Assembly: GCF_036346615.1 (NCBI RefSeq) | Contig: NZ_CP107836.1 | Span: 1,736,001-1,800,000, forward strand | Length of the DNA: 64,000 nt | Origin: Streptomyces sp. NBC_00523 | Lineage (GTDB): Bacteria; Actinomycetota; Actinomycetes; Streptomycetales; Streptomycetaceae | Direction of reading: 5' to 3' | Part shown: in pieces, positions 1-64,000 of the stretch | Numbering within the stretch: position 1 is the first letter of the stretch | Layout of the letters: each line of letters starts with the position of its first letter | Translations under genes and position numbers: made by a program | Notes under the pieces: model-generated | What the model was told of the DNA's origin: nothing | Database searches by the model: none | Seen by the model: the letters and a program-made list of their open reading frames with translations, nothing else

Positions 1-249
1 ATCGCCCGGTTCACCGGTGACCCCTCCGGGACCGTGCGCGGCAAGGACGCCCTGCGGGCGTACTGGAAGCGCGGGCTCGAACTCATCCCGGACCTGGAGT
101 TCGAGGTGATGGACGTCCGGGCGAGCGTCGACACGCTGGTGATCGACTACCGCAACCAGATCGGCGGCCGGGTCTACGAGGTGCTGACCCTCCGCGACGG
201 GCTGGTGATCGCCGGGCTCGGCGCGTACGGGGAGACACTCGCCCGCTGA
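1..249 (+). CDS. SnoaL-like / NTF2-fold protein, C-terminal fragment
   Basis: The reading frame is open from the first base and ends at TGA 247-249, so the true start lies outside the window and 82 codons are visible. The visible part (GKDALRAYWKRGLELIPDLE, then a short beta-rich tail with VYEVLTLRDGLV) fits the last half of the SnoaL-like/NTF2 fold, where 'G.dal..yw..gl...pdl.f' precedes three strands. Such proteins are small cone-shaped hydrolases, isomerases or ligand-binding proteins; the substrate cannot be read from this fragment. It converges on the cupin gene at 278, with a short hairpin (GCCCGC/GCGGGC, 241-260) across the stop codon. Confidence 0.7.
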   Translation: MARFTGDPSGTVRGKDALRAYWKRGLELIPDLEFEVMDVRASVDTLVIDYRNQIGGRVYEVLTLRDGLVIAGLGAYGETLAR

Positions 250-277
250 CTTCGGCGGGCGGTGTCCCCAGGGGGTG

Positions 278-766
278 TCACTTCCCCGGCCCGCAGTCCA
301 CCGCGTCGGCGTCGTCGGAGAGTTCGCTGCCCTCGGGCAGCAGATACGTCACCCAGAGGACCACCGGCTCGGTGCCCAGATTGCGGCCGATGTGGCGGTG
401 CTTCTTCCCCGACGGCTCGATGAACGAGGTGCCGGCCGGGGACACCTCGACCGAGCAGTCGTCCAGGGTGCGGGTCAGCGTGCCGGACTTGACGACGGCG
501 ATCAGCTGACCGCTGTGGGTGTGCCAGCCGGTGGAGCCGCCCGGCTCGATGGTGATCGTGCGGAAGGTGACGTCCGAGCGGCCCTTCGGCGCCTTCACCT
601 TCAGCTTGCCCGCCGAGGTGCCCTTGGCCACGACGGTCGCGGTCACCCCGCTGCCGGGCGTGGCCCCGGCCGCCGTCGGCACGAACGCGAGCGCCGCCAC
701 ACACCCCGCGACGACGAACGCCCTGCCCAGCCGGTTCTGCCGCACCCGCTGTACGCCGTTCCCCAT
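278..766 (-). CDS. exported cupin-domain protein
   Basis: 162 aa. The ATG is preceded by AGGAGAG at good spacing. Residues 1-36 form a signal peptide: basic start, hydrophobic VVAGCVAALAFVPTAAGA, then ATPG. The rest is a single small cupin barrel. Motif 1 is visible as GWHTHSGQLIAVVKSGTLT (two His, with Gln where Glu is usual) and the second metal-site half as KKHRHIG. These residues suggest a divalent metal site, but substrate and reaction are unknown. It probably acts outside the membrane. It appears to be a single-gene transcription unit, converging with the SnoaL-like gene. Confidence 0.75.
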   Translation of the reverse strand: MGNGVQRVRQNRLGRAFVVAGCVAALAFVPTAAGATPGSGVTATVVAKGTSAGKLKVKAPKGRSDVTFRTITIEPGGSTGWHTHSGQLIAVVKSGTLTRTLDDCSVEVSPAGTSFIEPSGKKHRHIGRNLGTEPVVLWVTYLLPEGSELSDDADAVDCGPGK

Positions 767-873
767 GGCTCTCTCCTGTCTCGGGTGTCACGGACATCTC
801 AAATGCCCGGACGCTACCCGGAAGAGGACCGCTGGAATCACGCCATCGGCATCCGGCCCAGCCCGGCCGGCCG

Positions 874-1539
874 TCAGGCGCCGCGCAGCTCCTCGGCCAG
901 CGCACCGTCCCCGTACACCTGAATCCGGCCGTCCCCGACCGCCTCCGCGAACGTCGGCTCGCCGCGCCCGAGCGCGAGGCACAGCTCCGCGTCGAGGACG
1001 ATGCGCGCGTCGGCGCCGTCGGCGGGCCCGTCCCCGTACACCGGCTCACCGGCCGCCACCTCGCCCGTACGGATGTGGAACTCGCCCTCGTCCAGCCGGA
1101 CATCGAGCACGCCCGTGACCGCCCCCTTCAGGGCGCTCAGCAGCGGGAGCGCGAACCAGTGCGCCCGGACCGCGTCCGTGGGGCGCCGTTCGGCCAGCGC
1201 GGGGGCGCCCCACTCGGCGAGCGCGGCGAGGACCGGCAGCAGTCCGTGGCCGCGAGCGGTGAGCTCGTACACCGTGGCGGCGGCCGGGGGCGGGAGCTTG
1301 CGGCGGGTGACGAGGCCGCCCTGCTCCATGTCCTTGAGCCGGGAGGCCAGGACGTCCGTGCTGACGCCCGGCAGGTCGGCGTGGAGATCGGTGTAGCGGC
1401 GCGGACCGGCCAGCAGTTCACGGACGATCAGCAAGGTCCACCGGTCGCCGACCGCGTCCAGGGCGCGGGCGCCGGCGCAGAACTGGTCGTAACTCCGGCG
1501 GCGGGCCGGGCGGGTCGCTGGCTGTGGCTGACGTGGCAT
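874..1539 (-). CDS. HxlR-family winged-helix regulator with C-terminal SCP2-like domain
   Basis: About 221 aa from the ATG at 1539. Residues 17-113 are an HxlR winged helix: a Cys near the start (YDQFCAGARALDAVGDRWTL), then LLIVRELLAGPRRYTDL and the recognition-helix region GVSTDVLASRLKDMEQGGLV. The C-terminal 100 residues resemble the sterol-carrier-like domain often fused to HxlR proteins in actinobacteria. An in-frame ATG at 1557 exists. I prefer 1539 because a good -10 (TAGACT, 1547-1552) lies only about 7 bases upstream, which would give a leaderless mRNA. It is divergent from the aminotransferase gene and shares an operator region with it; autoregulation is inferred. Confidence 0.85.
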   Translation of the reverse strand: MPRQPQPATRPARRRSYDQFCAGARALDAVGDRWTLLIVRELLAGPRRYTDLHADLPGVSTDVLASRLKDMEQGGLVTRRKLPPPAAATVYELTARGHGLLPVLAALAEWGAPALAERRPTDAVRAHWFALPLLSALKGAVTGVLDVRLDEGEFHIRTGEVAAGEPVYGDGPADGADARIVLDAELCLALGRGEPTFAEAVGDGRIQVYGDGALAEELRGA

Positions 1540-1546
1540 GCGACGC

Positions 1547-1596
1547 AGTCTAGACATGTTGTTGGACTTTCCAAGCCCGAGCTTGGTAAAACCAAG
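1547..1596. promoter_or_regulatory. divergent promoter/operator of the HxlR regulator and aminotransferase
   Basis: Two overlapping inverted repeats lie between the divergent genes: CCAAGC-CCGA-GCTTGG at 1571-1586 and CTTGGT-AAA-ACCAAG at 1582-1596. On the minus strand a promoter TTGGAA - 16 bp - TAGACT has its -10 at 1547-1552. Its -35 overlaps the first repeat and its start point falls almost on the regulator's ATG. This is the expected layout for a repressor controlling itself and perhaps its neighbour; binding by the HxlR protein is inferred. Confidence 0.55.
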
Positions 1597-1624
1597 TATC
1601 GCAATCGGGTCGGGGAGGCACCGC

Positions 1625-2836
1625 ATGGAATTCCGCCAGTCCAGCAAGCTCAACGAGGTCTGCTACGAGATCCGGGGCCCCGTCATCGAGCACGCCAACG
1701 CCCTGGAGGAGGCGGGCCACAGCGTGCTCCGGCTCAACACGGGCAACCCGGCCCTCTTCGGCTTCGAGGCGCCGGAGGAGATCGTCCAGGACATGATCCG
1801 GATGCTCCCGCAGGCCCACGGCTACACGGATTCGCGCGGCGTCCTGTCCGCCCGGCGCGCCGTGGTCCAGCGCTACCAGGCGATGGGCCTCACCGAGGTC
1901 GGCGTGGACGACGTCTTCCTCGGCAACGGCGTCTCCGAGCTCATCTCGATGGCCGTGCAGGGGCTCCTGGAGGACGGCGACGAGGTGCTGATCCCGTCCC
2001 CGGACTACCCGCTGTGGACCGCGGTCACGACGCTGGCCGGCGGAAAGGCCGTGCACTACACCTGCGACGAGGCGTCCGACTGGAACCCGGACGTCGCCGA
2101 CATGGCCTCGAAGATCACCGACCGCACCCGGGCCGTCGTGATCATCAACCCCAACAACCCGACCGGCGCCGTCTATCCGCGCGAGGTCCTTGAGGCCGTC
2201 CTCGACCTGGCCCGCAGGCACGGCCTGATGGTGTTCGCCGACGAGATCTACGACCAGATCCTCTACGACGACGCCGAGCACCACAGCGTGGCGGTGCTCG
2301 CCCCGGACCTGGTCTGCCTCACCTTCAGCGGGCTCTCGAAGACGTACCGGGTGGCCGGGTTCCGCTCCGGCTGGATGGTGGTGTCGGGCCCGAAGCAGCA
2401 CGCCCGCAGCTATCTGGAGGGGCTGACGATGCTGGCCTCGATGCGGCTGTGCCCCAACGCCCCCGCCCAGTACGCCATTCAGGCCGCGCTCGGCGGCCGG
2501 CAGTCGATCCGGGACCTGGTGGTGCCCGGGGGCAGGCTGTACGAGCAGCGCGACCGGGCCTGGCAGAAGCTGAACGAGATCCCGGGCGTGTCCTGCGTGA
2601 AGCCGAAGGGCGCGCTGTACGCCTTCCCGCGCATCGACCCGAAGGTGCACCCGATCGCGGACGACGAGAAGTTCGTGCTCGACCTGCTGCTGCGCGAGAA
2701 GATCCAGGTCGTCCAGGGCACCGGCTTCAACTACCCGCGCCCCGACCACTTCCGCATCCTGACCCTGCCGCACGCGGACGACCTGGACGCCGCGATCAGC
2801 CGGATCGGGCGGTTCCTGGCGGGGTACCGGCAGTGA
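1625..2836 (+). CDS. PLP-dependent aminotransferase, alanine/AlaA type
   Basis: 403 aa, fold-type I, class I/II aminotransferase. The start at 1625 has GGGGAGG 6 bases upstream; an open extension to 1538 has no such site. Motifs visible: INPNNPTG (carboxylate- and PLP-binding Asn), FADEIYDQI (Asp to the pyridine nitrogen), SGLSKTYRVAGFRSGWM with the Schiff-base lysine at about residue 239, and a C-terminal FRILTLP with the substrate-binding Arg. Length and sequence resemble the AlaA/YfbQ group, which makes alanine from pyruvate with glutamate as donor. It is cytosolic and central in amino acid metabolism. The divergent HxlR regulator may control it. Exact substrate specificity is not proven. 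Confidence 0.88.
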   Translation: MEFRQSSKLNEVCYEIRGPVIEHANALEEAGHSVLRLNTGNPALFGFEAPEEIVQDMIRMLPQAHGYTDSRGVLSARRAVVQRYQAMGLTEVGVDDVFLGNGVSELISMAVQGLLEDGDEVLIPSPDYPLWTAVTTLAGGKAVHYTCDEASDWNPDVADMASKITDRTRAVVIINPNNPTGAVYPREVLEAVLDLARRHGLMVFADEIYDQILYDDAEHHSVAVLAPDLVCLTFSGLSKTYRVAGFRSGWMVVSGPKQHARSYLEGLTMLASMRLCPNAPAQYAIQAALGGRQSIRDLVVPGGRLYEQRDRAWQKLNEIPGVSCVKPKGALYAFPRIDPKVHPIADDEKFVLDLLLREKIQVVQGTGFNYPRPDHFRILTLPHADDLDAAISRIGRFLAGYRQ

Positions 2837-2856
2837 GTCCGCGCCGAATGAGGAGC

Positions 2857-2887
2857 GGGCCCGGGGGCGTAGCCGGCCCCCGAGCCC
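2857..2887. terminator. hairpin terminator between convergent units
   Basis: GGGC-C-CGGGGGC pairs with GCCCCCG-A-GCCC around a 7-base loop, an 11-bp GC stem with one mismatch. It lies 20 bases after the aminotransferase stop and directly beyond the 3' end of the structured RNA at 2894-3053, so it can end transcription from both sides. No U-tract follows, as is common in Streptomyces. Confidence 0.6.
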
Positions 2888-2893
2888 TGTGAT

Positions 2894-3053
2894 GCCGCCT
2901 GCATGGCACGCCGGCACGTTTAAGGTCCCGTATCAGTTTTATGTCGTCGCGTCCTGCCTTTAGACGACCGCGGACCGAAGCTCCACGGGCCGGAGTCGAA
3001 CCGGCATCTCGACGCCCACGGGCACGGGCCCGTTTGATCCGGCGATAGGCGGC
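2894..3053 (-). ncRNA. structured RNA with a circularly permuted tRNA mimic (Y-RNA-like)
   Basis: Read on the minus strand, every element of a tRNA is present in permuted order. CGTCG (3014-3010) pairs with CGACG (2949-2945) as an anticodon-like stem. Then AGAT serves as variable region, followed by the T-arm GCCGG-TTCGACT-CCGGC (3005-2989). The acceptor strand CCGTGGA (2988-2982) pairs with TCCGCGG (2974-2968; 7 bp, one G-U), closed by a GCTTCGG cap. Next come T8 C9 and the D-arm GTCT-AAAGGCA-GGAC (2965-2951) with canonical A14 and G18G19. Outside it, three more helices nest: GGGCCCGT/ACGGGACC, CGCCGG/CCGGCG and GCCGCCT/AGGCGGC (3053-3047 with 2900-2894). This is the architecture known for bacterial YrlA-type Y RNAs, where the acceptor end is a closed hairpin. 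No Ro60 (TROVE) gene is in the window; the upstream neighbour is the DUF7873-like gene. True ends are unknown. Confidence 0.72.
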
Positions 3054-3154
3054 GCATGCTGAGCCTGGAGCGAGAGTCTGAGATTGATCACGGTCTCCAC
3101 CGGAGCCCGCTTCGTCACGACAAACTTCAGTTTCAGCTTTGCGCTCCTCGCGCA

Positions 3155-3181
3155 CCCCGACGGCTTCGACGGCCGCCGGGG
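3155..3181 (-). promoter_or_regulatory. hairpin just after the DUF7873-like stop codon
   Basis: CCCCGGCGGC pairs with GCCGTCGGGG (10 bp, one G-U) around a 7-base loop, 14 bases beyond the stop codon. It sits between the protein gene and the structured RNA. It may be a partial terminator, a processing site or a 5' domain of the RNA. The choice cannot be made from sequence. Confidence 0.45.
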
Positions 3182-3194
3182 AATCCATGGTCGG

Positions 3195-3926
3195 TCACCC
3201 GAAGAGGTAACCGAAGACGGCGTCACCCACCCTCTGGTCCGTGACGTCCGCGCCGTTGGCCTCCTCGCGGGCGAACTTGACGGCCTGCTGCAGCTTCTCG
3301 ACCCGGTCGAGCAGTTCGTTGACCCGGCGCGCGGGCAGCGCCCCGGAGAACTTCACGGTCGTCCAGTAGCCGATCGGCACGTCCTCGTAGTACACCTCGA
3401 CCTGCGCCGGGTGCTTCTCGGTGGCCTCCGCCTTCACGTGGTTGCGGGGCACCTTCTTCGTGCGCAGGGTGCGGACCGGCTCGGTCTTCCACGCGTCGGT
3501 CGACGGGTCCTGGGCCCACGCCTCGGAGGCGTCGAGCACCGGCAGCTTGCGGACGAAGGTGTTGACGTCGATGAGCTGCTTCTCCAGGAAGAGCAGGTAG
3601 GACACCGGTACGTCACTCACCAGGACGCGGCCGTCGACCGTGACGTCGGCGCGGGCCGTGCAGTTCGCCCAGTCCTTCGTGGCGGTCACGTCGAAGAGGC
3701 GGGTGAGCGTCTTCGCGGTCTCCCGCAGCACGTCCTCGGCCTTGACCTGCACCGGCGTCGACTCGGGCGGCAGCTGCTCGCCCTCCTCGTCCTTCGGCTG
3801 GTAGGTCCGGGAGATCCCGGCCAGGAGTCCGACCTTCTGGAGGCCGTGATGCGCCGCCGTCAGGTCCTGGTGTGCCTTGGACTTGACGCCCTTCTCCACT
3901 GCGATGATCTGATTGAGTTTCGCCAC
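3195..3926 (-). CDS. conserved protein of unknown function (DUF7873-like)
   Basis: 243 aa from a GTG start; the conserved-looking N-terminus VAKLNQIIAVEKGVKSKAHQ sets the start although the ribosome site is weak. I recall this sequence type as a widespread actinobacterial family listed as DUF7873; that name is from memory. No signal peptide, membrane helix or known catalytic motif is visible. It is a mixed alpha/beta soluble protein with an N-terminal helix pair (residues 1-40), a central charged region (TLRTKKVPRNHVKAEATEKH, about 150-170) and a long amphipathic C-terminal helix (LPARRVNELLDRVEKLQQAV). The basic patches would suit RNA binding, but that is inference. The gene is followed on the same strand, 141 bases on, by the tRNA-mimic RNA, suggesting a two-component unit. 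Confidence 0.8.
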   Translation of the reverse strand: MAKLNQIIAVEKGVKSKAHQDLTAAHHGLQKVGLLAGISRTYQPKDEEGEQLPPESTPVQVKAEDVLRETAKTLTRLFDVTATKDWANCTARADVTVDGRVLVSDVPVSYLLFLEKQLIDVNTFVRKLPVLDASEAWAQDPSTDAWKTEPVRTLRTKKVPRNHVKAEATEKHPAQVEVYYEDVPIGYWTTVKFSGALPARRVNELLDRVEKLQQAVKFAREEANGADVTDQRVGDAVFGYLFG

Positions 3927-4130
3927 GTCCAGGAAGTTAGCAGCGCCAACGATGCCTGGGCCAAAGGTTTTTGGGTACGGCCGGTGCCCCTGCGCGCGCC
4001 GGTGCACGCCCGCCCGATCGGGTGGATTCCCGATGACGCCCCGCTTCCGCCGCCCTCGGCCGGGGCCCGCTTGCGACAGTGAGGCCCGCGCTTCCGCGCC
4101 TCTCCCGTATCCGGATCGAAGGGCTCCGCC

Positions 4131-4661
4131 ATGCCTCTCCTGTCCCGCACCGCCGCCGCGAGCGAGCCGGCCGACTCCCCCGACAGCCGCCGTCCGCGCC
4201 GCCGGACCGCGCTCGTCGCCGCCACGGCGGGGCTCGCCGTCCTGGCGGTGGGCACGCCCGTCGCGTACGCGACGCTCGGCTCGGGCGCCTCTCCGGAACC
4301 ACGCCCGGCGGTGGCGGGGGCCGTGCGGGGGAAGGACTACATCGAGACCCGGCTGCTCTTCGGCACCGAACGCCCGGACGGCGGGCCGGTGGTGACCGAC
4401 CGGCAGTTCCTCGCCTTCATCGACGAGGAGGTCACCCCGCGCTTCCCGAACGGGCTGACCATCCAGGACGGCCGGGGTCAGTGGCGCGACTCCCGCGGCG
4501 TCATCGAGCGCGAGCGCAGCTACGAGCTGACCCTGCTCTACCCGGCCTCCGAGGCCCGGCTGCGCGGCCGTCAGATCGAGCGCATCCGCGACGCGTACGA
4601 GAAGGAGTACGCCCAGGAATCGGTGGGGCGGCTGGAGGAGCGGCTGACGGCCGATTTCTGA
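4131..4661 (+). CDS. membrane-anchored or exported DUF3574 protein
   Basis: 176 aa. An Arg-rich N-terminus (DSRRPRRR) precedes a hydrophobic segment at about residues 26-47 (LVAATAGLAVLAVGTPVAYA), giving an uncleaved anchor or signal peptide. The remaining 110 residues match the DUF3574 family, with YIETRLLFGTERPDG, FLAFIDEEVTPRFPNGLTIQ and a C-terminal RIRDAYEKEYAQESVGRL. The family is found in many bacteria as small periplasmic or exported proteins without known activity. It stands alone, between the divergent DUF7873-like gene and the convergent HXXEE gene. Nothing in the 204 bases upstream was recognised beyond the likely promoters. Confidence 0.75.
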   Translation: MPLLSRTAAASEPADSPDSRRPRRRTALVAATAGLAVLAVGTPVAYATLGSGASPEPRPAVAGAVRGKDYIETRLLFGTERPDGGPVVTDRQFLAFIDEEVTPRFPNGLTIQDGRGQWRDSRGVIERERSYELTLLYPASEARLRGRQIERIRDAYEKEYAQESVGRLEERLTADF

Positions 4662-4706
4662 GTCCGGCTCGTGAGGTGCGGCTCGTGAGGTCCGGCCCAG
4701 GCGTTT

Positions 4707-5246
4707 TCACGCGCCGGGCGTACGGGGCCGGGCCAGCACCCGGGCCGCCGCGTGCGCGCCCGCCACGGCGGCCGGGAGGAGCGCCAGTCCGGCCGCCGCC
4801 TCGCGGCCTCCGCCGACCGGGATGCCCGCCGCCCGCAACCGGCGCCGCGCCCAGAGCGAGTACGGGATGACGACGGTCGGCGAGGTGGCCACGCCCGGGG
4901 TGTAGCCGCCGTACGCCGCCGACTGCGCGAGGTGCACCACACCATGGAGCCCGAATCCGGCCAGGACGGTACGGAAGAAGGGGCTGCGGCCGCCCGTGCG
5001 CGCCCCGTCGGCGGCGGCCGCCGCGATGAGCACACCCATCAGGCCGATGGCCGTGTTCACCTCGCGCTGCGAGAGGTCCGCCCGGTCCCACGCCCGGTCG
5101 GGCACCCACGGCAGCCGCTTCCTGAGCCTGGGCCGCGCGGTCCGGAGCCAGCCCGCCATAGTGGCGATCTCCTCCAGGTCGTTGGCCGCCCAGGCGGCCA
5201 GCAGCCCCCAGGTCACCGCTCCGGAAACCCTGTCGCGGTGCTTCAT
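4707..5246 (-). CDS. HXXEE-type integral membrane protein
   Basis: 179 aa. The start at 5246 has AGGGGGAT 6 bases upstream. The protein has four to five hydrophobic segments (for example TWGLLAAWAANDLEE, NTAIGLMGVLIAAAAADG, GFGLHGVVHLAQSAAYGG). It resembles the HXXEE family, named for an N-terminal His-x-x-Glu-Glu motif; here the motif reads NDLEE, so the His is replaced by Asn. The family is uncharacterised; a second conserved His is kept in LHGVVHLAQS. The gene is divergent from the TetR regulator at 5334 and likely controlled through the palindrome between them. Confidence 0.72.
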   Translation of the reverse strand: MKHRDRVSGAVTWGLLAAWAANDLEEIATMAGWLRTARPRLRKRLPWVPDRAWDRADLSQREVNTAIGLMGVLIAAAAADGARTGGRSPFFRTVLAGFGLHGVVHLAQSAAYGGYTPGVATSPTVVIPYSLWARRRLRAAGIPVGGGREAAAGLALLPAAVAGAHAAARVLARPRTPGA

Positions 5247-5288
5247 GGCATCCCCCTGCGTGTTGTGTGCCGACGGTCGGCCGCAGCC

Positions 5289-5315
5289 TATAATGCAACG
5301 CAACGTTGCGTTGCA
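5289..5315. promoter_or_regulatory. consensus -10 and perfect 22-bp TetR-type operator
   Basis: TATAAT at 5289-5294 runs into a perfect palindrome at 5294-5315 with half-site TGCAACGCAAC and its exact reverse complement. Each half itself contains GCAAC twice. The transcript of the TetR gene would start inside the palindrome, so a repressor bound there would block it. The divergent HXXEE gene starts 42 bases to the left. Binding by the adjacent TetR protein is inferred from layout. Confidence 0.7.
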
Positions 5316-5333
5316 CTTTTCTCCGGAGCCGCC

Positions 5334-5924
5334 ATGTCCGCCCCTTCCCCGCACCCCCGCCCCGAGAAGGGCCCCCGCGCCGCCGAGGCGATCTTCGACG
5401 CCACGCTGCGGCTGCTCGCCGAGCGCGGGTACGCGGGGCTCACGATCGAGGCCGTCGCCCAGGAGGCGGGGGTCAACAAGACGACGATCTACCGCTGGTG
5501 GCCGTCGAAGGCGGCGCTGCTGCGGGCGGCGCTGCTCCGGGCCCGGGTGCTGGACATCGACGTCCCCGACACCGGTTCGCTGCGCGGGGACCTGATCGCG
5601 CTCACCGAGCAGGTGGCCGCCCTGGTCACCGGCGTACGGACGCGGGCGGTCGTGCGGGCCCTGGCCTCGGGTACGGGGCTGGCCGACGACGAGCTCGCCG
5701 CGCTCGCCCGGGACTTCTTCGCGGACCGGTTCGCGCGCGAGCAGCCGGTGTTCGCCCGGGCCGCCGCACGCGGGGAGCTGCCTCCGGGGGCCGACACGAA
5801 GCTGCTGCTCGACCTGATCGCCGGGGCCGTGTGGGTGCGGGCGGCGCTCAGGAACGAGCCCGTACCGGCCGGGTTCGCCGCCGCCGTGGTCGACGCGGTG
5901 CTGCCGCCCGGGTACGGCGGCTGA
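5334..5924 (+). CDS. TetR/AcrR-family transcriptional regulator
   Basis: 196 aa. The ATG at 5334 follows a GGAG site; the longer open frame upstream has no ribosome site and would overlap the operator. Residues 13-60 form the TetR DNA-binding domain: AIFDATLRLLAERGYAGLTI, then the recognition region VAQEAGVNKTTIYRWWPSK. The rest is an all-helical ligand and dimerisation domain with a C-terminal TetR_C-like segment (LLLDLIAGAVWVRAALRNEP). The inducer is unknown. Its target is most likely the perfect palindrome at 5294-5315, which would regulate itself and the HXXEE membrane protein. Confidence 0.88.
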   Translation: MSAPSPHPRPEKGPRAAEAIFDATLRLLAERGYAGLTIEAVAQEAGVNKTTIYRWWPSKAALLRAALLRARVLDIDVPDTGSLRGDLIALTEQVAALVTGVRTRAVVRALASGTGLADDELAALARDFFADRFAREQPVFARAAARGELPPGADTKLLLDLIAGAVWVRAALRNEPVPAGFAAAVVDAVLPPGYGG

Positions 5925-5936
5925 GCAGCGGGCCCC

Positions 5937-7268
5937 TCAGCCGCCGGTCAGCTCCAGGAGCGCGCCGACCGGGTCGTGGTCGGGGGCGGCGCGCGGCCAC
6001 CACTCGTCCTGGCCCGGGTCCGACTCGTAGCCGTACCAGCGGCCGTCGCGGCCGAAGCGGAGCTGGAGAGCGCCGCCGGGGTGCGTGAGGTGGTTGCGCC
6101 AGGGCTGGAAGCGGGGGAAGCCGGCGGCGGCGAGGGCCGGGCGGGCGCGGTCGAACGGGCCGGCCGGGGGGTCCCACGGGGTTTCCAGGACCGCCAGTCC
6201 CTCGGCCTCGCCCTGCCGCCAGGCGGCCACGGCGCGGGCCAGGTCCGTGATGTTGCGGCCGGTGGCGGAGGCCAGCTCCCGGTAGAGGGCGCGGGTCGTC
6301 GCGGTGAGCCCGGCGGTGGGTCCGGCGGCGGCGAGGCGGACGGCGTCCTGCCAGGTGGTGAGCCCGGCGAGCGGGTCGTGGCCGGTGGTCAGCAGGGCGT
6401 GGGCGCGGGCCGCCGCGTCGGTGGCGAGCTGGTCCAGGGCGAGCGGGTCCCGGGCGCCGGGGAGGACCGGGTAGGCGGGCGGGCGGCCCGGGTGCGGGTC
6501 GACGGGGAAGGGCGCGGGCAGCGGGGGCAGGAAGCGGCCGGCCACCGCCTCTTCGGCGGGGACGGACGGGGTGTCGGGGGCGGGGGGCCGCTCCCGGGCG
6601 GAGTGCGCGGCGTTGCGCCGGGCCAGCTCGTCGAGCAGCTCGCGCTCGCCCCGGCCGCGCAGCAGGAGCAGGACGAACGGGTCGGTGTCCAGCAGGAGGG
6701 CCATCTGGTAGCTGAGGGCGGCGACGTGCTTGCAGGGCCGGCCCCGGTCGGGGCAGGTGCAGGCGGGGTCGAGGTCGCCCGGGGCGGGCAGCAGGGTCAT
6801 CCCGGCGTCGGTCGCCGTGTCGGCCAGGGAGTGCGGCATCTCCTTGGCGAGGAGCGCGGCGAGGTGGCCGGGGCGGGCGGCGACCGCGTCGAGCAGGGTG
6901 TCCCAGTCGGGGTCGGGGAAGGTGCGCAGCCGCAGCTCCGCGCGGTACGGGCGGGGGCGGCTGCCGTGCACGTACGCGACGACGTGCCCCGGGGTGACGG
7001 TGATCGCGGCGACGTGGCCGCCGTCCGCGTAGTCCCGCCCCCGGGCGAGGCGCGGGCCGTCCATCGACAGGGATTCGAGGGCCGCCACCCAGGCCCGGCC
7101 CCACCAGCTTTCCGCGAACGGCTCGCCCTCCCCGGACGTGCGCGCCGGGACGGCCTCGAAGGTGCGCCGCAGGTCGTCGGGCCCGGGGCGGGAGCGGGCG
7201 CCGGGGCGGGCGGCGAGCGGTCCGGTGGTGGGGCGGGGGGCGCCGGTGCGGCGGGGGGCGGGGCTCAT
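5937..7268 (-). CDS. SWIM zinc-finger protein paired with a SNF2 helicase
   Basis: 443 aa. The ATG overlaps the stop of the upstream helicase gene (ATGA), showing translational coupling. A SWIM zinc finger is visible at about residues 168-182 as CTCPDRGRPCKH (Cys-x-Cys-x7-Cys-x-His). N-terminal to it is a conserved FAESWWGRAWVAALE segment and a beta-rich region. The C-terminal half is Ala/Pro-rich with scattered conserved Trp (LRFGRDGRWYGYESDPGQDEWW). SWIM domains bind zinc and mediate contacts with DNA or proteins, and in bacteria they are commonly encoded next to SNF2-type ATPases. A role as helicase partner is inferred from this pairing. Confidence 0.85.
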   Translation of the reverse strand: MSPAPRRTGAPRPTTGPLAARPGARSRPGPDDLRRTFEAVPARTSGEGEPFAESWWGRAWVAALESLSMDGPRLARGRDYADGGHVAAITVTPGHVVAYVHGSRPRPYRAELRLRTFPDPDWDTLLDAVAARPGHLAALLAKEMPHSLADTATDAGMTLLPAPGDLDPACTCPDRGRPCKHVAALSYQMALLLDTDPFVLLLLRGRGERELLDELARRNAAHSARERPPAPDTPSVPAEEAVAGRFLPPLPAPFPVDPHPGRPPAYPVLPGARDPLALDQLATDAAARAHALLTTGHDPLAGLTTWQDAVRLAAAGPTAGLTATTRALYRELASATGRNITDLARAVAAWRQGEAEGLAVLETPWDPPAGPFDRARPALAAAGFPRFQPWRNHLTHPGGALQLRFGRDGRWYGYESDPGQDEWWPRAAPDHDPVGALLELTGG

Positions 7269-10144
7269 GACGGCCTCCGGAGGGAGACGAGGTCGGCCAG
7301 GTCGCGGTCGCTCAGCTCGGTGAGCGCGCTCTCGCCGCTGCCGAGGACGGCGTCGGCAAGGGCCCGCTTGGCGAGCAGCATCTCGCCGATCCGGTCCTCC
7401 ACCGTGCCCTCGGCGATCAGCCGGTGCACCTGGACGGGCTGGGTCTGGCCGATGCGGTAGGCCCGGTCCGTGGCCTGCTCCTCGACCGCCGGGTTCCACC
7501 AGCGGTCGTAGTGGATGACATGGGCGGCCCGGGTGAGGTTGAGCCCGGTGCCCGCCGCCTTGAGGGAGAGCAGGAAGACCGGGACCTCGCCGGACTGGAA
7601 GCGGTCCACCATCCGTTCCCGCTCGGGCACCGGCGTACCGCCGTGGAGGAGCTGGGAGGGGATCGCGCGGGCGGTCAGATGGGCGGACAGCAGCCGGGCC
7701 ATCGTCACGTACTGGGTGAAGACGAGCACGGAGCCGTCCTCGGCGAGGATCGTGTCGAGCAGTTCGTCCAGGAGGGCGAGCTTTCCGGAGCGTCCGGTGA
7801 GCCGGGCGGCGTCCTCCTTCAGATACTGCGCGGGGTGGTTGCAGATCTGCTTGAGCGAGGCCAGCAGCTTCATGATCAGGCCGCGCCGGGCGATGCCCTC
7901 GGACGCCTCGATGTACGCCATGGTCTCGCGCACCGTGGCCTCGTACAGCGTGGCCTGCTCGCGGGTGAGGAAGACGGGGTGGTCGGTCTCCGTCTTGGGC
8001 GGCAGCTCGGGCGCGATCCCGGGGTCGGACTTCTTGCGGCGCAGCAGGAACGGCCGCACGAGCCGGGACAGCCGCTCCACCGCCTCGTCGTTGCCGAGTC
8101 CCGCCGCCGTGCCGGTGTTCTCCACGATCCGGGCGTGGCGGGCCCGGAACGCCTTGAGCGGGCCGAGCAGTCCGGGCGTGGTCCAGTCGAGCAGCGCCCA
8201 CAGCTCGGAGAGGTTGTTCTCCACCGGGGTGCCGGTGAGGGCGACGCGCGCCGGGGACGGGATGGTGCGCAGGGCCTTGGCGGTGGACGAGTGGGGGTTC
8301 TTGACGTGCTGCGCCTCGTCGGCGACGACCAGGCCCCAGCCGTGGGCGGCCAGCTCGGCGGCGCTGGAGCGCATCGTGCCGTACGTGGTGAGGACGAAGC
8401 CCCGGTCCGCCCCGGTGAGGCTGCGGCCGGTGCCGTGGAACCTGCGCACGGGAACGCCGGGGGCGAAGCGGTTGATCTCGCGGTGCCAGTTGCCCAGCAG
8501 GGAGGCGGGGCAGATGACCAGTGTGGGCGCGGGGTGGGCGCGGTGGAGGTGGAGGGCGATCAGGGTGATCGTCTTGCCGAGGCCCATGTCGTCGGCGAGG
8601 CAGCCGCCGAGGCCGAGGGAGGTCATCCGGTCCAGCCAGGCGAGCCCGCGCAGCTGGTAGTCCCGGAGCGTGGCGTGGAGTCCGGGCGGCGGGGCGAGCG
8701 GGGCGTCGTCGGTGAGGAGGCGGGTGCGCAGCTCCGCGAGCGCCCCGGCGGGCACCGCCTCGACCTGCTCGCCGTCCACCTCGGCGCTGCCGGTCAGGGC
8801 GACGGCCAGGGCGTCCACCGGGTCGAGCAGGCCCAGCTCCCGCTTGCGGGCCTTGCGGACGAGCGCGGGGTCCACGACGACCCACTGGTCCCGCAGCCGC
8901 ACCACGGGGCGGTGGGCCTCGGCGAGCACGTCCATCTCGGCCTCGGTGAGCCGCTCGTCGCCGAGCGAGAGCTGCCAGTCGAACGCGAAGAGCTGTTCGG
9001 CGTCGAAGAACGCGGTGCCGTCCGTGGCCGTGCCGGGCGCGGGCCTGACCACGGCCGCGGCGGTGAGGGTGCGGGCCAGCTCCCTGGGCCAGTGGACGCT
9101 CACTCCGGCGGCGGCGAGGCGGCTCCCGGCGTCGCCCAGCAGCTCGTACAGCTCGTCCTCGCCCAGGGCCAGCACATCGGGGACCGGCTGGTCCAGCAGC
9201 CGTTCGAGCGGGGCCCAGACGCGGGCCGCGCGGCGCAGGGCGAGCGCGGTGTCGACACGGGCCCGGGGCCCGAACGGCTCGCCCGCCTCACCGGCCCACA
9301 GGGCGGCGGCGTCGACCACGTAGGTGGGGTCGGCGAGGCTGTGCACCTGGGTGATCGCGGCGGCGGCGTGCCGCTCGGGGGTGCCCCCTGTCTCGTCGGG
9401 GCCGGTCGCATCGTTGGGGCCGGTCGTGTCGAAGAGTTCGTACGCGGACAGGTCCAGGCGGAGCGAGACCCGGACCCCGGCGTCCAGGCCCGAGGCGACC
9501 TCGACGGCCCAGTCACGGGCGCCGGGCAGATGCTGGGGCTCGGCCGCCGCGAAGGGGGCACCCACGGCGAACGCCGCGGCGGGCGTCCGGGGCAGCGTGT
9601 CGGCGACGGCGTCGAGGAAGGCGCCGATCAGCGCCTCGGGGTCGGGCAGCCGGGGCGGGATCGGGCCGGGCAGCGGGACGGCGTATCCCTCCCAGGGCAG
9701 GGCGGCGGCCACCGCGCGCAGGTGGGCGACGTCCCCGGCGTCGCGCGGGCCCGCCCGCCAGGCGTCGTGGTCGTCGGCCGTCAGCCCGGGGAGCATGCGG
9801 CCGCCGGCCACCAGGTGCAGCGCGTGCAGGGCGGCGGCGCCCCAGGCGCGGGTGGCCGGGTGGGCGGAGCGCAGGTGGCGGGCGCGGGCGAGCAGGGGCA
9901 GGGCGTCGGCGACGGTGAGCAGGAGCGCGGGCACGGCCTGCGGGCGGACCTCGCCCCCGGCGCCGTACGGCCGGACGACCGTGATCTCCTCGCTCCGGGC
10001 GCCTTCGGTCCCGGGGAGCGGGGCGTCGAACGGGTCCCAGAAGGCGACGCGGCCCCGGCGCGGCGGCGTACCGGGCAGGAAGACGGCGGCGCAGCGCAGC
10101 AGACGATTGTCGTCCGCGTCCTGCGGCGACGGTGCGGTGCCCAT
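7265..10144 (-). CDS. SNF2-family DEAD/DEAH-box ATPase (Swi2/Snf2-like helicase)
   Basis: 959 aa. The N-terminal 480 residues are a SNF2-associated region typical of bacterial members. The ATPase N-lobe follows: Walker A DDMGLGKTIT (about residue 516), DEAQ box (about 608), motif III LTGTPVENNLSELWAL. The C-lobe carries LLSLKAAGTGLNLTRA and the arginine-finger motif DRAYRIGQT (about 898). Such proteins use ATP to translocate on double-stranded DNA and remodel protein-DNA or stalled transcription complexes; the RapA group is related. It is first in a two-gene operon with the SWIM protein. The precise biological job is unknown. Confidence 0.9.
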   Translation of the reverse strand: MGTAPSPQDADDNRLLRCAAVFLPGTPPRRGRVAFWDPFDAPLPGTEGARSEEITVVRPYGAGGEVRPQAVPALLLTVADALPLLARARHLRSAHPATRAWGAAALHALHLVAGGRMLPGLTADDHDAWRAGPRDAGDVAHLRAVAAALPWEGYAVPLPGPIPPRLPDPEALIGAFLDAVADTLPRTPAAAFAVGAPFAAAEPQHLPGARDWAVEVASGLDAGVRVSLRLDLSAYELFDTTGPNDATGPDETGGTPERHAAAAITQVHSLADPTYVVDAAALWAGEAGEPFGPRARVDTALALRRAARVWAPLERLLDQPVPDVLALGEDELYELLGDAGSRLAAAGVSVHWPRELARTLTAAAVVRPAPGTATDGTAFFDAEQLFAFDWQLSLGDERLTEAEMDVLAEAHRPVVRLRDQWVVVDPALVRKARKRELGLLDPVDALAVALTGSAEVDGEQVEAVPAGALAELRTRLLTDDAPLAPPPGLHATLRDYQLRGLAWLDRMTSLGLGGCLADDMGLGKTITLIALHLHRAHPAPTLVICPASLLGNWHREINRFAPGVPVRRFHGTGRSLTGADRGFVLTTYGTMRSSAAELAAHGWGLVVADEAQHVKNPHSSTAKALRTIPSPARVALTGTPVENNLSELWALLDWTTPGLLGPLKAFRARHARIVENTGTAAGLGNDEAVERLSRLVRPFLLRRKKSDPGIAPELPPKTETDHPVFLTREQATLYEATVRETMAYIEASEGIARRGLIMKLLASLKQICNHPAQYLKEDAARLTGRSGKLALLDELLDTILAEDGSVLVFTQYVTMARLLSAHLTARAIPSQLLHGGTPVPERERMVDRFQSGEVPVFLLSLKAAGTGLNLTRAAHVIHYDRWWNPAVEEQATDRAYRIGQTQPVQVHRLIAEGTVEDRIGEMLLAKRALADAVLGSGESALTELSDRDLADLVSLRRPS

Positions 10145-10251
10145 CGGTCCCTCCCCTCACGCGCTTCGTCCCTGGTCAGCACGGACGGCCCGGACTGATC
10201 CCACTGCTCCGCGAGTCTAGGCGGGGGCTCTGACAACGGGCTCCGGCGAGG

Positions 10252-10300
10252 CCCGGCCGCCGCCGTCCCCGCAGCTCGTACGGGTCGGGCGGCGGCCGGG
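10252..10300. terminator. 13-bp inverted repeat after the SPFH gene
   Basis: CCCGGCCGCCGCC at 10252-10264 is the exact reverse complement of 10288-10300, with a 23-base loop. It lies 20 bases beyond the SPFH-gene stop and upstream of the SNF2 gene on the same strand, so it probably ends the SPFH transcript. No U-tract. Confidence 0.5.
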
Positions 10301-10319
10301 CAGCGACCGCGCGGAGCGG

Positions 10320-11324
10320 TCAGTGGTGGGCGTACGGCTGCGAGGAGACGGCCGGACGCGGGTCCGGCGTACCGGGGTCCGAGGGCCGCGTCCCGTCCGG
10401 GGCGGACGCACCGGAGTCCGAGGACCGCGTCCCGTCCGCGGCGGACGCACCGGAGTCCGAGGGCCGCACCCCGTTCGGAGCAGACGTACCGGAGTCCGCC
10501 GGCCCCACCCGCGTACCGGCGTCCGGCGTCTGCGCGGCCTCGGGAGCGGGCGCCCCCGGCGCCCCCTGCTGGGCCCGTTCCAGGAACCGCAGGAGCTCCA
10601 CCGGGAACGGCAGCACCAGGGTGGAGTTCTTCTCTGCCGCCACGGCCACCACGGTCTGGAGCAGTCGCAGCTGGAGCGCGGCGGGCTGGGTGGACATCTC
10701 CGACGCCGCCTCGGCCAGCTTCTTGGACGCCTGGAGTTCCGCGTCCGCGTTGATGACCCGGGCGCGCCGCTCACGGTCGGCCTCGGCCTGGCGGGCCATG
10801 GAGCGTTTCATGGTCTCCGGCAGCGAGACGTCCTTGATCTCGACCCGGTCGATCTGGACGCCCCAGCCGACCGCGGGGCTGTCGATCATCAGCTCCAGGC
10901 CCTGGTTCAGCTTCTCCCGGTTGGACAGGAGGTCGTCCAGATCGCTCTTGCCGATGATGGAACGCAGGGACGTCTGCGCCATCTGCGAGACCGCGAAACG
11001 GTAGTCCTCGACCTCCACGACCGCGCTCGCCGGGTCGACGACCTTGAAGTAGATGACGGCGTCCACCCGGACCGTGACGTTGTCCCGGGTGATCCCGTCC
11101 TGGGCCGGCACGGGCATGGTCACGATCTGCATGTTGACCTTGCGCAGCCGGTCGACGCCCGGCAGCACCATCGTGAAGCCCGGCGAACGCACCTCGTCGC
11201 GGAGCCGGCCCAGTCTGAGGACCACGCCCCGTTCGTACTGCCTGACGACCCTGGCGGCCGCTGCCAGGTACAGGGCGCCCACCGCCGCTGCCGCGACCAC
11301 CGCGATCAAGAGGTCCTGGACCAT
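10320..11324 (-). CDS. SPFH/band 7 membrane protein (slipin type)
   Basis: 334 aa. The ATG at 11324 has CAGGGGG 7 bases upstream; earlier in-frame ATGs lack this. One N-terminal membrane helix (residues 4-25) is followed by the SPFH/band 7 domain: YERGVVLRLGRLRDEVRSPG, then DNVTVRVDAVIYFKVVDP and WGVQIDRVEIKDVSLPETMK. A helical oligomerisation segment rich in Ala, Glu and Arg follows (about 175-235). These proteins form large membrane-bound rings that organise lipid domains or regulate proteases. The tail (residues 255-334) is a low-complexity Pro/Ser/Gly/Asp segment with three 13-residue repeats. No NfeD protease partner is next to it, unlike many slipin operons. Confidence 0.88.
   Translation of the reverse strand: MVQDLLIAVVAAAAVGALYLAAAARVVRQYERGVVLRLGRLRDEVRSPGFTMVLPGVDRLRKVNMQIVTMPVPAQDGITRDNVTVRVDAVIYFKVVDPASAVVEVEDYRFAVSQMAQTSLRSIIGKSDLDDLLSNREKLNQGLELMIDSPAVGWGVQIDRVEIKDVSLPETMKRSMARQAEADRERRARVINADAELQASKKLAEAASEMSTQPAALQLRLLQTVVAVAAEKNSTLVLPFPVELLRFLERAQQGAPGAPAPEAAQTPDAGTRVGPADSGTSAPNGVRPSDSGASAADGTRSSDSGASAPDGTRPSDPGTPDPRPAVSSQPYAHH
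10380..10496. repeat. three 39-bp in-frame tandem repeats in the SPFH gene
   Basis: Three consecutive 39-bp units encode DSGTSAPNGVRPS, DSGASAADGTRSS and DSGASAPDGTRPS near the C-terminus of the SPFH protein; a fourth partial unit begins DPGT. A 39-bp period keeps the frame, so copy number could vary between strains without breaking the protein. Confidence 0.8.
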
Positions 11325-11562
11325 GACGGCCCCCTGCCAGCCGGACATCCCCGGCTCTCGACCTCGCACCTCATTCGTGCGCTATTACCACGGTATGCCC
11401 GGTTCTGCTCAGGGTCGAGCGTCCGCGGGTACGCCGGGTGCGGTCGCGCTCCCCCGCCCGGCCGCTTCCCGGATGCCGGGGCCCGGGGAAGCGGGCAGGG
11501 TGAGCGGCACCGGCACGTACACCCGCGGTGTGCGTGGTGACGAGACAGACGAGGATCCGCCC

Positions 11563-11910
11563 ATGCCCGTGATCGACCGCCGACGCCGCCGGCTCGGCAT
11601 CGCCGCCCAGGCCGTGTTCCTGACCCTCACCGTCGCAGGCTGCTCGGGCCTCGGCCGGACCGCGGTCGGCCCGGTCATCTACACCACCGAGCGGGACGCC
11701 GTGGTCGAGGTGAACAGCCCCTCGGTCAAGGGCTGCCACCGGCTCGCCCCGGCCGGTGCGAAGGCGGTGGCCAACGAGACGCTGGTCGACATCGTGCTGT
11801 ACCGGACGCCCAACTGCACCGGCAAGGGCACGACGTACGTCGCCACGACGTTCTCGGACGTCAACGCGCCGAACGCGCGCCCCTGGCGCAGCTTCAGCAC
11901 CATCCACTGA
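11563..11910 (+). CDS. small lipoprotein of unknown function
   Basis: 115 aa. The ATG at 11563 has GAGGAT 6 bases upstream. An N-terminal DRRRRRLG stretch and hydrophobic core lead to the lipobox TVAGC, so the mature protein would be lipid-anchored at the Cys, about residue 28. The mature part is 88 residues with two further cysteines (KGCHRLAP, PNCTGKGT) that may pair as a disulfide. I do not recognise a family. The pattern of a short exported protein with an N-terminal strand (VIYTTERDAVVEVNSPSVKG) and a two-Cys loop is common in Streptomyces. It is divergent from the SPFH gene. Confidence 0.7.
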   Translation: MPVIDRRRRRLGIAAQAVFLTLTVAGCSGLGRTAVGPVIYTTERDAVVEVNSPSVKGCHRLAPAGAKAVANETLVDIVLYRTPNCTGKGTTYVATTFSDVNAPNARPWRSFSTIH

Positions 11911-11925
11911 CCGCCCGGGCGGCCG

Positions 11926-12642
11926 CTACACGGGCACGGCCCGCACCCAGATGCCGTCGTCCGTGAGACAGCGGTCCACCTTCAGCCCGGCCGCTTCCAG
12001 GTGCCCTTCGAACTCCTCCTTCGTCAGCGGCCGGGACCGGAAGGTCTGCGTCCACCGGGCGTCGGGGAACTCGTACTCCGCGCGCACCGAGCGCACCCCG
12101 TCGCCGACCGGCTCCGAGGAGACGATGCGCACGGTGTGACCGCCGGGGTCGGTGCGCTCGCGCGGGACGTGGTAGTCCGCCCCCTCGCGCTGGAGGAGCA
12201 CCACGCCCCCGTCGCGTACGTAACGGCGGCAGGTCCGCAGCAGCCCGTCGCGCACCCCGGGGTCGCCCGCGTGGACGAGGAACGAGCCGAGCATGACGAC
12301 GTCGAAGGTCTCCTCGCCGAGGTCCAGGGACTCGATCGGGGAGCACACCGTCCGCGCGCCGCGCACCCGCTCCAGCATCTGCGGGGACTCGTCCACCGCC
12401 GTTATCCGGAAGCCGCGCTCGATCAGCGGATGCGTCACCCGGCCCACCCCGCAGCCCAGTTCCAGAATGTGCGCACCGGCGGGGACGGCCGCCTCGATCA
12501 CGTCCGGTTCGTCGCGCACGGGCAGCCGGGTGTACAGCTCGACCGCGCAGCCGTCCGGGGTGATCGCGCCCGGCCCGGTCCCTGAGTAACCCTCACGCAC
12601 CAGTTGTCCGCTCATACCCACCGAACGACCGCACGGGGGCAC
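11926..12642 (-). CDS. class I SAM-dependent methyltransferase
   Basis: 238 aa from GTG 12642, which has GAGGAG 9 bases upstream overlapping the stop region of the PucR gene; ATG 12615 is an alternative with a poor ribosome site. Motif I is ILELGCGVGRVTHPL, followed by ITAVDESPQMLERV (acidic loop residue D) and FDVVMLGSFLVHA in place of motif II/IV. The fold is a standard Rossmann-like methyltransferase for a small molecule; the acceptor is unknown. It lies 13 bases downstream of the PucR-type regulator and is probably cotranscribed with it. Confidence 0.82.
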   Translation of the reverse strand: MPPCGRSVGMSGQLVREGYSGTGPGAITPDGCAVELYTRLPVRDEPDVIEAAVPAGAHILELGCGVGRVTHPLIERGFRITAVDESPQMLERVRGARTVCSPIESLDLGEETFDVVMLGSFLVHAGDPGVRDGLLRTCRRYVRDGGVVLLQREGADYHVPRERTDPGGHTVRIVSSEPVGDGVRSVRAEYEFPDARWTQTFRSRPLTKEEFEGHLEAAGLKVDRCLTDDGIWVRAVPV

Positions 12643-12655
12643 TCGTTCCCGCTCC

Positions 12656-13930
12656 TCACACGGAGCGGCGCGCGACCAGGGCGGCGCTCAGGTGCTGGAG
12701 GTCTGCGGGCCGGGCCGGGGAGAGGCCGGTGAGGCGGTCGATGCGGCGGATGCGGTAGTCGACGGTGTTGGGGTGGACGTGCAGCGCCGCCGCCGCGGCC
12801 CGGCGGTCGAGGCCGTGTCCGAGGTACGTCTCCAGCGTGTGCAGCAGCTCCGGCTTGGCGTCCAGCGGGCTCAGCAGCCCCGCGAGCCCGCGCAGCGCCT
12901 CGCTGGGCCTGCTCAGCTGGTACTCCAGGAGCACGTCGGCCAGCCGGTAGAGGCCGGGGGCCCGGCCGGTCCGGGCCACCAGGTCCACGATCTCCCCGTT
13001 CCGGGCCACCGCCGCGGGCACCCCGCCCGGCGTGGCGGTCTCGGCGGCGGCCGTGACGGGGACCCCCGCCGCCCGGGTCGCCTCGGCGATCAGGTCGCAC
13101 AGCCCGCCGGGCCCGTCCCACCGCGGCGGCTCCGCGACGGGCAGCAGCACGGTCCCGCCGGACGCGTCCAGGGCGGTCAGCGCGGGCGTCCCGGCGAACC
13201 GGTCGAGGGTCGTCCGGATGCGCCGTATCTTCCGCCGGGCGGCCACGCCCGCGCCCGCCCCGGAGCCGGTCCCCGCCCCCCGCGCCGGTCCCGCCCCCGT
13301 CTCGTCCGGGTGCGGGGCCAGTGCGAGCGTCATCGTCAGATAGCGGGCGGCCGGGCGCAGGCCGGTGCGGCGGGTGAAGCCGTCCAGGTCCTCACCGGTC
13401 AGCAGCGCGGCCATCAGCGCGTGCCGGCCGCCGTGCTCCTGGCTGTCCAGGATCTGCCGGGCCTCCAGATAGGCACCGCTCACCGCGGAGGTCAGCTGCT
13501 GCTGGAGGACGAGGATGCGGTCCATGATCTCCAGGACGGCGGGCAGGTCCCCGGGCCCGGCGTCCTGCGCGGTCTCCTCCCAGCACATCGCGACGCCGAC
13601 CTGGTAGGCGGTGAGGATGGCGTCCAGCGGCACGCCCTCCTCGGCACGCTGGGCCGCCGAGTCGCGCTGCTGGGCGAGTTCGCCGTCGGTGGCGGCCCTG
13701 CGGTGTTCGAGGACGTCCGCGAAGAGCCGCAGATTGTGCTGGACGATGTCCGCGATGTCGCCCGCGATCTCCTCGTGCGGCAGCTCCGCGTAGACCGGGA
13801 GGTCACTGAGAAGACGGGCGACCACCCGGGTGGTCAGGGCGGGGACGCGGGCCCGCAGTCGTACCGCCACGGGGCGTCCGGCGATGGCCAACGGCCGCTG
13901 CCTGTCGGCCCGTTCATTGTCACGCGTCAC
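12656..13930 (-). CDS. PucR/CdaR-type transcriptional regulator
   Basis: 424 aa. The C-terminal helix-turn-helix of the PucR/CdaR group is clear (about residues 362-412): LLHTLETYLGHGLDRRAAAA, then LHVHPNTVDYRIRRIDRLTG. The N-terminal 160 residues form the helical RsbR/regulator-like domain common in Streptomyces members (GVPLDAILTAYQVGVAMCWEE). The middle holds a GGDEF-like degenerate segment. An internal Gly/Ala-rich stretch (GAGPARGAGTGSGAGAGVAA) looks like a linker. Targets are unknown; the neighbouring methyltransferase is a candidate. It is divergent from the exported esterase gene at 14043, which could also be regulated. Confidence 0.85.
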   Translation of the reverse strand: MTRDNERADRQRPLAIAGRPVAVRLRARVPALTTRVVARLLSDLPVYAELPHEEIAGDIADIVQHNLRLFADVLEHRRAATDGELAQQRDSAAQRAEEGVPLDAILTAYQVGVAMCWEETAQDAGPGDLPAVLEIMDRILVLQQQLTSAVSGAYLEARQILDSQEHGGRHALMAALLTGEDLDGFTRRTGLRPAARYLTMTLALAPHPDETGAGPARGAGTGSGAGAGVAARRKIRRIRTTLDRFAGTPALTALDASGGTVLLPVAEPPRWDGPGGLCDLIAEATRAAGVPVTAAAETATPGGVPAAVARNGEIVDLVARTGRAPGLYRLADVLLEYQLSRPSEALRGLAGLLSPLDAKPELLHTLETYLGHGLDRRAAAAALHVHPNTVDYRIRRIDRLTGLSPARPADLQHLSAALVARRSV

Positions 13931-14042
13931 AAAAGCCCCCGGCTAAGTCTGCGTTACCCACCAGTTAAACGACGGCGTTCGAGTCTGCATGATGACCGGC
14001 GACACCCGCCATGCCCCCACTCATAGCGCACCGGAGGTCGTC

Positions 14043-14945
14043 ATGAACTCGTCCCGGAACAAGACGTTCTGTCGTACGGTCAGAGGAGCCGCCACCGCCG
14101 CCGCCCTGGCCTCCCTGGCCGTCGGCACCACCGCCTCCGGCGCCTGGGCGGCGAGCGCCGACGCCCCCGTGCAGTACGTGGCCCTCGGCGACTCGATGGC
14201 CTCCGGGCCGCTCATCCCGGGCATCACCGGACCGCTGGCCTGCGGCCGTTCCACCCACAACTACGCGCACGAGCTGGCGGCGAGCATCGGCGCCTCGCTG
14301 CGCGACGTCACCTGCAGCGGGGCCCAGTCCAAGCACATGACGGAGAAGCAGTCGCTGTCGCTGCTCGACGTGCCGATGGGCTCGGCGGCGCCCCAGTTCG
14401 ACGCGCTGCGCGCCGACACCGATCTGGTGACCCTCACCATCGGCGGCAACGACGCCGGTCTCGTCGGCATCGCGCAGGACTGCATGCAGCTCGACCCGAC
14501 CGCGACCCCGTGCAAGGACAAGCTGACCGAGGGCGGGGTCGACCAGGTGGCGCAGCGGATCGACGCCTTCGCGCCGCGCCTCGGAGCCGTACTGGACGGA
14601 ATCCACCAGCGCTCGCCGCAGGCCAGGGTCCTCGTGACGGGCTACGGGCTCTACATCAAGCCGGGCGGCTGCTGGCCGCTGCAGCCGGTGCTGCCGGTCG
14701 ACGCGGACTTCCTCCAGGGCAGCGTCAACCGGATGAACGCGGTGATCGCCGAGCAGAGCGCCGCGCACGGCGCCGAGTACATCGACGTCGCCACGCCGAG
14801 CAAGGGCCACGACGCCTGCCAGGCCCCGTCCGACAAGTGGGTCGAGGGATACGTACCGACCGCGTCGGCCGCCCCGCTGCACCCGAACCAGCGGGGCGAG
14901 GCCGCCTACGCGCGCATCATCGGCGCCCACCTCCAGGGGAGCTGA
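14043..14945 (+). CDS. exported SGNH/GDSL-family esterase or lipase
   Basis: 300 aa. The ATG at 14043 has CGGAGGT 6 bases upstream. The signal peptide spans about residues 1-36 and ends GAWAASA. Block I is ALGDSMASG with nucleophile S51, block III is TIGGNDAG, and block V is PLHPNQRGE with H280. The Asp three residues before that His, usual in the family, is Ala here, so this may act with a Ser-His dyad as in some Streptomyces esterases. Six cysteines in the mature protein could form three disulfides. It is first of three consecutive exported enzymes; the next gene starts 3 bases after its stop. Confidence 0.88.
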   Translation: MNSSRNKTFCRTVRGAATAAALASLAVGTTASGAWAASADAPVQYVALGDSMASGPLIPGITGPLACGRSTHNYAHELAASIGASLRDVTCSGAQSKHMTEKQSLSLLDVPMGSAAPQFDALRADTDLVTLTIGGNDAGLVGIAQDCMQLDPTATPCKDKLTEGGVDQVAQRIDAFAPRLGAVLDGIHQRSPQARVLVTGYGLYIKPGGCWPLQPVLPVDADFLQGSVNRMNAVIAEQSAAHGAEYIDVATPSKGHDACQAPSDKWVEGYVPTASAAPLHPNQRGEAAYARIIGAHLQGS

Positions 14946-14948
14946 GCC

Positions 14949-16940
14949 GTGCGGCAGCGGATGCTCGACGGACTGCTCGCGCTCGCGCTCGGCACGGCCG
15001 CGCTCCTCGCCCCGCCCGCCCACGCGGCCCCGGCGGACCCCTCCCCGGCGCGGAGCTGCGACCCGCTGGCACCCGCCGAGTGCCTGCTGCCGTTCCCCAA
15101 CGACTGGTACACCCGGCCGGACCCGCGCACCGACACGGGCCGCCGGGTGGCCTTCGACGCCTCGGCGCTGCCCCGGCCCGCGACCGGGCAGGCCGTCGAC
15201 CCGGCCGCCTGGAACCGGTCCGACGGCTTCTCCCCCGGCTCCACGCTGATCGCCCAGGTCCCGGGGCTCGACCTGGCCCGGACCGGCGCGGCCCCGCTCA
15301 CCGACATCGGCCGCTCCCTGGACCGGAACGCGCCCGTCGTCCTGCTGGACACCACCACCGGTGAGCGGTGGCCGTACTGGGCCGAGCCGGACAGCAACGC
15401 CACCGACCCCGCGCGCCGGGCCCTGCTGATCCACCCGGCCCGCAATTTCGAGGACGGCCACCACTACGCCGTGGCGCTGCGCCACCTCAAGGACGGGTCG
15501 GGCCGTACGATTCCGGCCGCCGCCCCCTTCGCCGCCGTCGCCGGGAAGCGGCTGACCGCCCACGATCCGCTGCGCGCCCGCCAGGACCGGCTGCGGCCCG
15601 CGCTGTCCGCGCTGCGCCGGGCGGGCGTCTCCTCCCAGGGGCTCCACCTCGCCTGGGACTTCACGGTCGCCTCGACGCGCAGCCTCACCGGCGACCTGTT
15701 CACCCTCCGCGACGACGCGTTCCGCAGGCTCGGCGACCGCTCGCCCGCCTTCACGGTCACCGGGGTCACCGACTTCACCGAGGAGCAGGACGCCCGGATC
15801 GCCCGTGAGGTCACCGGCGATATCACCGTCCCGGGCTATCTGGACGCGCCCGGCGGGCCGCCCGGCTCGGTGCTGAACCGCGACCGGAACGGCACCCCGC
15901 GCGCGCTTCCGGGCAGCACCCAGACCGCCGCGTTCCGCTGCGAGATCCCGCGCGCCGCGTTCCGCAGCCCCTCGCACCCCTCGCTGTACGGGCACGGGCT
16001 GCTCGGCTCACGCAACGAGGTCGGCGCGGGCAACGTCAAGGACATGGCCGCCGAGCACGACTTCACGTTCTGCGCGACGGACTGGAGCGGCATGGCCAAG
16101 GACGACATCCCCGTCGTGCTGGCCGCGCTCGCCGACCCGAGCCTCTTCCCGGCCGTCCCCGAGCGCAGCGAACAGGGCATGCTGAACGCCCTGTTCCTCG
16201 GCCGCGCCCTGATCCACGCCCGGGGCCTGACCACCGACCCGGCGTTCCGCACGGCCGACGGGCGTCCGCTCGTGGACACCCGGCACGGACTCGCGTACGA
16301 CGGGAACAGCCAGGGCGGCATCCTCGGCGGCGCGCTCGTCGCCGCCTCCACCGACATCCGGCGCGGGGTGCTCGGCGTCACCGGCATGAACTACGGCCTG
16401 CTCCTCAACCGCAGCGCCGACTTCGCCCCCTTCCAGCAGGTCCTGGACGCCGCCTACCCGGACAAGCTGCACCAGCAACTGGTCCTCCAGCTCTTCCAGA
16501 TGGTCTGGGACCGGGGCGAGACCGACGCGTACGCCACCCACCTCACCGACCGTCACCAGGTCCTCATGCATATCGCGTACGGCGACCACCAGGTCGCGAA
16601 CGCGGCGGCCGACGTGGAGGCGCGCACCCTCGGCGCCCGGCTGCTCACCCCCGCGCTCGCCGGGGGCCGCAGCCCCGACACCGTCCCGTACTGGGGCATC
16701 CGGCGCATCGCCCCGCGCCAACTCCCGTACCGGGGATCGGCGATGACCGTCTGGGACAGCGGTACGCCCACGCCCCCGGTGACCAACACCCCGCCCGCCG
16801 GACCGGCGTACGGGCACGACCCGCACGAAGATCCCCGCAACTCGCCCGCCGCACGTCAGCAGAAAGCCACCTTCCTGACCACCGGCCGGGTCATCAATGT
16901 CTGCGGCACCACCCCGTGCACCGCCACCCCGACCTCCTGA
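14949..16940 (+). CDS. exported alpha/beta-hydrolase-like protein
   Basis: 663 aa from GTG, 3 bases after the esterase stop, so translationally coupled. Residues 1-27 form a signal peptide (LLALALGTAALLAPPAHA). The best catalytic clue is a nucleophile elbow YDGNSQGGILGG with S454 (G-N-S-Q-G), preceded by a strand that could carry an oxyanion hole (YGHGLLGSRNE). Further Cys pairs (RSCDPLAPAEC, CGTTPC) suggest disulfides in the mature enzyme. It belongs to a large actinobacterial family without a settled function. A lipid or polyester substrate would fit its neighbour but is a guess. Confidence 0.72.
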   Translation: MRQRMLDGLLALALGTAALLAPPAHAAPADPSPARSCDPLAPAECLLPFPNDWYTRPDPRTDTGRRVAFDASALPRPATGQAVDPAAWNRSDGFSPGSTLIAQVPGLDLARTGAAPLTDIGRSLDRNAPVVLLDTTTGERWPYWAEPDSNATDPARRALLIHPARNFEDGHHYAVALRHLKDGSGRTIPAAAPFAAVAGKRLTAHDPLRARQDRLRPALSALRRAGVSSQGLHLAWDFTVASTRSLTGDLFTLRDDAFRRLGDRSPAFTVTGVTDFTEEQDARIAREVTGDITVPGYLDAPGGPPGSVLNRDRNGTPRALPGSTQTAAFRCEIPRAAFRSPSHPSLYGHGLLGSRNEVGAGNVKDMAAEHDFTFCATDWSGMAKDDIPVVLAALADPSLFPAVPERSEQGMLNALFLGRALIHARGLTTDPAFRTADGRPLVDTRHGLAYDGNSQGGILGGALVAASTDIRRGVLGVTGMNYGLLLNRSADFAPFQQVLDAAYPDKLHQQLVLQLFQMVWDRGETDAYATHLTDRHQVLMHIAYGDHQVANAAADVEARTLGARLLTPALAGGRSPDTVPYWGIRRIAPRQLPYRGSAMTVWDSGTPTPPVTNTPPAGPAYGHDPHEDPRNSPAARQQKATFLTTGRVINVCGTTPCTATPTS

Positions 16941-16978
16941 CGCCTCCCCTGCCCCGCAGGGTCACGACAAGGAGCACC

Positions 16979-18058
16979 ATGCGTACGCACCGCATCGCCG
17001 GAGCCGTCCTCGCCACCGCCCTCCTCACCGGTACGGTCATGGCCCCGGCCGCCCTCGCCGCGCCGCCCGCGACCGCTTCGGCCGTCGCGCAGTCCGCCGT
17101 CCCGTTCACGGCGGCCACCGCCACCCGCACCGCCGACGGCGGCCACACCCTGTCCTGGGCATCGCCCGCCGGATCGGTGACCGTCACCGCCGTCACCTCG
17201 CCCGACGCCACCACCGGCACCGCGCTCGGCACGGCCCCCGGCACCGGCTCGCTGACCGTCGCCCCGGGCACACTCCCGGAGGCCGGGCGCTGGTACTTCC
17301 GGCTGGTCCCGGACAACGGCAGCCCGCTCGTCGTCGCCGACCGCTCACTCGGCCTGGCCTCCGCCCGCAACTTCCGGGACATCGGCGGCTACCGCACCAC
17401 GGACGGGCACTGGGTGCGCCCGGGCCTGGTCTACCGCTCCAACAAGCTGAGCGGTCTCACCGACGCCGACCAGCAGCGGCTCGTCTCCCAGAAACTCACG
17501 CTCGACGTGGACCTGCGCAATGCCCAGGAGCGCCACGACGACCCGGACCGGCTGCCCGCCGGGGTGCGCTACCAGGTCGCGGACGTCGTCTCGCTCGCGC
17601 ACGGCATCCGCTTCCACGACTCGGCCCTGATGACCCTGGCGGAGGCCATCGCCGCCGGGCTCTTCTCCGGCTCCTCGGACCTCGGCCAGTCCATCGGCTA
17701 CCCGTTCATGGTCAACTTCGTGGGCGCGGACCACGCCTTCCACGACCTCGTCACGGCCGTCGCCTCGAACACCTCCGGCGCCACGGTCTTCCACTGCAGC
17801 GCGGGCAAGGACCGCACCGGCTGGGGCACGGCCGTCCTGCTCACCCTGCTCGGTGTCCCCCGGGCCACGGTCGAGGCGGACTTCCTGGCCAGCAACCAGT
17901 ACACCGGCGACCCGAAGGCCGTGGAGCTGAGCTGGCTGCGCGCCGCGTACGCCGAGGTGGACCAGATCTACGGCGACTTCGACACGTACGTACGCGAGGG
18001 GCTGAAGCTCGACGCGGCGACCGTGGCGGCGCTGCGGGCGAAGCTGCTCACCGACTGA
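16979..18058 (+). CDS. exported tyrosine-protein phosphatase (MptpB-like)
   Basis: 359 aa with AAGGAG before ATG 16979. The signal peptide ends near LAAPPATA (residues 1-30). Residues 35-115 form a beta-rich domain of fibronectin-like look. From about 120 on is the phosphatase domain: the entry motif ARNFRDIGGYRTTDGHWVRP, DLRNAQERHDDPDRLP, and the P-loop HCSAGKDRTG with nucleophile C273 and R279 (C-x5-R). The K and D in the P-loop are typical of the PtpB/LipA type dual-specificity enzymes that can also hydrolyse phosphoinositides. It follows the two exported hydrolases by 38 bases and likely shares their mRNA. Confidence 0.87.
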   Translation: MRTHRIAGAVLATALLTGTVMAPAALAAPPATASAVAQSAVPFTAATATRTADGGHTLSWASPAGSVTVTAVTSPDATTGTALGTAPGTGSLTVAPGTLPEAGRWYFRLVPDNGSPLVVADRSLGLASARNFRDIGGYRTTDGHWVRPGLVYRSNKLSGLTDADQQRLVSQKLTLDVDLRNAQERHDDPDRLPAGVRYQVADVVSLAHGIRFHDSALMTLAEAIAAGLFSGSSDLGQSIGYPFMVNFVGADHAFHDLVTAVASNTSGATVFHCSAGKDRTGWGTAVLLTLLGVPRATVEADFLASNQYTGDPKAVELSWLRAAYAEVDQIYGDFDTYVREGLKLDAATVAALRAKLLTD

Positions 18059-18059
18059 C

Positions 18060-19181
18060 TCAGCAGCCCGGGTAGCGGTCCTGCGGCCACTCGACGGCGT
18101 GCGCGAACTCCAGGCACAGGTCGTCGGCCACCTCGGCGATCACCCCGCGTCCCTCCGTCAGCACCAGCCAGTGCGGAGGGAGGCGGGTGTCGCCGTGGTG
18201 GGCGCCCAGCAGGTTGCCGCAGACCGCGCCGGTGGAGTCGCTGTCGCCGGAGTGGTTGACGGACAGCAGCAGGGCCTCGGCGACCTGGCCGGGCTCCGGC
18301 AGGACGAGCGCGCAGTACACCGCGATGGCCAGCGCCTCTTCCGCCACCCAGCCCTGCCCCAGGGACTCCACCTTCTCGGCGCTCGGCCCGTTCGCCGCCG
18401 ACAGATCGACGGCCGCGCGCAGGGCGGCGGTGGTCTCCTCGTGGCCCCGGTGCCGGGCGAGCAGGTCCATGGCCCGCAGCACGGCACCGGGCAACGAGTC
18501 GCCCTCCAGGAGGTATCCGACGATCGCCGCGAGCGCCCCGGCCGCGTAGGCGCCGGTGGGATGGCCGTGGGTGATCTGCGCGCACCGGGCTGCGAGCGCG
18601 AAGCCGGTGGCCGGGTCCTCGCCGGTCAGGCCGAAGGGCGCGGACCGCATGACGGTGCCGCAGCCCTTGGAGCCGGTGTTGACCGGGCCGGGCTCGCCGA
18701 TCGGGCCCCTCGGGTCCGGGATGTGGCCGGCGGCGAGGCCGGTCAGGCAGGCGTTCCCGGGGGCGCGCCGGGCGTACAGCCAGGGCTGCTGCCGGAGCCA
18801 TCCGTTGCGGACGGGATGCTCGGCCGGGGCGGCGGGCGGCGCCGGGTGGTTCTGCGTGTCCAGCCAGCGCCGGTACGCGTTCCTGACGATGCCCGTCTCG
18901 GCGCCGCCGATGCCCTTGGCCATGGCGCGGGAGTGCGCCCGGATCAGCCCCTCGGCGGTGAACAGCGTCATCTGGGTGTCGTCCGTGATCCGGCCGACGA
19001 CCCCTTCGTCGTCCGGAGTCATGCCGCGTACGCCACGCTCGCCGTGCGCGCGCCGGATGCCCGCGAGCGACAGGAACTCGACCGGGTTGCCCAGGGCGTC
19101 CCCGATCGCCCCGCCCAGCAGACATCCGCGCACCCTGGCCCGGCGCACCGGGAGGTCCGCCCCTGTCGTCGTACCGGTCAC
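18060..19181 (-). CDS. ADP-ribosylglycohydrolase (DraG/ARH family)
   Basis: 373 aa from GTG 19181, with GGGGG about 7 bases upstream; a longer start at 19229 is possible but lacks a ribosome site. The fold is recognised from RVRGCLLGGAIGDALGNPVE, the first metal motif ITDDTQMTLFTAEG (T-D-D), the CGTVMRSAP segment and the second metal motif HSGDSDSTGAVCGNLLGA (D-x-D-x-T). These bind two Mg ions that activate water to remove ADP-ribose from proteins or small molecules. It is cytosolic. It is convergent with the phosphatase gene (1 base between stops). Confidence 0.9.
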   Translation of the reverse strand: MTGTTTGADLPVRRARVRGCLLGGAIGDALGNPVEFLSLAGIRRAHGERGVRGMTPDDEGVVGRITDDTQMTLFTAEGLIRAHSRAMAKGIGGAETGIVRNAYRRWLDTQNHPAPPAAPAEHPVRNGWLRQQPWLYARRAPGNACLTGLAAGHIPDPRGPIGEPGPVNTGSKGCGTVMRSAPFGLTGEDPATGFALAARCAQITHGHPTGAYAAGALAAIVGYLLEGDSLPGAVLRAMDLLARHRGHEETTAALRAAVDLSAANGPSAEKVESLGQGWVAEEALAIAVYCALVLPEPGQVAEALLLSVNHSGDSDSTGAVCGNLLGAHHGDTRLPPHWLVLTEGRGVIAEVADDLCLEFAHAVEWPQDRYPGC

Positions 19182-19249
19182 CGTCGGCCCCCGCCCTCTC
19201 GCGCCGCACCTGTCCGGCCGTGGGTCCATGCTGGTAGGGAGGCGATGCC

Positions 19250-19540
19250 ATGCGTACCGGGAATGAACCGACGACCGCCCGCAGTCCGCTGCGGATGCGG
19301 CTCTGGCTGAGTCTATGGGGCCTGGCCTGGGCCGTCTTCGGGGTGACGGCCTTCGCCGTGAACGGCCGCACCGGCTGGGCCGCCGTCTGCGGGGTGCTGC
19401 TCGTCCTGGTCCTGGTGGACCTGTGCGTGGTCGTGCACCGGATGCGTCAGGGCGCGTACTACCAGCCGGGCCGCTCGATCCCGCCGTACGACCCCGACCA
19501 CGGCCCACGCGGCAAGGGCCCTCCTCCGGGCACGCCCTAG
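19250..19540 (+). CDS. small two-helix membrane protein (DUF6343-like)
   Basis: 96 aa. After a short polar N-terminus (MRTGNEPTTARSPLRMRLWL) two membrane helices follow (LWLSLWGLAWAVFGVTAFAV and WAAVCGVLLVLVLVDLCVVV), then a Tyr/Pro-rich cytoplasmic tail (YYQPGRSIPPYDPDHGPR). I recall this as the DUF6343 family, restricted to actinobacteria; function unknown. Its TAG stop lies inside the CCTAGC target duplication of the adjacent IS481 element, so the insertion left the protein complete. Confidence 0.75.
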   Translation: MRTGNEPTTARSPLRMRLWLSLWGLAWAVFGVTAFAVNGRTGWAAVCGVLLVLVLVDLCVVVHRMRQGAYYQPGRSIPPYDPDHGPRGKGPPPGTP

Positions 19541-19541
19541 C
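19536..19541. repeat. IS481 target-site duplication, left copy (CCTAGC)
   Basis: The six bases CCTAGC flank the element here and at 20611-20616. They match NCTAGN, the known preferred target of Bordetella IS481. The TAG supplies the stop of the DUF6343-like gene on the plus strand, and the reverse-strand CTA supplies the transposase stop. Confidence 0.85.
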
Positions 19542-20517
19542 TGTATTGCCCTGTGAGGTTGGGGACGCGGCTGGCGGGTGGCTTGCCTGCGAGCGCGGTG
19601 TGTCCGCGGTGGTGATTGTAGGTGTGCAGCCAGCCGGGGAACGCGTCGCGTCGTTCCTGCTCTGATTGGTAGGGGCGGGCGTAGGCCCACTCGTCGAGCA
19701 GGGTGCGGTTGAGGCGTTCGACCTTGCCGTTGGTCTGCGGCCGGTAGGGGCGGGTTCGCTTGTGGGTGATCCCGGCCGCTGCCAGGGTGTCGCGCCAGGT
19801 GTGGGACTTGTAGCAGGAGCCGTTGTCGGTCAGGACGCGTTCGACGGTGATGCCTGCGCTGGTGAAGTAGGCGTGGGCCCGCTGCCAGAAGGCGGTGGCG
19901 GTCTCCTTCTTCTCGTTGGTGTGGATCTCGCTGTAGGCGAGGCGGGAGTGGTCGTCGACGGCGGTGTGGATGTAGCTGTAGCCGGCGCTCTTGCGGGTCT
20001 TGCGGCCGGCCTGGCGGCCCAGCACCTTGTGGCCGCCGCCGTCGGGGATGTTGCCGAGCTTCTTGATGTCCACGTGCACCAGTTCGCCGGGCTTCTCGCG
20101 TTCGTAGCGGCGTATGTTCCGGCCGGTCGCACGGTCCAGATGGGTTAGACGGGCGAGCCCGAACCGGGTGAGGACCCGGTGCACGGTCGAGGGCACCAGT
20201 CGCAGGTGGTGGGCGATGCGGGCCGGGCCCCAGCGCCGTAGGACACGAACTTTGATGATGCGCCGCTCGGTGCGGGTCGGGGTCCGCCCGGGACTGTGAC
20301 GAGGACGCGAGGAGCGGTCGGTCATGCCCGCTTCACCGAGGTGCCGGTAGCGGCCGGCCCAGCGCTGGGCTGTGGTTGGTGAGACCTGGAAGCGTTCGGC
20401 GGCTCGGCGCAGCGGCCAGCCCTCCTCGACCACACAGCGGGCCAGGCGCAGGCGTCCAGTCTCGGTCAGGGGTGCATTACGGTGGGGCACGAGGGCCTTT
20501 CGGTCAGGTGTTGACAT
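19537..20517 (-). CDS. IS481-family transposase
   Basis: 326 aa, complete. N-terminal helix-turn-helix (PLRRAAERFQVSPTTAQRWA, about residues 33-52) and a second HTH (WGPARIAHHLRLVPSTVHRV) precede the rve integrase core. The catalytic residues are in GELVHVDIKKLG (first D), ERVLTDNGSCYKSH (second D) and NGKVERLNRTLLDEW (E). It catalyses cut-and-paste or copy-out movement of the element. The reading frame has no stop inside the element: it ends QYS and takes its TAG from the flanking target duplication. No frameshift is seen, so it may be active. Confidence 0.93.
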   Translation of the reverse strand: MSTPDRKALVPHRNAPLTETGRLRLARCVVEEGWPLRRAAERFQVSPTTAQRWAGRYRHLGEAGMTDRSSRPRHSPGRTPTRTERRIIKVRVLRRWGPARIAHHLRLVPSTVHRVLTRFGLARLTHLDRATGRNIRRYEREKPGELVHVDIKKLGNIPDGGGHKVLGRQAGRKTRKSAGYSYIHTAVDDHSRLAYSEIHTNEKKETATAFWQRAHAYFTSAGITVERVLTDNGSCYKSHTWRDTLAAAGITHKRTRPYRPQTNGKVERLNRTLLDEWAYARPYQSEQERRDAFPGWLHTYNHHRGHTALAGKPPASRVPNLTGQYS

Positions 20518-20610
20518 CGCAATCCACACCGAACCGGAAGGCCCTCACCTGCTTCAAGATCCCTCAGCCGAGACCTGGCTCACCCGTCCACAACCTCCCA
20601 GGACAGAACA
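19542..20610 (-). mobile_element. IS481-family insertion sequence, complete, 1069 bp
   Basis: The ends are imperfect inverted repeats of about 26 bp: left TGTATTGCCCTGTGAGGTTG and, read inward from the right, TGTTCTGTCCTGGGAGGTTG; both continue GGACG after one variable base. They are flanked by the direct repeat CCTAGC. One transposase gene fills the element on the minus strand. Removing the element and one CCTAGC joins two convergent genes whose stop codons overlap at CTAG. Confidence 0.92.
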
Positions 20611-20616
20611 CCTAGC
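20611..20616. repeat. IS481 target-site duplication, right copy (CCTAGC)
   Basis: Second copy of the six-base duplication. Its CTA (20612-20614), read on the minus strand, is the TAG stop codon of the TPR gene. Confidence 0.85.
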
Positions 20617-20974
20617 TGTCGAAGCGGGCCGCGCGCAGGTACTCCGGCTTCGGGTCGAGCGCGGCCGCCAGCCGGAAGTGGCGGGTGGCGCGCTCGGGGT
20701 GGCCGGAGCGCTCGAAGGTGCGGGCGAGGGCGAAGTGCGCGAAGGCGTTGTCGGGTTCGCGCTCCAGCACCAGCTCGAATTCCAGCTCGGCGGGGCGCAG
20801 CTGGGCCGCCGCGAAGAAGGCGCGGGCGCGCAGCAGCCGGGCGGCGGTGTTCTCGGGGTGGGCGGCGATCACCGAGTCGAGCAGCCGCACGGCGCCCCGG
20901 GGATCGCGCGCGGCGAGCAGCTGCTCGGCCGCACGGAAGTCGATGACGTCGGTTTCCGGGGTCCTCTCGGGCAC
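20612..20974 (-). CDS. tetratricopeptide-repeat protein
   Basis: 120 aa from GTG 20974 with GGAAGG 9 bases upstream. Nearly the whole protein is helix-turn-helix repeats of about 34 residues: FRAAEQLLAARDPRGAVRLL, ENTAARLLRARAFFAAAQLR, DNAFAHFALARTFERSGHPE, ending RAARFDS. This is a three-repeat TPR scaffold for protein-protein contact with no catalytic part. It is probably transcribed from a promoter shared with, or near, coaE upstream. The IS481 element begins at its stop codon without changing the protein. Confidence 0.85.
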   Translation of the reverse strand: MPERTPETDVIDFRAAEQLLAARDPRGAVRLLDSVIAAHPENTAARLLRARAFFAAAQLRPAELEFELVLEREPDNAFAHFALARTFERSGHPERATRHFRLAAALDPKPEYLRAARFDS

Positions 20975-21059
20975 GGTGGCATCCTTCCCTGGTCCGTCCC
21001 GGGGTGAACACGGGGGCGGCTGCGGGTATTCCGGTACGACCCCTTGGCGCGGCCCCGGC

Positions 21060-21665
21060 TCAGCCCTTCGCCGCCGCCCGGCGGCTCAGCTCCGCCCAGA
21101 CCTCGCGGACCCGGGCCACCAGCTCCTCCACCGGTCCGTCGTTGTCGATGACCAGGTCGGCGACGGCGCGCCGCTGTTCGCGGGTGGCCTGGGCGGCCAT
21201 CCGGGCGCGGGCGTCCGCCTCGGTCATGCCGCGCAGCCGGACGAGCCGGTCGAGCTGGGTCTCCGGGGCGGCGTCGACCACGATGACCAGGTCGTAGAGG
21301 GGGGCGAGGCCGTTCTCGGTGAGGAGGGGGACGTCGTGGACGACCACGGAGTCCGGTCCGGCGGCCTTCTCCAGTTCGGCGGAGCGGTCGCGGACCAGGG
21401 GGTGGACGATCGCGTTGAGCGCGGCGAGGCGGTCCGGGTCGGCGAAGACGATCGCACCGAGCGCGGGCCGGTCCAGAGTGCCGTCCGGGGCCAGGACGCC
21501 GGGGCCGAACTCCTCGGCCACGGCGGCGAGTCCGGGGGTGCCCGGCTCGACCACCTCACGGGCGATGCGGTCCGAGTCGATCAGGACGGCCCCGTGCCCG
21601 ACGAGCAGCCGTGACACTTCGCTCTTACCGGCTCCGATGCCCCCGGTCAGGCCCACTCTCAGCAT
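21060..21665 (-). CDS. coaE: dephospho-CoA kinase
   Basis: 201 aa. It catalyses the last step of coenzyme A synthesis, ATP-dependent 3'-phosphorylation of dephospho-CoA, in the cytosol. P-loop [16 protein letters not shown] is at residues 6-21, followed by the substrate region [16 protein letters not shown] and the LID motif [16 protein letters not shown]. Length equals the usual single-domain enzyme. A start at 21665 fits the conserved [11 protein letters not shown]. Upstream on the same strand is a strong hairpin ending the PAC2 unit, so coaE probably has its own promoter in 21666-21678 or reads through. Confidence 0.96.
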
Positions 21666-21678
21666 GCCCGGAGCCTAA

Positions 21679-21725
21679 TGCCCGCTGCCCGTGGCCCCCA
21701 CAGGCGGGGCCACGGGCAGCGGGCA
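21679..21725. terminator. 20-bp perfect hairpin
   Basis: TGCCCGCTGCCCGTGGCCCC (21679-21698) pairs perfectly with 21706-21725 around a 7-base loop. It lies 17 bases beyond the PAC2-gene stop and 13 bases before the coaE start, so it terminates the PAC2 transcript or acts as a processing stop between the genes. Confidence 0.75.
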
Positions 21726-21742
21726 CGAAAACGGGGCGGCGC

Positions 21743-22681
21743 TCAGACGTCGCCCTCGCGCTCGGCGAGGAACTTCTCGAATTCGAGGCCGATCTCGTCG
21801 GCCGACGGCAGGTCCGCCGGTTCGGCGACCAGGTTGCCCCGGGTCTCCGCGCCCGCGACCGCGTCGTACTGGTGCTCAAGGCCCTCGACCAGCGAGACCA
21901 GTTCCTCGTCGCCCTGGCCGATCTGGCGGTCGATCTCCGTCTGGGTGCGGTGCGCCTCGGTGCGCAGGGAGTGCGCGACGGACGGCAGGACCAGGCCGGT
22001 CGCGGCCGTGATCGCCTCCAGCGCGGTGAGCGCGGCGTCCGGGTAGGCGGAGCGGGCGACGTAGTGCGGGACGTGGGCGGCGACGCCGAGCACGTCGTGG
22101 CCCGCCTCCATCAGCCGGTACTCGACCAGCGCCTCGGCGGAGCCGGGGACCTGCGCCTCCTCGAAGGGGCTGCGGTGGCCGGGCGTGAGGTCGGTGCGGT
22201 TGCCGTGCGGGGTGATGCCGACGGGGCGGGTGTGCGGGACGCCCATCGGGATGCCGTGGAAGTTGACCGCGAGGCGGACACCCAGGCGCTCGACCACCTC
22301 CTCGACGGCGGCGGCGAACCTCTCCCACTCCACGTCGGGTTCGGGTCCGGACAGCAGCAGGAACGGCGCGCCCGTGGCGTCCTGGACGACGCGGACCTCC
22401 AGGGCGGGCGTCTCGTACGCCGCCCAGCGGTCGCGCTTGAACGTCAGCAGCGGACGCCGGGCGCGGTAGTCGATCAGGCGGTCGTGGTCGAAGCGGGCCA
22501 CGACCTGGTGCGGCAGCGATTCGAGCAGGCCGTCCACGATCTGCTCGCCGGTCTCACCCGCGTCGATGTAGCCCTCGAAGTGGTAGAGCATGACCAGGCC
22601 GGCCGACTCCTGGGCGAGCGCCATGTCGACCACAGCCAGGCCCTTCGGCTCCCATTCGTACAAACTCTGCGGATCAGGCAC
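21743..22681 (-). CDS. PAC2-family protein
   Basis: 312 aa from GTG 22681 with GGAGGAG 7-8 bases upstream. PAC2 family members share the fold of proteasome assembly chaperones. Visible landmarks are [20 protein letters not shown] near the start, [36 protein letters not shown] in the centre, and [19 protein letters not shown]. Actinobacteria such as Streptomyces have a 20S proteasome, but these proteins occur widely and their role is not established. It lies between rpsA and coaE on the same strand. Confidence 0.88.
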
Positions 22682-22772
22682 GGTTACCGCTCCTCCTTGT
22701 GTTCCTGGAGAAGAACGCCCCGGGGTACCCCGGTCATTCCCCGTACGCGCTCTTTCACTCCGGAAACACGCG

Positions 22773-22800
22773 AGGCCCGCTCCCCGAAGGGAGCGGGCCT
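22773..22800 (-). terminator. rpsA terminator
   Basis: AGGCCCGCTCCC and GGGAGCGGGCCT form a perfect 12-bp stem; read on the minus strand the loop is TTCG, a very stable tetraloop. It begins 50 bases after the rpsA stop. Confidence 0.8.
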
Positions 22801-22849
22801 CACGGTCACTTACCTACCGCAGCCGATGACCGGCCGGAGGGACAGAGCG

Positions 22850-24361
22850 TCAGCTCTGGCCACCCGCCAGCTTCTCGCGGAGCGCGGCGAGGGCCTCGTC
22901 CGACGCCAGGGCGCCGGAGTTGTCCGCGGACTCCGAGGAGTAGGAGCCGCCGCCACTGCCGCCCGAGGCGGCCGGGGCGTTGCCGGCGGGGGCGGCAGCG
23001 CCCTCGGCGGCAGCGGCCTCGTCGGCCTCGCGGGACTTGATGACCTGGGCCTGGTGCTGCTCGAAGCGCTGCTGCGCCTCGGCGTACTGGGTCTCCCAGA
23101 CCTCGCGCTGAGCCTCGAAGCCCTCGAGCCAGTCGTTGGTCTCGGGGTCGAAGCCCTCGGGGTAGATGTAGTTGCCCTGGTCGTCGTAGGACGCGGCCAT
23201 GCCGTACAGGGTCGGGTCGAACTCGACCGAGGCCGGGTCGCCGCCGAACGCCTCGTTGGCCTGCTTCAGCGAGAGGCTGATGCGACGGCGCTCGAGGTCG
23301 ATGTCGATGACCTTGACGAAGATCTCGTCGTTGACCTGGACGACCTGCTCCGGGATCTCCACGTGGCGCTCGGCCAGCTCGGAGATGTGGACCAGGCCCT
23401 CGATGCCCTCGTCCACGCGGACGAACGCACCGAACGGAACGAGCTTGGTGACCTTACCGGGGACGACCTGCCCGATCTGGTGCGTACGGGCGAACTGCTG
23501 CCACGGGTCTTCCTGCGTCGCCTTGAGCGACAGCGAGACGCGCTCGCGGTCCATGTCGACGTCGAGGACCTCGACGGTGACCTCCTGGCCGACCTCGACA
23601 ACCTCGGAGGGGTGGTCGATGTGCTTCCAGGACAGCTCGGAGACGTGCACCAGACCGTCGACGCCGCCCAGGTCCACGAAGGCACCGAAGTTGACGATCG
23701 AGGAGACGACGCCGGAGCGGACCTGACCCTTCTGGAGGGTCGTGAGGAACGTCTGGCGGACCTCGGACTGGGTCTGCTCGAGCCAGGCACGGCGGGACAG
23801 GACCACGTTGTTGCGGTTCTTGTCCAGCTCGATGATCTTGGCCTCGAGCTCCTTGCCCACGTACGGCTGGAGGTCGCGGACACGACGCATCTCGACGAGC
23901 GACGCCGGGAGGAAGCCACGGAGGCCGATGTCGAGGATGAGACCACCCTTGACGACCTCGATGACGGTACCGGTGACGATGCCGTCCTCTTCCTTGATCT
24001 TCTCGATGGTGCCCCAGGCACGCTCGTACTGAGCGCGCTTCTTCGAGAGGATCAGGCGGCCTTCCTTGTCCTCCTTCTGGAGAACCAGGGCCTCGATCTC
24101 GTCACCGACCTTGACGACCTCGTTCGGGTCGACGTCGTGCTTGATCGAGAGCTCGCGGCTCGGGATGACACCTTCGGTCTTGTAACCGATGTCGAGGAGA
24201 ACCTCGTCCCGGTCAACCTTGACGATGACACCGTCAACGATGTCGCCGTCGTTGAAGTACTTGATCGTCTCGTCGATCGCCGCGAGGAACGCGTCCGCGT
24301 CGCCGATGTCGTTGACCGCAACCTGCGGAGTGGTGGCGGTGGTCTCGGTGCTGCTCGTCAT
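22850..24361 (-). CDS. rpsA: 30S ribosomal protein S1
   Basis: 503 aa with four S1/OB-fold RNA-binding repeats: residues about 38-107 (DGDIVDGVIVKVDRDEVLLD), 125-190 (DGIVTGTVIEVVKGGLILDI), 210-280 (RSGVVSSIVNFGAFVDLGGV) and 295-365 (VPGKVTKLVPFGAFVRVDEG). The last two carry the classic FGAFV core. The C-terminal 130 residues are acidic and Ala/Gly-rich, as usual in actinobacteria, which lack the six-domain form of E. coli. S1 binds mRNA at the small subunit and helps initiate translation. Codon use is that of a highly expressed gene. The leader of about 190 bases has no close Shine-Dalgarno site. Confidence 0.97.
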   Translation of the reverse strand: MTSSTETTATTPQVAVNDIGDADAFLAAIDETIKYFNDGDIVDGVIVKVDRDEVLLDIGYKTEGVIPSRELSIKHDVDPNEVVKVGDEIEALVLQKEDKEGRLILSKKRAQYERAWGTIEKIKEEDGIVTGTVIEVVKGGLILDIGLRGFLPASLVEMRRVRDLQPYVGKELEAKIIELDKNRNNVVLSRRAWLEQTQSEVRQTFLTTLQKGQVRSGVVSSIVNFGAFVDLGGVDGLVHVSELSWKHIDHPSEVVEVGQEVTVEVLDVDMDRERVSLSLKATQEDPWQQFARTHQIGQVVPGKVTKLVPFGAFVRVDEGIEGLVHISELAERHVEIPEQVVQVNDEIFVKVIDIDLERRRISLSLKQANEAFGGDPASVEFDPTLYGMAASYDDQGNYIYPEGFDPETNDWLEGFEAQREVWETQYAEAQQRFEQHQAQVIKSREADEAAAAEGAAAPAGNAPAASGGSGGGSYSSESADNSGALASDEALAALREKLAGGQS

Positions 24362-24452
24362 GTGGGAAAGGGCTCCGGTACGGACAGTGAGTCGTAGGTA
24401 CTGCTACGCCGAAAGCCCGTATCGCCTCTGCCTAAGCCGGACAGCCCGGGAA

Positions 24453-24478
24453 GCGCCAATTCCGTGACCGGAAGGCGC
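24453..24478 (-). promoter_or_regulatory. hairpin in the rpsA leader
   Basis: GCGCC-TTCCG pairs with CGGAA-GGCGC around a 4-base loop with a 2-base bulge, in the 5' untranslated region about 100 bases before the rpsA start. S1 genes elsewhere are autoregulated through structured leaders lacking a strong ribosome site; here the nearest GGAG is 11 bases from ATG. An autoregulatory role is inferred. Confidence 0.4.
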
Positions 24479-24558
24479 CTCGTGAACCGAGGGGACTAGC
24501 AACAGATGCGAGCGCGGCCTGCTAGGTCTGAGGAGCGCAGGCTCGCAGCGCAACTTGT

Positions 24559-24587
24559 AGCATACGGGGGCAGCAGGGCACGGTCAA
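24559..24587 (-). promoter_or_regulatory. rpsA promoter
   Basis: On the minus strand TTGACC (24587-24582), a 17-base spacer and TATGCT (24564-24559) give a near-consensus housekeeping promoter. The start point would be near 24552, leaving a leader of about 190 bases. I see no gene in the rest of 24362-24757. Confidence 0.72.
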
Positions 24588-24757
24588 TGCGCGAAGGCGG
24601 ACACCACGGGCACAAAGCCCCATATCCGGCACAACTCGGGTTCACCGAGGCCAGATCGTGTCCGGCAGCGTCGGGACACACCGGTTCAGCGCTGCGCAGG
24701 CCCCCTTGGTACGTACCGCGTACGACGGGGTGAAGGCAAACTACAACGACGGACACG

Positions 24758-25570
24758 ATGAGCCAAGAGATGTACGCCGCCGAACCCGAGGCGACCCGCC
24801 GCACCGCCGGGACCGCCGAGAGCAGCCGGGCCAGCCGGAGCTGGTGGAACCGGAACGCCGACGAGTACCAGAGCGACCACGGCGCCTTCCTCGGCGACGA
24901 CCGCTTCGTCTGGGGCCCCGAGGGCCTGGACGAGGAGACGGCCGGGCTGCTGGGCCCCGCCACCGCGTTGAAGGGGCTCGACGTCCTGGAGATCGGCGCC
25001 GGCGCGGCGCAGTGCTCCCGCTGGCTGGCCGCGCAGGGCGCCCGCCCCGTCGCCCTGGATCTCTCCCACCGCCAGCTCCAGCACGCCCTGCGCATCGGCG
25101 AGGACGTCCCGCTGGTCGAGGCGGACGCCGGGCGGCTGCCGTTCCGCGACGCCTCCTTCGACCTCGCCTGCTCCGCCTACGGCGCGGTGCCCTTCGTCGC
25201 CGACCCGGTCCAGGTCTTCCGCGAGGTCCGCCGGGTGCTGCGCCCCGGCGGCCGCTGGGTGTTCTCCGTGACGCACCCCGTCCGCTGGGCCTTCCCGGAC
25301 GAGCCGGGCCCCGAGGGCCTTTCGGTGGCCGCCTCCTACTTCGACCGCACGCCCTACGTCGAGCAGGACGAGCAGGGCAACGCGGTGTACGTCGAGCACC
25401 ACCGCACGCTGGGCGACCGGATCCGGGACGTGGTCGCGGGCGGCTTCCGGCTGGTGGACCTGGTCGAGCCGGAGTGGCCCTCCTGGAACGACCAGGAGTG
25501 GGGCGGCTGGTCCCCGCTGCGCGGCAACCTGATCCCGGGGACCGCGATCTTCGTCTGCGTACGGGACTAG
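24758..25570 (+). CDS. class I SAM-dependent methyltransferase
   Basis: 270 aa. The SAM site is VLEIGAGAAQCSRWLAAQGA (about residues 73-92) followed by PVALDLSHRQLQHA, and FDLACSAYGAVPFVADP is the region that positions the methyl acceptor. The C-terminal third has the conserved VTHPVRWAFPDEPGPEGLSV and WPSWNDQEWGGWSPLRG segments of a common actinobacterial group. Substrate unknown. It is divergent from rpsA. The stop codon TAG is within a CTAG that flanks a small inverted-repeat element, so the last codons may have been joined to the element without loss. Confidence 0.85.
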   Translation: MSQEMYAAEPEATRRTAGTAESSRASRSWWNRNADEYQSDHGAFLGDDRFVWGPEGLDEETAGLLGPATALKGLDVLEIGAGAAQCSRWLAAQGARPVALDLSHRQLQHALRIGEDVPLVEADAGRLPFRDASFDLACSAYGAVPFVADPVQVFREVRRVLRPGGRWVFSVTHPVRWAFPDEPGPEGLSVAASYFDRTPYVEQDEQGNAVYVEHHRTLGDRIRDVVAGGFRLVDLVEPEWPSWNDQEWGGWSPLRGNLIPGTAIFVCVRD

Positions 25571-25770
25571 GGGGTGTCTTGCCGATCATGGCCGGGTCCG
25601 CGACGCCTGGCACGGCACCTCGCGGCGTTGCCGAAACGCCCCAATAGCTCCTTCCCCGAGCTCTCAACTCCGTTCGAGCAGGGGAGACCCCAGCCGAGAC
25701 GCTCCGGCGCCTTGCGATGCACCGCACCAGACGCCGCAGCCTGATCCGACCCTGATCGACAAGACACCCC
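25571..25770. mobile_element. non-autonomous inverted-repeat element 1 (MITE-like, 200 bp)
   Basis: Ends are imperfect inverted repeats of about 30 bp beginning GGGGTGTCTTG, each flanked by CTAG (25567-25570 and 25771-25774). A CTAG duplication fits the YTAR target of IS5-family transposases. There is no coding frame inside. Read on the minus strand it contains box A (GGCGTCTGGTGCGGTGCATC) and box B (GTGCCAGGCGTCGCGG), both shared with the elements at 31127 and 52301. Confidence 0.7.
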
Positions 25771-25774
25771 CTAG

Positions 25775-25798
25775 GGCCTTTCCTCTGGATCAGGCCGG
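25775..25798. repeat. solitary end of an element-2-type repeat
   Basis: GGCCTTTCCTCTGGATCAGG followed by CCGG matches the left end of the element at 31127 in 22 of 24 positions. Its flanking CTAG is the same one that ends element 1. No matching second end follows before hrpB, so this is a remnant or the junction of a nested insertion. Confidence 0.6.
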
Positions 25799-25835
25799 TT
25801 CGGGGCGCGGGCGCCCTCCGTACGAGACTGGGGGC

Positions 25836-28340
25836 GTGATCCGCACCGACGCCCTCGACCGGCTGCCCGTCCGCACCGCCGTCCCCGCCCTCCGGCAGGC
25901 GCTCGACGACCACGGGACCGCGGTGCTGTGCGCACCCCCCGGCACCGGCAAGACCACCCTCGTCCCGCTCGCCCTGGCGGGGCTGACCGGCGAGGGCCAG
26001 GTGCGCCGGGTTGTCGTCGCCGAGCCGCGCCGGATCGCCGCCCGCGCGGCGGCCCGGCGCATGGCGTGGCTGCTGGGCGAGCGGACCGGGGAACGTGTCG
26101 GGTTCACCGTGCGCGGCGAGCGGGTGGTGGGCCCGGACACCGTGGTGGAGGTCGTCACCACCGGTGTGCTGCTCCAGCGGTTGCAGCGCGACCAGGAGCT
26201 GGCCGGGGTGGACGCGGTGATCATCGACGAGTGCCACGAGCGCCATCTGGACGCGGACACGGTGGCCGCGTTCCTGCTGGACGTGCGCGCCGCGCTCCGC
26301 CCGGACCTGCGCCTGGTGGCGGCGTCCGCGACGACGGACGCGGAGGGCTGGGCACGGCTGCTCGGGGACGCCCCGGTGGTCGAGGCGCAGGGCGTGTCGC
26401 ACCCGGTGGACGTGGTGTGGGCCCCGCCGTCGGTGCCGGTACGGCCGCCGCACGGGATGCGGGTCGACCCGGCGCTGCTGAGCCATGTCGCCTCCGTGGT
26501 GCGGCGGGCGCTCGCCGAGCGGGACGGCGACGTGCTGTGCTTCCTGCCCGGCGTCGGCGAGATCGGCCGGGTGGCCGGGCAACTGACGGGCGTGGCGGCC
26601 GAGGTGCTCCAGGTGCACGGGCGGGCCCCGGCGGCCGTGCAGGACGCGGTGCTGGCCGGGTCCTCGGAAGGGCGCCGGGTGGTCCTGGCGACCTCGGTGG
26701 CGGAGTCGTCGCTGACGGTCCCCGGGGTGCGGACGGTGGTCGATTCGGGGCTCGCCCGGGAACCGCGCACCGATCACGCCCGGGGGCTGAGCGCGCTGGC
26801 CACCGTACGGGCGTCGCAGGCGGCGGGCCGGCAGCGCGCGGGCCGGGCGGGGCGCGAGGCGCCGGGGACGGTGTACCGCTGCTGGGACCGGGCGGAGGAC
26901 GGCCGGCTCGCCCGGTTCCCCTCGCCGGAGATCAGGGTGGCCGATCTGACGGCGTTCGCCCTCCAGGCGGCCTGCTGGGGTGATCCGGACGCGTCCGGGC
27001 TCGCGCTGCTCGACGCCCCGCCGGAGGGCGCGATGACCGCAGCGCGCGAGGTCCTCGGCGCGGTCGGCGCGGTGGGTCCGGACGGCCGGGTCACCGAGCG
27101 GGGCGTGCGGATGTCCCGGCTCGGACTGCACCCCCGGCTGGCCCGGGCGCTGCTGGACGGGGCGGCCGAGGTGGGCGGGCGCCGGGCCGCCGAGGTGGTG
27201 GCGCTGCTGAGCGAGGAACCGCCGCGCGCGTACGGGGACGACCTGGCGGCCGTGCTGCGCACCGCGCGCCGGGGCCAGGACGCCTACGCGGGGCGCTGGC
27301 GCCAGGAGGTGCGGCGCCTGTCGTCCGCGCTGAAGGGCGACGGCGGTTCCGGCCGGAGCGTCGCGGACGACGCGGCGGTGGGGCTGGTCGCCGCCCTGGC
27401 GTTCCCGGAGCGGGTGGCGCGGGCGCGGGGCGGCGGGGCGTTCCTGATGGCGTCGGGCACGGGCGCGGAGCCGGGCGAGGGCTCCGGGCTGCGCGGGGCG
27501 CCCTGGCTGGCCGTGGCGGTCGCGGACCGGCCGGCGCACGCGGCGTCGGCCCGGGTGCGCCTGGCGGCCGTCATCGACGAGGACACCGCGCTCCTGGCGG
27601 CGGGGCCGCTGCGGTGCGCGGGCGAGGAAGTCCGCTGGGACGGCCGGGACGTGGTGGCCCGCCGGGTGGAGCGGCTGGGGGCGGTCGAGCTGGCCGCGCG
27701 CCCGCTGAAGCAGCCCGATCCGGGACTGGTCCGCGAGGCCCTGGTCGAGGGGCTGCGACGCGAGGGCCCGGGGCTGCTGCGGTGGAGCCGGGACGCGGGG
27801 CAGCTGCGGGAGCGGCTGGCCTTCCTGCACCGGGTGCTGGGCGAGCCGTGGCCGGACGTGTCGGACGGGGCGCTGCTCTCGGACCCGGGGGCCTGGCTGG
27901 AGCCCGAGCTGTCCCGGGCGCGGCGGCGCTCGGACCTGGCCACGGTCGACGCGGGGCAGGCGCTGCGGAGGCTGCTGCCGTGGGCGACGGGCGAGGCGGT
28001 CCGGCTGGACACGCTGGCACCGGAGCGGATCGAGGTGCCCAGCGGTTCGCGGATCCGGGTGGAGTACGGCGGGGAGCAGCCGGTGCTCGCGGTGAAGCTC
28101 CAGGAGCTGTTCGGGCTCCAGGAGACCCCGGAGGTGGCGGGCGTTCCGGTCCTGGTGCACCTGCTCTCCCCCGCCGGGCGGCCGGCGGCGGTGACGGCGG
28201 ACCTGGCGTCGTTCTGGCGCGACGGCTACAAGGCGGTCCGGGCGGAACTGCGCGGCCGCTATCCGAAGCACCCGTGGCCGGAGGACCCGACGACGATGGA
28301 GGCGACCCGCTTCACGAAGGCGCGGCTGAAGCGGGAGTGA
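25836..28340 (+). CDS. hrpB: ATP-dependent helicase HrpB
   Basis: 834 aa, the usual length for HrpB, a DEAH-type RNA helicase family protein. Walker A CAPPGTGKTTLVPLAL is at residues 32-47, the Walker B box is DECHE (about 131-135), motif III is ASATTDAEG, and motif VI is QRAGRAGREAPGTVYRCW. The HrpB-specific C-terminus is clear: LQELFGLQETPEVAGVPVLV and SFWRDGYKAVRAELRGRYPK, ending with HPWPEDP. The start is GTG. The in vivo substrate is not established in actinobacteria. It lies alone, converging on the lytic transglycosylase with a shared terminator. Confidence 0.94.
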   Translation: MIRTDALDRLPVRTAVPALRQALDDHGTAVLCAPPGTGKTTLVPLALAGLTGEGQVRRVVVAEPRRIAARAAARRMAWLLGERTGERVGFTVRGERVVGPDTVVEVVTTGVLLQRLQRDQELAGVDAVIIDECHERHLDADTVAAFLLDVRAALRPDLRLVAASATTDAEGWARLLGDAPVVEAQGVSHPVDVVWAPPSVPVRPPHGMRVDPALLSHVASVVRRALAERDGDVLCFLPGVGEIGRVAGQLTGVAAEVLQVHGRAPAAVQDAVLAGSSEGRRVVLATSVAESSLTVPGVRTVVDSGLAREPRTDHARGLSALATVRASQAAGRQRAGRAGREAPGTVYRCWDRAEDGRLARFPSPEIRVADLTAFALQAACWGDPDASGLALLDAPPEGAMTAAREVLGAVGAVGPDGRVTERGVRMSRLGLHPRLARALLDGAAEVGGRRAAEVVALLSEEPPRAYGDDLAAVLRTARRGQDAYAGRWRQEVRRLSSALKGDGGSGRSVADDAAVGLVAALAFPERVARARGGGAFLMASGTGAEPGEGSGLRGAPWLAVAVADRPAHAASARVRLAAVIDEDTALLAAGPLRCAGEEVRWDGRDVVARRVERLGAVELAARPLKQPDPGLVREALVEGLRREGPGLLRWSRDAGQLRERLAFLHRVLGEPWPDVSDGALLSDPGAWLEPELSRARRRSDLATVDAGQALRRLLPWATGEAVRLDTLAPERIEVPSGSRIRVEYGGEQPVLAVKLQELFGLQETPEVAGVPVLVHLLSPAGRPAAVTADLASFWRDGYKAVRAELRGRYPKHPWPEDPTTMEATRFTKARLKRE

Positions 28341-28341
28341 G

Positions 28342-28382
28342 CACGCCGCAGCCCCTCCGCCGGGCGGAGGGGCTGCGGCGTG
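28342..28382. terminator. bidirectional hairpin terminator
   Basis: A 19-bp perfect stem (CACGCCGCAGCCCCTCCGC with its complement at 28364-28382) and a 3-base loop lie between the convergent hrpB and transglycosylase stops, 1 base after hrpB and 3 bases before the other. Confidence 0.85.
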
Positions 28383-28385
28383 GTG

Positions 28386-30101
28386 TCAGGAGGCGGCGGT
28401 GGCCGTGCGCTGCTCGACGGTCAGGTCGATGGTGACCGTGGCGCCGCCCTCGGTGGTGAGGCGCAGCTTGTACGTGCCGGCCGGTCCGTCCGCGTAGAAC
28501 TTCGGGAGCTTCAGACTGCCGTCGGCGGCCGTGGTGAGCTCGATGGTGCGGACGGGGTTGCCGTCGTCGTCCGTGCAGTACGGGCCCTTGTCGTTGACGG
28601 CCGGGTCGTCGCCGTCGGTGATCATGGTGGCGGTGACGGCGACCTTGCCCGCGGCCTTGCCCTTGTAGGTGGCGGCGACGGTGATGTCGTCGAAGGTCGC
28701 ACCGGCGACGGCGGTCAGCTCGGTGGTGCCGGTCCTGGCGATGGCGTCGGCCTGGCGGGCGGTGACGGTCGCCTTGAAGGTGGTGGCGACCGAGGTGCCC
28801 TTCACGGTGGCCCGCACGGTGAACTCGCCGGTCTTCTCGCCCGCGCGGAGCACCGGCGAGGACGCCTTGCCGTCGGCCCCGGTGTCGAGGGTGACCGCCT
28901 TGAAGCCGCCGTCGAACGCGGCGTCGGTGTCACCGACGACGGTGAAGGTCACCTGCGCCTTGGCGACCGGCTTGCCGAGGGCGTCGTGCGCCCGCACCTT
29001 CACCGTGCCGTCGAACTTCTCGCCGGCGGTGGCGGTCAGCGTGCCCGTGCCGTCGTTCTGAAGCGCCGTCACCTTCTGGGACGGGGTGGGCGCCGGGGTC
29101 GGGGTGTGCGTCGGGGGCTTCGGCTTCGAGGGCTCGGGGCCGGGGTCCGACGGCTCGGCGGGCTTCGTGGGCTTGGTGGACGTGCCCGGCTTTGGCGTCT
29201 CGGACGGCGAGGGCGTCGGGGACGGGGTGCTCGACGGGCCGCCGCCCGGGCGGCTGGGTCCGGGGTTCCGGCTGGTGGGGCCGGTCGGGAGGACGCCGCT
29301 GCCGTCGGGGACCTCGTGCGTGCCGCGGTTGTAGTACGTGAACCAGGAGCGCACCGTACGCAGGTACACGTCGGAGTGGTTGTAGCTCAGGACCGCCCGG
29401 TCCAGGTCGGCGGCGGTCGACAGGTCGCGGTCGCCGGCGCAGAGGTAGCGGCCGGCGGCGAGCGCGGCGTCGTAGACGTTGTTGGGGTCCTTGCGGCCGT
29501 CGCCGTTGCCGTCCTGGCCCCAGGTCGCCCAGGTGGACGGGATGAACTGCATCGGGCCGACCGCCCGGTCGTGCGTCCGGTCCCCGTCGTAGGCACCGTT
29601 GTCGGTGTCCTTGATCAGGGCGAAGCCGTTGCCGTCGAGGGCGGGGCCGAGGATCGGGGAGAGCGTGGTGCCCTGCGCGTCGACCCGGCCGCCCCGGGCC
29701 TGCCCGGACTCGACCTTGCCGATCGCGGCGAGCAACTGCCACGGCAGCCGGCAGGCCGCGTCCGTGCCCCCGACGGTCCGCTCGGCCTTCTTGTACGCCG
29801 CCAGGACGGAGGCGGGTATGCCGGACTCGGCGGGGCCGGTCACCGGCAGGTCGGCCGAACTGCCCGGCTTGTCCGGGGTGTTCAGCGGCGGCAGGTCCGT
29901 GTAGTACGGCGAGTCGCCGGAGACGCCGCCGCCCTGGTCCGCGGGGGTCGAGGAGCCGGCGGCCGGCTGGTCGCCGTCCGCCGCGACGACCGGCGACGGG
30001 GCCCCGGGGGCCTGCGAGGCGGAGAGCGCCGCCACGGCCACGGCAGCCACGGCGGTGGTGGCCGCTCCTCTGTACAGTCGGCGACCGAATTGCGCTGCCA
30101 T
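28386..30101 (-). CDS. exported lytic transglycosylase with C-terminal Ig-like repeats
   Basis: 571 aa. The signal peptide ends about residue 34 (VAVAALSASQAPGA). The catalytic domain of the MltB/SLT type spans about 90-270: GIPASVLAAYKKAERTVGG, PWQLLAAIGKVESGQ with the catalytic Glu, DRAVGPMQFIPSTWATWGQD, and DLDRAVLSYNHSDVYLRTVR. It cleaves peptidoglycan glycan strands non-hydrolytically outside the cell. A Pro/Ser/Thr-rich linker (about 285-345) leads to two or three invasin/Ig-like beta repeats (TLTATAGEKFDGTVKVRA, ELTAVAGATFDDITVAATYK), which probably hold it at the wall. The 223 bases upstream show no riboswitch I could fit with confidence. Confidence 0.9.
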   Translation of the reverse strand: MAAQFGRRLYRGAATTAVAAVAVAALSASQAPGAPSPVVAADGDQPAAGSSTPADQGGGVSGDSPYYTDLPPLNTPDKPGSSADLPVTGPAESGIPASVLAAYKKAERTVGGTDAACRLPWQLLAAIGKVESGQARGGRVDAQGTTLSPILGPALDGNGFALIKDTDNGAYDGDRTHDRAVGPMQFIPSTWATWGQDGNGDGRKDPNNVYDAALAAGRYLCAGDRDLSTAADLDRAVLSYNHSDVYLRTVRSWFTYYNRGTHEVPDGSGVLPTGPTSRNPGPSRPGGGPSSTPSPTPSPSETPKPGTSTKPTKPAEPSDPGPEPSKPKPPTHTPTPAPTPSQKVTALQNDGTGTLTATAGEKFDGTVKVRAHDALGKPVAKAQVTFTVVGDTDAAFDGGFKAVTLDTGADGKASSPVLRAGEKTGEFTVRATVKGTSVATTFKATVTARQADAIARTGTTELTAVAGATFDDITVAATYKGKAAGKVAVTATMITDGDDPAVNDKGPYCTDDDGNPVRTIELTTAADGSLKLPKFYADGPAGTYKLRLTTEGGATVTIDLTVEQRTATAAS

Positions 30102-30324
30102 GGTGTGTGGGCCCTCCCCCTCGTCGCTGTCGGCGCTCCCCTGCGCCTGGACTCAGGCGACCCTACGGCAACTCCTCCGGCGCGCACACAGCGGGCGTGG
30201 CGGTTCTTACCGCTTTCTCACCTTCCTGAACACAAGTTGTCCACGTGCGGACATTCCCGTGACGGATCTTCCTGCCCGCCGGGCCACCCCGGGACTGCCC
30301 CGCCGGGTCACGCATACTGCCCGC

Positions 30325-31197
30325 ATGCCCTTCACTCTCAGCCATGCCGCCGCCGTGCTCCCGGGGATACGGCGCGACGGCACGGGCCGTGGTGCGCTGC
30401 TCGCCTCCGCCCTGGTCGCCGGGTCGTTCGCCCCCGACCTGACGTACTTCGCGGACTCGGTGATTCCGGGCGCGATGGAGTTCGGCGAGGTCACCCACGC
30501 GGTGTGGGGTGTCGTCACGGTGGACGTCCTGATCACCGCGCTGGCGCTCGGCCTGTGGCTGCTGCTGCGCGACCCGCTGGTGGCGCTGCTGCCGGAGCGG
30601 TGGCGGGGGCGGGTGCACACCTGGCTGCGGGGCGGAGGGGCGCCGACGGGCCCCGGACGGTGGGGACTTGGGGCACGGGACGCCACGTGGTTCGTGGTGT
30701 CGGCGGTGATCGGGTCCGCCACCCATGTCGTGTGGGACGCCTTCACCCATCACGACCGGTGGGGCGTACGGCTGGTGCCCGGGCTCGACGGCAGCGTGGC
30801 CGGATACCCCGTCTTCACGCTCGTCCAGTACGGCACGTCCGCCCCGGCCCTGCTGCTGCTCGCCTGGTTCACGGTGTCGGGGCTGCGGCGGACCGGGGAC
30901 CGGCCGGTGCCCGCCTCGGTGCCGGTGCTGACCGCGCGGGTCCGAGGCTGGGCGCTCGCCTCGATCGGGTTGTGCGCCGTGCTGGGCACCGCCCACCGGT
31001 GCGCCCGCTGGTACGCGTACTACGGGCACATCGATACGCCGCTGGACATCATCCCGACGGCCTGCTTCGGCGCGGGCGCCGGTCTCGCGGCGGGGCTCGT
31101 GCTGTACGCGGCGGCGGTGTGGCCAGGGCCTTTCGTTTGGATCAGGCCGGATCAGGGAGCGGGGCCTGGTGCGTGCAGCTGCAAGGCGGAGGATTGA
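30325..31197 (+). CDS. DUF4184-family membrane protein with element-derived C-terminus
   Basis: 290 aa. It begins MPFTLSHAAAVLPGIRR, the DUF4184 signature, with SFAPDLTYFADSVIPG and a His-rich segment SATHVVWDAFTHHDRWGVRL, plus about five membrane helices. The family is often annotated as metal-dependent hydrolase-like, on the conserved His and Asp; activity is unproven. The native end has been overwritten. From about residue 268 the codons come from the inverted-repeat element at 31127, which adds about 23 foreign residues (GPFVWIRPDQGAGPG onward) before a stop inside the element. The domain core appears intact. Confidence 0.8.
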   Translation: MPFTLSHAAAVLPGIRRDGTGRGALLASALVAGSFAPDLTYFADSVIPGAMEFGEVTHAVWGVVTVDVLITALALGLWLLLRDPLVALLPERWRGRVHTWLRGGGAPTGPGRWGLGARDATWFVVSAVIGSATHVVWDAFTHHDRWGVRLVPGLDGSVAGYPVFTLVQYGTSAPALLLLAWFTVSGLRRTGDRPVPASVPVLTARVRGWALASIGLCAVLGTAHRCARWYAYYGHIDTPLDIIPTACFGAGAGLAAGLVLYAAAVWPGPFVWIRPDQGAGPGACSCKAED

Positions 31198-31284
31198 GGC
31201 AACGCGGAGCGTTGGTGATTGACGACAACGCGGCAGATGCGCGTGCCAGGCGCCGCGAGCCCGGCCTGATCCAAACGAAAGGCC
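31127..31284. mobile_element. non-autonomous inverted-repeat element 2 (MITE-like, 158 bp)
   Basis: The terminal repeats are perfect over 24 bp (GGCCTTTCGTTTGGATCAGG, then CCGG). The right flank is CTAG and the left flank CCAG, so one base of the presumed YTAR duplication has changed. The interior holds box A (CCTGGTGCGTGCAGCTGCAA) and box B (GTGCCAGGCGCCGCGAG), aligned with elements 1 and 3. It provides the last codons and stop of the DUF4184 gene. Confidence 0.75.
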
Positions 31285-31347
31285 CTAGCACCGGCGCGGC
31301 GGGAGGCGGAGCCGGCCGGGGCGCCCGCGGACCCCGGCCACCCGCGG

Positions 31348-34059
31348 TCAGTGGGCCGCTGACTCCCAGTCGCCGCCGACGCCGACCGACACGTCCAGCG
31401 GGGCGCGCAGCTGCACCGCCGTGGACATCTCGTGGCGCAGGATGCGCTCGACCTGCTCCCGCTCGCCCGCGGCGATCTCCAGCACGATTTCGTCGTGCAC
31501 CTGGAGCAGCATCCGGGACTTCAGCTCCGCCTCGGTCAGCGCCCGGTCGACGTGGAGCATGGCGACCTTGACGATGTCGGCGGCGGTGCCCTGGATCGGG
31601 GCGTTGAGCGCCATCCGCTCGGCGGTCTCGCGGCGCTGGCGGTTGTCGCTGTTCAGGTCGGGGAGGTAGCGGCGGCGACCGAAGACCGTCTCCGTGTATC
31701 CGGTCGCCCGGGCCTCCTCCACGACGCGGCGCAGATAGTCCCGCACCCCGCCGAACCGCTCGAAGTAGGTGTCCATCAGGACCCTGGCCTCGCCCGCCTC
31801 GATGTTCAGCTGCTGGGAGAGGCCGAAGGCGGACAGCCCGTACGCCAGGCCGTAGCTCATGGCCTTGATCTTGCGCCGCATCTCCGGGTCGACCGCGGAC
31901 TTCCCGACACCGAAGACCTGCGAGGCGACCGTGGTGTGCAGGTCCTCGCCGGAGGTGAACGCCTCGATCAGGCCCGCGTCCTCGGAGAGGTGGGCCATCA
32001 CGCGCAGTTCGATCTGGCTGTAGTCGGCCGTCATCAGCGTCTCGAAGCCCTCACCGACGACGAAGCCCCGGCGGATCGCCCGGCCCTCGTCCGTGCGGAC
32101 GGGGATGTTCTGCAGATTCGGGTCGGTGGAGGAGAGGCGGCCGGTCGCGGCCACCGTCTGGTTGAACGTGGTGTGGATGCGACCGTCCGCCGCGATCGTC
32201 TTCACCAGGCCCTCAACCGTGACCCGGAGCTTCGCCTGCTCGCGGTGGCGGAGCATGAGGACCGGCAGCTCGTGCTCGGTCTGGCCGGCCAGCCAGGCCA
32301 GCGCGTCCGCGTCCGTCGTGTAACCGGTCTTGGTCCTCTTGGTCTTCGGCAGGCCCAGCTCGCCGAACAGGACCTCCTGGAGCTGCTTGGGCGAACCGAG
32401 GTTGAACTCCCGGCCCACCGACGCGTGCGCCTCCTTCACCGCCTGCTGGACGGCCCCGGCGAACTGCTGCTCCATGCCCTCCAGATGGGCCCGGTCCGCC
32501 GCGATGCCGTGCCGCTCCAGGCGGGCGAGCAGGATCGACGTCGGGAGCTCCATGTCGTGCAGCAGCTCGGCCGCGCCGACCTCCTTCAGCCGCTCAGTGA
32601 ACGCGTCACCGAGATCCAGGACCGCGCGGGCCTGCGCCATCAGGGCGTCGGCCTCCGCCCGGTCGTCGGCGCCGAACGCCAGCTGGCCGTCGGCCGCGGC
32701 GGCCGGGGCCAGCTCGCGGCCCAGGTACTCCACGGCCAGCGCGTCCAGCGCGAACGAACGGCGGCCGGGCTTCACCAGATACGCGGCGAGCGCGGTGTCC
32801 ATCGTGACGCCGTCGAGGTGCCAGCCGTGCTCCGGGAAGACCCGCATCGCGCTCTTCGCGTTGTGCATGACCTTGGGCCGGACCGGGTCCGCGACCCAGG
32901 CGGCGAACGCCTGCTCGTCGGCCTCGTCCAGCTGCGCCGGGTCCAGCCAGGCGGCCGAGCCGTCGGCGGCGGCGAGCGCGATCTCGGTGACCGTGCCCAC
33001 CCCGAGCGACCAGGTGTCGACCGTCATGACACCCAGCGGCTGCGCGCCGTGCTCCGCCAGCCAGGGGCCGACCTCGCCGGTACCGAGCACGGTCCCGTCC
33101 AGCTCGATCCCGGCGGCGGGCGCGGGCGGCTCGGCCTCCGCCGCGCCCGGGTCCACGGCGAGCAGCCGCTCACGCAGGCTCGGGTTGCGGATCTCCAGTA
33201 TGTCGAGGATGCCGGTGACCGCCGTGCGGTCGTACGGGGCGCGCTCCAGCCCCTCCGGGGTCTTCGGCAGCTCCACGTCCCGGACCATCTCGGTCAGCAC
33301 GCGGTTCAGCTTCACCGCGTCCAGGTGGTCGCGGAGGTTCTGCCCGGCGACGCCCTTGACCTCGTCGGCCCGCGCGATCAGCTCGTCGAACGAGCCGAAC
33401 TGGTTGATCCACTTCGCGGCGGTCTTCTCGCCGACCTTGGGGATGCTCGGAAGGTTGTCCGACGGGTCACCGCGCAGCGCCGCGAAGTCCGGATACTGCC
33501 GGGGGGTGAGGCCGTACTTCTCCACGACCTTCTCCGGGGTGAACCGGGTCAGCTCGGAGACGCCCTTGGTGGGGTACAGCACGGTCACGTTGTCCGTGAT
33601 CAGCTGGAACGAGTCGCGGTCGCCCGTGACGATCAGGACCTCGAAGCCGGCCGCCTCGGCCTGCGTCGCGAGCGTCGCGATGACGTCGTCCGCCTCGAAG
33701 CCGTCCACCGCGAACCGGTCCGCGTGCATCGCGTCCAGCAGCTCGCCGATCAGCTCGACCTGGCCCTTGAACTCGTCGGGGGTCTTCGACCGGTTCGCCT
33801 TGTACTCGGGGAACTCCTGCGCCCGCCAGGTCTTGCGGGACACGTCGAACGCCACGGCGAAGTGCGTCGGCGCCTCGTCACGCAGCGTGTTCGCGAGCAT
33901 CGACATGAAGCCGTACACCGCGTTCGTCGGCTGGCCCGCCGCCGTCGTGAAATTCTCCGCGGGCAGCGCAAAGAACGCCCGGTACGCCAGGGAGTGCCCG
34001 TCCATGAGGAGCAGGCGCGGTCGGTTGTCTGCCGTCTTCTTCGATGCCGTCTCAGCCAC
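31348..34059 (-). CDS. polA: DNA polymerase I
   Basis: 903 aa from GTG 34059 (AGGA about 8 bases upstream). Residues 1-300 form the 5'-3' exonuclease/flap domain: LLLMDGHSLAYRAFFALP, GFEADDVIATLA, VTGDRDSFQLI. Residues 310-510 form the 3'-5' exonuclease fold, but the D-x-E motif reads VDTWSL and other acidic residues are absent, so proofreading is probably lost, as in other actinobacterial Pol I. The polymerase domain has motif A DYSQIELRVMAHLS (about 678), motif B RRKIKAMSYGLAYG (about 726) and motif C VHDEIVLE (about 856). It works in Okazaki fragment maturation and repair. Confidence 0.96.
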   Translation of the reverse strand: MAETASKKTADNRPRLLLMDGHSLAYRAFFALPAENFTTAAGQPTNAVYGFMSMLANTLRDEAPTHFAVAFDVSRKTWRAQEFPEYKANRSKTPDEFKGQVELIGELLDAMHADRFAVDGFEADDVIATLATQAEAAGFEVLIVTGDRDSFQLITDNVTVLYPTKGVSELTRFTPEKVVEKYGLTPRQYPDFAALRGDPSDNLPSIPKVGEKTAAKWINQFGSFDELIARADEVKGVAGQNLRDHLDAVKLNRVLTEMVRDVELPKTPEGLERAPYDRTAVTGILDILEIRNPSLRERLLAVDPGAAEAEPPAPAAGIELDGTVLGTGEVGPWLAEHGAQPLGVMTVDTWSLGVGTVTEIALAAADGSAAWLDPAQLDEADEQAFAAWVADPVRPKVMHNAKSAMRVFPEHGWHLDGVTMDTALAAYLVKPGRRSFALDALAVEYLGRELAPAAAADGQLAFGADDRAEADALMAQARAVLDLGDAFTERLKEVGAAELLHDMELPTSILLARLERHGIAADRAHLEGMEQQFAGAVQQAVKEAHASVGREFNLGSPKQLQEVLFGELGLPKTKRTKTGYTTDADALAWLAGQTEHELPVLMLRHREQAKLRVTVEGLVKTIAADGRIHTTFNQTVAATGRLSSTDPNLQNIPVRTDEGRAIRRGFVVGEGFETLMTADYSQIELRVMAHLSEDAGLIEAFTSGEDLHTTVASQVFGVGKSAVDPEMRRKIKAMSYGLAYGLSAFGLSQQLNIEAGEARVLMDTYFERFGGVRDYLRRVVEEARATGYTETVFGRRRYLPDLNSDNRQRRETAERMALNAPIQGTAADIVKVAMLHVDRALTEAELKSRMLLQVHDEIVLEIAAGEREQVERILRHEMSTAVQLRAPLDVSVGVGGDWESAAH

Positions 34060-34229
34060 ACCCCGATCCTGCCACGGACCACTGACAATCCGGACCGGCC
34101 ACCGCCCGCGACGCCTCACCGGGCACCCGGCCCGGAACGCGTGCCAGGATCGACAGGGAGAAGGAAACACACACGGCGGACCCGCGGGACACCTCCCGGG
34201 GGCCCGCAGCCGGCTCGAAGGGGAGCACC

Positions 34230-36503
34230 ATGGCCAGCAAGCCACCCGCAGGAGACCCCGTCCAGGACGCCCCCCGGGTCGGACCGGCCCAGCACTCCGC
34301 CGCCGGGCTGCCCGCCGTCGCCCAGAGCCTGCGCGTCGCCCAGCAGCAGATGGGCCTGCGCCGCACCGCGCAGACCCTCCTCAAGGTCAACCAGAAGGAC
34401 GGCTTCGACTGCCCCGGCTGCGCCTGGCCCGAGGGCGACAAGCGGCACACCGCCGAGTTCTGCGAGAACGGCGTCAAGGCCGTCGCCGAGGAGGCCACGC
34501 TCCGCCGGGTCACCCCGGACTTCTTCGCCGAGCACCCCGTCTCCGACCTCGCCGGGCGCAGCGGCTACTGGCTCGGCCAGCAGGGCCGCATCACCCAGCC
34601 CGTCTACCTCCCCGAGGGCGCCGACCGCTACGAGGCCATCACCTGGGAGCGGGCCTTCGACATCATGGCCGAGGAGCTGGGCGCCCTCGCCTCCCCCGAC
34701 GAGGCCGTCTTCTACACCTCCGGGCGCACCAGCAACGAGGCCGCGTTCCTCCTTCAGCTCTTCGCCCGCGAGTTCGGCACCAACAACCTGCCGGACTGCT
34801 CCAACATGTGCCACGAGTCCTCGGGCTCCGCGCTCACCGAGACGATCGGCGTCGGCAAGGGCTCGGTGTCCCTGGAGGACCTGCACCACGCCGACCTGAT
34901 CATCATCGCCGGGCAGAACCCCGGCACCAACCACCCCCGGATGCTCTCCGCCCTGGAGCAGGCCAAGGCGGCCGGCGCGAAGATCATCTCGGTGAACCCG
35001 CTGCCCGAGGCCGGCCTCGAACGCTTCAAGAACCCGCAGACCCCGCAGGGCATGCTCAAGGGCACCCCGCTCAACGACCTCTTCCTCCAGATCCGGATCG
35101 GCGGCGACCAGGCCCTCTTCCGCCTCCTGAACAAACTGATCCTGGAGACCGAGGGCGCCGTCGACCGGACGTTCGTCACCGAACACACCCACGGCTACGA
35201 GGAGTTCGCCGCCGCCGCGGCCCAGGCGGACTGGGACGCGACGCTCGCCGCGACCGGACTCGACCGCGCCGCCGTCGAACAGGCCCTCGCGATGGTCCTG
35301 GAATCGGAGCGCACCGTCGTCTGCTGGGCCATGGGCCTCACCCAGCACAAGCACTCCGTGCCGACCATCCGCGAGGTCGTCAACTTCCTCCTGCTGCGCG
35401 GCAACATCGGCCGCCCCGGCGCCGGGGTCTGCCCCGTGCGCGGCCACTCCAACGTCCAGGGCGACCGCACCATGGGCATCTTCGAACGGCCCGCGCCCGC
35501 CTTCCTCGACGCCCTCGACAAGGAGTTCGGGATCACCTCACCGCGCCACCACGGCTACGACGTGGTCCGCGCGATCCGCGCCCTGCGCGACGGCGAGGCC
35601 AAGGTCTTCTTCGCGATGGGCGGGAACTTCGTCGCCGCCACCCCCGACACCGACGTCACCGAGGCCGCCATGCGCAACGCGCGCCTCACCGTCCACGTCT
35701 CCACCAAGCTCAACCGCTCCCACGCCGTCACCGGCGCCCACGCGCTGATCCTTCCCACCCTCGGCCGTACCGACAAGGACGTCCAGGCGGGCGGCAAGCA
35801 GTTCGTCACCGTCGAGGACTCCATGAGCAAGGTCCACGCCTCGCGCGGCAACCTCACCCCCGCGAGCCCGCACCTGCTCTCCGAACCCGCCATCGTCGCC
35901 CGCCTCGCCCGCGCCGTCCTCGGCCCCGAATCCGCCACCCCCTGGGAGGAGTTCGAGAAGGACTACGCGACGATCCGGGACCGCATCTCCCGGGTCGTCC
36001 CCGGCTTCGAGAACTTCAACGCCCGCATCGCCCACCCCGGCGGCTTCACCCTCCCGCACGGCCCCCGCGACTCCCGCCGCTTCCCCACCGCCACAGGAAA
36101 GGCCAACTTCACCGCCGCACCGGTCGAGTTCCCCGAGCTGCCCGAGGGCCGGCTGCTGCTCCAGACCCTGCGCTCCCACGACCAGTACAACACCACGATC
36201 TACGGTCTCGACGACCGCTACCGGGGCATCAAGGGCGGCCGCCGCGTCGTCCTCGTACACCCCGAGGACGCGGAAGCCCTCGGGCTGCCCGACGGGTCCT
36301 ACACCGACCTCGTCAGCGAGTGGAAGGACGGTGTGGAGCGCCGCGCCCCCGGCTTCCGCGTCGTCCACTACCCCACCGCCCGGGGCTGCGCCGCCGCGTA
36401 CTACCCGGAGACCAATGTGCTGGTCCCCCTCGACTCCACCGCCGACACCAGCAACACCCCCGCCTCCAAGTCCGTCGTGGTGCGCTTCGAGCCGGTGGGC
36501 TAA
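34230..36503 (+). CDS. FdhF/YdeP-family molybdopterin oxidoreductase
   Basis: 757 aa with AGGGGAG before ATG. The N-terminus has a Cys cluster (FDCPGCAWPEGDKRHTAEFC, about residues 58-77) that fits the reduced iron-sulfur site of the YdeP group rather than a classical four-Cys motif. The molybdopterin domain shows YEAITWERAFDIMAEELG, FYTSGRTSNEAAFLLQLFA and DCSNMCHESSG (Cys as possible Mo ligand). Later come GQNPGTNHPRM and GHSNVQGDRTMG. The dinucleotide-binding C-terminal domain includes LRSHDQYNTTIYGLDDRYRG. Formate dehydrogenase activity is only a family label; in E. coli YdeP is linked to acid resistance. It is divergent from polA. Confidence 0.9.
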   Translation: MASKPPAGDPVQDAPRVGPAQHSAAGLPAVAQSLRVAQQQMGLRRTAQTLLKVNQKDGFDCPGCAWPEGDKRHTAEFCENGVKAVAEEATLRRVTPDFFAEHPVSDLAGRSGYWLGQQGRITQPVYLPEGADRYEAITWERAFDIMAEELGALASPDEAVFYTSGRTSNEAAFLLQLFAREFGTNNLPDCSNMCHESSGSALTETIGVGKGSVSLEDLHHADLIIIAGQNPGTNHPRMLSALEQAKAAGAKIISVNPLPEAGLERFKNPQTPQGMLKGTPLNDLFLQIRIGGDQALFRLLNKLILETEGAVDRTFVTEHTHGYEEFAAAAAQADWDATLAATGLDRAAVEQALAMVLESERTVVCWAMGLTQHKHSVPTIREVVNFLLLRGNIGRPGAGVCPVRGHSNVQGDRTMGIFERPAPAFLDALDKEFGITSPRHHGYDVVRAIRALRDGEAKVFFAMGGNFVAATPDTDVTEAAMRNARLTVHVSTKLNRSHAVTGAHALILPTLGRTDKDVQAGGKQFVTVEDSMSKVHASRGNLTPASPHLLSEPAIVARLARAVLGPESATPWEEFEKDYATIRDRISRVVPGFENFNARIAHPGGFTLPHGPRDSRRFPTATGKANFTAAPVEFPELPEGRLLLQTLRSHDQYNTTIYGLDDRYRGIKGGRRVVLVHPEDAEALGLPDGSYTDLVSEWKDGVERRAPGFRVVHYPTARGCAAAYYPETNVLVPLDSTADTSNTPASKSVVVRFEPVG

Positions 36504-36569
36504 GCGCTCGCTCAGGCGTCTGATAAGAACGACGCATACGAGCACCGCACCGAGACGAAAGGCGGACCC

Positions 36570-37040
36570 ATGGGCGAGCACACCACACCCACGTTCCCCC
36601 AGGAGATCATCGACGAGTACGCCGCGCTCGGCGTCGACCTGCCCGCCCTCTTCTCCGCCGGCCACCTCGGCGAGCGCATGGGCGTCCGCATCCTCGAAGC
36701 CTCCGCCGAGCGCGTCGTCGGCACCATGCCGGTCGAGGGCAACACCCAGCCCTACGGACTCCTGCACGGCGGCGCCTCCGCCGTCCTCGCCGAGACCCTG
36801 GGCTCCGTCGGATCGATGCTGCACGGCGGCCCGTCCAAGTTCGCCGTGGGCGTCGACCTGAACTGCACCCATCACCGAGGGGTACGAAGCGGCCTGGTCA
36901 CCGGCACCGCCACCCCCGTGCACCGGGGACGCACCACCGCCACGTACGAGATCGCCATCACCGACGAGCAGGGCAAGCGGGTCTGCACCGCCCGCCTCAC
37001 CTGCCTGCTGCGCGAGGCCCCCGCACCCGAAGCGTCCTGA
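36570..37040 (+). CDS. PaaI-type hotdog thioesterase
   Basis: 156 aa. A single hotdog domain covers about residues 28-147: GHLGERMGVRILEASAERVV, the active-site helix PYGLLHGGASAVLAETLGSV and strands VGVDLNCTHHRGVRSGLVTG. The HGG with Glu eight residues on is typical for the acyl-CoA thioesterases of the PaaI/4-hydroxybenzoyl-CoA type II group. It hydrolyses acyl- or aryl-CoA thioesters in the cytosol; the substrate is not known. It is 66 bases downstream of the oxidoreductase and may be cotranscribed; a terminator follows. Confidence 0.88.
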   Translation: MGEHTTPTFPQEIIDEYAALGVDLPALFSAGHLGERMGVRILEASAERVVGTMPVEGNTQPYGLLHGGASAVLAETLGSVGSMLHGGPSKFAVGVDLNCTHHRGVRSGLVTGTATPVHRGRTTATYEIAITDEQGKRVCTARLTCLLREAPAPEAS

Positions 37041-37063
37041 CCCCGCGCCACGCCTCACCACCC

Positions 37064-37095
37064 CTGCCCGGCCGTGACCCAAAACGGCCGGGCAG
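37064..37095 (+). terminator. terminator after the thioesterase gene
   Basis: CTGCCCGGCCGT pairs perfectly with ACGGCCGGGCAG (12 bp) around an 8-base loop, 23 bases after the stop codon. Confidence 0.75.
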
Positions 37096-37673
37096 CGGCA
37101 TATCCGGGCACAACCACCGCCATGATCAAGGAAATTGAGCGGCGCGCGGCGTCAACCCCCTTGACCCGGCGCTCCGTTCCATGGCCCACTCAGCTGCCCA
37201 CACCTCACCCGCCCCCACCACCACACCGCGTCGCCGCACCCCCGCCACCGTAACGCAGCGTAACCAACGCCCGAGGTGGCGCGCCCCGCCGCGACGCGAT
37301 CAGCCCGGCCCCGACGCCACCGGGCCCTCCGGCATGCCCCCGCACCCCCGCACCGGGCCCCCGCCGGGCGACAGCAGCAAGATCACCTCAAGCCCCTTAG
37401 CAGAGCTGCGCGTTCTCACATTGCGGTCACTTCACGGTCCGGTAAAAAGCCGTACATGTCCGCCCAGCCACCTCAAGCCTTGCTCAAGGGCATAACAAGA
37501 CAGTCACATCCTTGGCCGGCACCCCTCCCGACCCCCACCACTGCCCTTAGAGTCACGGCCAGTCACCGCGCCGCCGGGCGCGTCTGCAAGCACGGCCCTG
37601 TACCAACCCAGTACGGCCCGGCGAACGACACGGCACCTCAAGCGAGGAGGCCGCGCCAGGGAAAGGACCTTTC
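37096..37673 (+). promoter_or_regulatory. 578-base non-coding region upstream of livJ
   Basis: No reading frame here has Streptomyces-like codon bias; the plus strand is rich in C. It must hold the livJ promoter. TAGAGT at 37550-37555 is a fair -10, but I find no matching -35, so I do not assign a start point. AAAGGAC 4 to 10 bases before the GTG of livJ is the ribosome site. No riboswitch or small RNA was recognised. Confidence 0.4.
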
Positions 37674-38906
37674 GTGCGACACCGTTCTTTGCTCATCCTC
37701 ACCACAGTGCTCACCACCGGTGCACTGACGCTCACCGCCTGCGGGTCGCGCGACGACGACAACAAGAGCGACGGCAACAGCGGCAGCGGCAACACGACCG
37801 TCGTCATCGGCGTCGACGCACCGCTCACCGGTGACCTCTCCGCCCTCGGCCTCGGCATCAAGAACTCCGCCGACCTCGCCGTCAGCATCGCGAACAAGAA
37901 GAAGCTCGTCCCCGGAGTCACCTTCAAGGTGCAGCCCCTCGACGACCAGGCCCAGCCCTCCGTCGGCGGACAGAACGCCCAGAAGTTCATCGACAACAAG
38001 GACGTCCTCGGCGTCGTCGGCCCCCTGAACTCCAGCGTCTCGCAGTCCATGCAGAAGCCGCTCAACGACGCCAGCCTCACCCAGGTCTCCCCGGCCAACA
38101 CCGGCACCGAGCTGACCCAGGGCAACAACTGGAAGAGCGGCGACAAGAAGCGCCCCTTCAAGACCTTCTTCCGCACCGCCACCACGGACCAGATCCAGGG
38201 CGCCTTCGCCGCGAAGTACCTGTACAACGACGCGAAGATCAAGCAGGTCTACCTCATCGACGACCAGAAGACCTACGGCGCCGGCCTCGCCGCGTCCTTC
38301 AAGGCCACCTTCACCGACCTCGGTGGCAAGATCGTCGGCTCCGACCACGTCAACCCCGACGACCGCGACTTCAACGCCGTCGTGGCCAAGGTCAAGAAGT
38401 CCGGCGCCAAGGCCGTCTACTACGGCGGTGAGTACCCCGCCGGCGCGCCCCTGAGCCAGCAGCTCAAGGACAGCGTCCAGATCCCCCTCATGGGCGGCGA
38501 CGGCATGTACAGCGCCGACTTCATCAAGCTCAACAAGAAGGCCCAGGGCGACATCGCGACCTCCGTCGGCAAGCCCGTCGAGGAGCTCGACTCCGCCAAG
38601 CAGTTCATCGCCGACTACAAGACCGCCGGCTACAAGGACGCCTACGAGGCCTACGGGGGCGGCACCTACGACGCCACCTGGGCCGTCATCGAGGCCGTCA
38701 AGATCGCCGTCTCCGAGAACGACGGCAAGCTCCCCGACGACGCCCGCGCCAAGGTGCTCGACGCCATGAGCAAGGTCAAGTTCGACGGCGTCACCGGCCC
38801 GGTCTCCTTCGACGAGTTCGGCGACACCACCAACACCATGATGACCGCCTACCAGGTCGACGGCGGCAAGTGGGTCTCCAAGCTCAGCGAGGCCTACAAG
38901 CCGTAA
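37674..38906 (+). CDS. livJ: branched-chain amino acid ABC transporter, substrate-binding lipoprotein
   Basis: 410 aa from GTG. The signal peptide ends in lipobox LTAC (Cys about residue 23), so the protein is anchored outside the membrane. The mature part is a type I periplasmic-binding fold: TVVIGVDAPLTGDLSALGLG, VVGPLNSSVSQSMQKPLND, FRTATTDQIQGAFAAKYL, and GAKAVYYGGEYPAGAPL. It captures leucine, isoleucine or valine, or related amino acids, for the LivHMGF channel encoded directly downstream. A hairpin between livJ and livH probably raises livJ mRNA over the rest of the operon. Confidence 0.94.
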   Translation: MRHRSLLILTTVLTTGALTLTACGSRDDDNKSDGNSGSGNTTVVIGVDAPLTGDLSALGLGIKNSADLAVSIANKKKLVPGVTFKVQPLDDQAQPSVGGQNAQKFIDNKDVLGVVGPLNSSVSQSMQKPLNDASLTQVSPANTGTELTQGNNWKSGDKKRPFKTFFRTATTDQIQGAFAAKYLYNDAKIKQVYLIDDQKTYGAGLAASFKATFTDLGGKIVGSDHVNPDDRDFNAVVAKVKKSGAKAVYYGGEYPAGAPLSQQLKDSVQIPLMGGDGMYSADFIKLNKKAQGDIATSVGKPVEELDSAKQFIADYKTAGYKDAYEAYGGGTYDATWAVIEAVKIAVSENDGKLPDDARAKVLDAMSKVKFDGVTGPVSFDEFGDTTNTMMTAYQVDGGKWVSKLSEAYKP

Positions 38907-38934
38907 CTCCCGGGCACGCCCCGACCGACCCCAG

Positions 38935-38969
38935 ACCGCGCGGGAGCGCTACGAGCACTCCCGCGCGGT
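38935..38969 (+). promoter_or_regulatory. intercistronic hairpin livJ-livH
   Basis: ACCGCGCGGGAG and CTCCCGCGCGGT form a perfect 12-bp stem with an 11-base loop, 29 bases after livJ. Such hairpins after binding-protein genes protect the upstream mRNA or end part of the transcripts, giving more binding protein than permease; this use is inferred. Confidence 0.65.
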
Positions 38970-39002
38970 GCCATATCCGAACCACTCCACGGAGGCCCTG
39001 CG

Positions 39003-39932
39003 GTGCACGAACTGCCGCAACAGCTGGCCAATGGACTCATCCTCGGCGCGATGTACGGACTCATCGCGATCGGCTACACGATGGTCTACGGAATCATCCA
39101 GCTCATCAACTTCGCCCACGGCGAGATCTTCATGATCGGAGGCTTCGGAGCTCTCACCGTGTACCTCTGGATGCCGGCCGGCTCCAACCTCCTCGCTATC
39201 GTCCCCCTCATGATCATCGGCGGCGTCATATGCTCCGTCGCCATCAGCGTCGCCGCCGAACGCTTCGCGTACCGGCCCCTGCGCAACGCCCCCCGGCTCG
39301 CCCCGCTGATCACCGCGATCGGGCTCTCCCTGGCACTCCAGCAGGCCATCTGGAAGTGGTACCCCGACGCCACCAAGGACCACCCCTTCCCGCAGTTCAA
39401 GGGCGACGCCTTCGACATCTTCGGCGCCCACGTCCAGCGCGGTGACCTCTTCGTCCTCATCTCCGCCCCCGTCTGCATGATCGCCCTCGGCCTCTTCGTC
39501 TCCAAGACCCGGGCCGGCCGCGGCATGCAGGCCACCTCGCAGGACCCCGACACCGCCAAGCTCATGGGCATCAACACCGACCGCATCATCGTCATGGCCT
39601 TCGCCATCGGTGCCGCGTTCGCCGCCGTCGCCGCCGTCGCCTACGGGCTCAAGAACGGCCAGATCGGCTTCCGCATGGGCTTCATCATGGGCCTCAAGGC
39701 CTTCACCGCAGCCGTCCTCGGCGGCATCGGCAACATCTACGGCGCCATGCTCGGCGGCGTCGTCCTCGGCGTCGCCGAAGCCCTCGCCACCGGCTACATG
39801 AGCGACGTCCCCGGCATGGACCTCTTCGGCGGCGGTGCCTGGAAGGACGTGTGGGCCTTCGTCCTCCTCATCGTCGTCCTGCTGCTGCGGCCACAAGGCC
39901 TGCTCGGCGAACGCGTCGCGGACAGGGCGTGA
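39003..39932 (+). CDS. livH: branched-chain amino acid ABC transporter permease LivH
   Basis: 309 aa from GTG with GGAGG 8 bases upstream. Eight or so membrane helices are seen, starting LPQQLANGLILGAMYGLIAI. Family landmarks are GYTMVYGIIQLINFAHGEIF near the start, PRLAPLITAIGLSLALQQAI, SQDPDTAKLMGINTDRIIVM (the loop that docks onto the ATPases) and KAFTAAVLGGIGNIYGAMLG. It forms the membrane channel with LivM. It is followed by livM after 5 bases. Confidence 0.95.
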   Translation: MHELPQQLANGLILGAMYGLIAIGYTMVYGIIQLINFAHGEIFMIGGFGALTVYLWMPAGSNLLAIVPLMIIGGVICSVAISVAAERFAYRPLRNAPRLAPLITAIGLSLALQQAIWKWYPDATKDHPFPQFKGDAFDIFGAHVQRGDLFVLISAPVCMIALGLFVSKTRAGRGMQATSQDPDTAKLMGINTDRIIVMAFAIGAAFAAVAAVAYGLKNGQIGFRMGFIMGLKAFTAAVLGGIGNIYGAMLGGVVLGVAEALATGYMSDVPGMDLFGGGAWKDVWAFVLLIVVLLLRPQGLLGERVADRA

Positions 39933-39937
39933 TACGG

Positions 39938-41716
39938 ATGACCACCGCACTGCTCCCGCTCCCCACGCCCGCCGCCCGCATCGCCACCCTCGCCGGCGCC
40001 GCGGCCGCCCTCGCCGGCACCCTCCTCCCCTGGACCTGGACCTCCGAATTCCCCGGCGACCTCACCGTCACCGGCTATCCCGGCGGCCTCCAGGTCCTCA
40101 CCCTCACCGGCGCGATCCTCACCCTGCTCTTCGCCCTCACCGGCTACGGCATCCCCGGACTGCGCTGGCTCACCCCCGCCGGCACCAACAGCCCCGTCCG
40201 CCTGCTGGCCCTCGCCACCCTCGGCACCACCGGCTACGCCATGGGCGCGATCTCCTACGAGCTCGGCGGCGTCGTCAACCTCGAACCGGGAGCCTGGGTC
40301 AGCGGCATCGGCGCACTCGTCGCCGTCATCGCCTCCCTCGCCCTCCCCCACGACGTCCCGCTCCCCACCGACGGCCCCGCGCCGAACGCCTGGCAGCGCT
40401 TCCGCCACAGCCTCACCGCCCCGTCGGCGCCCCGCGCCAAGGCCCTCCCGGCCTGGGCCGAGATCATCATCATCGCGGTCGCCTTCGGACTCGCGCTGTA
40501 CCTCTTCACCTACGGGATCGACATCCCCAGCGAGGACTCCGAACAGTTCATCGGCTTCCTCATCACCGCGGGCTTCGCGTTCACCGCACTCACCCGGGCC
40601 GGCCTCATCGCCCGGCTCACCGCGCTGACCACCAAGCACCGCAACGTCACCCTGACAGCCGCCCTTGTGGCAGCCCTCTGCTTCCCCTTCACCCAGGACG
40701 CGGCGGAATACACCCTCATCGGTGTCAACATCCTCATCTTCGCCACCGTCGCACTCGGCCTCAACGTCGTCGTCGGCCTCGCCGGCCTCCTCGACCTCGG
40801 CTACGTCGCCTTCCTCGGCGTCGGCGCCTACACCGCCGCCCTCGTCTCCGGCGCACCTCTCTCCGCGATCGGCGTCAAGTTCCCCTTCTGGGCCGCCGTC
40901 CTCACCGGAGCGGTCGTCTCGATGATCTTCGGCGTCCTCATCGGCGCCCCCACCCTGCGGCTGCGCGGCGACTACCTCGCCATCGTCACCCTCGGCTTCG
41001 GTGAGATCTTCCGCGTCACCGTCAACAACCTCAACGGCAACAGCGGCCCCGACCTCACCAACGGCTCCCAGGGCATCCCCAGCATCCCGGACCTCAACCT
41101 CTTCGGGATCGACTTCGCCCTCAGCCACGACGTCGGACCCTTCACCCTCAGCAGGCCCGCCAACTACTACCTGCTGATGCTCATCATCACCGCGGTCGTC
41201 GTCCTGGTCTTCCGCCGCTCCGGCGAATCCCGCATCGGCCGCGCCTGGGTCGCCATCCGCGAGGACGAGACCGCCGCCACCGCCATGGGCATCAACGCCT
41301 TCCGGCTCAAGCTGCTCGCCTTCGCCCTCGGCGCCACGCTCGCCGGCCTCGCCGGCACCGTACAGGCACACGTCAACTACACCGTGACGCCCGAGCAGTA
41401 CCAGTTCGCCGGCTCCGTACCGCCGAACTCCGCGTTCCTCCTCGCCGCCGTCATCCTCGGCGGCATGGGAACCCTCAGCGGACCCTTCGTCGGCGCCGCG
41501 CTGCTCTACCTCATCCCGGCCAAGCTCCAGTTCATGCAGGACTACCAGCTCCTCCTCTTCGGAATCGCGCTCGTCCTCCTGATGCGCTTCCGGCCCGAAG
41601 GCCTGGTCGCCGACCGCAGGAAGCAGCTCGAATTCCACGAGAACGACCAGCTCGACGTGCCCACACCCCGGAAGTCCGACGAAACGGACGCCGGCATCGC
41701 CAAGGCGGGGGCGTAA
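39938..41716 (+). CDS. livM: branched-chain amino acid ABC transporter permease LivM, long form
   Basis: 592 aa. The conserved LivM core begins only at about residue 240 (NILIFATVALGLNVVVGLAG, LRLRGDYLAIVTLGFGEIFR, IREDETAATAMGINAFRLKL, VILGGMGTLSGPFVGAALLY). Before it lie about 230 residues with roughly six further membrane helices, beginning LAGAAAALAGTLLPWTWTSE. The extension is longer than in E. coli LivM and is seen in actinobacterial versions. A C-terminal charged tail (RKQLEFHENDQLDVPTPRKS) is cytoplasmic. The start at 39938 is the first ATG after livH; there is no strong ribosome site, suggesting coupling. Confidence 0.93.
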   Translation: MTTALLPLPTPAARIATLAGAAAALAGTLLPWTWTSEFPGDLTVTGYPGGLQVLTLTGAILTLLFALTGYGIPGLRWLTPAGTNSPVRLLALATLGTTGYAMGAISYELGGVVNLEPGAWVSGIGALVAVIASLALPHDVPLPTDGPAPNAWQRFRHSLTAPSAPRAKALPAWAEIIIIAVAFGLALYLFTYGIDIPSEDSEQFIGFLITAGFAFTALTRAGLIARLTALTTKHRNVTLTAALVAALCFPFTQDAAEYTLIGVNILIFATVALGLNVVVGLAGLLDLGYVAFLGVGAYTAALVSGAPLSAIGVKFPFWAAVLTGAVVSMIFGVLIGAPTLRLRGDYLAIVTLGFGEIFRVTVNNLNGNSGPDLTNGSQGIPSIPDLNLFGIDFALSHDVGPFTLSRPANYYLLMLIITAVVVLVFRRSGESRIGRAWVAIREDETAATAMGINAFRLKLLAFALGATLAGLAGTVQAHVNYTVTPEQYQFAGSVPPNSAFLLAAVILGGMGTLSGPFVGAALLYLIPAKLQFMQDYQLLLFGIALVLLMRFRPEGLVADRRKQLEFHENDQLDVPTPRKSDETDAGIAKAGA

Positions 41717-41720
41717 CACC

Positions 41721-42595
<875 letters not shown>

Positions 42596-42599
<4 letters not shown>

Positions 42600-43312
42600 C
42601 CGCACTGCTGGAGGTCGAGGACCTCCGCGTCGCCTACGGCAAAATCGAAGCCGTCAAGGGCATCTCGTTCACCGTCGAGACCGGCCAGGTGGTCACCCTC
42701 ATCGGCACCAACGGCGCCGGCAAGACCACCACCCTGCGCACCCTCTCCGGGCTGCTCAAACCGCTCAGCGGCCGCATACTCTTCGAGGGCCAGCCGCTCA
42801 CCAACGTCCCCGCGCACAAGATCGTCTCCCTGGGCCTCGCCCACTCCCCCGAGGGCCGCCACATCTTCCCCCGGCTGACGATCACGGAGAACCTGCTGCT
42901 CGGCGCGTACCTCCGCAACGACAAGGCGGGCATCGAGAAGGACGTCCAGCGCGCCTACGAGCTCTTCCCCATCCTCGGGGAACGCCGGAAGCAGGCCGCC
43001 GGAACGCTCTCCGGCGGCGAGCAGCAGATGCTCGCCATGGGCAGGGCCATGATGTCCCAGCCCAAGCTGCTCATGCTCGACGAGCCCTCCATGGGGCTCT
43101 CCCCGATCATGATGCAGAAGATCATGGAGACCATCGTCGAACTCCGCGCCTCCGGCACGACGATCCTTCTGGTCGAGCAGAACGCCCAGGCCGCGCTGTC
43201 GCTCGCGGACCAGGGCCACGTCATGGAGATCGGCAAGATCGTCCTCTCCGGCACCGGAGCGGACCTCCTCCACGACGAGTCCGTCCGCAAGGCGTACCTG
43301 GGCGAGGACTGA
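42596..43312 (+). CDS. livF: branched-chain amino acid ABC transporter ATP-binding protein LivF
   Basis: 238 aa. Walker A LIGTNGAGKTTTLRTLSG, the LivF-typical HSPEGRHIFPRLTITENLLL, signature TLSGGEQQMLAMGRAMMSQP and Walker B LLMLDEPSMGLSP are all intact, with Gln/Asn in LVEQNAQAAL in place of the switch His as usual for LivF. It pairs with LivG. It ends the five-gene operon and is followed by a strong hairpin. Confidence 0.95.
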
Positions 43313-43326
43313 GCCCCTACGCGTAC

Positions 43327-43363
43327 GAGAAAGGCCCGCGCCTCCGTGGCGCGGGCCTTTCTC
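43327..43363. terminator. bidirectional terminator after livF
   Basis: GAGAAAGGCCCGCGCC and GGCGCGGGCCTTTCTC form a perfect 16-bp stem with a 5-base loop. The A-rich foot on one side and T-rich on the other make it work both for the liv operon and for the convergent response regulator gene. Confidence 0.88.
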
Positions 43364-43377
43364 CTGTTCTACGGGGC

Positions 43378-44028
43378 CTACTCGGCGGCCTTCTTCTTCT
43401 CCTCGGCGTCCTCGATCAGGGCCTCGGCGAGCTGCTGCATCGACAGCCGGCGGTCCATGGACGTCTTCTGGATCCACCGGAACGCCTCCGGCTCGGAGAG
43501 CCCGTAGTCCGTCTGGAGAATGCTCTTCGCCCGGTCCACCAGCTTCCGCGTCTCCAGCCGCTGGGCGAGGTCGGCGACCTCGTTCTCCAGGGCCTTCAGC
43601 TCGGAGAACCGCGAGACGGCCATCTCGATCGCCGGGACGACGTCGCTCTTGCTGAACGGCTTCACGAGGTACGCCATCGCCCCGGCGTCCCGGGCCCGCT
43701 CCACGAGGTCGCGCTGCGAGAACGCGGTGAGCATGAGGACCGGGGCGATGGACTCCTCGGCGATCTTCTCGGCGGCGGAGATCCCGTCGAGCACGGGCAT
43801 CTTCACGTCGAGGATGACCAGGTCCGGCTTGTGCTCCCGCGCCAGCTCCACGGCCTGCTGCCCGTCCCCGGCCTCCCCGACGACGGAGTACCCCTCCTCT
43901 TCGAGCATCTCCTTGAGGTCGAGGCGGATGAGCGCCTCGTCCTCGGCGATGACGACACGGGTCGTCAGCGGCGGAACGTGCGACTTGTCGTCATCGGCGA
44001 CGGGCTGGGGCGACTCGGGGGTGGTCAC
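43378..44028 (-). CDS. ANTAR-domain response regulator (PdtaR type)
   Basis: 216 aa. Receiver domain at residues 23-140 with the acidic pair ED (30-31), phosphorylation site D74 in LVILDVKMP, T101 in MLTAFS and K123 in LVKPFSK. A coiled linker (SELKALENEVADLAQRLETR) leads to an ANTAR domain (about 155-207: LVDRAKSILQTDYGLSEPEA, FRWIQKTSMDRRLSMQQLAE). ANTAR proteins bind paired hairpins in mRNA and block termination. The closest studied relative is mycobacterial PdtaR, paired with the kinase PdtaS; no kinase gene is adjacent here. The poorly conserved N-terminal 22 residues are an extension. Confidence 0.92.
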   Translation of the reverse strand: MTTPESPQPVADDDKSHVPPLTTRVVIAEDEALIRLDLKEMLEEEGYSVVGEAGDGQQAVELAREHKPDLVILDVKMPVLDGISAAEKIAEESIAPVLMLTAFSQRDLVERARDAGAMAYLVKPFSKSDVVPAIEMAVSRFSELKALENEVADLAQRLETRKLVDRAKSILQTDYGLSEPEAFRWIQKTSMDRRLSMQQLAEALIEDAEEKKKAAE

Positions 44029-44126
44029 GGGGCTCCTTGGTCCAGGGCAGGTACAGCTCCCTTGAGCCTACCCAGCTGCGGTATGGTGGTCGCGCAGCGG
44101 GTCGGAGGAAACCTTCGATTCTGTCA

Positions 44127-44201
44127 GCCCCGGTAGCCCAATTGGCAGCAGGCGATGGATTCAAAACCCATACAGTGTCGGTTCGAATCCGACCCGGGGC
44201 A
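44127..44201 (+). tRNA. tRNA with CAA anticodon (Leu by codon), short variable arm
   Basis: Acceptor GCCCCGG/CCGGGGC with discriminator A, T-arm GTCGG-TTCGAAT-CCGAC and anticodon loop TTCAAAA (anticodon CAA at 44162-44164) are clear; CCA is not encoded. Three things are odd. The variable region is 5 bases (ACAGT), whereas leucine tRNAs normally have a long arm. The anticodon stem ATGGA/CCCAT has an A-C mismatch next to the loop. The D-stem is 3 bp (GCC/GGC) with a 12-base loop. It may be an atypical leucine tRNA, a tRNA charged with another amino acid, or a decaying gene. Confidence 0.8.
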
Positions 44202-44310
44202 CTTTTCCTTCGATTCCAAGGCCGCAGGGAAACGCCACTGATGCACACCATCGTGTGATTGCACCGTCGTTTCTCCCTCAGAGCATTGCGCTCCGACCAG
44301 GCTCGTCCAT

Positions 44311-45093
44311 GTGTACGACCTGGAAACACGTAAGCACGCGCTTTCGCTCCTCGATCAGGGCCTCAGCCAGAACGCTGTGAGCAAGCAGACCGGTATTTCG
44401 CGGGCAGCGATACGCTCCTGGCTCACACGCATCGAGTCGCTGCCTCGCATCCTGGGGCACACCGAATGCCCCCGCTGTGCGCCTCTGCCGTTGCCACTCG
44501 ATGACCCTGCCAACTACGCGTATCTGCTGGGCCTGTACTTGGGCGACGGCTGTATCAGCGCGCACCCACGGGGACGCGGCTACTACTTGCGCATTGCCTG
44601 CGCCGATGCATGGCCGGGTCTCATCGAAGAATGCCGCCATGCTGTCGCGGCCATCCATCCGTCCGGCTCCGTGTATCTCGCGCAGAAGCAGGGGTGCGTC
44701 GCAGTGACCAGCTACAGCAGGCACTGGCCCTGCCTGTTCCCGCAGCATGGTCCCGGCAAGAAGCATGACCGCACCATCGCTCTGGCCCAGTGGCAGCAGA
44801 AGATCGTGGATGCACACCCCTGGGAGTTCATCCGCGGCCTCATCCACTCCGACGGCTGCCGCATCACCAACTGGGCCACCCGCCTCGTCGGAGGCGAGCG
44901 AAAGCGCTACGAGTACCCGCGCTATTTCTTCAGCAACAAGTCGGACGACATCCGCAAGCTCTTCAGCGACACACTCACCGCCGTAGGCGTCGAGTGGACC
45001 ACGCTCGCCCGGCGCAGCGAGCCGTTCAACATCTCCGTCGCCCGACGGGCGTCCGTCGCTCTCATGGACGCTCACGTCGGGCCGAAATACTGA
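44311..45093 (+). CDS. helix-turn-helix plus LAGLIDADG-type protein beside a tRNA
   Basis: 260 aa from GTG. Residues 1-40 form a homeodomain-like HTH (RKHALSLLDQGLSQNAVSKQ, TGISRAAIRSWLTRIE). Two LAGLIDADG-like motifs follow at the expected distance: NYAYLLGLYLGDGCIS (about 72-87) and WEFIRGLIHSDGCRIT (about 171-186), each with the acidic D of a homing endonuclease half-site. A CPRC Cys pair lies between HTH and motif 1. It could be a free-standing homing endonuclease or a WhiA-like transcription factor built from a retired one. It lies 109 bases after the tRNA. Codon use is less biased than its neighbours, hinting at transfer. Confidence 0.78.
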   Translation: MYDLETRKHALSLLDQGLSQNAVSKQTGISRAAIRSWLTRIESLPRILGHTECPRCAPLPLPLDDPANYAYLLGLYLGDGCISAHPRGRGYYLRIACADAWPGLIEECRHAVAAIHPSGSVYLAQKQGCVAVTSYSRHWPCLFPQHGPGKKHDRTIALAQWQQKIVDAHPWEFIRGLIHSDGCRITNWATRLVGGERKRYEYPRYFFSNKSDDIRKLFSDTLTAVGVEWTTLARRSEPFNISVARRASVALMDAHVGPKY

Positions 45094-45100
45094 GCCGCCC

Positions 45101-46534
45101 CTACTTCGGGCTGTCGTCCTCGCCGATGTGGTGCACGCGCACCAGATTCGTGGAGCCCGCGACACCCGGCGGGGAGCCGGCCGTGATGACCACGACGTCG
45201 CCCTTCTGGCAGCGGCCGATCTTCAGGAGCTCCTCGTCGACCTGGGCGACCATCGCGTCCGTGGAGTCCACGTGCGGGCCCAGGAACGTTTCGACGCCCC
45301 AGGTCAGGTTGAGCTGCGAACGCGTCGCCGGGTCCGGGGTGAAGGCCAGAAGCGGGATCGGGGAGCGGTAACGCGACAACCGCTTCACCGTGTCGCCGCT
45401 CTGCGTGAAGGCCACCAGGAACTTCGCGCCGAGGAAGTCGCCCATCTCCGCCGCCGCGCGGGCCACCGCGCCGCCCTGGGTGCGGGGCTTGTTGCGTTCC
45501 GTCAGCGGCGGGAGCCCCTTCGCGAGGATGTCCTCCTCGGCCGCCTCCACGATGCGGGCCATCGTGCGGACCGTCTCGATCGCGTACTTGCCGACGCTGG
45601 TCTCGCCGGAGAGCATCACCGCGTCCGTGCCGTCGATGATCGCGTTCGCGACGTCGGACGCCTCGGCGCGGGTGGGCCGGGAGTTGTCGATCATCGAGTC
45701 GAGCATCTGCGTCGCCACGATGACCGGCTTCGCGTTCCGCTTGGCGAGCTTGATCGCGCGCTTCTGGACGATCGGCACCTGCTCCAGCGGCATCTCGACG
45801 CCCAGGTCGCCGCGGGCGACCATGATGCCGTCGAACGCGGCGACGATGTCCTCGATGTTCTCGACGGCCTGCGGCTTCTCGACCTTGGCGATGACGGGGA
45901 GGCGGCGGCCCTCCTCGTCCATGACACGGTGGACGTCCTCGATGTCGCGGCCGCTGCGGACGAAGGAGAGGGCGATGATGTCGGCGCCCGTGCGGATGGC
46001 CCAGCGCAGGTCCTCGATGTCCTTCTCGGAGAGCGCGGGGACGGAGACGGCGACACCGGGGAGGTTGAGGCCCTTGTGGTCGGAGACCATGCCGCCCTCG
46101 ACCACGGTGGTGCGGACGCGGGGGCCGTCGACCTCGATGACCTCCAGGGTGACGCGGCCGTCGTCGATCAGGATGCGCTCACCGGGGGTGACGTCCGCGG
46201 CGAGGCCGTCGTAGGTCGTGCCGCAGCCGTTGCGGTCGCCCTCCATCGGTTCGACGGTGATGGTGAAGTCGTCGCCGCGTTCAAGGAGTACGGGTCCTTC
46301 GCGGAAGCGTCCCAGGCGGATCTTCGGGCCTTGAAGGTCGGCGAGGACGCCGACGCTGCGGTGCGCCTCGTCGGACGCTTTGCGCACGCGGTGATACCGC
46401 TCTTCGTGTTCGGCGTAACTGCCGTGGCTGAGGTTGAGGCGGGCGACGTCCATTCCCGCCTCTACCAGGGCCTTGATCTGGTCGTATGAGTCGGTTGCGG
46501 GTCCCAGGGTGCAAACGATTTTGGCTCGGCGCAT
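45101..46534 (-). CDS. pyk: pyruvate kinase
   Basis: 477 aa, the normal bacterial length. It converts phosphoenolpyruvate and ADP to pyruvate and ATP, the last step of glycolysis. Clear family motifs: RRAKIVCTLGPATDSYDQIK at the start, LNLSHGSYAEHEERY, VLADLQGPKIRLG, the active-site Lys region VIAKVEKPQAVENIED, the metal site MVARGDLGVEMPLEQVPIVQ, TRAEASDVANAIIDGTDAVM and the C-terminal allosteric domain ending HHIGEDD. Streptomyces usually have two pyk genes; which one this is cannot be told from the window alone. Confidence 0.96.
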   Translation of the reverse strand: MRRAKIVCTLGPATDSYDQIKALVEAGMDVARLNLSHGSYAEHEERYHRVRKASDEAHRSVGVLADLQGPKIRLGRFREGPVLLERGDDFTITVEPMEGDRNGCGTTYDGLAADVTPGERILIDDGRVTLEVIEVDGPRVRTTVVEGGMVSDHKGLNLPGVAVSVPALSEKDIEDLRWAIRTGADIIALSFVRSGRDIEDVHRVMDEEGRRLPVIAKVEKPQAVENIEDIVAAFDGIMVARGDLGVEMPLEQVPIVQKRAIKLAKRNAKPVIVATQMLDSMIDNSRPTRAEASDVANAIIDGTDAVMLSGETSVGKYAIETVRTMARIVEAAEEDILAKGLPPLTERNKPRTQGGAVARAAAEMGDFLGAKFLVAFTQSGDTVKRLSRYRSPIPLLAFTPDPATRSQLNLTWGVETFLGPHVDSTDAMVAQVDEELLKIGRCQKGDVVVITAGSPPGVAGSTNLVRVHHIGEDDSPK

Positions 46535-46550
46535 GGTTCGAGCCTAGACC

Positions 46551-46590
46551 TTACCTATGGGTAGGTAATTGGCTCTGTATGACTGTCCAA
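46551..46590 (-). promoter_or_regulatory. pyk promoter with overlapping inverted repeat
   Basis: On the minus strand TTGGAC (46590-46585), a 17-base spacer and TACCTA (46567-46562) form a promoter. The -10 is half of an inverted repeat TTACCTA-4-TAGGTAA (46551-46568), a possible repressor site. The start point would fall about 20 bases before the pyk ATG. Confidence 0.55.
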
Positions 46591-46680
46591 CCACCTTTGC
46601 ATGAAGGGTTATTGACAAGTGTTGAATTGTGCGGCGGCGTGCTCGGATGAGCACGCGCCGGTGTCCCCGTGGACGGCGAT

Positions 46681-47382
46681 TCAGAGTTTCGGCGGGGTCA
46701 TGGTGAAGCGGGCGTTCACCTGCGCGTACACGGTCTGCCGCTGCGGTTCGAGGTCGATGGCGGGCGGGCCTCCGGCGGCGGCGCCGGGCGCCTGGGGCGG
46801 GGCGCCGTAGCCGCCGGTCCTGGCGAACGCGACCGGCGGGGCGGCGTTCTCCGCGCCTATGTCGGCGAGTTCGACCAGGGCGGCGAGCTCCGCGCCGAGC
46901 GCTCCGGCGTACTCGCGGGCGCGCTGGACGGCTTCGCGGACGGCCTGGCGGCGGGCCTCGCCGTGCGCGGGCGAGGTGGGGCGCAGGGCCCACCAGGGCC
47001 CGTTGACCTGGGTCATTTCCAGGTCGCCGACGCGGGTGATGAATTCGCCGAGTGCGGTGAAGTCGTTGAGGACGGCGGTGATGTAGACGCGTCCGTGGTA
47101 GGCGCGGATCTTCTCGTCGCGGCCGCGCTGAACGAGTTCGGGGTGGATGGAGAGCGCGCCGGTCTCGATCTTCTCGATGGCGTCGCCGTAGGTGCGGGCG
47201 AGTTCGAGGACGGTGGCGTTGCGCCGGGTGAGGTCTTCGAGAGCGGCGCGGCGGTCCTTGCCGCGGGCGGTGACGGTGAGGGAGAGGCGGGCGATCTCGG
47301 GGTCGACTTCGAGGCGGGCTTCGCCTCGGACGGCGATGCGGGGCTGGTCGGGGGTGCCGAAGGGCTGCGCGGGCTCGGTCAT
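46681..47382 (-). CDS. SIMPL (DUF541) domain protein
   Basis: 233 aa. The SIMPL domain fills residues 12-225: RIAVRGEARLEVDPEIARLS, VTARGKDRRAALEDLTRRNA, and RREAVREA-like helix EARRQAVREAVQRAREYAGA. No signal peptide is visible, unlike the periplasmic members such as E. coli YggE, so it is probably cytosolic. A Gly/Ala/Pro-rich insert near the C-terminus (APPQAPGAAAGGPP) precedes the last strand VYAQVNARFTM. Family function is poorly defined (oxidative stress, signalling scaffolds). Single gene, divergent from the nucleotidase. Confidence 0.87.
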   Translation of the reverse strand: MTEPAQPFGTPDQPRIAVRGEARLEVDPEIARLSLTVTARGKDRRAALEDLTRRNATVLELARTYGDAIEKIETGALSIHPELVQRGRDEKIRAYHGRVYITAVLNDFTALGEFITRVGDLEMTQVNGPWWALRPTSPAHGEARRQAVREAVQRAREYAGALGAELAALVELADIGAENAAPPVAFARTGGYGAPPQAPGAAAGGPPAIDLEPQRQTVYAQVNARFTMTPPKL

Positions 47383-47574
47383 GGGTCCACTGTGGCATCC
47401 GGGTGTGACAGTCGGGGTGTTCGCGGGTGGACGCCGTCCTGTCGATGTGTGGTCATGGAACGGAAACCTGCCGGGGGTGTTGCCGGAGGTGGTGCGTGGG
47501 TGATTATCTACGCGCGTTGTTGGACGGCGTACGACAGAACTTCGCACCAAGTGAACCGAAATGTGGGAGACGAG

Positions 47575-49386
47575 ATGCCGCTGAACCGAAGGACGTTCCT
47601 GGGGACATCGGCCGCGGCCGGCGCGGGTGCGGTGGTGGTGGGCGGCGGCGCGTCGCCCGCCCAGGCGCACGGGCGCGGGCACGGTCATGGTCACGGGCGT
47701 CCGCAGAAGCGGTACTCGTTCACCGTGATGGGGACGACGGATCTGCACGGGAACGTCTTCAACTGGGACTACTTCACGGATGCCGAGTTCGATGACAAGG
47801 ACCACAACGACGTCGGTCTGGCGAAGATCTCGACGCTGGTGGAGCAGGTGCGTCGTGAGAAGGGCCGTCACAACACCCTGATGATCGACGCGGGTGACAC
47901 GATCCAGGGCACGCAGCTCTCGTACTACTACGCGAAGATCGACCCGATCACGGCGAAGCGTGGTCCGGTGCATCCGATGGCGCAGGCGATGAACGCGATC
48001 GGCTATGACGCGGCGGCGCTGGGGAACCACGAGTTCAACTACGGGATTCCGGTGCTGCGGAAGTTCGAGGAGCAGTGTGACTTTCCGCTGCTCGGGGCGA
48101 ACGCGCTGGACGCGAAGACGCTGCGGCCGGCGTTCGCGCCGTATGTGATCAAGAAGCTGCGGACGCCGCACGGGCGTGATGTGAAGGTGGCGGTTCTGGG
48201 GCTGACGAACCCGGGGATCGCGATCTGGGACAAGGCGAACGTGAGCGGGAAGATGGTGTTCCCGGGTCTGGAGGAGCAGGCGGCTAAGTATGTGCCGCGG
48301 CTGCGTTCGATGGGCGCGGATGTGGTGATCGTGTCGGCGCATTCGGGGAACAGCGGGACGTCGTCGTACGGGGACCAGATTCCGTATGTGGAGAACGCGG
48401 CGGGTCTGGTGGCGGAGCAGGTGCCGGGGATCGACGCGATTCTGGTGGGTCACGCGCATCTGGAGATTCCCGAGTACTTCGTGGAGAACAAGGAGACCGG
48501 GAAGAAGGTCGTGCTCTCGGAGCCGTTGAAGTGGGGGCAGCGGCTGACGCTGTTCGACTTCGAGGTGGTGTGGGAGAAGGGCCGCTGGGTGGTGGAGAAG
48601 GCCGGTTCGCGGGTGCTGAACTCGAACACGGCGGCGGAGGACCGGAAGATCACGCGGCTGCTGGCGGACGAGCACAAGAAGGTGGTGGCGTACGTCAATC
48701 AGGTGATCGGTACGGCGGCGTCGGAGATGACCACGGCGGAGGCGGCGTGGAAGGACGAGCCGATCATCGATCTGATCAACGTCGTGCAGGCGGAGACGGT
48801 GAAGGCGGCGCTGGCGGGTGGTGAGTACGCGGAGCTTCCGGTGCTGTCGCAGGCGTCGTGCTTCTCGCGTACGGCGCGGATTCCGGCCGGGAACGTGACC
48901 ATCAAGGACGCGGCGGGTCTGTATCCGTTCGAGAACACGCTGGAGGCGCGTCTGGTGACGGGTGCGCAGATTCTGGAGTACCTGGAGTTCTCGGCGAAGT
49001 ACTACGTGCAGACGGCGGCGGGTGCTCCGGTGGATCCGGAGAAGCTGACGAATGCGGACAGCACGCCGGACTACAACTACGACGCGGTGTCGGGTCTGAC
49101 GTATGAGATCGATATCGCGAAGCCGGTGGGTTCGCGGATCACGGGTCTGTCGTTCGAGGGGAAGCCGATCGATCCGAAGGCGCAGTTCGTGCTGGCGGTG
49201 AACAACTACCGGGCGAGCGGTGGGGGCAATTTCCCGCATGTTCCGGCGGCGAGGCAGCTGTGGGCGAACTCGGAGGAGATCCGGAACACGATCATCGCCT
49301 GGGTGCAGGCGAAGGGTTCGGTGGATCCGGCGAAGTTCGCTTCGGTGGACTGGAAGCTGACGCGGGACGGGGTGCCGGTGTTCTAG
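47575..49386 (+). CDS. exported bifunctional metallophosphatase/5'-nucleotidase
   Basis: 603 aa. A Tat signal is likely: NRRTFLGTSAAAGAGAVVVG, then a His/Gly-rich stretch (HGRGHGHGHGR) that may bind metal. The two-metal phosphatase domain has GTTDLHGNVF (D-x-H), IDAGDTIQG, LGNHEFNYG, IVSAHSGN and VGHAHLEIPE. The C-terminal 5'-nucleotidase domain has LPVLSQASCFSRTARIPAGN, LYPFENTLEARLVTGAQILE and NNYRASGGGNFPH for nucleotide binding. It hydrolyses extracellular nucleotides or cyclic nucleotides to recover nucleosides and phosphate. An obvious PHO box was not found in the 192 bases upstream. A strong terminator follows. Confidence 0.93.
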   Translation: MPLNRRTFLGTSAAAGAGAVVVGGGASPAQAHGRGHGHGHGRPQKRYSFTVMGTTDLHGNVFNWDYFTDAEFDDKDHNDVGLAKISTLVEQVRREKGRHNTLMIDAGDTIQGTQLSYYYAKIDPITAKRGPVHPMAQAMNAIGYDAAALGNHEFNYGIPVLRKFEEQCDFPLLGANALDAKTLRPAFAPYVIKKLRTPHGRDVKVAVLGLTNPGIAIWDKANVSGKMVFPGLEEQAAKYVPRLRSMGADVVIVSAHSGNSGTSSYGDQIPYVENAAGLVAEQVPGIDAILVGHAHLEIPEYFVENKETGKKVVLSEPLKWGQRLTLFDFEVVWEKGRWVVEKAGSRVLNSNTAAEDRKITRLLADEHKKVVAYVNQVIGTAASEMTTAEAAWKDEPIIDLINVVQAETVKAALAGGEYAELPVLSQASCFSRTARIPAGNVTIKDAAGLYPFENTLEARLVTGAQILEYLEFSAKYYVQTAAGAPVDPEKLTNADSTPDYNYDAVSGLTYEIDIAKPVGSRITGLSFEGKPIDPKAQFVLAVNNYRASGGGNFPHVPAARQLWANSEEIRNTIIAWVQAKGSVDPAKFASVDWKLTRDGVPVF

Positions 49387-49411
49387 GCGCGGGTTCGGCG
49401 AGGGCGGTCGT

Positions 49412-49456
49412 TCCGCCTCCCCTTTTTTCGGGGAGGTGGGGCGGCCGCCCTTTTTT
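49412..49456 (+). terminator. rho-independent terminator with U-tract
   Basis: A stem of up to 16 bp (CCTCCCC with GGGGAGG inside, GGGCGG with CCGCCC outside, some wobble or mismatch between) is followed by TTTTTT on the plus strand. This textbook form is rare in Streptomyces. It ends the nucleotidase gene and lies against the convergent hydroxylase stop. Confidence 0.88.
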
Positions 49457-49457
49457 G

Positions 49458-50861
49458 TCAGGGGTGGGCAAGGGGGACGAGGGTGGGTTGCTGGGTGGGG
49501 ATGGCGGGCTGGGTGAGGCCGAAGGTGGTGAAGGCGGTGCGCTTGGGGAGGGGGTACGGGGTGGTGCCGGTGAGGTCGTTGAGGATGGTGGCGCTGCGCC
49601 AGGCGGCGAGGCCGAGGTCGGGGGCGCCGACGCCGTGGGTGTGGCGTTCGGCGTTCTGTACGTAGATGTGGCCGGTGACGGCGGGGCCGAGGTCGAGGCG
49701 GTGGTGGGCGTCGACGCGGGGGCGGCCGGCGGTGTCGCGGCGGAGGTGGGGGGCGAGGTGGTGGAGGAGGGTGTCGAGGGGGCGTTCGCGGTAGCCGGTG
49801 GCGAGGACGACGGCGTCGGTGGTGAGGCGGGTGCGGGTGGATTGCTGGGTGTGTTCGAGGTGGAGTTCGACGCGGGTGTTGGCGACGCGTCCGGCGGTGC
49901 GGACGCTGACGCCGGGGGTGAGGGTGGCGTCGGGCCAGCCGCCGTGGAGGGTGCGGCGGTAGAGCTCGTCGTGGATGGCGGCGATGGTGTCGTGGTCGAT
50001 GCCTTTGTGGAGTTGCCATTGCTGGGGGACGAGGGTGTCGCGGACGGTTTCGGGGAGGGCGTGGAAGTAGCGGGTGTAGTCGGGGGTGAAGTGTTCGAGG
50101 CCGAGTTTCGAGTACTCCATGGGTGCGAAGGCGGGGGTGCGGGCGAGCCAGTGGAGGCCTTCGCTGCCGGTGGGGCGGGCGCGGAGGAGGTCGAGGAAGA
50201 TCTCGGCGCCGGACTGTCCCGAGCCGATGACGGTGATGTGGCGGGCCTGGAGGAGGCGGTCGCGGTGGTGGAGGTAGTCGGCGGAGTGGATGACGGGGGC
50301 GTTGCCGGTGTCGGTGAGGGGTTTGAGGGGTTCGGGGATGTGGGGTTCGGTGCCGATGCCGAGGGCGATGTGGCGGGTGTGGGTGCGGCCGAGTGATTCG
50401 GCTTCGCCGTGGGCGTCGAGTTGGGTGTGGTCGACGTCGAAGCGGGCGTTCTGGGGGTCCCAGCGGATGGCGTCGACCTGGTGGCCGAAGTGGAGGCCGG
50501 GGAGTTGTGTGCTGACCCAGCGGCAGTAGGCGTCGTATTCGGCGCGGTGGATGTGGAAGCGCTCGGCGAAGTAGAAGGGGTAGAGGCGGTCCTGGGTGCG
50601 TTGGTAGTTGAGGAAGCTCCAGGGGCTGGTGGGGTCGGCGAGGGTGACGAGGTCGGCGAGGAAGGGGACTTGGAGGGTGGCGCCTTCGATGAGGAGTCCG
50701 GGGTGCCAGTGGAAGGCGGGGCGCTGTTCGTAGAAGGCGGTGGTGAGGGGGGTGGGGAGGCCGTGGGCGAGGGCGGCGAGGGAGAGGTTGAAGGGGCCGA
50801 TGCCGATGCCGACGAGGTCGTGGGTGCGGAGGGGGTCGGGGGTGGCCGGGGCGGCGGTCAT
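49458..50861 (-). CDS. lysine/ornithine/diamine N-hydroxylase (DesB/IucD-like)
   Basis: 467 aa. FAD site VGIGIGPFNLSLAAL at residues 17-31, the substrate region WHPGLLIEGATLQVPFLADL, NADPH site ITVIGSGQSGAEIFLDLL and C-terminal ATGYRERP are those of flavin N-monooxygenases acting on amino acids or diamines (IucD, SidA, PvdA, DesB). It would hydroxylate the terminal amine of lysine, ornithine, cadaverine or putrescine for a hydroxamate siderophore. It overlaps the decarboxylase gene by 4 bases, the desA-desB order. The acyltransferase and NIS synthetase (desC, desD) that complete desferrioxamine are not in the window. No DmdR/IdeR iron box was seen upstream of the pair. Confidence 0.9.
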   Translation of the reverse strand: MTAAPATPDPLRTHDLVGIGIGPFNLSLAALAHGLPTPLTTAFYEQRPAFHWHPGLLIEGATLQVPFLADLVTLADPTSPWSFLNYQRTQDRLYPFYFAERFHIHRAEYDAYCRWVSTQLPGLHFGHQVDAIRWDPQNARFDVDHTQLDAHGEAESLGRTHTRHIALGIGTEPHIPEPLKPLTDTGNAPVIHSADYLHHRDRLLQARHITVIGSGQSGAEIFLDLLRARPTGSEGLHWLARTPAFAPMEYSKLGLEHFTPDYTRYFHALPETVRDTLVPQQWQLHKGIDHDTIAAIHDELYRRTLHGGWPDATLTPGVSVRTAGRVANTRVELHLEHTQQSTRTRLTTDAVVLATGYRERPLDTLLHHLAPHLRRDTAGRPRVDAHHRLDLGPAVTGHIYVQNAERHTHGVGAPDLGLAAWRSATILNDLTGTTPYPLPKRTAFTTFGLTQPAIPTQQPTLVPLAHP

Positions 50862-52261
50862 CGGAGGGTGCTGCCTTCCTTGAGTTCGGCGGTGAGGTGG
50901 GTGACGAGGGCGAGGAGGCGTTGGAGGTCGTCGGGGGTGGTGTGGGGGTTGAGGAGGGTGGCTTTGAACCAGAGGCGGCCGTGGGTGTGGGTGCGGCCGA
51001 GTACGGCGTGGCCGCGGGTGAGGAGGGTGCGGCGGACGGTGGCGACGGTGTGGTCGGCGGCGTCGGTGGGGCGGAAGAGGACGGTGCTGATGGTGGGGCG
51101 GTGGTGGAGTTCGAGGCCGGGGGTGGTGGTGATGAGGTCGGCGAGGGTGTGGGCGGCGGCGCAGGTGCGGTCGATGAGGTCGGCGAGTCCGGTGCGGCCG
51201 AGGGCGCGGAGGGTGACGGCGATCTTGAGGACGTCGGGGCGGCGGGTGGTGCGCAGGGAGCGGCCGAGGAGGTCGGGGAGGCCGGCTTCGGTGTCGTCGT
51301 CGGCGTTGAGGTAGGGGGCTTGGTGGTGGAGGGCGTGGAGGTGGTGGCGGTCGGGGACGGCGAGGATGCCGGCTGAGGCGGGCTGCCAGCCGAGTTTGTG
51401 GAGGTCGAGGGTGACGCTGTCGGCGCGGTCGAGGCCGTCGAGGAGGGGGCGGTGGGTGGGGCTGAAGAGGAGGGGTCCGCCGTAGGCCGCGTCGATGTGG
51501 AGTTCGGCGCCGTGGTGGGCGCAGAGGTCGGCGATGTCGGTGAGGGGGTCGATCTGGCCGGTGTCGGTGGTGCCGGCGGTGGCGGTGACGAGGAGGGGGC
51601 CCTGTCCGTGGTTGCGGGCGAGGGTGTCGTGGAGGGCGTGGAGGTCGATGGTGCCGGTGGGGGCGGGCACGGTGAGGGGTTCGGGGAGGCCGAGGAGCCA
51701 GGCGGCGCGGGTGAAGCTGTGGTGGGCGTTGGTGCCGGTGAGGGTCTGGACGGGGCCGTGGCGTTCGCGGGCGAGGAGGAGGCCGAGTTGGTTGGCCTCG
51801 GTGCCGCCGGTGGTGATGAGGGCGTCGGGTGCGGGGTGGCCGGGGTAGACCTCGGCGGCGAGTGCGGCGGTGGTGTCGGCTTCGAGGGTGGAGGCGGCGG
51901 GGGCCTGGTCCCAGGAGTCCATGGAGGGGTTGAGGGCGGAGGCGGCGAGGTCGGCGGCGGCCGCGAGGGCGAGGGGCGGGGTGTGGAGGTGGGCGGCGCA
52001 GAGGGGGTCGGCGGGGTCGGCGGCGCCTTCGGTGAGGGCTTGGACGAGGGTGGCGAGGGCGTCGTGGGCGCCGGTGCCCTGGTCCGGGATGAGGGGGGTG
52101 AGGGCGGTGCGGGTGCGGGGGGTGACGGTGTCGGGTCCGCCTGCGGGGAGGGGGCCGTCGCGGCGTCGGGCGCCTTCGGTGAGGGCGGTGAGGACGGTGT
52201 CGAGGAGGGGGCGCAGGGCGTCGGGTCCGGTGGTGGACCCGGCGAGGGGCGGTACGGGCAT
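50858..52261 (-). CDS. PLP-dependent amino acid decarboxylase (DesA-like)
   Basis: 467 aa, group II decarboxylase fold. Landmarks: ALNPSMDSWDQAPAASTLEA, TTGGTEANQLGLLLARERHG (PLP phosphate loop), the His stacking on PLP in GTNAHHSFTRA, TAGTTDTGQIDPL, HIDAAYGGPLLFS with the PLP-binding Asp, and LDLHKLGWQPASAG with the Schiff-base Lys. Related enzymes decarboxylate lysine to cadaverine (DesA), ornithine, diaminobutyrate or tyrosine. Coupling to the N-hydroxylase supports lysine or ornithine. The N-terminal 50 residues are poorly conserved. Codons end almost always in C, more strictly than elsewhere in the window. Confidence 0.88.
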   Translation of the reverse strand: MPVPPLAGSTTGPDALRPLLDTVLTALTEGARRRDGPLPAGGPDTVTPRTRTALTPLIPDQGTGAHDALATLVQALTEGAADPADPLCAAHLHTPPLALAAAADLAASALNPSMDSWDQAPAASTLEADTTAALAAEVYPGHPAPDALITTGGTEANQLGLLLARERHGPVQTLTGTNAHHSFTRAAWLLGLPEPLTVPAPTGTIDLHALHDTLARNHGQGPLLVTATAGTTDTGQIDPLTDIADLCAHHGAELHIDAAYGGPLLFSPTHRPLLDGLDRADSVTLDLHKLGWQPASAGILAVPDRHHLHALHHQAPYLNADDDTEAGLPDLLGRSLRTTRRPDVLKIAVTLRALGRTGLADLIDRTCAAAHTLADLITTTPGLELHHRPTISTVLFRPTDAADHTVATVRRTLLTRGHAVLGRTHTHGRLWFKATLLNPHTTPDDLQRLLALVTHLTAELKEGSTLR

Positions 52262-52300
52262 GGGTGGGGGGTCCTTCGGGCGCGCGGGGACGGGGCGGGC

Positions 52301-52479
52301 ATGGTCGTGTCCGGAAAGTCCCGTCGTACGCCCGGAGGGCGTGGCCTGCGGCGTCTGGTGCGTGCTCTCGGCGTGCCGGCCGACATCCCTCGTACTGGAC
52401 GTACTTGGGATTTCGGCCGGTGCGGCGAGAGTGCGTGCCAGGCGTCGCGGGCCAGGCGGGACTTTCCGGACACGGCCAT
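52301..52479. mobile_element. non-autonomous inverted-repeat element 3 (MITE-like, 179 bp)
   Basis: Terminal repeats of 23 bp with one mismatch begin ATGGTCGTGTCCGGAAAGTC. No clear target duplication was found. The interior has box A (GGCGTCTGGTGCGTGC) near the left end and box B (GTGCCAGGCGTCGCGGG) near the right, shared with elements 1 and 2. It occupies the 397-base gap between pepN and the decarboxylase gene; the rest of that gap shows only a possible promoter for the decarboxylase. Confidence 0.7.
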
Positions 52480-52658
52480 AGGTGTGCGTGCCAGCTTGTC
52501 CGGGTTTCGGGGGGCGCGGCCGGGGACCGGGTGATCTGAACTCGAAAGGGTGGTGCGGTGGGGATCGGGGCGCGGTGTCGGGGGCCGGGGTGGTATGGCC
52601 GTGCCCGGCGCGCTCCTCGGGGTGAGGGGCGGGCCGGGCACGGGTGGTGCGGGTGGGG

Positions 52659-55160
52659 TCAGTGGGCGTTGCGTACGTTCAGGGCGCGGCGCAGGTCGTC
52701 GATCTGGTCGATGAGCTTCCGGCGGAGGGCCGGGATGAGGGCGGGGTCGGCCAGGGCCTCCTCGCCGGTGCGGAGGCTGTCGGCGTCGACGGCGTGGGCG
52801 GGGAAGGCGTAGCGCCCGGCGGCTTCGGCGATGGCGGCGCCCCGGCGGGCGGCGAGCTGGGCGGCCTCGGGGTAGAAGCGGGGCACGTATGCCCGTACGA
52901 GGTCGGTCTGTTCGGGTTGCCAGAAGCCCTGGGCGGTGGCCGTGAAGAGGTAGTTGGAGAGGGTGTCGTCGTGGAACATCGCGTCCCAGGCGGCGGCCTT
53001 GGCCTCGGGGGTGGGGAGGGCGGCGCGGCAGCGGGCGGCGCCTTCCTGGCCGGTGGCGCTGGGGTCGTCCTCGAGGGCGGCGTCGATGGCGGCGGCGTCG
53101 GTGGCGCCGAGGACGGCGAGGCGGGTGAGGATGCGCCAGCGCAGTTCGGGGTCGAGTTCGGGCCCGCCGGGGACGGTGTCGTCGGCGAGCCAGCCCTGGA
53201 TGGCGTCGGGCTGGGTGGCGGCGTCGATGAGGTGGCGGACGGCGGTGAGGCGCAGTCCGGGGTGGGTGCCGTCCTCGGTGCGGCGGATGAGGTCGCGGCA
53301 GAGGGAGGTGATCGTGGCGAGGGCGGCGGGCCGGTCCTCGGGGGCGGTGTAGCGGCCGGCGACCTGGGTGTCCGCGAAGGCCAGGACGCCTTGGAGGAGG
53401 GCGAGGTCGGTCTCGTACGGGAGGTGGGCGCGGGCGGCTTCGAGGTAGGTGCTGGGGGCGAGGTCGCCGTCGCGGACCATGTCGCGGGCGGCGTTCCAGA
53501 CGACGGCGCGGGTGAGGGCGTCGGGGATGCCGGAGAGGCTGTCCAGGACGGTGTTCCAGGAGTGCGGGTCGAGCCGGATCTTGGCGTAGGTGAGGTCTTC
53601 GTCGTTGGGGACGACGAGGGCGGGGCGGCGGCCGGGGCGGGTGACGGGGGCTTCCTCGGGGATGCCGGTCTCGAAGCGTTCGCGCAGGACGAGCGGGGTG
53701 GGCCCGTGCTGGGTGTCGAGGCTGTGGTCGTAGACGCCGACGCTGATGCGGTGGGGGCGGGTGCCCCGGTGGCCGACGGTGAGCGACCAGGTGGTGTCGG
53801 CTTCGGTGGTGTGCGCGGCGAGGGTGTCGACGCCGGTGGTACGGAGCCATTGTTCGGCCCAGGCGTGGACGTCCCGGTCGGTGGCCGAGGCGAGGTTGTC
53901 GATGAAGTCGGCGAGGGTGGCGTTGCCGAACTTGTGGCGGGCGAAGTGGGTGTTGATGCCCGCGAGGAAGTCCTTCTCGCCGAGCCAGGCGACGAGCTGG
54001 CGCAGGGCGGAGGCGCCCTTGGCGTAGGAGATGCCGTCGAAGTTGAGGAGCGCGGAGGCGGTGTCGGGGACGTCGGCCGGGTCGGGGGCGACGGGGTGGG
54101 TGGAGGGGCGCTGGTCGGCGTCGTATCCCCAGCCCTTGCGGGCGACGCCGAAGTCGACCCAGGTGTCGGTGAACCGGGTGGCTTCGGCGAGGGTCTGGTA
54201 GCCCATGTACTCGGCGAAGGACTCGTTGAGCCAGATGTCGTCCCACCAGGCGAGGGTGACGAGGTCGCCGAACCACATGTGGGCCATCTCGTGGGCGATG
54301 ACCATGCCGCGGGTCTGGCGTTCGGTGTCGGTGACGGCGGAGCGGTAGATGAACTCGTCGCGGAAGGTGACGAGTCCGGGGTTCTCCATGGCGCCGGCGT
54401 TGAACTCGGGGACGAACGCCTGGTCGTACGAGTCGAAGGGGTACGGCTCGGTGAACTTCTCCTGGAACCGGTCGAAGCAGGCCCGGGTGATGTCGAGGAT
54501 CTCCTCGGCGTCGGCGTCGAGGTGGGGGGCGAGGGAGCGGCGGCAGTGGATACCGAAGGACAGTCCGGCGTGCTCGGTGGTCACGGAGTGCCAGGGGCCG
54601 GCGGCGACGGCGACGAGGTAGGTGGAGAGCGGCGGGGTGGGGGCGATGGTCCAGCGGCCGTCTCCGGTGTGCTCGGTGACGCCGTTGCCGAGGACGGTCC
54701 AGCCTTCGGGGGCGGTGACGGTGAGGGCGAAGACCGCCTTGAGGTCGGGCTGGTCGAAGGCGGCGAAGACGCGCTGGACGTCCTCCATGAAGAGCTGGGT
54801 GTAGACGTATGTCTCGTTGTCGCTGGGGTCGGTGAAGCGGTGCATGCCCTCGCCGGTGCGGGAGTAGCGCATGGCGGCGTCGACGCGGATCTCGTGCGGT
54901 CCTTCGGTGAGGCCGGTGAGGGGGTACCGGTTCCCGGTGAGGTCCGCGGGGTCCAGCGGCTGTCCGTCGAGGCTGATGGAGCGCAGGGTGGCGGGCTTGA
55001 GCTCGATGAAGGTGTCACCGGCCGCGCGGGCGGTGAACTCGATCACGGCACGGGAGTCGAAGGTCTCCTCCCCCGCGGTGAGATCGAGTTCGATCGTGTA
55101 TCGCTGTACGTCGAGGATCTGGGCTCGGGCCTGCGCTTCATCGCGCGTCAGTACGGACAT
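52659..55160 (-). CDS. pepN: aminopeptidase N
   Basis: 833 aa, M1 family zinc aminopeptidase, cytosolic (no signal peptide). The exopeptidase motif is GAMEN (about residue 257) and the zinc site HEMAHMWFGDLVTLAWWDD with the third ligand in LNESFAEYMGYQ. The C-terminal half is the long helical ERAP1-like domain (for example WRILTRLAVLGATDAAAIDA). It removes N-terminal residues from peptides, feeding amino acid turnover with the proteasome. It closely resembles the known Streptomyces lividans PepN in motif layout. It is divergent from the MarR gene. Confidence 0.95.
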   Translation of the reverse strand: MSVLTRDEAQARAQILDVQRYTIELDLTAGEETFDSRAVIEFTARAAGDTFIELKPATLRSISLDGQPLDPADLTGNRYPLTGLTEGPHEIRVDAAMRYSRTGEGMHRFTDPSDNETYVYTQLFMEDVQRVFAAFDQPDLKAVFALTVTAPEGWTVLGNGVTEHTGDGRWTIAPTPPLSTYLVAVAAGPWHSVTTEHAGLSFGIHCRRSLAPHLDADAEEILDITRACFDRFQEKFTEPYPFDSYDQAFVPEFNAGAMENPGLVTFRDEFIYRSAVTDTERQTRGMVIAHEMAHMWFGDLVTLAWWDDIWLNESFAEYMGYQTLAEATRFTDTWVDFGVARKGWGYDADQRPSTHPVAPDPADVPDTASALLNFDGISYAKGASALRQLVAWLGEKDFLAGINTHFARHKFGNATLADFIDNLASATDRDVHAWAEQWLRTTGVDTLAAHTTEADTTWSLTVGHRGTRPHRISVGVYDHSLDTQHGPTPLVLRERFETGIPEEAPVTRPGRRPALVVPNDEDLTYAKIRLDPHSWNTVLDSLSGIPDALTRAVVWNAARDMVRDGDLAPSTYLEAARAHLPYETDLALLQGVLAFADTQVAGRYTAPEDRPAALATITSLCRDLIRRTEDGTHPGLRLTAVRHLIDAATQPDAIQGWLADDTVPGGPELDPELRWRILTRLAVLGATDAAAIDAALEDDPSATGQEGAARCRAALPTPEAKAAAWDAMFHDDTLSNYLFTATAQGFWQPEQTDLVRAYVPRFYPEAAQLAARRGAAIAEAAGRYAFPAHAVDADSLRTGEEALADPALIPALRRKLIDQIDDLRRALNVRNAH

Positions 55161-55238
55161 GGGGACATGCTGCCGTATCGCCCGGGCGGCGCGCAGGCGG
55201 GTTCCGCTGGGGGCGGACGGCCGCCCGGGGTCATTTGA

Positions 55239-55257
55239 GGGCTAAGATTCTTAGCCC
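55239..55257. promoter_or_regulatory. MarR-type operator abutting the start codon
   Basis: GGGCTAAG-ATT-CTTAGCCC is a perfect 19-base inverted repeat ending one base before the ATG of the MarR gene. A dimer bound here would cover the start of a leaderless message or the immediate leader. Regulation by the adjacent MarR protein is inferred. Confidence 0.65.
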
Positions 55258-55800
55258 ATGGTGTACCTGCACGGAGGTGTGGCCGGGATGGCGGAGCGGG
55301 CGGACGCGGTGGCGTCGATCGTGGCGGACTGGCGGCGGGAGCGGCCGGAGCTGGACACGGCTCCGCTGGAGGTCTTCGGCCGGCTGCACCGGGCGTTCCT
55401 GCGGTACAGCACGGCGATCTCGCGGCCCGTGGAGCGCAGGGGTCTGTCGATGGCCGGGTTCGACGTGCTGACGGCGTTGCGCAGGGCGGGGGCGCCGTTC
55501 CGGCGCACGGCGGGTGAGCTGGCGGATTCGGGGCTGATCAGCTCGGCGGGCGTGACGCTGCGGATAGACCGGCTGGAGAAGGACGGGCTGATCCGGCGGG
55601 AGCGTGATCCGCAGGACCGGCGGGTGGTGCACTCGCGGCTGACGGACGAGGGGTTGTCGCTGATCGACGCGCTGTTCTCGGAGCATCTGGAGAACGAGCG
55701 GCGGATGCTGGCGGGGCTGTCGGAGGCGGAGTGCGTGGAGCTTGCGCGGTTGCTGGGGAAGCTGGAGCGGTCGGTGCTTTCCGCGGAGGGCGGGGAGTAG
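55258..55800 (+). CDS. MarR-family transcriptional regulator
   Basis: 180 aa from ATG 55258; an internal ATG at 55288 with GGAGG 12 bases upstream is an alternative. The winged helix covers about residues 55-130: LSMAGFDVLTALRRAGAPFR, RTAGELADSGLISSAGVTLR, the wing RRERDPQDRRVVHSRLTDEG. N- and C-terminal helices form the dimer interface. The ligand is unknown; MarR proteins often sense phenolic compounds, which would suit the neighbouring ring-cleavage operon that ends 87 bases away on the other strand. Its own operator lies immediately upstream. Confidence 0.88.
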   Translation: MVYLHGGVAGMAERADAVASIVADWRRERPELDTAPLEVFGRLHRAFLRYSTAISRPVERRGLSMAGFDVLTALRRAGAPFRRTAGELADSGLISSAGVTLRIDRLEKDGLIRRERDPQDRRVVHSRLTDEGLSLIDALFSEHLENERRMLAGLSEAECVELARLLGKLERSVLSAEGGE

Positions 55801-55836
55801 GGGCTCCGCGGGGCACCGGGATCCCGGTGCGGGGAT

Positions 55837-55881
55837 GTCCTCAATCGCCGGACGGGCTTGGGGTGGCCGGCGATTGAGGAC
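55837..55881. repeat. dispersed Streptomyces palindromic repeat, hairpin form
   Basis: GTCCTCAATCGCCGG (55837-55851) is the exact reverse complement of 55867-55881. The unit GTCCTCAATCGCCGGACGGG, then CTTG, is a repeat I know from many Streptomyces intergenic regions; a single-arm copy is at 60680. Between the convergent MarR and Rieske genes it probably acts as a terminator. Confidence 0.75.
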
Positions 55882-55886
55882 GTTGT

Positions 55887-56930
55887 TCAGGCCGTCGCCG
55901 CCTGAGACTCCGCCTCCGTGCGGTACATGCGGCGGACGCGGACCACGCCCAGGTCGTGCTGGTAGAGGTTCTCCGCCTGGTCGGCGTCGGCGCGCAGGTC
56001 CTCCAGCATGACGCGGTCCTGTTCGAGGACCTCCCAGTGGCGGTCCTCCAGGAGCGTCTTGTAGAGGAAGCGCCAGGTGTCGCGCTGCCAGTCGGTGACC
56101 TTGCGGTAGCGCCAGAAGAAGACGGCGCAGCGGTCCTCGTCGATGGGGGTGGCCATGCCGACGATGCCGAAGGGTCCGCCGGGGCCCGCGGTCGGCGGGT
56201 AGGGGATGGTGAGGTCGACCCAGTCGACGCCGGTGCGGCAGAGCTCGACCCAGTCGAAGTTGACCCCGCTCTGGTCGGTCTTCTCGAAGAAGAAGCCGCG
56301 TTCGGTCTCGCGGATGCGGAAGCGGGCGGTGGTCTGGCCCTCGGCCATGCTGTGCGAGTCGCGGTGGAGGAACGAGCCGTGCATGGGGTCGAGCAGGTTC
56401 TCCACGGCGTAGCGCCAGTTGACGTTCCACTCGGCGTAGCAGAGGAACGCCGAGGTGCCGGGGTCGGTGAGGGGTTCGGGCAGGGTGAGCGGGACGGGTT
56501 CGGCGTGGGCGTGGTCGCCGAAGTAGGCGAGGACCGCGCCGCCGGTCTCGATGAGGTGGGGGGCGGCGACGAGCTGCTTGCCCTCCAGGTTGCAGCCGGG
56601 GAGGCCGGGGACGGCGGCGACGGTGCCGGTGCCGTCGACCTGGACGCCGTGGTACCAGCAGGCGATGCGGTCGCCGAGGTGTTTGCCGAGGGAGAGGCGG
56701 GCGCCGCGGTGGGGGCAGCGGTCCTCCAGCATGTGGAGGGTGCCGTCGGCGCGGCGGAAGAGGAGCCATTCCTCGCCGAGGAGGGTGAGCCGTTTCATGC
56801 CGCCCGCGGGCACGAAGTCCGAGGGGCAGACGGCGTACCACTGGTTGCGGATGCCGGTGGCGAAGAGGCGGTCGGCGGTGCGGTCGCCGGGGCGGGCGAC
56901 CTCGGAGGGGCGGGTGGTGGCGGTGGTCAT
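55887..56930 (-). CDS. Rieske non-heme iron oxygenase, alpha subunit
   Basis: 347 aa. The Rieske [2Fe-2S] site is CPHRGARLS (C-x-H) and CWYHGVQVD (C-x2-H), spaced 17 residues, in the N-terminal third. The mononuclear iron site is NLLDPMHGSFLHRDSH. Length and the single-subunit design fit the class of monooxygenases and O-demethylases (such as VanA) that take electrons from a PDR-type reductase, which is encoded two genes away. It would hydroxylate or demethylate an aromatic or similar substrate. It is the last gene of the operon. A 73-residue gene lies between it and the reductase. Confidence 0.92.
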   Translation of the reverse strand: MTTATTRPSEVARPGDRTADRLFATGIRNQWYAVCPSDFVPAGGMKRLTLLGEEWLLFRRADGTLHMLEDRCPHRGARLSLGKHLGDRIACWYHGVQVDGTGTVAAVPGLPGCNLEGKQLVAAPHLIETGGAVLAYFGDHAHAEPVPLTLPEPLTDPGTSAFLCYAEWNVNWRYAVENLLDPMHGSFLHRDSHSMAEGQTTARFRIRETERGFFFEKTDQSGVNFDWVELCRTGVDWVDLTIPYPPTAGPGGPFGIVGMATPIDEDRCAVFFWRYRKVTDWQRDTWRFLYKTLLEDRHWEVLEQDRVMLEDLRADADQAENLYQHDLGVVRVRRMYRTEAESQAATA

Positions 56931-56937
56931 GGCTGTC

Positions 56938-57159
56938 TCACGCTCCCAGTCGGCGCATCTCGGCGCGGAAGGTGTCCTCGGTCCAGGGGCTGCCGTCGGG
57001 GGCGGGCAGGTCGCGGGCGTTGAGTCCGGCGACGAGTCCGGGCAGGTCGTGGGCCCCGCCGCCGAAGACCTCCTCGATCACGGCGGCGAGCTTCTTCTCG
57101 TACGGGGTGGGCTCGGCGGTGCGGGCCTGGTGCGGGTCGAGGTACTGCGGGCCGGTCAT
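56938..57159 (-). CDS. small recombinase-like HTH protein within the oxygenase operon
   Basis: 73 aa, starting ATG 57159 with AGGGAG 5-6 bases upstream. It has an N-terminal YLDPHQARTAEPTPYEKKLA and a compact helical core AVIEEVFGGGAHDLPGLVAG, then LNARDLPAPDGSPWTEDTFR, which recalls the 'new open reading frame' helix-turn-helix of serine recombinases. I recall small proteins of this kind being annotated beside Rieske oxygenases. It is too short to act as a recombinase and could be an accessory subunit or regulator of the oxygenase. The spacing (7 bases to the oxygenase start) shows it belongs to the operon. Confidence 0.7.
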   Translation of the reverse strand: MTGPQYLDPHQARTAEPTPYEKKLAAVIEEVFGGGAHDLPGLVAGLNARDLPAPDGSPWTEDTFRAEMRRLGA

Positions 57160-57179
57160 GTCGGCTCCCTTCGGGCGGG

Positions 57180-58136
57180 TCAGAGGTCGAGTACGAGGCG
57201 GGGGGTGCGGGAGCGGGAGACGCAGAGCATCATCGAGGCGCCGGCCGCGCGTTCGCCCTCGCTGAGGAGGAAGTCACGGTGGTCGGGGGTGCCTTCGAGG
57301 ACCTTGGTCTCGCAGGTGCCGCAGATGCCGTCGCGGCAGGAGGAGGCGACGGGGATCCCGGCGTTCTCCAGGGCGGCGAGGGCGGAGGTGCCGGGGGCGA
57401 CCTCGACGGTGCGGCCGGTGCGGGAGCAGACGAGGTCGAAGCCGGTGTCCTCGCCGTCGCGGGGTGCGGCGGCGGGTGCGGCGAAGCGTTCGGTACGGGC
57501 GTCGGGGCAGCGTTCCTCGACGGCGGCGAGCAGGGGTTCGGGGCCGCAGCAGTAGACCTGGGTGCCGGGTGCGAGGCCGTCGAGCAGGGTGTCCAGGTCG
57601 GGGTGGCCCTGTTCGTCCTGGGGGATGAACTCGACGCTGCCACCAGGCTGTCCGGCGAGCGCGGTGAGTTCGGCGGTGAAGGCCATGGAGGCGCGGGTGC
57701 GGCCGCCGTGGACGAGCCGCCAGGGGGTGCGGGTGCGGGTGGCCTCGCGGGCCATGGCCAGGAGCGGGGTGATGCCGATGCCGCCGGCGACGAAGAGGTA
57801 GCCGGGGGCGTCGGGGTCGAGCGCGAAGTGGTTGCGGGGGCCCTGGACGTGGACGGTCCGGCCGGGGCGGAGTTCGCTGTGGATGTGGGCGGAGCCGCCG
57901 CGGGACGCGGGTTCGCGCAGGACGCCGATGCGCCAGCGGGTGGTGTCGCCGGGGTCGGAGCACAGCGAGTACTGGCGGACGTGACCGCCGGTGTGGACGT
58001 CGATGTGGGCGCCGGGCCGCCAGGCGGGGAGGGGCTTGCCGTCGGGGTGGGTGAGTTCGATGCTCAGGACTCCGTCGGCCTCCCACGTCATGCGGTGGAC
58101 GAGCAGGTCGAGCCGGGGCTCCTCGGCGGGTGTCAT
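57180..58136 (-). CDS. PDR/VanB-type ferredoxin reductase for the Rieske oxygenase
   Basis: 318 aa. Domains in order: FAD/FMN-binding barrel (about 8-100, with RQYSLCSDPGDTTRW), NAD-binding domain (about 105-215, GYLFVAGGIGITPLLAMARE and YCCGPEPLL), and a C-terminal plant-type [2Fe-2S] domain with SSCRDGICGTCETKVLEG and a distant Cys in MLCVSRSR. This is the phthalate dioxygenase reductase/VanB order. It passes electrons from NADH to the Rieske protein. Its start overlaps the stop of the ThDP-enzyme gene by 4 bases (ATGA). Confidence 0.93.
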   Translation of the reverse strand: MTPAEEPRLDLLVHRMTWEADGVLSIELTHPDGKPLPAWRPGAHIDVHTGGHVRQYSLCSDPGDTTRWRIGVLREPASRGGSAHIHSELRPGRTVHVQGPRNHFALDPDAPGYLFVAGGIGITPLLAMAREATRTRTPWRLVHGGRTRASMAFTAELTALAGQPGGSVEFIPQDEQGHPDLDTLLDGLAPGTQVYCCGPEPLLAAVEERCPDARTERFAAPAAAPRDGEDTGFDLVCSRTGRTVEVAPGTSALAALENAGIPVASSCRDGICGTCETKVLEGTPDHRDFLLSEGERAAGASMMLCVSRSRTPRLVLDL

Positions 58137-59809
58137 GACGGGTTGCCTCCTTCTGCGGGGGTGTCGGTGGCGGCGGCGGGAAGTTTGACGGGCGGGGTGA
58201 ACGGGGTGTTCATCGGGCCGAGTGCGGTGAGGTCGATCTCCACGAGGGTGGGACCCGGGGTCGTGGTGGCTTCCTTGATGACGGGTCCGGCGTCGGCCTC
58301 GGCGGCGATCCGGGCGTACGGGAGGCCGGTGGCGGCGGCGAGGAGGGCGAAGTCGGGGGTGGCGAGGTCGACGCCGGAGCGGCGGGGGAAGTGGTTGTCC
58401 TGCATGTTGCGCAGGACGCCGTAGCCGCCGTCGTTGAAGACGAGGAGGGTGAGGTCGGGCTTCTCCTGGGCGAGGGTGAGGAGTTCGCCGAGGTGGACGG
58501 CGAGGCCGCCGTCGCCGGCGATGACGACGGTGGGGGTGCCGGGGCGGCCGAGGGCGGCGCCGATGCCCATGGCGAGCCCCTGGCCGATGCCGCCGCCGCG
58601 CGGGAAGACGTTGGTGGCCGGGTCGGTGATCTCCAGGAGCCGGTTTCCCCAGGTGGAGGACGGGATGGTGACGTCCCGGGCGATGACGGACCCGGGCGGG
58701 CAGGCGTCGCGTATCGCGTCGTTGATCGCGGCCTGCGGGCCGATGGCGTGGCGCTGCGCGGCACGGGCGGCGGTACGGGCCTCGCGTACGCGGCCGGGCC
58801 AGCTCTTCTCCGTACTGCCGCTGGTGACGCGGCCGAGGAGGGCGGCGAGTACGGCGGAGGCGTCGCCGTGGAGGGCGACGGTCGCCGGGTAGACGCGGGC
58901 CAGGGCGGCCGGGTCCAGGTCGATCTGGAGGTGCGTGGCGGGGAGTTCGAGGGCGTAGTCGGCGGTCTCGTTGGAGCGGAAGTGGGTGCCGATGGTGAGC
59001 AGCACGTCGGCTTCGGCGAGCAGGGCGCGGCCGGCCGGGGCGGTGGCGTAGTTGCCGAGGACCCGCTCGTCGGACTCGGGGACCGCGCCGCGCCCGGAGT
59101 TGGAGGTGACGAGCCCGGCGTTCAGGGCGTCGAGGAGGGCCGCGACCTCGGGGCGGGCGGTGTTGGCGCCGCCGCCGGCCCAGAGGAGGGGGCGGCGGGC
59201 GGCGGACAGCAGGGCGGCCGCCTCGTCCAGGAGCGCCGCGTCGGGCAGGGCGGGGGCGGCGGGCGCGGGGACGGGGACGGGGGTGCCGGTGAGCCGCTGG
59301 GGGGCGAACTGGAGGTCGATGGGCCACTCGACGCTGACCGGGCCGTGCGGGGCGGTCAGGGCGCGGGCGGCGGCCTCGCGCAGGAGGTCCCCGGCGCTCT
59401 CGGCGTCGGTGACGGTGACGGCGTGCGCGGAGACCGCGCGGAGCATGCCGAGCTGGTCCTTGGTCTCGTGGATGAAGCCGCGCCCGGAGCCGAGGTACGC
59501 GCTGTCGATCTGCCCGGTGACATGGAGGACGGGGGTGCCGGAGCTGAGGGACTCGATGAGGGAACCGGCCGCGTTGCCCGCCCCCGTACCGGTGCTGGTG
59601 AGGGCGCAGCCGAGCCGGCCGGTGGCGCGGGCGTAGCCGTCGGCGGCGTTGACCGCGGCGGCCTCGTGGCGGACCGGGACGAAGCGCAGGTCGCGGTCGA
59701 CGGCTTCGACGAGCGGCAGGTTGTGCACGCTGACGATGCCGAACACCGTGTCGACGCCCAGTCCTCGTAGCGTCTCGACGAGCAGGTCGCCGCCGTTGGG
59801 TCGGGTCAT
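58133..59809 (-). CDS. ThDP-dependent enzyme of the acetolactate synthase/benzoylformate decarboxylase superfamily
   Basis: 558 aa. The catalytic Glu is in VPVRHEAAAVNAADGYARAT, the N-terminal Pyr domain is complete, the middle domain has LLWAGGGANTARPEVAALLD, and the PP domain carries the Mg/ThDP motif IAGDGGLAVHLGELLTLAQE ending VFNDGGYG. Residues that fix acetolactate synthase activity cannot be confirmed, and no FAD-specific feature is plain. In this operon a decarboxylase or C-C lyase acting on a 2-oxo acid from ring cleavage is plausible. It overlaps the reductase gene. Confidence 0.85.
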   Translation of the reverse strand: MTRPNGGDLLVETLRGLGVDTVFGIVSVHNLPLVEAVDRDLRFVPVRHEAAAVNAADGYARATGRLGCALTSTGTGAGNAAGSLIESLSSGTPVLHVTGQIDSAYLGSGRGFIHETKDQLGMLRAVSAHAVTVTDAESAGDLLREAAARALTAPHGPVSVEWPIDLQFAPQRLTGTPVPVPAPAAPALPDAALLDEAAALLSAARRPLLWAGGGANTARPEVAALLDALNAGLVTSNSGRGAVPESDERVLGNYATAPAGRALLAEADVLLTIGTHFRSNETADYALELPATHLQIDLDPAALARVYPATVALHGDASAVLAALLGRVTSGSTEKSWPGRVREARTAARAAQRHAIGPQAAINDAIRDACPPGSVIARDVTIPSSTWGNRLLEITDPATNVFPRGGGIGQGLAMGIGAALGRPGTPTVVIAGDGGLAVHLGELLTLAQEKPDLTLLVFNDGGYGVLRNMQDNHFPRRSGVDLATPDFALLAAATGLPYARIAAEADAGPVIKEATTTPGPTLVEIDLTALGPMNTPFTPPVKLPAAATDTPAEGGNPS

Positions 59810-59843
59810 GTCGGGTGCTCCTGGTGAGGGGTGGCGGATGGGG

Positions 59844-60638
59844 TTACGCGACGGCGCGGTTGACGCCGCCGCAGACGTCGACGGTGGTGCCGGTGATGTA
59901 CGAGGCGCGGGGTGAGAGGAGGGTGGTGACGGCGTACGCGACTTCGTCGGCGTTGCCGAGGCGGCCGAGGGCGATGCCGCGGTCGGCGGCGAGTTCCGCC
60001 TGCCAGGCGGGGTAGTCCAGCGGGGAGCCGGAGGCGGCGTACCGGCGTTCCCACTGCCCGGTGTCGATGAGGCCGAGGCAGACGGAGTTGACGCGGATGC
60101 CGTCGGGGGCCAGTTCCTTGGACAGCGAGGTGGAGAGGTTGAGGATGCCGGCGCGGGCGGCGCTGGTGGTCATCAGCCGGGTCTCGGGCTGTTTGGCGAG
60201 GACCGCGTTGATGTTGACGACGGAGGCGCCGCGGGCGGCGCCGGAGGCGCGGAGGTGGGGCAGGGCGGCGTTCAGCGGGTTGAGGACGCCGAAGAACTTG
60301 AGCTCCAGTTCCTCGCGCCAGTCGGCGGCGGTGGTCTCGGCGAAGGGTTTCATCCGGGAGGCGCCGGCGTTGTTGACGAGGCCGTCGAGTCCGCCGAGGT
60401 GGTCGGCGGCGGCGTCGGTGAAGGCGCGTACGGCGGCCTCGTCGGTGACGTCGCAGGGGGCGTGGTACAGCGTGTCGGGTCCGGCGAGGCCGTCGAGGGC
60501 GGCGGCGAGGGTGTCGGGGCGGCGGCCGCAGGTGGCGACGCGGGCGCCCTCCGCGAGGAGCGCGCGGACGGTGGCGAGTCCGACGCCGGAGCTGCCGCCG
60601 GTGACGAGGAGGCGGTGGCCTTTCAGCTGGAGGTCCAT
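59844..60638 (-). CDS. SDR-family protein with altered catalytic residues
   Basis: 264 aa. The NAD(P) site LVTGGSSGVGLATVRALLAE (residues 11-30) and LVNNAGAS are normal, and the C-terminal ITGTTVDVCGGVNRAVA fits the family. But the active-site Y-x3-K is TSAAR: MTTSAARAGILNLSTSLSKE has Thr for Tyr and Arg for Lys. The upstream Ser position reads NINAVLAK. It may therefore use a different acid/base, act as a non-redox lyase or hydratase, or bind cofactor as a subunit. It lies between the second SDR and the ThDP enzyme. Confidence 0.85.
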   Translation of the reverse strand: MDLQLKGHRLLVTGGSSGVGLATVRALLAEGARVATCGRRPDTLAAALDGLAGPDTLYHAPCDVTDEAAVRAFTDAAADHLGGLDGLVNNAGASRMKPFAETTAADWREELELKFFGVLNPLNAALPHLRASGAARGASVVNINAVLAKQPETRLMTTSAARAGILNLSTSLSKELAPDGIRVNSVCLGLIDTGQWERRYAASGSPLDYPAWQAELAADRGIALGRLGNADEVAYAVTTLLSPRASYITGTTVDVCGGVNRAVA

Positions 60639-60679
60639 GGGTGCGGGCTCCTTGCGGGTGGTGCGGGCGGTGGGGCGGT

Positions 60680-60704
60680 GTCCTCAATCGCCGGACGGGC
60701 TTGA
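60680..60704. repeat. dispersed Streptomyces repeat, single copy
   Basis: GTCCTCAATCGCCGGACGGG followed by CTTGA matches the repeat at 55837 but lacks its inverted second arm. It sits in the 89-base gap between the two SDR genes, the only sizeable gap inside the operon. Confidence 0.65.
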
Positions 60705-60727
60705 GATGGGCGCGGCTGTCCGCAGGG

Positions 60728-61486
60728 CTACTGCATCGTGAAGCCGCCGTTCACGGCGAACGTCTGACCGGTGATGTAGCCGGATTCCTCGCCGATGAGG
60801 AAGGCGATGAGGCCGACCAGGTCGGACGGTTGCTGGGGGCGGGAGATCGCCCGGTTCAGCCGGTACAGCTCGTGGCGTTCGGCGGGGATGTCCACGGCGG
60901 ACTCCCCCTCCGTGAGGCCGGGCGCCACCGCGTTGACGGTGATGCCGTGGTCGCCGGTCTCGCGGGCCATCGCCCGGGTCAGGGAGATCACGGCGCCTTT
61001 GGACGCGATGTAGTGGGCGAGCCGGGGTGATCCGTAGAGCGCGGCGTCCGAGGCGAGGTTGACGATGCGTCCGGCGCCGTGGTCCCGCATGAGCGGGAGG
61101 AGGGCGCGGGCGACGAGCCACGGCCCGCGCGCGTTGACCGTCATGATGCGGTCCCACGCCTCGACGTCGATCTCGTGGAACGGCTTGCCGCCCACCGCGT
61201 TGGCCAGTCCGGCGTTGTTGACCAGCCCGTACAGCCGGCTGCCGTCGCGGGCGAGGGTGTCGGCGAGGGCGGCGACGGAGTCCGGGTCGGCGACGTCGAG
61301 CGGGTGGTAGTCCGCGGTGATGCCGTCGGCGCGCAGGGTCCCGGCCGCCTGCCGGCCGGTGGCCTCGTCCAGTTCGGCGATGACGACGCGGTGTCCGTCG
61401 CCGCCGAGCCGGCGGGCCGCGGCCAGTCCGAGGCCGCGGCCGGCGCCGGTGACGACGACCGTGCGGGGGGTGTCGTCGGCGGCCAT
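60728..61486 (-). CDS. SDR-family NAD(P)-dependent oxidoreductase
   Basis: 252 aa. Classical SDR: cofactor site VVVTGAGRGLGLAAARRLGG, LYGLVNNAGLAN, catalytic Ser in IVNLASDAALYG and the pair Y-x3-K in YIASKGAVISL, then a C-terminal ITGQTFAVNGGFTMQ. It interconverts a hydroxyl and a keto group on a pathway intermediate. Unlike the next SDR protein its active site is complete. Its ATG overlaps the stop of the cupin gene by one base, so both are made from one mRNA. Confidence 0.9.
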   Translation of the reverse strand: MAADDTPRTVVVTGAGRGLGLAAARRLGGDGHRVVIAELDEATGRQAAGTLRADGITADYHPLDVADPDSVAALADTLARDGSRLYGLVNNAGLANAVGGKPFHEIDVEAWDRIMTVNARGPWLVARALLPLMRDHGAGRIVNLASDAALYGSPRLAHYIASKGAVISLTRAMARETGDHGITVNAVAPGLTEGESAVDIPAERHELYRLNRAISRPQQPSDLVGLIAFLIGEESGYITGQTFAVNGGFTMQ

Positions 61487-62007
61487 CAGTCGCGGGTGAC
61501 GCCGTGCATCGGCGAGTGCTCGGGGTAGGTCGGCACCTGCGGCTTCTGCGTGCCGATGATGACGCAGAACAGGGCGTCGGTGTCGCCCTCGTTCTTCAGG
61601 GAGCGGGCCACTCCGGCGGGGACGACGATCATGTCCCGGTAGCCGAGGGTGCGGTATTCGGTCTCGTCGGCGCCCCGGTGGATGCCGACCCTGACCTGCC
61701 CCTCCAGGACGAAGAACGCCTCCTCCACGTCGTGGTGGGTGTGCTCGGGGCCCTCGGCGCCCGGCGGGAGCAGCATGTTGGAGAGGGTGAAGCCGCCCGA
61801 GGGCAGGATGCGGTTGTCGCCCTCGTGGTTGCCGGTGGCGCCGGAGCCGACGTACCGGATCTGGGCGCGGCGGTACTGGGCGCCGGCCTTCTCCTGGAAG
61901 GAGAGGGTGTTCCAGTCGGGTTCGCGGGAGTCCTTGGTGGCGATGAGGGAGTCGGTGAACTTCGCGAGGTCGCCGTTGTTCTCGTACGGGGTCTTGTCGA
62001 TGGGCAC
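61486..62007 (-). CDS. cupin-domain enzyme of the catabolic operon
   Basis: 173 aa from GTG 62007 with GAGGAGC 5 bases upstream; longer frames upstream lack a site. No signal peptide. The cupin metal motif is EHTHHDVEEAFFVLEGQVRV (His, His, Glu) and its second part VPAGVARSLKNEGD, in which the usual second-motif His is replaced by Arg or Ser. About 70 N-terminal residues precede the barrel (TPYENNGDLAKFTDSLIATK). It may be a dioxygenase, isomerase or binding protein for a pathway intermediate. Codirectional with all neighbours. Confidence 0.82.
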   Translation of the reverse strand: MPIDKTPYENNGDLAKFTDSLIATKDSREPDWNTLSFQEKAGAQYRRAQIRYVGSGATGNHEGDNRILPSGGFTLSNMLLPPGAEGPEHTHHDVEEAFFVLEGQVRVGIHRGADETEYRTLGYRDMIVVPAGVARSLKNEGDTDALFCVIIGTQKPQVPTYPEHSPMHGVTRD

Positions 62008-62047
62008 GGGGTGCTCCTCGTGTGTCGGGGTGGGTGGGGGTGCGTCG

Positions 62048-62851
62048 TTACGCGGGTACGCGGGCGACGACGTGGAGGTGGGCGCGGACCCAGGCGTTGA
62101 ACGCCTCGGGGCGTTCCTGGTTGGCGAGGTGTCCGGCGCCGGAGAGGGTGACGTAGACGGATTTCGCCAGGCCCCCGGCGATGGCCTGGGACTCGTCGGT
62201 GCCGGTGACCGTGTCCTGTTCACCGCAGAGCACGAGGGCCGGGGCGGTGATGGCGGGCAGGTCGTCGGTGAGGTCGGCGTCCGCCATGGCCTCGGCGGCG
62301 TAGCCGTAGCCGGGGCTGCGAACGGAGCCGGCCATGGTGGCGACGACGCGGGCGACGAGGTCGGGGGACGCGCCGTCCGAGACGAGCCGGGGCCCCCGGG
62401 CGGCGGCGAACGCCTCGGGCCCCTGGGCGGCGAGCTGTCCGGCGCGCCCGCGCATGGCCTTCGCCTTGTCCGGGTCGGTGCCGGACCCCCGGCTGGAGTC
62501 GGCGACGATCAGGGAGGCGACGAGGTCGGGGTGGCGGGTGGCGAGGCGCAGGGCGATGACGCCGCCCCAGGAGACGCCGAGGACGTGGGCGGGGCCGCCG
62601 CGTTCGCGGATGAGGGCGGCGGCGGTGTCGGCGTAGCCGTCGAGGCCGGGGGCGTGGTCCGGGTCGGCGGAGTCCGCGTAGCCGGGGGCGTCCCAGGCGA
62701 CGACCCGTACCTGGTCGGCGAGGCCGTCGAGCTGGGGGGTGAAGGCGGCGGAGGAGGAGCCGATGCCGTGGAGGCAGAGCAGGAGCGGGGCGTCGGGGTC
62801 GCCGGCCTCGCGGGTGTGGACGGCCCCGGCGGTGAGCGTCGGGGCGGTCAC
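62048..62851 (-). CDS. alpha/beta-fold hydrolase, meta-cleavage-product type
   Basis: 267 aa from GTG 62851, overlapping the stop of the dehydrogenase gene by 4 bases (GTGA). Oxyanion motif CLHGIGSSSAAF, nucleophile elbow LGVSWGGVIAL (G-x-S-x-G), catalytic Asp in LVLCGEQDTVTG and His in LSGAGHLANQERPE. The size and the extradiol dioxygenase in the same operon fit a C-C hydrolase that splits meta-cleavage products, though an enol-lactone or ester hydrolase is also possible. Confidence 0.9.
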   Translation of the reverse strand: MTAPTLTAGAVHTREAGDPDAPLLLCLHGIGSSSAAFTPQLDGLADQVRVVAWDAPGYADSADPDHAPGLDGYADTAAALIRERGGPAHVLGVSWGGVIALRLATRHPDLVASLIVADSSRGSGTDPDKAKAMRGRAGQLAAQGPEAFAAARGPRLVSDGASPDLVARVVATMAGSVRSPGYGYAAEAMADADLTDDLPAITAPALVLCGEQDTVTGTDESQAIAGGLAKSVYVTLSGAGHLANQERPEAFNAWVRAHLHVVARVPA

Positions 62852-63687
62852 AGGATCTGCCCCGCCCGTCCGACGACGGCGCCGAGGCTGCGGAGCACGG
62901 CGTGCGGGACGACCTGGCTGGTGGCGGGGTTGGCGGCGTCGGGCCGGTGGGCGACCTCGAAGCGGTAGCTGCCGTGCGGGCCCGCCGCCTCGATGACGTG
63001 CCGGGTGAGGGTGGCGGCCGGGTCCGCGACGACGACGACCTCGACCAGGTCCGGGTCGCCGGTGGCGAGGGCGACCGAGGCGGCGACGTTGGTCGACTTG
63101 GGGAACTTCACCGGGACGTCGCGGGCGGTGCCGCGCATCACCTCGACGGGTTCGGTGGTGGTGCGCAGCCGGTCCGTCAGCTCCTCGTCCATCCAGGGCT
63201 GGTGGAGGGTGGCGGGGAGCTTGGTGGTGGTGAGGGTGACGGAGGTGAGGGGGCCGAGTCCGCGCACGGCCTGGAGGAGGTCGAGCCCGCCGACGGCGCC
63301 CCCGGTGAAGTAGACGCGGCCGGGTCCGGCGGCGCGCAGCCGGGCGGTGAGCTCGGGGTCGACCAGGGCGCCGGTGGAGGCGATGAGGAGGTCGGCGCCG
63401 CTGGTGAGGACGCGCTCGGCCCATTCCCGTACGACGGCCTGGCCGGCGGCCTCGACCACGAGGTCGCAGACGGCGAGGGCGTCCTCGAAGGACAGCTGGG
63501 GTGCGGGGGCGTCCACGAGGGGCCGGTTGTCGATGACGCAGGTGAGTTCGGCGCCGGGGATCCGGCCCTCGGCGAGGGCGGTGCCGACGACGCGTCCGAT
63601 GGCGCCCCAGCCGACGAGGCCGACGCGGCGCACGGTGGGGCCGGGGCGGGCGGGGGTGTCCGGGCGGGGGGTGAGGACGGCGGTCAT
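62848..63687 (-). CDS. aspartate dehydrogenase-like NAD(P) enzyme
   Basis: 279 aa. Rossmann motif VGLVGWGAIGRVVGTALAEG (about residues 22-41) followed by ELTCVIDNRPLVDAP, LVVEAAGQAVVREWAERVLT, and ASTGALVDPEL. The C-terminal domain has YFTGGAVGGLDLLQAVRGLG and VKFPKSTNVAASVALATGDP, as in L-aspartate dehydrogenases (NadX type). True aspartate dehydrogenase in a ring-cleavage operon would be odd; a dehydrogenase for an aldehyde or an amino or oxo acid intermediate is more likely. Overlaps both neighbours by 4 bases. Confidence 0.85.
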   Translation of the reverse strand: MTAVLTPRPDTPARPGPTVRRVGLVGWGAIGRVVGTALAEGRIPGAELTCVIDNRPLVDAPAPQLSFEDALAVCDLVVEAAGQAVVREWAERVLTSGADLLIASTGALVDPELTARLRAAGPGRVYFTGGAVGGLDLLQAVRGLGPLTSVTLTTTKLPATLHQPWMDEELTDRLRTTTEPVEVMRGTARDVPVKFPKSTNVAASVALATGDPDLVEVVVVADPAATLTRHVIEAAGPHGSYRFEVAHRPDAANPATSQVVPHAVLRSLGAVVGRAGQIL

Positions 63688-64000
63688 GCGGTCACCTCTG
63701 CCGGTGTGGTGGCGAGGGGGCCGGGGTCGGGGGTGCCTGCCATGTGGCGGCGGATGGCGGGGGACGGGGGTCCGGCGGTGCCCCAGAGGTCGGAGAGGTC
63801 GGGGGTGCGGCGCCAGACCTTGGCGATCCAGGCGTCCTCCACGATCTGGGCGACCTCGGAGGTGTATTCGCAGACGAGTCCGGCCGGGTCGGTGAAGTAG
63901 GAGAAGGTGTTGTTGCCGGGGCCGTGCCGGCCGGGGCCCCACTGGGGGGTGATGCCGTGGTGGCGGAGCCGGCCTAGGCCGCGCATGAAGTGGTCGACGG
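63684..64000 (-). CDS. VOC-family extradiol-type dioxygenase, C-terminal part
   Basis: The frame is open to the right edge, so only the last 105 codons are seen. Motifs LRHHGITPQWGPGRHGPGNN and TFSYFTDPAGLVCEYTSEVA carry the His and Glu that bind iron in type I extradiol dioxygenases (catechol 2,3-dioxygenase group). The tail ends ATTPAEVTA. It would open a catechol-type ring next to a hydroxyl. Its stop overlaps the start of the dehydrogenase gene (ATGA), so it is upstream in the same operon. Confidence 0.85.
   Translation of the reverse strand, partial: VDHFMRGLGRLRHHGITPQWGPGRHGPGNNTFSYFTDPAGLVCEYTSEVAQIVEDAWIAKVWRRTPDLSDLWGTAGPPSPAIRRHMAGTPDPGPLATTPAEVTA

What the first reader, a model, noticed from the sequence alone, without database searches (positions are those of the whole stretch)
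2894..3053. A complete circularly permuted tRNA mimic downstream of a conserved gene of unknown function
On the minus strand the sequence contains all tRNA helices with canonical loop residues (T-loop TTCGACT, D-loop AAAGGCA, T8), but with the 3' half first and the acceptor stem closed by a GCTTCGG cap, and three nested outer helices. The chance of 7+4+5+5 bp in tRNA spacing plus 8+6+7 bp outside is small. The design is that of YrlA-type bacterial Y RNAs, which normally accompany Ro60; here the neighbour is a DUF7873-like gene. A pairing of this protein family with a tRNA-mimic RNA would be a new ribonucleoprotein or RNA quality-control system, as far as I know.
Basis: partly seen in the sequence, partly recalled or inferred. 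Interest (0 to 1): 0.88.

Follow-up and report, generated by a model that had tools for sequence, protein, structure and literature searches.

The report
tRNA-mimic RNA paired with DUF7873
Beside a protein gene of unknown function, this Streptomyces-type genome and many phages encode a folded RNA tipped by a tRNA shape whose halves are swapped; in related bacteria gene and RNA occur together, and they are predicted to form a particle that likely decoys or captures an enzyme that handles tRNAs.

Summary
Directly after the DUF7873 (PF25283) gene lies a structured RNA. In relatives it has two long arms, each tipped by a tRNA opened in its anticodon loop, 3' half before 5' half. The window's copy lacks head 1 (73-nt gap against L001) but keeps its arm. 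A head descriptor finds heads in 85 of 85 Streptomyces-group and 80 of 89 viral loci (shuffles and gene bodies 0, reverse complement 1). In 36 aligned sequences 24 of 25 pairs have changes on both sides, including all 9 of an outer helix that no filter required. In 295 genomes of the genus, gene and RNA occur together in 142, apart in 3 damaged remnants, neither in 150. In phages the pair often sits in tRNA arrays. It resembles bacterial Y RNAs (YrlA), but the Ro60 neighbour and the YrlA score are missing. Best reading: a tRNA-mimic ribonucleoprotein, DUF7873 holding the arms, the heads acting as decoy or tether for a tRNA-binding enzyme. Structure and linkage are shown; binding and function are inferred.

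The parts
3195..3926 (-). DUF7873 (PF25283) gene, GTG start, 243 aa, predicted partner protein
   Evidence: Pfam 398 bits; AlphaFold model pLDDT 92.8, three of five models above 91
3141..3153 (-). short hairpin GCGC-GAGGA-GCGC at the 5' side of arm 1
   Evidence: sequence and fold
3108..3140 (-). arm 1, 5' strand (S1), hexamer-periodic YTNARN motif
   Evidence: S1 pairs with S2a better than swapped partners in 46 phage loci; motif
3091..3107 (-). stump where tRNA head 1 is missing (73-nt gap relative to L001)
   Evidence: alignment to L001
3056..3088 (-). arm 1, 3' strand (S2a)
3047..3053 (-). arm 2 helix H1, 5' strand (pairs with 2900-2894)
   Evidence: fold; weak covariation at one column pair, S2:81 with S3:88
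3039..3044 (-). arm 2 helix H2, 5' strand (pairs with 2914-2909)
   Evidence: covariation of S2:95-100 with S3:56-61
3023..3031 (-). arm 2 helix H3, 5' strand (pairs with about 2930-2922)
   Evidence: 9 of 9 pairs with changes on both sides
3010..3014 (-). anticodon stem of head 2, 3' strand CGTCG, then variable loop AGAT 3009-3006
2989..3005 (-). T arm of head 2 (loop TTCGACT)
2982..2988 (-). acceptor stem of head 2, 3' strand
2975..2981 (-). cap GCTTCGG joining the acceptor strands; G at the N73 position
2968..2974 (-). acceptor stem of head 2, 5' strand
2951..2965 (-). D arm of head 2 (loop AAAGGCA)
2945..2949 (-). anticodon stem of head 2, 5' strand CGACG
2924..2930 (-). arm 2 helix H3, 3' strand
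2917..2923 (-). conserved TTAAACG after H3
   Evidence: alignment
2909..2914 (-). arm 2 helix H2, 3' strand
2894..2900 (-). arm 2 helix H1, 3' strand
2857..2887 (-). GC-rich hairpin after the RNA, possible terminator without a T run
   Evidence: fold; the T-run scan finds no terminator

Best explanation
This is a folded RNA whose tips are circularly permuted tRNAs, encoded directly after DUF7873, and the two likely form a ribonucleoprotein that is predicted to use its tRNA heads as decoy or tether for a tRNA-binding enzyme. Shown: each head has T, acceptor, D and anticodon stems with tRNA spacing, but is opened in the anticodon loop and joined across the acceptor end; heads sit on long arms; in the genus, gene and RNA occur together; head 1 is missing in a good part of the Streptomyces group, with different stumps, while its arm stays; many phage copies lie in tRNA arrays. 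Inferred: the RNA is transcribed with the gene; DUF7873 binds the arms, since the arm is kept even without its head; the heads are read as tRNA by the elbow and acceptor but cannot decode, because the anticodon loop is replaced by the arm, and often cannot be charged, because the acceptor end is closed by a short cap. The likely effect is to occupy or recruit an enzyme that acts on tRNA (an anticodon nuclease, RNase P, tRNase Z or an exonuclease) and so protect or police the tRNA pool during phage growth. The Streptomyces copies look like one domesticated lineage of a phage system.
For: Heads downstream of DUF7873 in 107 of 110 loci, controls 1 (reverse complement), 0.0 (shuffles), 0 (gene bodies); in 174 distinct loci 85 of 85 Streptomyces-group and 80 of 89 viral. 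Covariation: 24 of 25 pairs with double changes, 96.1% of cells paired against 65.1% shuffled, 0 of 500; outer helices H3 and H2 rank among the top covarying pairs though nothing selected for their pairing. Anticodon stem: 36 of 70 phage heads 2 with 5 of 5 pairs against 5.0 on average (at most 14) with swapped partners; head 1 21 of 46 against 4.9 (at most 10). Arm 1 pairing -18.3 against -15.3 kcal/mol swapped, sd 0.47. Co-occurrence 142 both, 1 gene only, 2 RNA only, 150 neither; all 143 pairs on the same strand, median 212 nt from protein match to R1 match; the 3 exceptions are truncated remnants with both partners damaged. Arm 1 motif kept in all 30 rows called headless in the Streptomyces group (the window counted twice, two rows visibly keep the head). 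tRNA arrays in 5 of 8 named phages read: Mimi, GodonK, NiceHouse, Vibrio K479, Rhizobium TM2_3B. R1 finds the RNA after DUF7873 in Nonomuraea and seven named phages at 38.8-99.8 bits. Precedent: YrlA's tRNA-like domain has been proposed as a competitive inhibitor of an anticodon nuclease (PMC7790460, passages).
Against: No transcript, binding or phenotype data. No convincing fold match for DUF7873, and its median net charge is -1, although R155, K157, K158 and R161 are basic in 88-100% of sequences. An anticodon nuclease decoy without an anticodon loop is an imperfect substrate mimic. N73-CCA is encoded in 33 of 64 phage heads 1 and 31 of 72 phage heads 2, which suggests that some acceptor ends are opened and used. 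Nine of 89 viral loci show no head by the descriptor. R1 gives only 24.9 bits for the Vibrio phage, no more than at junctions of ordinary neighbouring tRNA genes in the same run (28.3, 27.7, 24.6 bits). Three of the 8 named phages are not in a clear array. Genetic linkage alone could also reflect a cis element.
Confidence: 0.5

Rival explanations
1. A split, permuted tmRNA-like RNA: RNase P and 3' processing open the caps, one or both heads are charged, and the RNA with DUF7873 (in the place of SmpB) works on ribosomes.
For: Same topology as a permuted tRNA-like domain with a large insert in place of the anticodon loop; encoded CCA in about half of the phage heads; weak Rfam matches to the permuted beta_tmRNA at head 2 of the Klebsiella and Vibrio phages (24.5 and 25.3 bits, threshold 84); head 1 of phages is nearest to tRNA-Leu (37 of 62 best, background 51 of 317).
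Against: No conserved tag frame, by eye: the upstream frame shifts between Streptomyces copies and S2a holds a stop in phages such as L141; G3:U70 in only 1 of 66 and 3 of 93 heads; caps as short as 4 nt; only 1 of 85 Streptomyces-group heads 2 has CCA.
Confidence: 0.12
2. Permuted tRNA precursors that are rejoined into ordinary working tRNAs, as in unicellular algae.
For: Full tRNA core, encoded CCA in many phage heads, location in tRNA arrays.
Against: By 2014 known permuted tRNA genes were from algae and one archaeon, with maturation tied to a splicing endonuclease (PMC3978253, abstract); the arms are conserved far beyond the tRNA; the arm persists where the head is missing; closed caps.
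Confidence: 0.07
3. A cis-acting element in the 3' part of the DUF7873 mRNA that senses tRNA-binding factors and controls that gene.
For: On the same strand shortly after the gene in 143 of 143 pairs.
Against: Size and two-headed design go beyond known 3' elements (recalled), and regulation of a single gene does not explain the phage tRNA-array setting. Not excluded.
Confidence: 0.12
4. An ordinary bacterial Y RNA of the YrlA family that serves Ro60.
For: Same permuted head; sub-threshold YrlA matches, 19.2 bits here and 32.9-38.2 bits in 4 of 6 named phage loci.
Against: Below the 69-bit threshold in the window, 20 relatives and 6 phage loci, and such scores are unspecific: the model also gives 38.4 bits at two neighbouring tRNA-Asn genes of the same genome. 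The motif GGTGCG-AGGCAG of the TROVE-linked RNAs is in 0 of 200 downstream stretches; the one TROVE gene is 4.9 Mb away; 10 of 22 genomes without a TROVE hit have DUF7873.
Confidence: 0.03

Closest known systems
Bacterial Y RNA, YrlA (Rfam RF02553), partner of Ro60/Rsr
   Same: Order T arm, acceptor, D arm (Rfam alignment): a circularly permuted tRNA closed at the acceptor and extended by a helix; lies by the gene of a partner protein; Y RNAs are reported from mycobacteriophages too (PMC12282133, passages).
   Different: Two heads on two arms in one RNA (one missing here), different outer helices, no motif of the TROVE-linked RNAs, no TROVE neighbour, partner DUF7873, below the Rfam threshold.
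Two-piece (permuted) tmRNA
   Same: Permuted tRNA-like domain with a large RNA in place of the anticodon loop; some encoded CCA.
   Different: No tag frame seen, no alanine G3:U70, two different heads, DUF7873 instead of SmpB as neighbour.
Circularly permuted tRNA genes of algae and one archaeon
   Same: 3' half before 5' half with an intervening stretch.
   Different: There the ends are rejoined to make a tRNA (PMC3978253, abstract); here the open ends run on into conserved arms of a larger RNA.
Listeria P100-like phage Rsr with abundant small RNAs
   Same: Phage-encoded RNA-binding protein with possible Y RNAs nearby (PMC12282133, passages).
   Different: The protein is Rsr/Ro60-like, not DUF7873.

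Membership tests
YrlA / bacterial Y RNA | circularly permuted tRNA-like domain | tested here: met
YrlA / bacterial Y RNA | score over the Rfam gathering threshold of RF02553 (69 bits) | tested here: not met
   19.2 bits in the window; none at gathering in 20 loci; best 38.2 bits in 6 named phage loci
YrlA / bacterial Y RNA | motif shared by TROVE-linked RNAs of the genus (GGTGCG-AGGCAG, read by eye in 5 of the 6 RNAs of L226-L228; that it is the Ro60 site is inferred) | tested here: not met
   0 of 200 downstream stretches, 174 of them distinct
YrlA / bacterial Y RNA | Ro60/TROVE gene next to it | tested here: not met
   neighbour is DUF7873; only TROVE hit at 6.64 Mb against 1.74 Mb here
YrlA / bacterial Y RNA | binds Ro60 | not testable with these tools
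   needs pull-down
two-piece tmRNA | Rfam tmRNA score over threshold at this RNA | tested here: not met
   none at the RNA in the window or 20 loci; beta_tmRNA 24.5-25.3 bits against 84
two-piece tmRNA | conserved tag reading frame | tested here: inconclusive
   by eye: frame shift and stops in the candidate segments; no systematic frame test
two-piece tmRNA | alanine identity pair G3:U70 | tested here: not met
   1 of 66 heads 1, 3 of 93 heads 2
permuted tRNA gene | halves swapped around an intervening stretch | tested here: met
permuted tRNA gene | matures to a normal tRNA | not testable with these tools
   needs RNA sequencing
DUF7873 (PF25283) | Pfam score over its cut-off of 27 bits | tested here: met
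   398 bits

The most novel reading that the evidence does not exclude
A new class of phage-born ribonucleoprotein: DUF7873 plus a two-armed RNA with two swapped-half tRNA heads, one built on tRNA-Leu, carried inside phage tRNA arrays as a counter-defence that captures host tRNA-cutting enzymes on uncuttable decoys, and adopted once by Streptomyces, where head 1 has been shed repeatedly.
Probability: 0.22. Interest if true: 0.93.

Novelty: new variant of a known kind. Interest (0 to 1): 0.85.

Why it matters
A folded RNA for which no Rfam 15 family reaches its threshold is tied to a protein family of unknown function with at least 6,932 homologues. That protein occurs in 73 GenBank phage records; in the 60 records listed it is 'hypothetical protein' or the record has no annotation. 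It shows that the permuted-tRNA head of Y RNAs is a module that occurs with a protein without a TROVE match, and that it can be doubled. It makes two open questions testable: what tRNA-mimic RNAs do in bacteria, and why large phages keep non-tRNA genes inside tRNA arrays. It also gives DUF7873 a likely ligand.

Tried and rejected

Selections. One search counted 79 of 87 new loci, some of them contigs already fetched; distinct loci are counted. One search kept 98 of 115 two-headed loci after removing repeats. A3 holds 36 sequences: 24 of 26 phage and 11 of 61 Streptomyces candidates, plus the window; candidates had short caps and recognisable anchors, so T, acceptor and D pairing there is partly by construction, while H3 pairing was free. 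In one search full-length R1 matches of 54.4 bits or more were counted; the list was cut off at about 54 bits. The Streptomyces head 1 'Phe' votes are probably self-hits of ARAGORN calls on the RNA. L155 carries a stop in DUF7873.

Full report
The sequence. Head 2 of the window is a tRNA in swapped order: T arm, acceptor 3' strand, a 7-nt cap, acceptor 5' strand, T8, D arm. The fourth tRNA stem, the anticodon stem (CGACG with CGTCG, one base after the D arm, four before the T stem), closes it, and helices H3, H2 and H1 follow. The tRNA is therefore opened in its anticodon loop, and the open ends run on into a long arm. On its own the sequence proves little: its folding energy is ordinary for its composition (z -0.76) and Rfam reports only a sub-threshold YrlA match of 19.2 bits.

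The neighbour. The gene 3195-3926 (-) is DUF7873, PF25283, at 398 bits, with no PHROG, NCBIfam or PADLOC match. Of the 80 closest loci kept from the genome collection 79 are named Streptomyces; the protein search found at least 6,932 homologues, and 73 GenBank phage records carry it.

The RNA in relatives. In 110 loci the 700 nt after the gene were scanned for T arm, 7-bp acceptor and D arm in permuted order: 178 heads in 107 loci, against 1 in reverse complements, 0.0 in shuffles and 0 in gene bodies. Over 174 distinct loci, 85 of 85 Streptomyces-group and 80 of 89 viral loci have at least one head, and 101 have two. The nine viral misses include one without downstream sequence (L111) and two in which parts of the RNA are visible by eye (L127, L170). 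The common plan is arm 1 with head 1, then arm 2 with head 2. The window lacks head 1: against L001 a single 73-nt gap takes out the head from T stem to D arm and leaves the arm closed by a short loop. Of 87 Streptomyces-group rows, 30 are called headless and all 30 keep the arm 1 motif (the window is counted twice, and L038 and L045 visibly keep the head). Twelve truly headless rows have a readable stump, of seven different sequences, which suggests several losses.

Covariation. With segments aligned by sequence only, the strongest covarying column pairs are the tRNA stems and the outer helices H3 and H2; arm 1 does not appear there. On 36 sequences RNAalifold finds 25 pairs, 24 with changes on both sides. 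96.1% of cells pair against 65.1% in shuffles, the covariation score is 0.834 against 0.234 (0 of 500), and slid versions reach at most 0.182. T, acceptor and D pairing was required when loci were chosen, so those percentages are partly built in; H3 pairing was not required and has 9 of 9 pairs with double changes. The anticodon stem, also not required, is perfect in 36 of 70 phage heads 2 against 5.0 on average with swapped partners, and in 21 of 46 heads 1 against 4.9. Arm 1 pairs more strongly with its own partner strand than with those of other loci (-18.3 against -15.3 kcal/mol, sd 0.47).

Linkage. A covariance model of head 2 plus H3 (R1) was run over 295 genomes of the genus and set against DUF7873 in the same genomes: both in 142, gene only in 1, RNA only in 2, neither in 150. 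In the 143 pairs (one genome has two) the R1 match starts 30-355 nt, median 212, after the end of the protein match, on the same strand; the 30-nt case, G570, has only a partial protein match. The three exceptions are remnants: two have lost the gene and the 5' part of the RNA, one has a gene cut at its start and an RNA cut at its end. The count takes full-length matches of 54.4 bits or more; two 54.0-bit matches (G591, G562) on genomes without a gene hit were left out, the list was cut off there, and partial matches near 55 bits in three genomes proved to be YrlA-like RNAs. R1 also finds the RNA after DUF7873 in Nonomuraea (99.8 bits) and in phages of Arthrobacter, Gordonia (two), Rhodococcus, Pseudanabaena, Rhizobium and Klebsiella (94.3 to 38.8 bits); the Vibrio phage scores 24.9, no better than junctions of ordinary neighbouring tRNA genes in the same run (up to 28.3), and rests on reading by eye. 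GodonK is probably also in the training set as L180, since the contig lengths agree.

Setting. In Mimi, GodonK, NiceHouse, Vibrio K479 and Rhizobium TM2_3B the gene lies inside tRNA arrays; Ziko has two tRNAs nearby, Kp24 one doubtful one, and the Pseudanabaena phage none listed. In a protein tree of 86 rows the 13 Streptomyces sequences form one side of a branch (SH-aLRT 94, quick method) apart from 73 viral ones, which fits a single entry into Streptomyces; the direction is inferred. The aminotransferase next to the RNA in the window is near it in 28 of 80 Streptomyces loci.

What the heads resemble. Head 1 of phages is nearest to tRNA-Leu (37 of 62 by best match, 48 of 62 by majority of five; 51 of 317 reference tRNAs are Leu); head 2 has no fixed type. 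U8 is kept in 66 of 66 heads 1 and 87 of 93 heads 2. N73-CCA is encoded in 33 of 64 and 31 of 72 phage heads 1 and 2, in 11 of 55 Streptomyces-group heads 1 and 1 of 85 heads 2. Caps can be as short as 4 nt, so many heads cannot have a free 3' end without cutting.

Known relatives. YrlA is the nearest known design. In the same genus YrlA-like RNAs occur in pairs: in L226 before a TROVE (Ro60) gene (hit), in L228 before a gene with a similar start, by eye, and in L227 with the neighbour not checked. They share the head but have their own outer helix and a GGTGCG-AGGCAG motif, seen in five of the six by eye, that is absent from all 200 DUF7873 downstream stretches. Sub-threshold YrlA scores are not specific: 38.4 bits arise at two neighbouring tRNA-Asn genes of the window's genome. 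That genome has one TROVE gene 4.9 Mb away, and DUF7873 occurs in 10 of 22 genomes without a TROVE hit and 22 of 39 with one (p 0.44). So it works like a Y RNA module but is not a YrlA. The paper on the Salmonella RNA repair operon suggests that the YrlA head may act as a competitive inhibitor of an anticodon nuclease (PMC7790460, passages), which is the precedent for the decoy reading here.

Protein. A second AlphaFold run with 78 sequences gives pLDDT 92.8 with three of five models above 91: long helices and a long beta hairpin. No PDB match is convincing. Invariant residues include H172, K158 and N224, and R155, K157, K158 and R161 are basic in 88-100% of sequences; the median net charge is -1. 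RNA binding is inferred from linkage only.

Verdict. The existence, structure and genetic pairing of this RNA are well supported. That it is a ribonucleoprotein is likely; that it is a decoy or tether for a tRNA-acting enzyme is the best guess at about one half, with tmRNA-like, cis-element and tRNA-precursor readings open.

Noticed in passing
L209 1375-1903 (Gordonia phage GodonK): A tmRNA match (Rfam 90.3 bits) lies where the record annotates a tRNA-His at 1454-1515: an apparent missed tmRNA.
   Followed up: no
L104 4078-4162: An 85-nt match to the 374-nt tmRNA model (62.9 bits) shortly after the DUF7873 RNA: a tmRNA-like RNA without room for a tag.
   Followed up: no
L226 2202-2532, L227, L228 984-1309: In Streptomyces-group genomes two tandem YrlA-like RNAs (33.9-39.8 bits, below the Rfam threshold), in L226 before a TROVE gene and in L228 before a similar gene start by eye.
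   Followed up: partly
G611 C1 26964-27686 and 9777627-9778349: Two copies of gene plus RNA near both ends of one chromosome, probably in terminal inverted repeats.
   Followed up: no
L213 4013-4097 (Klebsiella phage Kp24): The annotated suppressor tRNA-TTA, also called by ARAGORN, is likely a misreading of the region at head 2.
   Followed up: partly
L209 4994-5122 (-): Annotated gene 151 of GodonK lies over the RNA on the other strand and is probably spurious.
   Followed up: no
window 3108-3140 and 3056-3088: The T and A of the YTNARN motif recur about every 6 nt in both strands of arm 1 across phages; why a helix keeps such a period is unexplained.
   Followed up: partly
L210 5374-6246 (Rhodococcus phage NiceHouse): A Band 7/SPFH protein gene sits close to the RNA inside the tRNA array.
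   Followed up: no
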